DNA from: an uncultured Pseudomonadales bacterium
GTDB taxonomy: Bacteria > Pseudomonadota > Gammaproteobacteria > Pseudomonadales > Cellvibrionaceae
Length of the DNA: 8,029 nucleotides
NCBI GenBank assembly: GCA_938048505.1
Contig: CALIUX010000156.1
Span: 1 to 8,029 of the forward strand
Direction of reading: 5' to 3'
The translations under genes and the position numbers were made by a program. Positions 1-8,029 of the stretch are shown here, piece by piece. Numbering within the stretch: the first letter of the stretch is position 1; each line of letters begins with the position of its first letter. The notes beneath the pieces were generated by a model. That model was not told the origin of the DNA. It was given only the letters and a program-made list of their open reading frames with translations, and searched no databases.

Positions 1-825
1 GCCACGCTCTGGAACAGGCTCAACCTTAATAGGGTAAGCAGAGAGGCGCTGCATTGTTGCCTTAAAGCCATTTGCGCGGCTTTGTTCACTAAAAGCCCCC
101 AACTGTAAATAGGTCTGCTGGGGTATTTCATACCCGCCCGAATTTTTTGGCCGTGGAGCAAGGGGTGTACTGACCGCTTGGTTTCCCCCTTCTTGATTCG
201 CCCCTGCATGGTTGTGATCAGCCAAATATGCCTGATACGTCGCATTCGCTTTGGGCTGAACTATTTCTAGGGCAACTTTTGCAGTCCCTTTATTGGCAAA
301 ACCTAACTTTCGCGCGGCGGTATACGTTAAATCGATGATGCGATCACCATGAAAAGGTCCTCGATCATTAACACGAACAATAACTGAGCGATTATTACTT
401 TGGTTTGTCACCCTGACAAAACTCGGAATGGGCAGCGTTTTATGTGCAGCAGTCATGCCATACATGTCATAAATTTCACCATTAGATGTTTTTCGACCAT
501 GAAATTTATTACCGTACCATGATGCATACCCTTCTTGTTTAAAACCCCGTACATCACTCAGCACATGATAGGTTTTACCCAATACCGTATAAGGTGATTT
601 ATTACCCGCTTTAGTACGGGGCTCATTAATAGGGAGTGCATCGGGAATATGCGCAACTGCAAGTGGTTGTGGTGGCCCACTATCTGGCGTTTGCACTTGC
701 ACAGGCGGATCATATTGCACGGGAGTAGAGCCGCACCCTGTAATAAAAATTATGGCTAACGTTATAGCTATGTAACGATAACTCACCAAGTAACAAGGCA
801 ATACATCACTGCGCTGCGCCTTCAC
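1..825 (-). CDS. rlpA: RlpA septal lytic transglycosylase lipoprotein, C-terminus cut by the window edge
   Basis: RlpA is an outer-membrane lipoprotein that cleaves peptidoglycan strands lacking stem peptides and localises to division septa through a SPOR domain. The visible 275 codons are open to position 1. From the GTG at 825 the protein has a short basic start, a hydrophobic run and a lipobox (FITGC, Cys31). A linker rich in Pro and Gln follows, then the double-psi beta-barrel domain (about residues 95-190) with GYASWYG, AAHKTLP and VRVNDRGPF. His128 and Asp154 match the catalytic pair known in Pseudomonas RlpA. A SPOR domain begins near residue 238 (TYLQLGAFSEQS) and runs off the window. 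The chosen GTG overlaps the mltB stop by one base (TAGTG), suggesting coupling, with only a weak AGG upstream. A second in-frame GTG at 786 would give an 18-residue lipoprotein leader ending at the same Cys, a more usual length, but has no ribosome binding site. The start is therefore uncertain; the identity is not. Confidence 0.93.
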   Translation of the reverse strand, partial: MKAQRSDVLPCYLVSYRYIAITLAIIFITGCGSTPVQYDPPVQVQTPDSGPPQPLAVAHIPDALPINEPRTKAGNKSPYTVLGKTYHVLSDVRGFKQEGYASWYGNKFHGRKTSNGEIYDMYGMTAAHKTLPIPSFVRVTNQSNNRSVIVRVNDRGPFHGDRIIDLTYTAARKLGFANKGTAKVALEIVQPKANATYQAYLADHNHAGANQEGGNQAVSTPLAPRPKNSGGYEIPQQTYLQLGAFSEQSRANGFKATMQRLSAYPIKVEPVPERG

Positions 826-1988
826 TATAATGCAGCCTGATCATTAGGTTTTGCACTGCTTTTGGGCTTAGCCTCTTTGTAAGCAAGAGCAATCTCTTGG
901 CTCAGTTGATAAACAGCCATTGCATAGAGGTGGCTGCGATTGTAACGCGTGATGACATAAAAATTGTTATAGCCTAACCAGTGTTCAGGGCCATTAGCGC
1001 CTTGGTATTCCAGCGCAATAGCGGGTTTATCACTGACTGCTTTTCGAGACAATGGCGAAAACCCCTCTTTATAAAGAGTTTTCGCAGAGGTGGTAGGGCG
1101 CGAGCGACTGTTGATTTTTTCGGAAGGGAAGTGTTCTGCACGATGAGCACGTTCAACAACAGCTTCACCAGTTTGCCAGCCGTGGGCTTTGAAGTAATTA
1201 GCAACGCTGGCAATAGCATCTTTTTTATTCGCCCAAATATCCGCAACATCATCACCATCATAATCAACGGCAAAGCTGCGATAGCTGCTAGGAATAAACT
1301 GGCCAAATCCCATTGCGCCTGCATAAGAGCCTTTTAACGTTAAAATATCTTGTTGCTGTTCACGTCCTAATAAAAAAAGCTCTTCAAGCTGGCGCGTAAA
1401 AAATTTACCGCGCTTGGGGTAATCAAAGCCCAACGTTGCCAGCGCATCCACTACACGGTAGCTACCCATATAATTACCGTATCGCGTCTCAACACCAATA
1501 ATGGCAACAATAATTTCGGCAGGCACGCCATAAGCCGATGACACATCATCAAGAATCGCTTTATGTTCCTGCCAAAATGCAACGCCACCTTTGATGCGAA
1601 CATCTTGGATAAAGATTTTACGGTATTCATGCCACGCTTTAGTTTTTTCTGCTGGTCGAGAAATCGCATCCAGGATCGATTGTTTCTTCTCAGCTTGAGC
1701 TAGCACGCTCTGTATATATTGGCGCTCAAACCCATGCTCTTTTACCATACGATCAACAAATACTTTGGCTTTTTCATGCGCCACATAATGTGGTGTTGCA
1801 GAAGATTCTGCTGCCATTGAAGGATGAGCAGCAGCCAGTAATGCGGCAGAGACAAAAGCCGCCGGCATGATAAAAGATGAACGAATAGAGAAAGGGCTTC
1901 TAGAAAAAGGGCTTTTAAAAAATGAGTTTCTAGAAAAAAAAGGGATACGATTCCCCATATTTTTAATAGTAGAATTCAAATAACGCAT
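825..1988 (-). CDS. mltB: Membrane-bound lytic murein transglycosylase B
   Basis: MltB/Slt35-type lytic transglycosylase of the periplasm, which cleaves the MurNAc-GlcNAc bond to leave 1,6-anhydro-MurNAc ends. It has 387 residues, within the family range. The catalytic Glu167 lies in IIGVETRYGNYMG. The substrate-groove motif GAMGFGQFIPSSYR follows, then an EF-hand-like acidic loop (VDYDGDDVADIW) like the calcium site of E. coli Slt35. The family's C-terminal NFYVITRYNRSHLYAMAVYQ is present. The hydrophobic signal segment is about residues 40-60 with probable cleavage after AHPSMAA. No lipobox Cys is visible, so this looks like a soluble or signal-anchored form rather than a lipoprotein. The ATG at 1988 is supported by AGGAG six bases upstream. 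Residues 1-40 are an unusually long basic, aromatic leader built from a five-residue repeat (separate entry). The stop codon touches the start chosen for rlpA. Confidence 0.95.
   Translation of the reverse strand: MRYLNSTIKNMGNRIPFFSRNSFFKSPFSRSPFSIRSSFIMPAAFVSAALLAAAHPSMAAESSATPHYVAHEKAKVFVDRMVKEHGFERQYIQSVLAQAEKKQSILDAISRPAEKTKAWHEYRKIFIQDVRIKGGVAFWQEHKAILDDVSSAYGVPAEIIVAIIGVETRYGNYMGSYRVVDALATLGFDYPKRGKFFTRQLEELFLLGREQQQDILTLKGSYAGAMGFGQFIPSSYRSFAVDYDGDDVADIWANKKDAIASVANYFKAHGWQTGEAVVERAHRAEHFPSEKINSRSRPTTSAKTLYKEGFSPLSRKAVSDKPAIALEYQGANGPEHWLGYNNFYVITRYNRSHLYAMAVYQLSQEIALAYKEAKPKSSAKPNDQAAL
1891..1935 (-). repeat. Three near-copies of a 15-base tandem repeat within the mltB signal-peptide coding region
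   Basis: On the plus strand the units are AAAGGGCTTCTAGAA, AAAGGGCTTTTAAAA and AATGAGTTTCTAGAA. Units 1 and 2 agree at 13 of 15 bases, and units 1 and 3 at 12 of 15. Being a multiple of three, the repeat keeps frame and encodes successive five-residue units of the form F-[S/F]-[R/K]-x-[S/P] (FSRNS, FFKSP, FSRSP) at about residues 18-32 of MltB. This adds positive charge and aromatic residues ahead of the hydrophobic signal segment. It probably arose by slippage; whether it changes export is unknown. Confidence 0.85.
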
Positions 1989-1994
1989 TCCGTA

Positions 1995-1999
1995 CTCCT
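1995..1999 (-). promoter_or_regulatory. Ribosome binding site of mltB
   Basis: AGGAG on the minus strand, six bases before the ATG at 1988. It decides the start: the internal ATGs at codons 11 and 41 lack a comparable purine run, so the long repetitive leader appears to be translated. Confidence 0.75.
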
Positions 2000-2082
2000 A
2001 GGTGCAATAAAGATAGTACAGTGAAAACAGTACAGTAGTGTATAAGGTAACGATCGATCTCATTTAATCAACGGTCTATTAT

Positions 2083-3231
2083 TTAATTCTTTTTAGGTTC
2101 GGTCGCGACAGCCATTAACAAACCAAAACCGGCCATCAATGTAACCAACGAAGTGCCTCCTAAACTAACCAGTGGAAGCGGTACGCCAACAACAGGCAGA
2201 ATGCCAGACACCATGCCAATGTTGACAAAAACATAGACAAAAAAGGTCAGCGTCAGGCTCCCAGCCAATAAACGACCAAAATGTGTGTTGGCAGACCACG
2301 CAATACTCAGGCCACGGAAAATAATCAATCCGTAGCAAACCAATAAAATTAATACGCCTTTGAGACCAAACTCTTCGGCCAATACGGCAATAATAAAATC
2401 CGTATGACTTTCAGGCAAAAAATCAAGCTGTGACTGAGTACCTTCTGTCCAGCCTTTGCCCTCTAAGCCACCCGATCCAATAGCTGTTTTTGACTGGATA
2501 ATATTCCAGCCCGCACCTAGGCGATCGGCTTCAGGATCGAGCAAAGTACGCACCCTCACCTTTTGATATTCGTGCATGACAAAATACCACATAGGTATCG
2601 CCGCTGCCGTCACAGCTAAAACACTGCCGCCAATATAGCGCCATTGTAAACCCGACAAAAACAGCGCAATCAAACCCGATGCCGAGACCAAAATAGCTGT
2701 GCCTAAGTCTGGCTGTTTCAATATGAGTAATGCGGGCACTGCCACAATACCCAAGGTCACCGCAATATGCTTCAATTTAGGCGGTAATACATGACGCCCT
2801 AAATAAGCAGCCACAACAAGTGGCATGGCTAATTTCAGTACCTCAGAGGGTTGGAAGCGTATAAAGCCTAAGCTTAACCAACGCTGAGCCCCTTTAGCGC
2901 CCACCCCCATTAGCAGGACCATCAATAACAAGACTATACCCAATACATACAGCCATTTCCCGCCACGCTCCAAAAGACCCATCGGTACTTGCGCAAAACA
3001 AAACATAGCGCCATAAGCAATAATAAAAAAGGCCACTTGACGCTTAAAAATCGCACCACTCCCACCACCGGCACTATAAAGAACGGTCAAGCCAATGGTT
3101 GTCAGAATGAGTAAACCCAAGAGCAGCCATGGGTCGATATGGATGATTTTCCATACCCCTCGCCCCTTTTTAAACGCTTGGGCCGAATCGGGCATATGAC
3201 GAACGAAGTCTTTACCACCATGCAAACTCAC
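2083..3231 (-). CDS. rodA: RodA, SEDS-family peptidoglycan glycosyltransferase
   Basis: RodA is the inner-membrane SEDS polymerase of the rod (elongasome) complex. It assembles glycan strands from lipid II and works as a pair with PBP2. The product is 382 residues, a usual length, with about ten membrane segments starting near residue 34. SEDS hallmarks in order are GAQRW (about 114-118), FQPSE (126-130), KQPDLGTA (172-179), DPEADRLGAGWN, and LPESHTDF, whose Asp278 corresponds to the catalytic aspartate reported for SEDS proteins. The C-terminal PLPLVSLGGTS is also typical. The start is GTG at 3231: it overlaps the mrdA stop in GTGA and has a strong GGAGG seven bases upstream. The next ATG is codon 13 and lacks this context. 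The overlap implies translation coupled to mrdA. Identity is firm; the GTG start is well supported. Confidence 0.97.
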   Translation of the reverse strand: MSLHGGKDFVRHMPDSAQAFKKGRGVWKIIHIDPWLLLGLLILTTIGLTVLYSAGGGSGAIFKRQVAFFIIAYGAMFCFAQVPMGLLERGGKWLYVLGIVLLLMVLLMGVGAKGAQRWLSLGFIRFQPSEVLKLAMPLVVAAYLGRHVLPPKLKHIAVTLGIVAVPALLILKQPDLGTAILVSASGLIALFLSGLQWRYIGGSVLAVTAAAIPMWYFVMHEYQKVRVRTLLDPEADRLGAGWNIIQSKTAIGSGGLEGKGWTEGTQSQLDFLPESHTDFIIAVLAEEFGLKGVLILLVCYGLIIFRGLSIAWSANTHFGRLLAGSLTLTFFVYVFVNIGMVSGILPVVGVPLPLVSLGGTSLVTLMAGFGLLMAVATEPKKN

Positions 3232-5183
3232 AAGGTTGCCTCCATCGTCAAGTCGGCACTTGGCTGTGTATCATGCTGTGAAGTATCGGTTTGAGCAGGT
3301 TGATTACCTGACTCATTCGCAGCGCGAGCCGCCTCAAGCGCAAACCACTTATCAAATAACGCTCTAGCAACGGGGGCCGCGGCACTCGAACCATGCTCAC
3401 CATTTTCGATCACAACAGCAATGGCTACTTCAGGTGCCTCAGCTGGAGCAAAAGCAACAAAAAGAGCATGGTCACGATTCCGTTCAGCCACCTTATCACG
3501 GTCATATTCTTCATCTTGAGCAATACCGATTACTTGCGCCGTACCCGTTTTACCCGCCATGCGATAAGTAATATCTTTAGCCACTTTTTTTGCAGTTCCT
3601 TTTGGGCTATGGACTACCGCTGCCATTGCTTCATTAACATAATCCCAGTTAACAGAGGATGCTTGCATCACACTCATAGGTTTTTTAGAAATAACCTCGT
3701 CGCCCATGCGCGAGACCAAATGTGGCTCATGTCGTATGCCTCGATTGGCAAAGGTGGCAGTCATAACCGCTAACTGTAACGGCGTAGCCAGTACATCACC
3801 CTGACCAATACTGACATTCAGACTATCGCCTGGATACCAAGGCAGTTTTCGGCGCTGGCGCTTCCAATCCCGTGATGGCCATAGGCCTTTACGCTCATTG
3901 GGCACATCAATTTGTGTTTTTGAACCCAAACCAAATTGACTGCCGATCGGGTGCATCAAATCAATGCCTAGCCTTACTGCCAGCTCATAAAAAAAGGTAT
4001 CGCACGATTCGCGGATAGCTTGATGCAAGTCAACCTGATTCCCATGCCCCCACTTTTTCCAGTCGCGGTAGAGGCGATCACCTTCTGAGAGGCGGTAGTA
4101 ACCAGGGTCTTGAATGCGGGTCGACTCATCAATCACACCCGTTTCTAAGCCCCCCAAACCTAGAATAGGCTTGAGGGTTGACCCTGGTGGGTACTGAGCC
4201 TGAATGGTACGGTTATAAAGGGGCAAATCTTTGGAGCGATTAAGCGCGTTGTAATCTTTATAACTGATGCCTGTCACAAACAAGTTAGGATCAAAGCTTG
4301 GCGTACTCGCCATAGCCAATACGCCGCCTGTTTTCACATCGATAATCACCGTTGCACCGCGCCAACCGGCTAAAGCATCGTGCGCGGCACGCTGCAATTC
4401 AATATCAAGGTGTAAATGCAAATCCTTGCCTGGTGCAGGGTCTTCTCGGCTCAGTACACGCAACGCACGACCATGTGCATTGGTTTCAATGAATTGGCTA
4501 CCCACTTCGCCCAGTAGCTCTTGCTCATAGTATTTTTCAATACCAATTTTGCCAATACTGTAAGTACCGCTATAGGCTTTTTGGGTGTCTTCATCAAATG
4601 ACTTCAGTTCGCGCTCGTTAATGCGGCCCACATAACCCAAGGTATGCGCTAGCAATTCACCATAGGGGTAATAACGTACGAGCTCCGCCTCGATTTCAAC
4701 GCCCTCTAAGCGATATTCATTCACACTGATTTTTGCTATTTCATCCGCTGTTAAATCTCGCTTCAGAGGAATGGCTTGGTAAGGCGCACGCCCTCGCCTA
4801 CGGGCTTTAGTGAAACGATCAATATCAGACTGGGAAATAGCAATCAAGCCGCGAAGATCATCAAAAAGCGTATCGATATTATCAACGCGCTCAATAATAA
4901 TACTCAGGCGGTAAGTCGGCCGATTATCAGCTAGTAAAACGCCATTACGGTCATAAATAAGACCACGTGTAGGCGCAACAGGCCTTACTTGAATGCGGTT
5001 GCGATCAGAAAGCGTGACAAAATTGTCATGCTCAATAACTTGTAGAAAATAAAACCGAGAAATCAGTATACCCAGCAGAAAAATCACACCGGCCATTGCA
5101 AGCAGTAAGCGATTACGAATCAGCTTACGCTCGACACTGCGATTTTTAATGTGGAAATGATTACCTTTACCCCGAGTAGCCAA
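3228..5183 (-). CDS. mrdA: Penicillin-binding protein 2, elongasome transpeptidase
   Basis: PBP2 is the class B D,D-transpeptidase that cross-links new lateral-wall peptidoglycan in the periplasm as partner of RodA. The product is 651 residues, close to the family norm. A basic cytoplasmic tail is followed by one membrane anchor (about 26-48). The pedestal domain contains the conserved RNRIQVRPVAPTRGLIYDRN. In the transpeptidase domain the active-site triad is complete: SxxK as GSTLKP (Ser335, Lys338), SxN as SCD (393-395) and KTG as GKTGTA (545-547). A Gln- and Ser-rich tail ends the protein. The start is read as TTG at 5183: the frame is closed by a stop just upstream, GGAG lies seven bases before the TTG, and the first internal ATG (codon 30) would destroy the anchor. 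An ATG overlapping the binding site is out of frame and closes after nine codons. It is followed directly by rodA with a four-base overlap. Confidence 0.97.
   Translation of the reverse strand: MATRGKGNHFHIKNRSVERKLIRNRLLLAMAGVIFLLGILISRFYFLQVIEHDNFVTLSDRNRIQVRPVAPTRGLIYDRNGVLLADNRPTYRLSIIIERVDNIDTLFDDLRGLIAISQSDIDRFTKARRRGRAPYQAIPLKRDLTADEIAKISVNEYRLEGVEIEAELVRYYPYGELLAHTLGYVGRINERELKSFDEDTQKAYSGTYSIGKIGIEKYYEQELLGEVGSQFIETNAHGRALRVLSREDPAPGKDLHLHLDIELQRAAHDALAGWRGATVIIDVKTGGVLAMASTPSFDPNLFVTGISYKDYNALNRSKDLPLYNRTIQAQYPPGSTLKPILGLGGLETGVIDESTRIQDPGYYRLSEGDRLYRDWKKWGHGNQVDLHQAIRESCDTFFYELAVRLGIDLMHPIGSQFGLGSKTQIDVPNERKGLWPSRDWKRQRRKLPWYPGDSLNVSIGQGDVLATPLQLAVMTATFANRGIRHEPHLVSRMGDEVISKKPMSVMQASSVNWDYVNEAMAAVVHSPKGTAKKVAKDITYRMAGKTGTAQVIGIAQDEEYDRDKVAERNRDHALFVAFAPAEAPEVAIAVVIENGEHGSSAAAPVARALFDKWFALEAARAANESGNQPAQTDTSQHDTQPSADLTMEATL
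3239..3243 (-). promoter_or_regulatory. Ribosome binding site of rodA
   Basis: GGAGG on the minus strand, seven bases before the GTG at 3231 and lying inside the last codons of mrdA. It supports the non-ATG start and the four-base GTGA overlap between mrdA and rodA. Confidence 0.8.
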
Positions 5184-5190
5184 AATGCAG

Positions 5191-5194
5191 CTCC
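5191..5194 (-). promoter_or_regulatory. Ribosome binding site of mrdA, supporting a TTG start
   Basis: GGAG on the minus strand, seven bases before the TTG at 5183. With the in-frame stop a few codons upstream, it makes the TTG the only well-placed start for the full PBP2 membrane anchor. Confidence 0.6.
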
Positions 5195-5303
5195 ATCAAT
5201 ACAAAAGGTAATTTTTTTACAGGAGGGTGCATATTTTTTTGCTAACAATAGCTGTATTAATTAAAGGGCTTAATGATAGATTTAATCGCATAGAAATAGT
5301 GGG

Positions 5304-5774
5304 CTAATGCTTATGATAAGGGTGGCCGGCTAATAATGTCCATGCGCGGTAGAGCTGCTCTACCCACACAACACGTACAAGCGGGTGTGGCATGGTCAAC
5401 GCTGAGAGGGACCATTTAAGATTCGCGCGCTGTAGTACAGCTTGAGACAAACCATCAGGGCCACCAATCACAAAACTAAGGTTATGGCCTGACATACGCC
5501 AATCTGCTAAATTAGACGATAATGTCTCTGTGCTCCACGGTTTGCCCAAGACATCCAAAGCAATGACAAAATCTGTTTTATCAATAGCCTGTAAAATTGC
5601 TTTGCTTTCATGCTCTATCGCTTGCTTGGCCGATGTGTTTTTTGCGCGATGGCCAGGCGCTAGTTCAATCAACTGCACTGCCAACTCTTTAGGCAAACGT
5701 TTGGCGTATTCGGCATAACCTTTTTGTACCCAATCAGGCATTTTTGTGCCCACTGCAATTAACTGAACTTTCAT
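5304..5774 (-). CDS. rlmH: 23S rRNA (pseudouridine-1915-N3)-methyltransferase RlmH
   Basis: RlmH is a SPOUT-superfamily enzyme that uses S-adenosylmethionine to methylate pseudouridine 1915 of 23S rRNA in helix 69 of assembled 70S ribosomes. The product is 156 residues, one more than E. coli RlmH. The knotted S-adenosylmethionine site is visible as FVIALD followed by [11 protein letters not shown] (about 100-110). The C-terminal signature [20 protein letters not shown] and terminal HPYHKH are family features needed for substrate binding. The ATG at 5774 is preceded by GAGAG only one base away, a poor arrangement, but it aligns with the family N-terminus ([11 protein letters not shown]). It sits between rsfS (118-base gap) and mrdA (120-base gap), both in the usual order. 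No lesion is visible. Confidence 0.96.
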
Positions 5775-5803
5775 GCTCTCATTTTCGTTTGTATACGTTT
5801 GTG

Positions 5804-5830
5804 ATCATACTGTAAAGCCAGTTGATTCAA
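5804..5830 (-). promoter_or_regulatory. Possible sigma-70 promoter upstream of rlmH
   Basis: On the minus strand, TTGAAT (5830-5825) and TATGAT (5809-5804) are separated by 15 bases, ahead of the rlmH start. The -10 hexamer is good; the spacing is shorter than the preferred 17. It falls in the 118-base gap between rsfS and rlmH, which also holds an 8-base inverted repeat (CTGTAAAG at 5810-5817, CTTTACAG at 5863-5870). An AT-rich gap could produce this by chance. Confidence 0.22.
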
Positions 5831-5892
5831 TGAACGCTTCTTACCTGTATCTATATTTCTTACTTTACAGCTTATAAAATCGATGACCTGCG

Positions 5893-6243
5893 CTATTCAG
5901 CCTGGTCGGGGATTTGGTTCACGGGCGATTTAGACCACAGCTTTTCAAGTTCGTAGAAATTACGCATGCTGGGCAACATCACATGCACCACCACTGAACC
6001 ATAATCAACCAAGACCCATTCACCTTGATCCATCCCCTCAACACCAATGGCTCGCACACCGACTTTTTTGGCTTCGTCCAAGACATTGTTGGCTAATGAT
6101 TTTACCTGACGGTTCGATGCGCCAGAGCAAATAATCAGTGTATCGGCAACGTCGGATAAGCCAATAACATCAAGCTCAACAATATTTTCGCCTTTAACAT
6201 CATCAAGGGCATTTTTAATAAGATCTTTTAAAGCTAATTTCAT
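5893..6243 (-). CDS. rsfS: Ribosomal silencing factor RsfS
   Basis: RsfS (Iojap/YbeB family) binds ribosomal protein uL14 on the 50S subunit and blocks joining with the 30S subunit when nutrients are short. The product is 116 residues, slightly longer than the 105 of E. coli because of a short C-terminal tail. Family sequence is continuous: ENIVELDVIGLSDVADTLII, CSGASNRQVKSLA, GVEGMDQGEWVLVDYGSVVV and HVMLPSMRNFYELEKLWS. The start is ATG at 6243, giving the standard N-terminus (MKLALKDLIKNALDD). No strong ribosome binding site is visible. It is normally translated right after nadD; here the upstream gene is broken and separated by 141 bases of repetitive AT-rich DNA, so this gene may rely on its own promoter or on read-through. 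No lesion is visible. Confidence 0.95.
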   Translation of the reverse strand: MKLALKDLIKNALDDVKGENIVELDVIGLSDVADTLIICSGASNRQVKSLANNVLDEAKKVGVRAIGVEGMDQGEWVLVDYGSVVVHVMLPSMRNFYELEKLWSKSPVNQIPDQAE

Positions 6244-6324
6244 AAATTGATTACTGGTTTCTAATGCATATTGTGAGCAACATATTGAATGCTCGGTTTA
6301 GTGCTATCTATTGATACTATTTCA

Positions 6325-6347
6325 ATATTTATAGTTTATATTTATAG
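6325..6347. repeat. Direct repeat ATATTTATAG, two exact copies
   Basis: ATATTTATAG occurs at 6325-6334 and again at 6338-6347 (period 13) in the AT-rich gap between the nadD remnant and rsfS. It abuts and partly overlaps the 12-base tandem repeat that follows. Confidence 0.6.
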
Positions 6348-6365
6348 GCCTCGTTATAGTCCTCG
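6342..6365. repeat. 12-base tandem duplication
   Basis: TTATAGGCCTCG (6342-6353) is followed immediately by TTATAGTCCTCG (6354-6365), identical but for one base. It lies just downstream of the nadD remnant and looks like a slippage duplication. Confidence 0.75.
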
Positions 6366-6367
6366 AT

Positions 6368-6395
6368 TGACCTATTTTTCTGACCTATCTTTTTC
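6368..6395. repeat. Tandem duplication of 13 and 15 bases over the nadD stop codon
   Basis: TGACCTATTTTTC (6368-6380) is followed directly by TGACCTATCTTTTTC (6381-6395), the same unit with two extra bases. The second copy contains the stop codon of the NadD C-terminal frame (6387-6385), so the duplication touches the end of the decayed gene. Confidence 0.7.
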
Positions 6396-6898
6396 CGTAT
6401 AATGTATTGTCATGGATATACCGCTCAACGGATTCCGGTAATAACCCCAACACCGTTTGTTTTTGATGTAATTTAGCCCGTAAGCCAGTAAATCTTGCCA
6501 GCGATACCACGATGTCAAACTGGCGAAGCTGTCTAATCCCATTAACCAAACAATAGACGCATCTGGGCCCAACTGCTCTCGCAAATAGCGCAAAGTATGA
6601 AAAGTGTAAGATTTTTCGGTGCGGGATAACTCAAACGCTTCGATAGACCACTGACACTGCGTATCACGCTGCAATGCTTTGCTAACACATGCAGCATGTC
6701 TAAACGATGTTGCGTAGTGGTACTGGGTTGCTGCTTATGCGGTGTGACATGGCACGGAACAAAGCTGGCATGACTTGCAGACAACGCCTCACGGCCTTCA
6801 ACTAGCATGCGGATATGGCCGTTGTGAACGGGGTCAAATGTACCCCCTAAGTAAACATGACAATCTCGCAAACTATCCAGCCTACTTATTAAGCCCAT
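6385..6898 (-). pseudogene. nadD: Nicotinate-mononucleotide adenylyltransferase remnant: frameshift plus internal deletion
   Basis: NadD joins ATP and nicotinate mononucleotide to make deamido-NAD. Three reading frames carry NadD sequence in the right order. Frame A (6898 to about 6680) has the nucleotide-binding motif LGGTFDPVHNGHIR and runs to HRLDMLHVLA. Frame B (about 6680 to 6486) continues with KALQRDTQCQWSIEAFELSR, the motif KSYTFHTLR, and SIVWLMGLDSF up to WQDLL. Frame C (about 6489 to the TAG at 6387-6385) has TGLRAKLHQ and the family C-terminus GLLPESVERYIHDNTLYG. The first shift is explained by loss of one A at 6678-6680. The second joins WQDLL to TGLR, where a normal NadD of about 213 residues has some 50-60 more residues, including the Ser of the ISxTxxR motif. 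The remnant totals about 172 codons. It sits in nadD's normal place after proA and before rsfS. No single frame gives a full enzyme. Confidence 0.92.
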
Positions 6899-6903
6899 TT
6901 TTC

Positions 6904-6919
6904 AAGCCTAAATAGGCTT
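6904..6919. other. Small perfect hairpin just before the nadD start
   Basis: AAGCCTA and TAGGCTT form a 7-base inverted repeat around two bases, ending five bases before the nadD ATG. On the transcribed strand it is followed by GAAAAATG rather than a run of T, so it does not resemble a terminator. It could affect nadD initiation, or be chance. The whole 6899-7048 interval holds no gene I recognise; it also contains GGCTGCAA (6957-6964) and TTGCAGCC (6998-7005), an 8-base inverted repeat with a 33-base loop. Confidence 0.4.
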
Positions 6920-7048
6920 ACCGGACTCAAAGTTTGATTTCGGCCTTTAATGTGTAGGCTGCAATGCTTGTCGAGGCGCGAATCACACCCCCTGCGTTTG
7001 CAGCCAGTTATTATCGCTGTAATGAAGGCTGAGGTAAACACTCGCATA

Positions 7049-8029
7049 CTAGGTACGAATATGACCATCACCAAAAACAATCCACTTTTGCGATGTCAGG
7101 CCTTCTAGCCCTACAGGTCCGCGCGCATGAATTTTATCAGTTGAAATGCCAATTTCGGCGCCCAACCCGTACTCAAAACCATCTGCAAAACGCGTCGAAG
7201 CATTAACCATCACGGAACTTGAATCCACTTCATGTAAGAACCTGCGCGAAGTGGCATAATTATTCGTCACTATCGACTCGGTATGTTGTGAGCTATACGT
7301 GTTGATATGATCAATCGCTTCATCGACACCTTGCACCACTTTTATCGACAACACCGGCGCCAAGTATTCCGTCGCCCAATCGTCTTGGGTTGCTGCAACC
7401 GCACCCGAAATGATCTGACATGTTGCATCACACCCTCGCAACTCAACACCCTTTTCAAGGTAAGCTTGCGCCAAACGAGGCAATACTTGTGCAGCCACGC
7501 CTTGATCGACCAATAAAGTTTCCATTGCATTACACACGCCATAGCGATGCGTTTTAGAATTCAATGCAATATCAAACGCTTTATCTAAGTCAGCATCCAC
7601 ATCGATATAGACATGGCAAATACCATCAAGGTGTTTAATAACCGGTACAGTGGCCTCACGTGAAATACGCTCAATCAAGCCTTTGCCACCACGCGGTACA
7701 ATCACATCAATATGCTGACTATCCGTAATGAGTGCACCCACTGCCGCACGGTCAGTGGTTTGAATCACCTGCACACACGCCTCGGGTAACCCAACCTCTT
7801 TGAGGCCAACAGCAATGGCTTTTGCAATCGCTTGATTCGAATGAATCGCTTCACTCCCGCCACGCAATACCGCTGCGTTACCAGACTTCAAACATAAACT
7901 CGCTGCATCAATCGTAACATTAGGGCGCGATTCATAAATAATGCCCACCACACCCAATGGCACACGCATTTTGCCTAATTGAATACCGCTTGGGCGATAG
8001 TTCATATCCGTAATTTCACCGCAAGGATC
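7049..8029 (-). CDS. proA: Gamma-glutamyl phosphate reductase, N-terminus cut by the window edge
   Basis: ProA reduces gamma-glutamyl phosphate to glutamate semialdehyde with NADPH, the second step of proline synthesis from glutamate, in the cytoplasm. The 326 visible residues are open to the right edge; about 90-100 N-terminal residues of a normal 415-420 residue protein lie outside. Family motifs are continuous: [58 protein letters not shown], the catalytic-cysteine motif [15 protein letters not shown] (Cys codon 7534-7532) and near the end [30 protein letters not shown]. It ends at the family position ([12 protein letters not shown]). An ATG at 8005 is internal, since the reading frame and homologous sequence continue upstream of it. 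It lies 150 bases upstream of nadD, its usual neighbour. No lesion is visible. Confidence 0.96.

Follow-up and report, generated by a model that had tools for sequence, protein, structure and literature searches.

The nadD gene of a Marinagarivorans-like marine bacterium (genome G000) is a pseudogene, carrying both a frameshift and an internal deletion in the one draft assembly from which these lesions are read, and an intact NadD-like protein, NadD2, encoded in an nrtR-pncA-pncB cluster on another contig, probably supplies the step from NaMN to NaAD and is thereby predicted to make nadD dispensable. NadD is treated as nearly universal, normally essential and an antibacterial target. A homologue belonging to a salvage cluster has very likely displaced this essential housekeeping enzyme more than once, with the locus described here representing a late stage; no published description of NadD displacement by NadD2 was found in the open-licence literature searched.

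The nadD remnant and its neighbours

The window, meaning the whole 8,029-nt stretch analysed, lies on contig C156 of G000, a bin of 2.42 Mb at 72.5% completeness that scales to approximately 3.3 Mb. Its ORF list contains open frames for the partial proA, rsfS, rlmH, mrdA, rodA and mltB, names which we adopt as working assignments, in line with the original prediction; proA, rsfS, rlmH and mrdA are 71-83% identical to those of three congeners (G001, G002 and G003). The region 6898-6385, read on the minus strand, contains 6, 9 and 6 stops in its three frames, with NadD sequence readable in three successive frames. When NadD of G003 (L026) and of two family members (L010 and L013) were used as tblastn queries against positions 7060-6244 of the minus strand, three collinear nadD pieces were found in three frames (Table 1), the N-terminal match running from 6856 down to 6677 with G003 or to 6659 with L010 and L013. 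As the N-terminal piece alone reaches an E value of 2.7e-21, and the middle piece matches independently, this three-frame similarity is not due to chance; taken alone, the C-terminal piece gives a weak match. On L013, the middle piece aligns up to about residue 123 and the match resumes with the C-terminal piece near residue 184, leaving around 60 residues missing, including most of the SSTxIR motif, up to TGLR. The canonical NadD model TIGR00482 matches twice in part, at 48.0 bits in one frame and 46.3 bits in another, and no single frame reaches the cut-off of 112.45 bits. Both tblastn and frame translation hence bear out the pseudogene that had been called from the letters alone, the lesion coordinates of which were correct to a few tens of bases, and the loss is specific to nadD, as was also proposed, in that the surrounding genes remain open frames.

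Table 1. Position and evidence for the pieces of nadD, the lesions between them and the adjacent genes (window coordinates).
Feature	Position	Strand	Evidence
proA, 3' part; intact, runs off the window; upstream of nadD remnant	7049..8029	-	Open frame; 81-83% identity to three congeners, 68-78% to 20 other genomes compared
nadD remnant, N-terminal piece; GGTFDPVHNGH nucleotide-binding motif intact	6659..6898	-	tblastn with G003 NadD, E 2.7e-21; inside ORF 6542-6898
Zone of the frameshift separating the N-terminal from the middle piece	6653..6677	-	tblastn match moves to another frame
nadD remnant, middle piece (MGLDSFASLTSWYRW segment)	6483..6653	-	tblastn with L013; TIGR00482 positions 53-119 at C156:6483-6692
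Deletion junction; around 60 NadD residues gone, gap ending within SSTxIR motif	6483..6489	-	Query coordinates of flanking tblastn pieces
nadD remnant, C-terminal piece and stop	6385..6489	-	tblastn with L013, E 0.002, match 6489-6388; frame translation
rsfS; intact, downstream of nadD remnant	5893..6243	-	ORF; matched in 11/11 and 21/21 genomes searched
rlmH; intact	5304..5774	-	ORF; 74-75% identity to congeners

The remnant pieces share 47% and 46% of residues with the NadD of G010, compared to 48% and 43% for the intact NadD of G003 over the same parts, and third codon positions vary most in the comparison. With the surviving pieces about as conserved as intact nadD, the loss in G000, which had been suggested to be perhaps recent, probably is so; this can be held with moderate confidence, since each piece contributes only 53-60 codons. 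The accompanying suggestion of a host-associated or reducing genome does not hold: G000 is smaller than its congeners, which measure 4.1-5.3 Mb, but is not symbiont-like at its scaled size, and G001 and G002 retain both nadC and nadE.

NadD2 and the salvage cluster on contig C95

The nucleotidyltransferase domain PF01467 occurs at three places in G000, these being the nadD remnant, a protein we take to be RibF-like and the intact 184 aa frame of NadD2 on contig C95 (E 1.1e-15), although another nadD could lie in the 27% of the genome that is absent from the bin. NadD2 thus corresponds to the second adenylyltransferase-like gene anticipated by the original prediction, while the NadM- or NadR-type compensation it also considered was not borne out: no NadR-sized PF01467 protein was found in G000, and the same search returned only CoaD-sized, HldE-sized and NadD2 proteins in G001, G002 and G132, and only one CoaD-sized protein and NadD2 in G030 (CoaD and HldE being labels we presume from length). 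No other candidate NMN/NaMN adenylyltransferase was found with PF01467 in these four genomes.

The best NCBIfam match of the G000 protein is PRK08887 (NF006479; E 5.1e-48), but as its score of 163.2 bits falls under the curated cut-off of 164, it is described here as PRK08887-like rather than filed as a member; the G002 protein, at 153.5 bits, is likewise below this cut-off. A profile of eight NadD2 proteins has as its closest PDB entry 3h05 (VPA0413; E 2.6e-46) and matches canonical NadD with 98.7% probability, the GSAFNPPHxGH and RSTxIR motifs aligning to GGTFDPxHxGH and SSTxIR; NadM profiles match NadD2 weakly. Both nucleotidyltransferase motifs are present in G000, as GSAFNPPHMGH and IRSTYIR, and the motif positions are invariant across all eight rows of the alignment. 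Among 103 unique NadD2 sequences, a pattern for the first motif matched 59 (the other 44 being misses counted by pattern only), one for the second matched 96, the seven misses being S(T/S)xxR variants, and GPDN was matched in 102.

Contig C95, 5048 bases long and ending after pncB, has the order ADP-ribose diphosphatase-nrtR-nadD2 // pncA-pncB according to NCBIfam and Pfam, with the two arms divergent. The nicotinate phosphoribosyltransferase PncB passes NCBIfam cut-offs and the ADP-ribose diphosphatase-like Nudix protein passes a subfamily cut-off; the NrtR-like protein, comprising a Nudix domain and an NrtR winged helix, and the nicotinamidase-like PncA fall below NCBIfam equivalog cut-offs and above those of Pfam. 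This gene order fits the Preiss-Handler route, in which nicotinamide is converted via nicotinate, NaMN and NaAD to NAD. G039 and G010 have a second NadE gene after pncB in their NadD2 clusters, that of G039 having a glutaminase-type domain and passing the PRK13981 NAD+ synthase cut-off. By analogy with Pseudomonas aeruginosa, in which NrtR is reported to regulate genes laid out in this way, NrtR would control the G000 cluster; as the pnc genes of G001 and G002 are not beside NadD2, the regulatory part of the proposed displacement is limited to G000-like clusters.

A palindrome of the form TTGCYAWCNTNTTAGCAA lies between nadD2 and pncA in G000 (L220, on C95, 3088-3105) and G039 (L221, 5807-5824), and an intergenic palindrome is also present in G023, while G010 and G019 share the TTAGCAA part with no palindrome under the rule used. 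The literal form gave seven matches over 229 loci, all of which come from the clusters of G000 and G039 in overlapping copies, and a search for the G000 palindrome near NadD2 of G002 found none; we offer it purely as a suggestion for the NrtR operator.

The G+C content of C95 is 0.448 compared to 0.456 for the window, and its tetranucleotide composition correlates with that of the window at 0.79, against 0.84 and 0.85 for two other G000 loci and 0.79 and 0.80 for C95 compared with the similar clusters of G039 and G010. Misbinning of C95 is not suggested by these values, and a recent arrival of the cluster in G000 is possible. The same 5-kb contig also encodes a KfrA_N protein, a plasmid replication region DNA-binding type (L220, 3-587, minus strand), which gives a hint of mobility. 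Other variants of the NadD2 locus were observed. For instance, G039 has two NadD2 genes (L221 and L222), one in the salvage cluster with the second NadE and one elsewhere, that are placed apart in the NadD2 tree, and G001 has no open frame of at least 110 aa (L224, 4934-5578) where G002 has an ADP-ribose diphosphatase-like gene beside NadD2. In G025 (L177, 856-2046, minus strand, 397 aa) and G175 (L173, 1369-2676, plus strand, 436 aa), NadD2 and an ADP-ribose diphosphatase-like Nudix domain share a single frame, the Nudix half in G025 passing its curated cut-off (250 against 248 bits).

NadD and NadD2 among relatives

Within the family, 131 genomes (130 at least 90% complete, and G000) were each searched with NadD and NadD2 models. 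Nine carry NadD2 at over 200 bits (G000, G001, G002, G039 with two copies, G132, G140, G141, G010 and G023), ten further matches of 26-34 bits having been set aside as each falls on a canonical NadD. Seven of these nine have no NadD over the cut-off, G010 and G023 having both genes, against 120 of 122 non-carriers with NadD over the cut-off and partial matches in the remaining two; none of the 131 genomes is without every trace of both. The association has a Fisher p of 3e-10, or 1e-8 if the two partial matches are counted as absent, uncorrected for relatedness. Neither partial match was accepted as a further loss, as that of G127 begins 14 bases from a contig end and that of G145 (105 bits) is a short nadD beside a split proA, which makes errors likely. 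At this G145 locus (L229, 1575-3556) nadD is without its N-terminal part but stays in frame, and the proA sequence is spread over more than one frame, probably through draft-genome errors.

Beyond the family, NadD2 is carried at E <= 1e-15 by 30 of 391 genomes of the order, four of which belong to the family, and in none of the remaining 26 does NadD exceed the cut-off; the frequency of nadD loss among non-carriers comes from the family only, 361 non-carriers of the order lying outside the NadD search. Similarly, 26 of 31 named carriers (31 of 80 named loci having been searched, with genome completeness not given) lack NadD over the cut-off, including all ten Vibrionaceae and all six Alteromonadaceae among those searched. 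The 57 genome handles searched outside the family survey include five repeats (G508, G512, G514, G516 and G530, identical in match positions and scores to G275, G194, G486, G178 and G500), and G506 and G507 repeat the family genomes G023 and G039, giving 59 unique carriers overall. Canonical NadD is kept in six (G010, G023, G505, G513, G515 and G520) and lacking over the cut-off in 53, G000 included; G019, which is 68% complete, has NadD2 and no NadD and stands outside this count. The two genes tend toward mutual exclusion, strongly so in the family, and as six carriers keep both, NadD2 is insufficient for nadD loss.

The proA-rsfS site itself was read by one script in 32 rsfS loci, with both genes visible in 25. 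With G000 and G145 set aside, proA and the rsfS frame are 3-174 nt apart in 12 of the 13 loci with NadD2 only (G001, G002, G141, G140, G039, G132, G031, G025, G030, G194, G275, G175 and G178), the frames overlapping by 37 nt in G025, and the gap is 617-794 nt in the ten nadD loci (G003, G010, G023, G011, G014, G505, G139, G131, G038 and G005); in G000, with its remnant, it is 754 nt, and in G145 664 nt. In four loci (G019, G035, G127 and G515) proA is not visible, and in three (G517, G534 and G522) there is no rsfS under the length rule of the script, a later script finding that the preceding gene adjoins rsfS and that nadD does not intervene. In loci of two Alteromonadaceae and one Vibrio (L197, L198 and L199), a presumably HolA-like gene is followed by rsfS, and nadD is absent between them. 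The original prediction held that an intact nadD at this site in related strains would mark the lesions as assembly errors; the three congeners compared divide on this point, G003 having such a gene and G001 and G002 having nothing between proA and rsfS.

Broken frames do arise in draft genomes, the short nadD and split proA of G145 being an example, and since G000 is known from a single draft assembly and the surviving nadD pieces are about as conserved as the intact gene, the lesions might be assembly or sequencing errors concealing a working nadD. This is improbable given two lesions of different kind, one of them removing around 60 codons, among other genes of the 8-kb window that are all open; the presence in G000 of NadD2, a protein so rarely accompanied by NadD over the cut-off; and the two congeners without nadD at the same site.

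Mapped on a tree built from four neighbouring proteins of 24 chosen genomes, the state of nadD changes six times, five of these changes being forced by supported branches, and the genera g1, g12, g42 and g43 each include species with and without the gene. A paired comparison on this tree gave six pairs, four or five in the expected direction, none against and the rest showing no difference, with a median p of 0.0625 that is not significant alone. In the NadD2 tree, 11 of 12 Cellvibrionaceae-type rows cluster (97/97, midpoint root), with G132 elsewhere. The trees give no clear support for NadD2 having entered the genus only once, as the G000 protein groups with one G039 copy (99/76, below star level) and, in the neighbour-protein tree, G003 groups with G001 and G002 weakly (86/57). 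Given that some genomes hold both genes, G000 holds NadD2 and a remnant, and others hold NadD2 alone, NadD2 would have been acquired first and nadD would have decayed afterwards; the series from nadD only, through both genes and NadD2 with a remnant, to NadD2 only would make the displacement of an essential gene traceable stepwise.

Substrate of NadD2 and comparison with known systems

Among ten genomes searched, nadE was found in all and nadC in nine, the exception being G000, where neither nadC nor a coaD-like gene was found at 72.5% completeness, as expected of an incomplete bin. The four genomes G001, G002, G132 and G030 all retain nadE and nadC, and therefore make NaMN and need NaAD; with no other candidate in them, it follows from the pathway and by exclusion that NadD2 probably adenylates NaMN, and so does the job of NadD. 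A preference of NadD2 for NMN, with NadE acting as an NMN synthetase and nadD thus useless, has a model in Francisella, where NadM is reported to have replaced NadD alongside a re-purposed NadE (PMC3376133), and the NCBI name of NF006479, 'nicotinate-nicotinamide nucleotide adenylyltransferase', covers both substrates. Such a preference is unlikely, with NadD2 adjoining pncA- and pncB-like genes, the products of which lead to NaMN, a second NadE present in the G039 and G010 clusters, the G039 copy scoring as an NAD+ synthase, and the similarity to NadM being weak. That G000 has abandoned synthesis of NAD from NaMN, importing NAD or nicotinamide riboside while nadD decays by disuse and NadD2 is incidental, is very improbable: the failure to find nadC would fit it, but the genome is incomplete, retains nadE, an intact NadD2 and genes resembling pncA and pncB and shows no PF01467 protein of NadR size, and G001 and G002, which are also nadD-less, retain nadC.

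If NadD2 adenylates NaMN in place of NadD, as we prefer, predictions of auxotrophy and essentiality based on nadD would break, and a likely function would be given to the uncharacterized structure 3h05. A wider reading, put forward tentatively and with some doubt, is that NadD2 may be able to replace NadD entirely and may have done so in at least four independent events within a single family, as well as in several further gammaproteobacterial families, including Vibrionaceae; where it comes with an NrtR-salvage cluster, as in G000, an essential step once encoded in a housekeeping operon would pass to an ADP-ribose-sensing switch, the window having caught the old gene dying.

Several known systems resemble parts of this arrangement. 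PRK08887/NF006479, with PDB entry 3h05 (VPA0413), is both the best curated family and the best solved-structure match for NadD2; the G000 protein is 0.8 bits under the curated cut-off, however, the 3h05 chain is called an uncharacterized protein, and no paper on VPA0413 was found in the open-licence literature searched. The combined frames of G025 and G175 are like the bifunctional NadM-Nudix enzymes (PRK05379) in joining an adenylyltransferase to a Nudix domain, and could possibly be predicted to form a parallel bifunctional enzyme; by contrast, no PRK05379 model is among the matches listed at E 1e-5 for G025, the adenylyltransferase half of which matches PRK08887 and NadD models.

The housekeeping nadD presumably remains in a P. 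aeruginosa strain deleted for nadD2. Such a deletion strain has been made and grew (PMC6363681). In this species nadD2 is assigned to NAD salvage pathway I and lies in nadD2-nrtR // pncA-pncB1-nadE (PA4916-PA4920), both operons being repressed from the intergenic region by NrtR, which binds ADP-ribose (PMC6363681, PMC8865458, PMC11535050). The G000-type cluster shares the gene set and divergent layout, with nadE after pncB seen in G039 and G010; it differs in including an ADP-ribose diphosphatase-like gene, and in that G000 has a dead housekeeping nadD. PA4917 is likened to NadD2 by gene layout; no Pseudomonas names are present among the 120 listed of 882 homologues.

That an essential enzyme should give way to one of its homologues is itself of a known kind, NadM of Francisella (PMC3376133) and archaea likewise being a distant homologue that stands in for NadD. 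NadM is nevertheless a separate family, and in G000 the displacing enzyme comes with salvage genes that make NaMN, such that the NaMN route seems to be kept.
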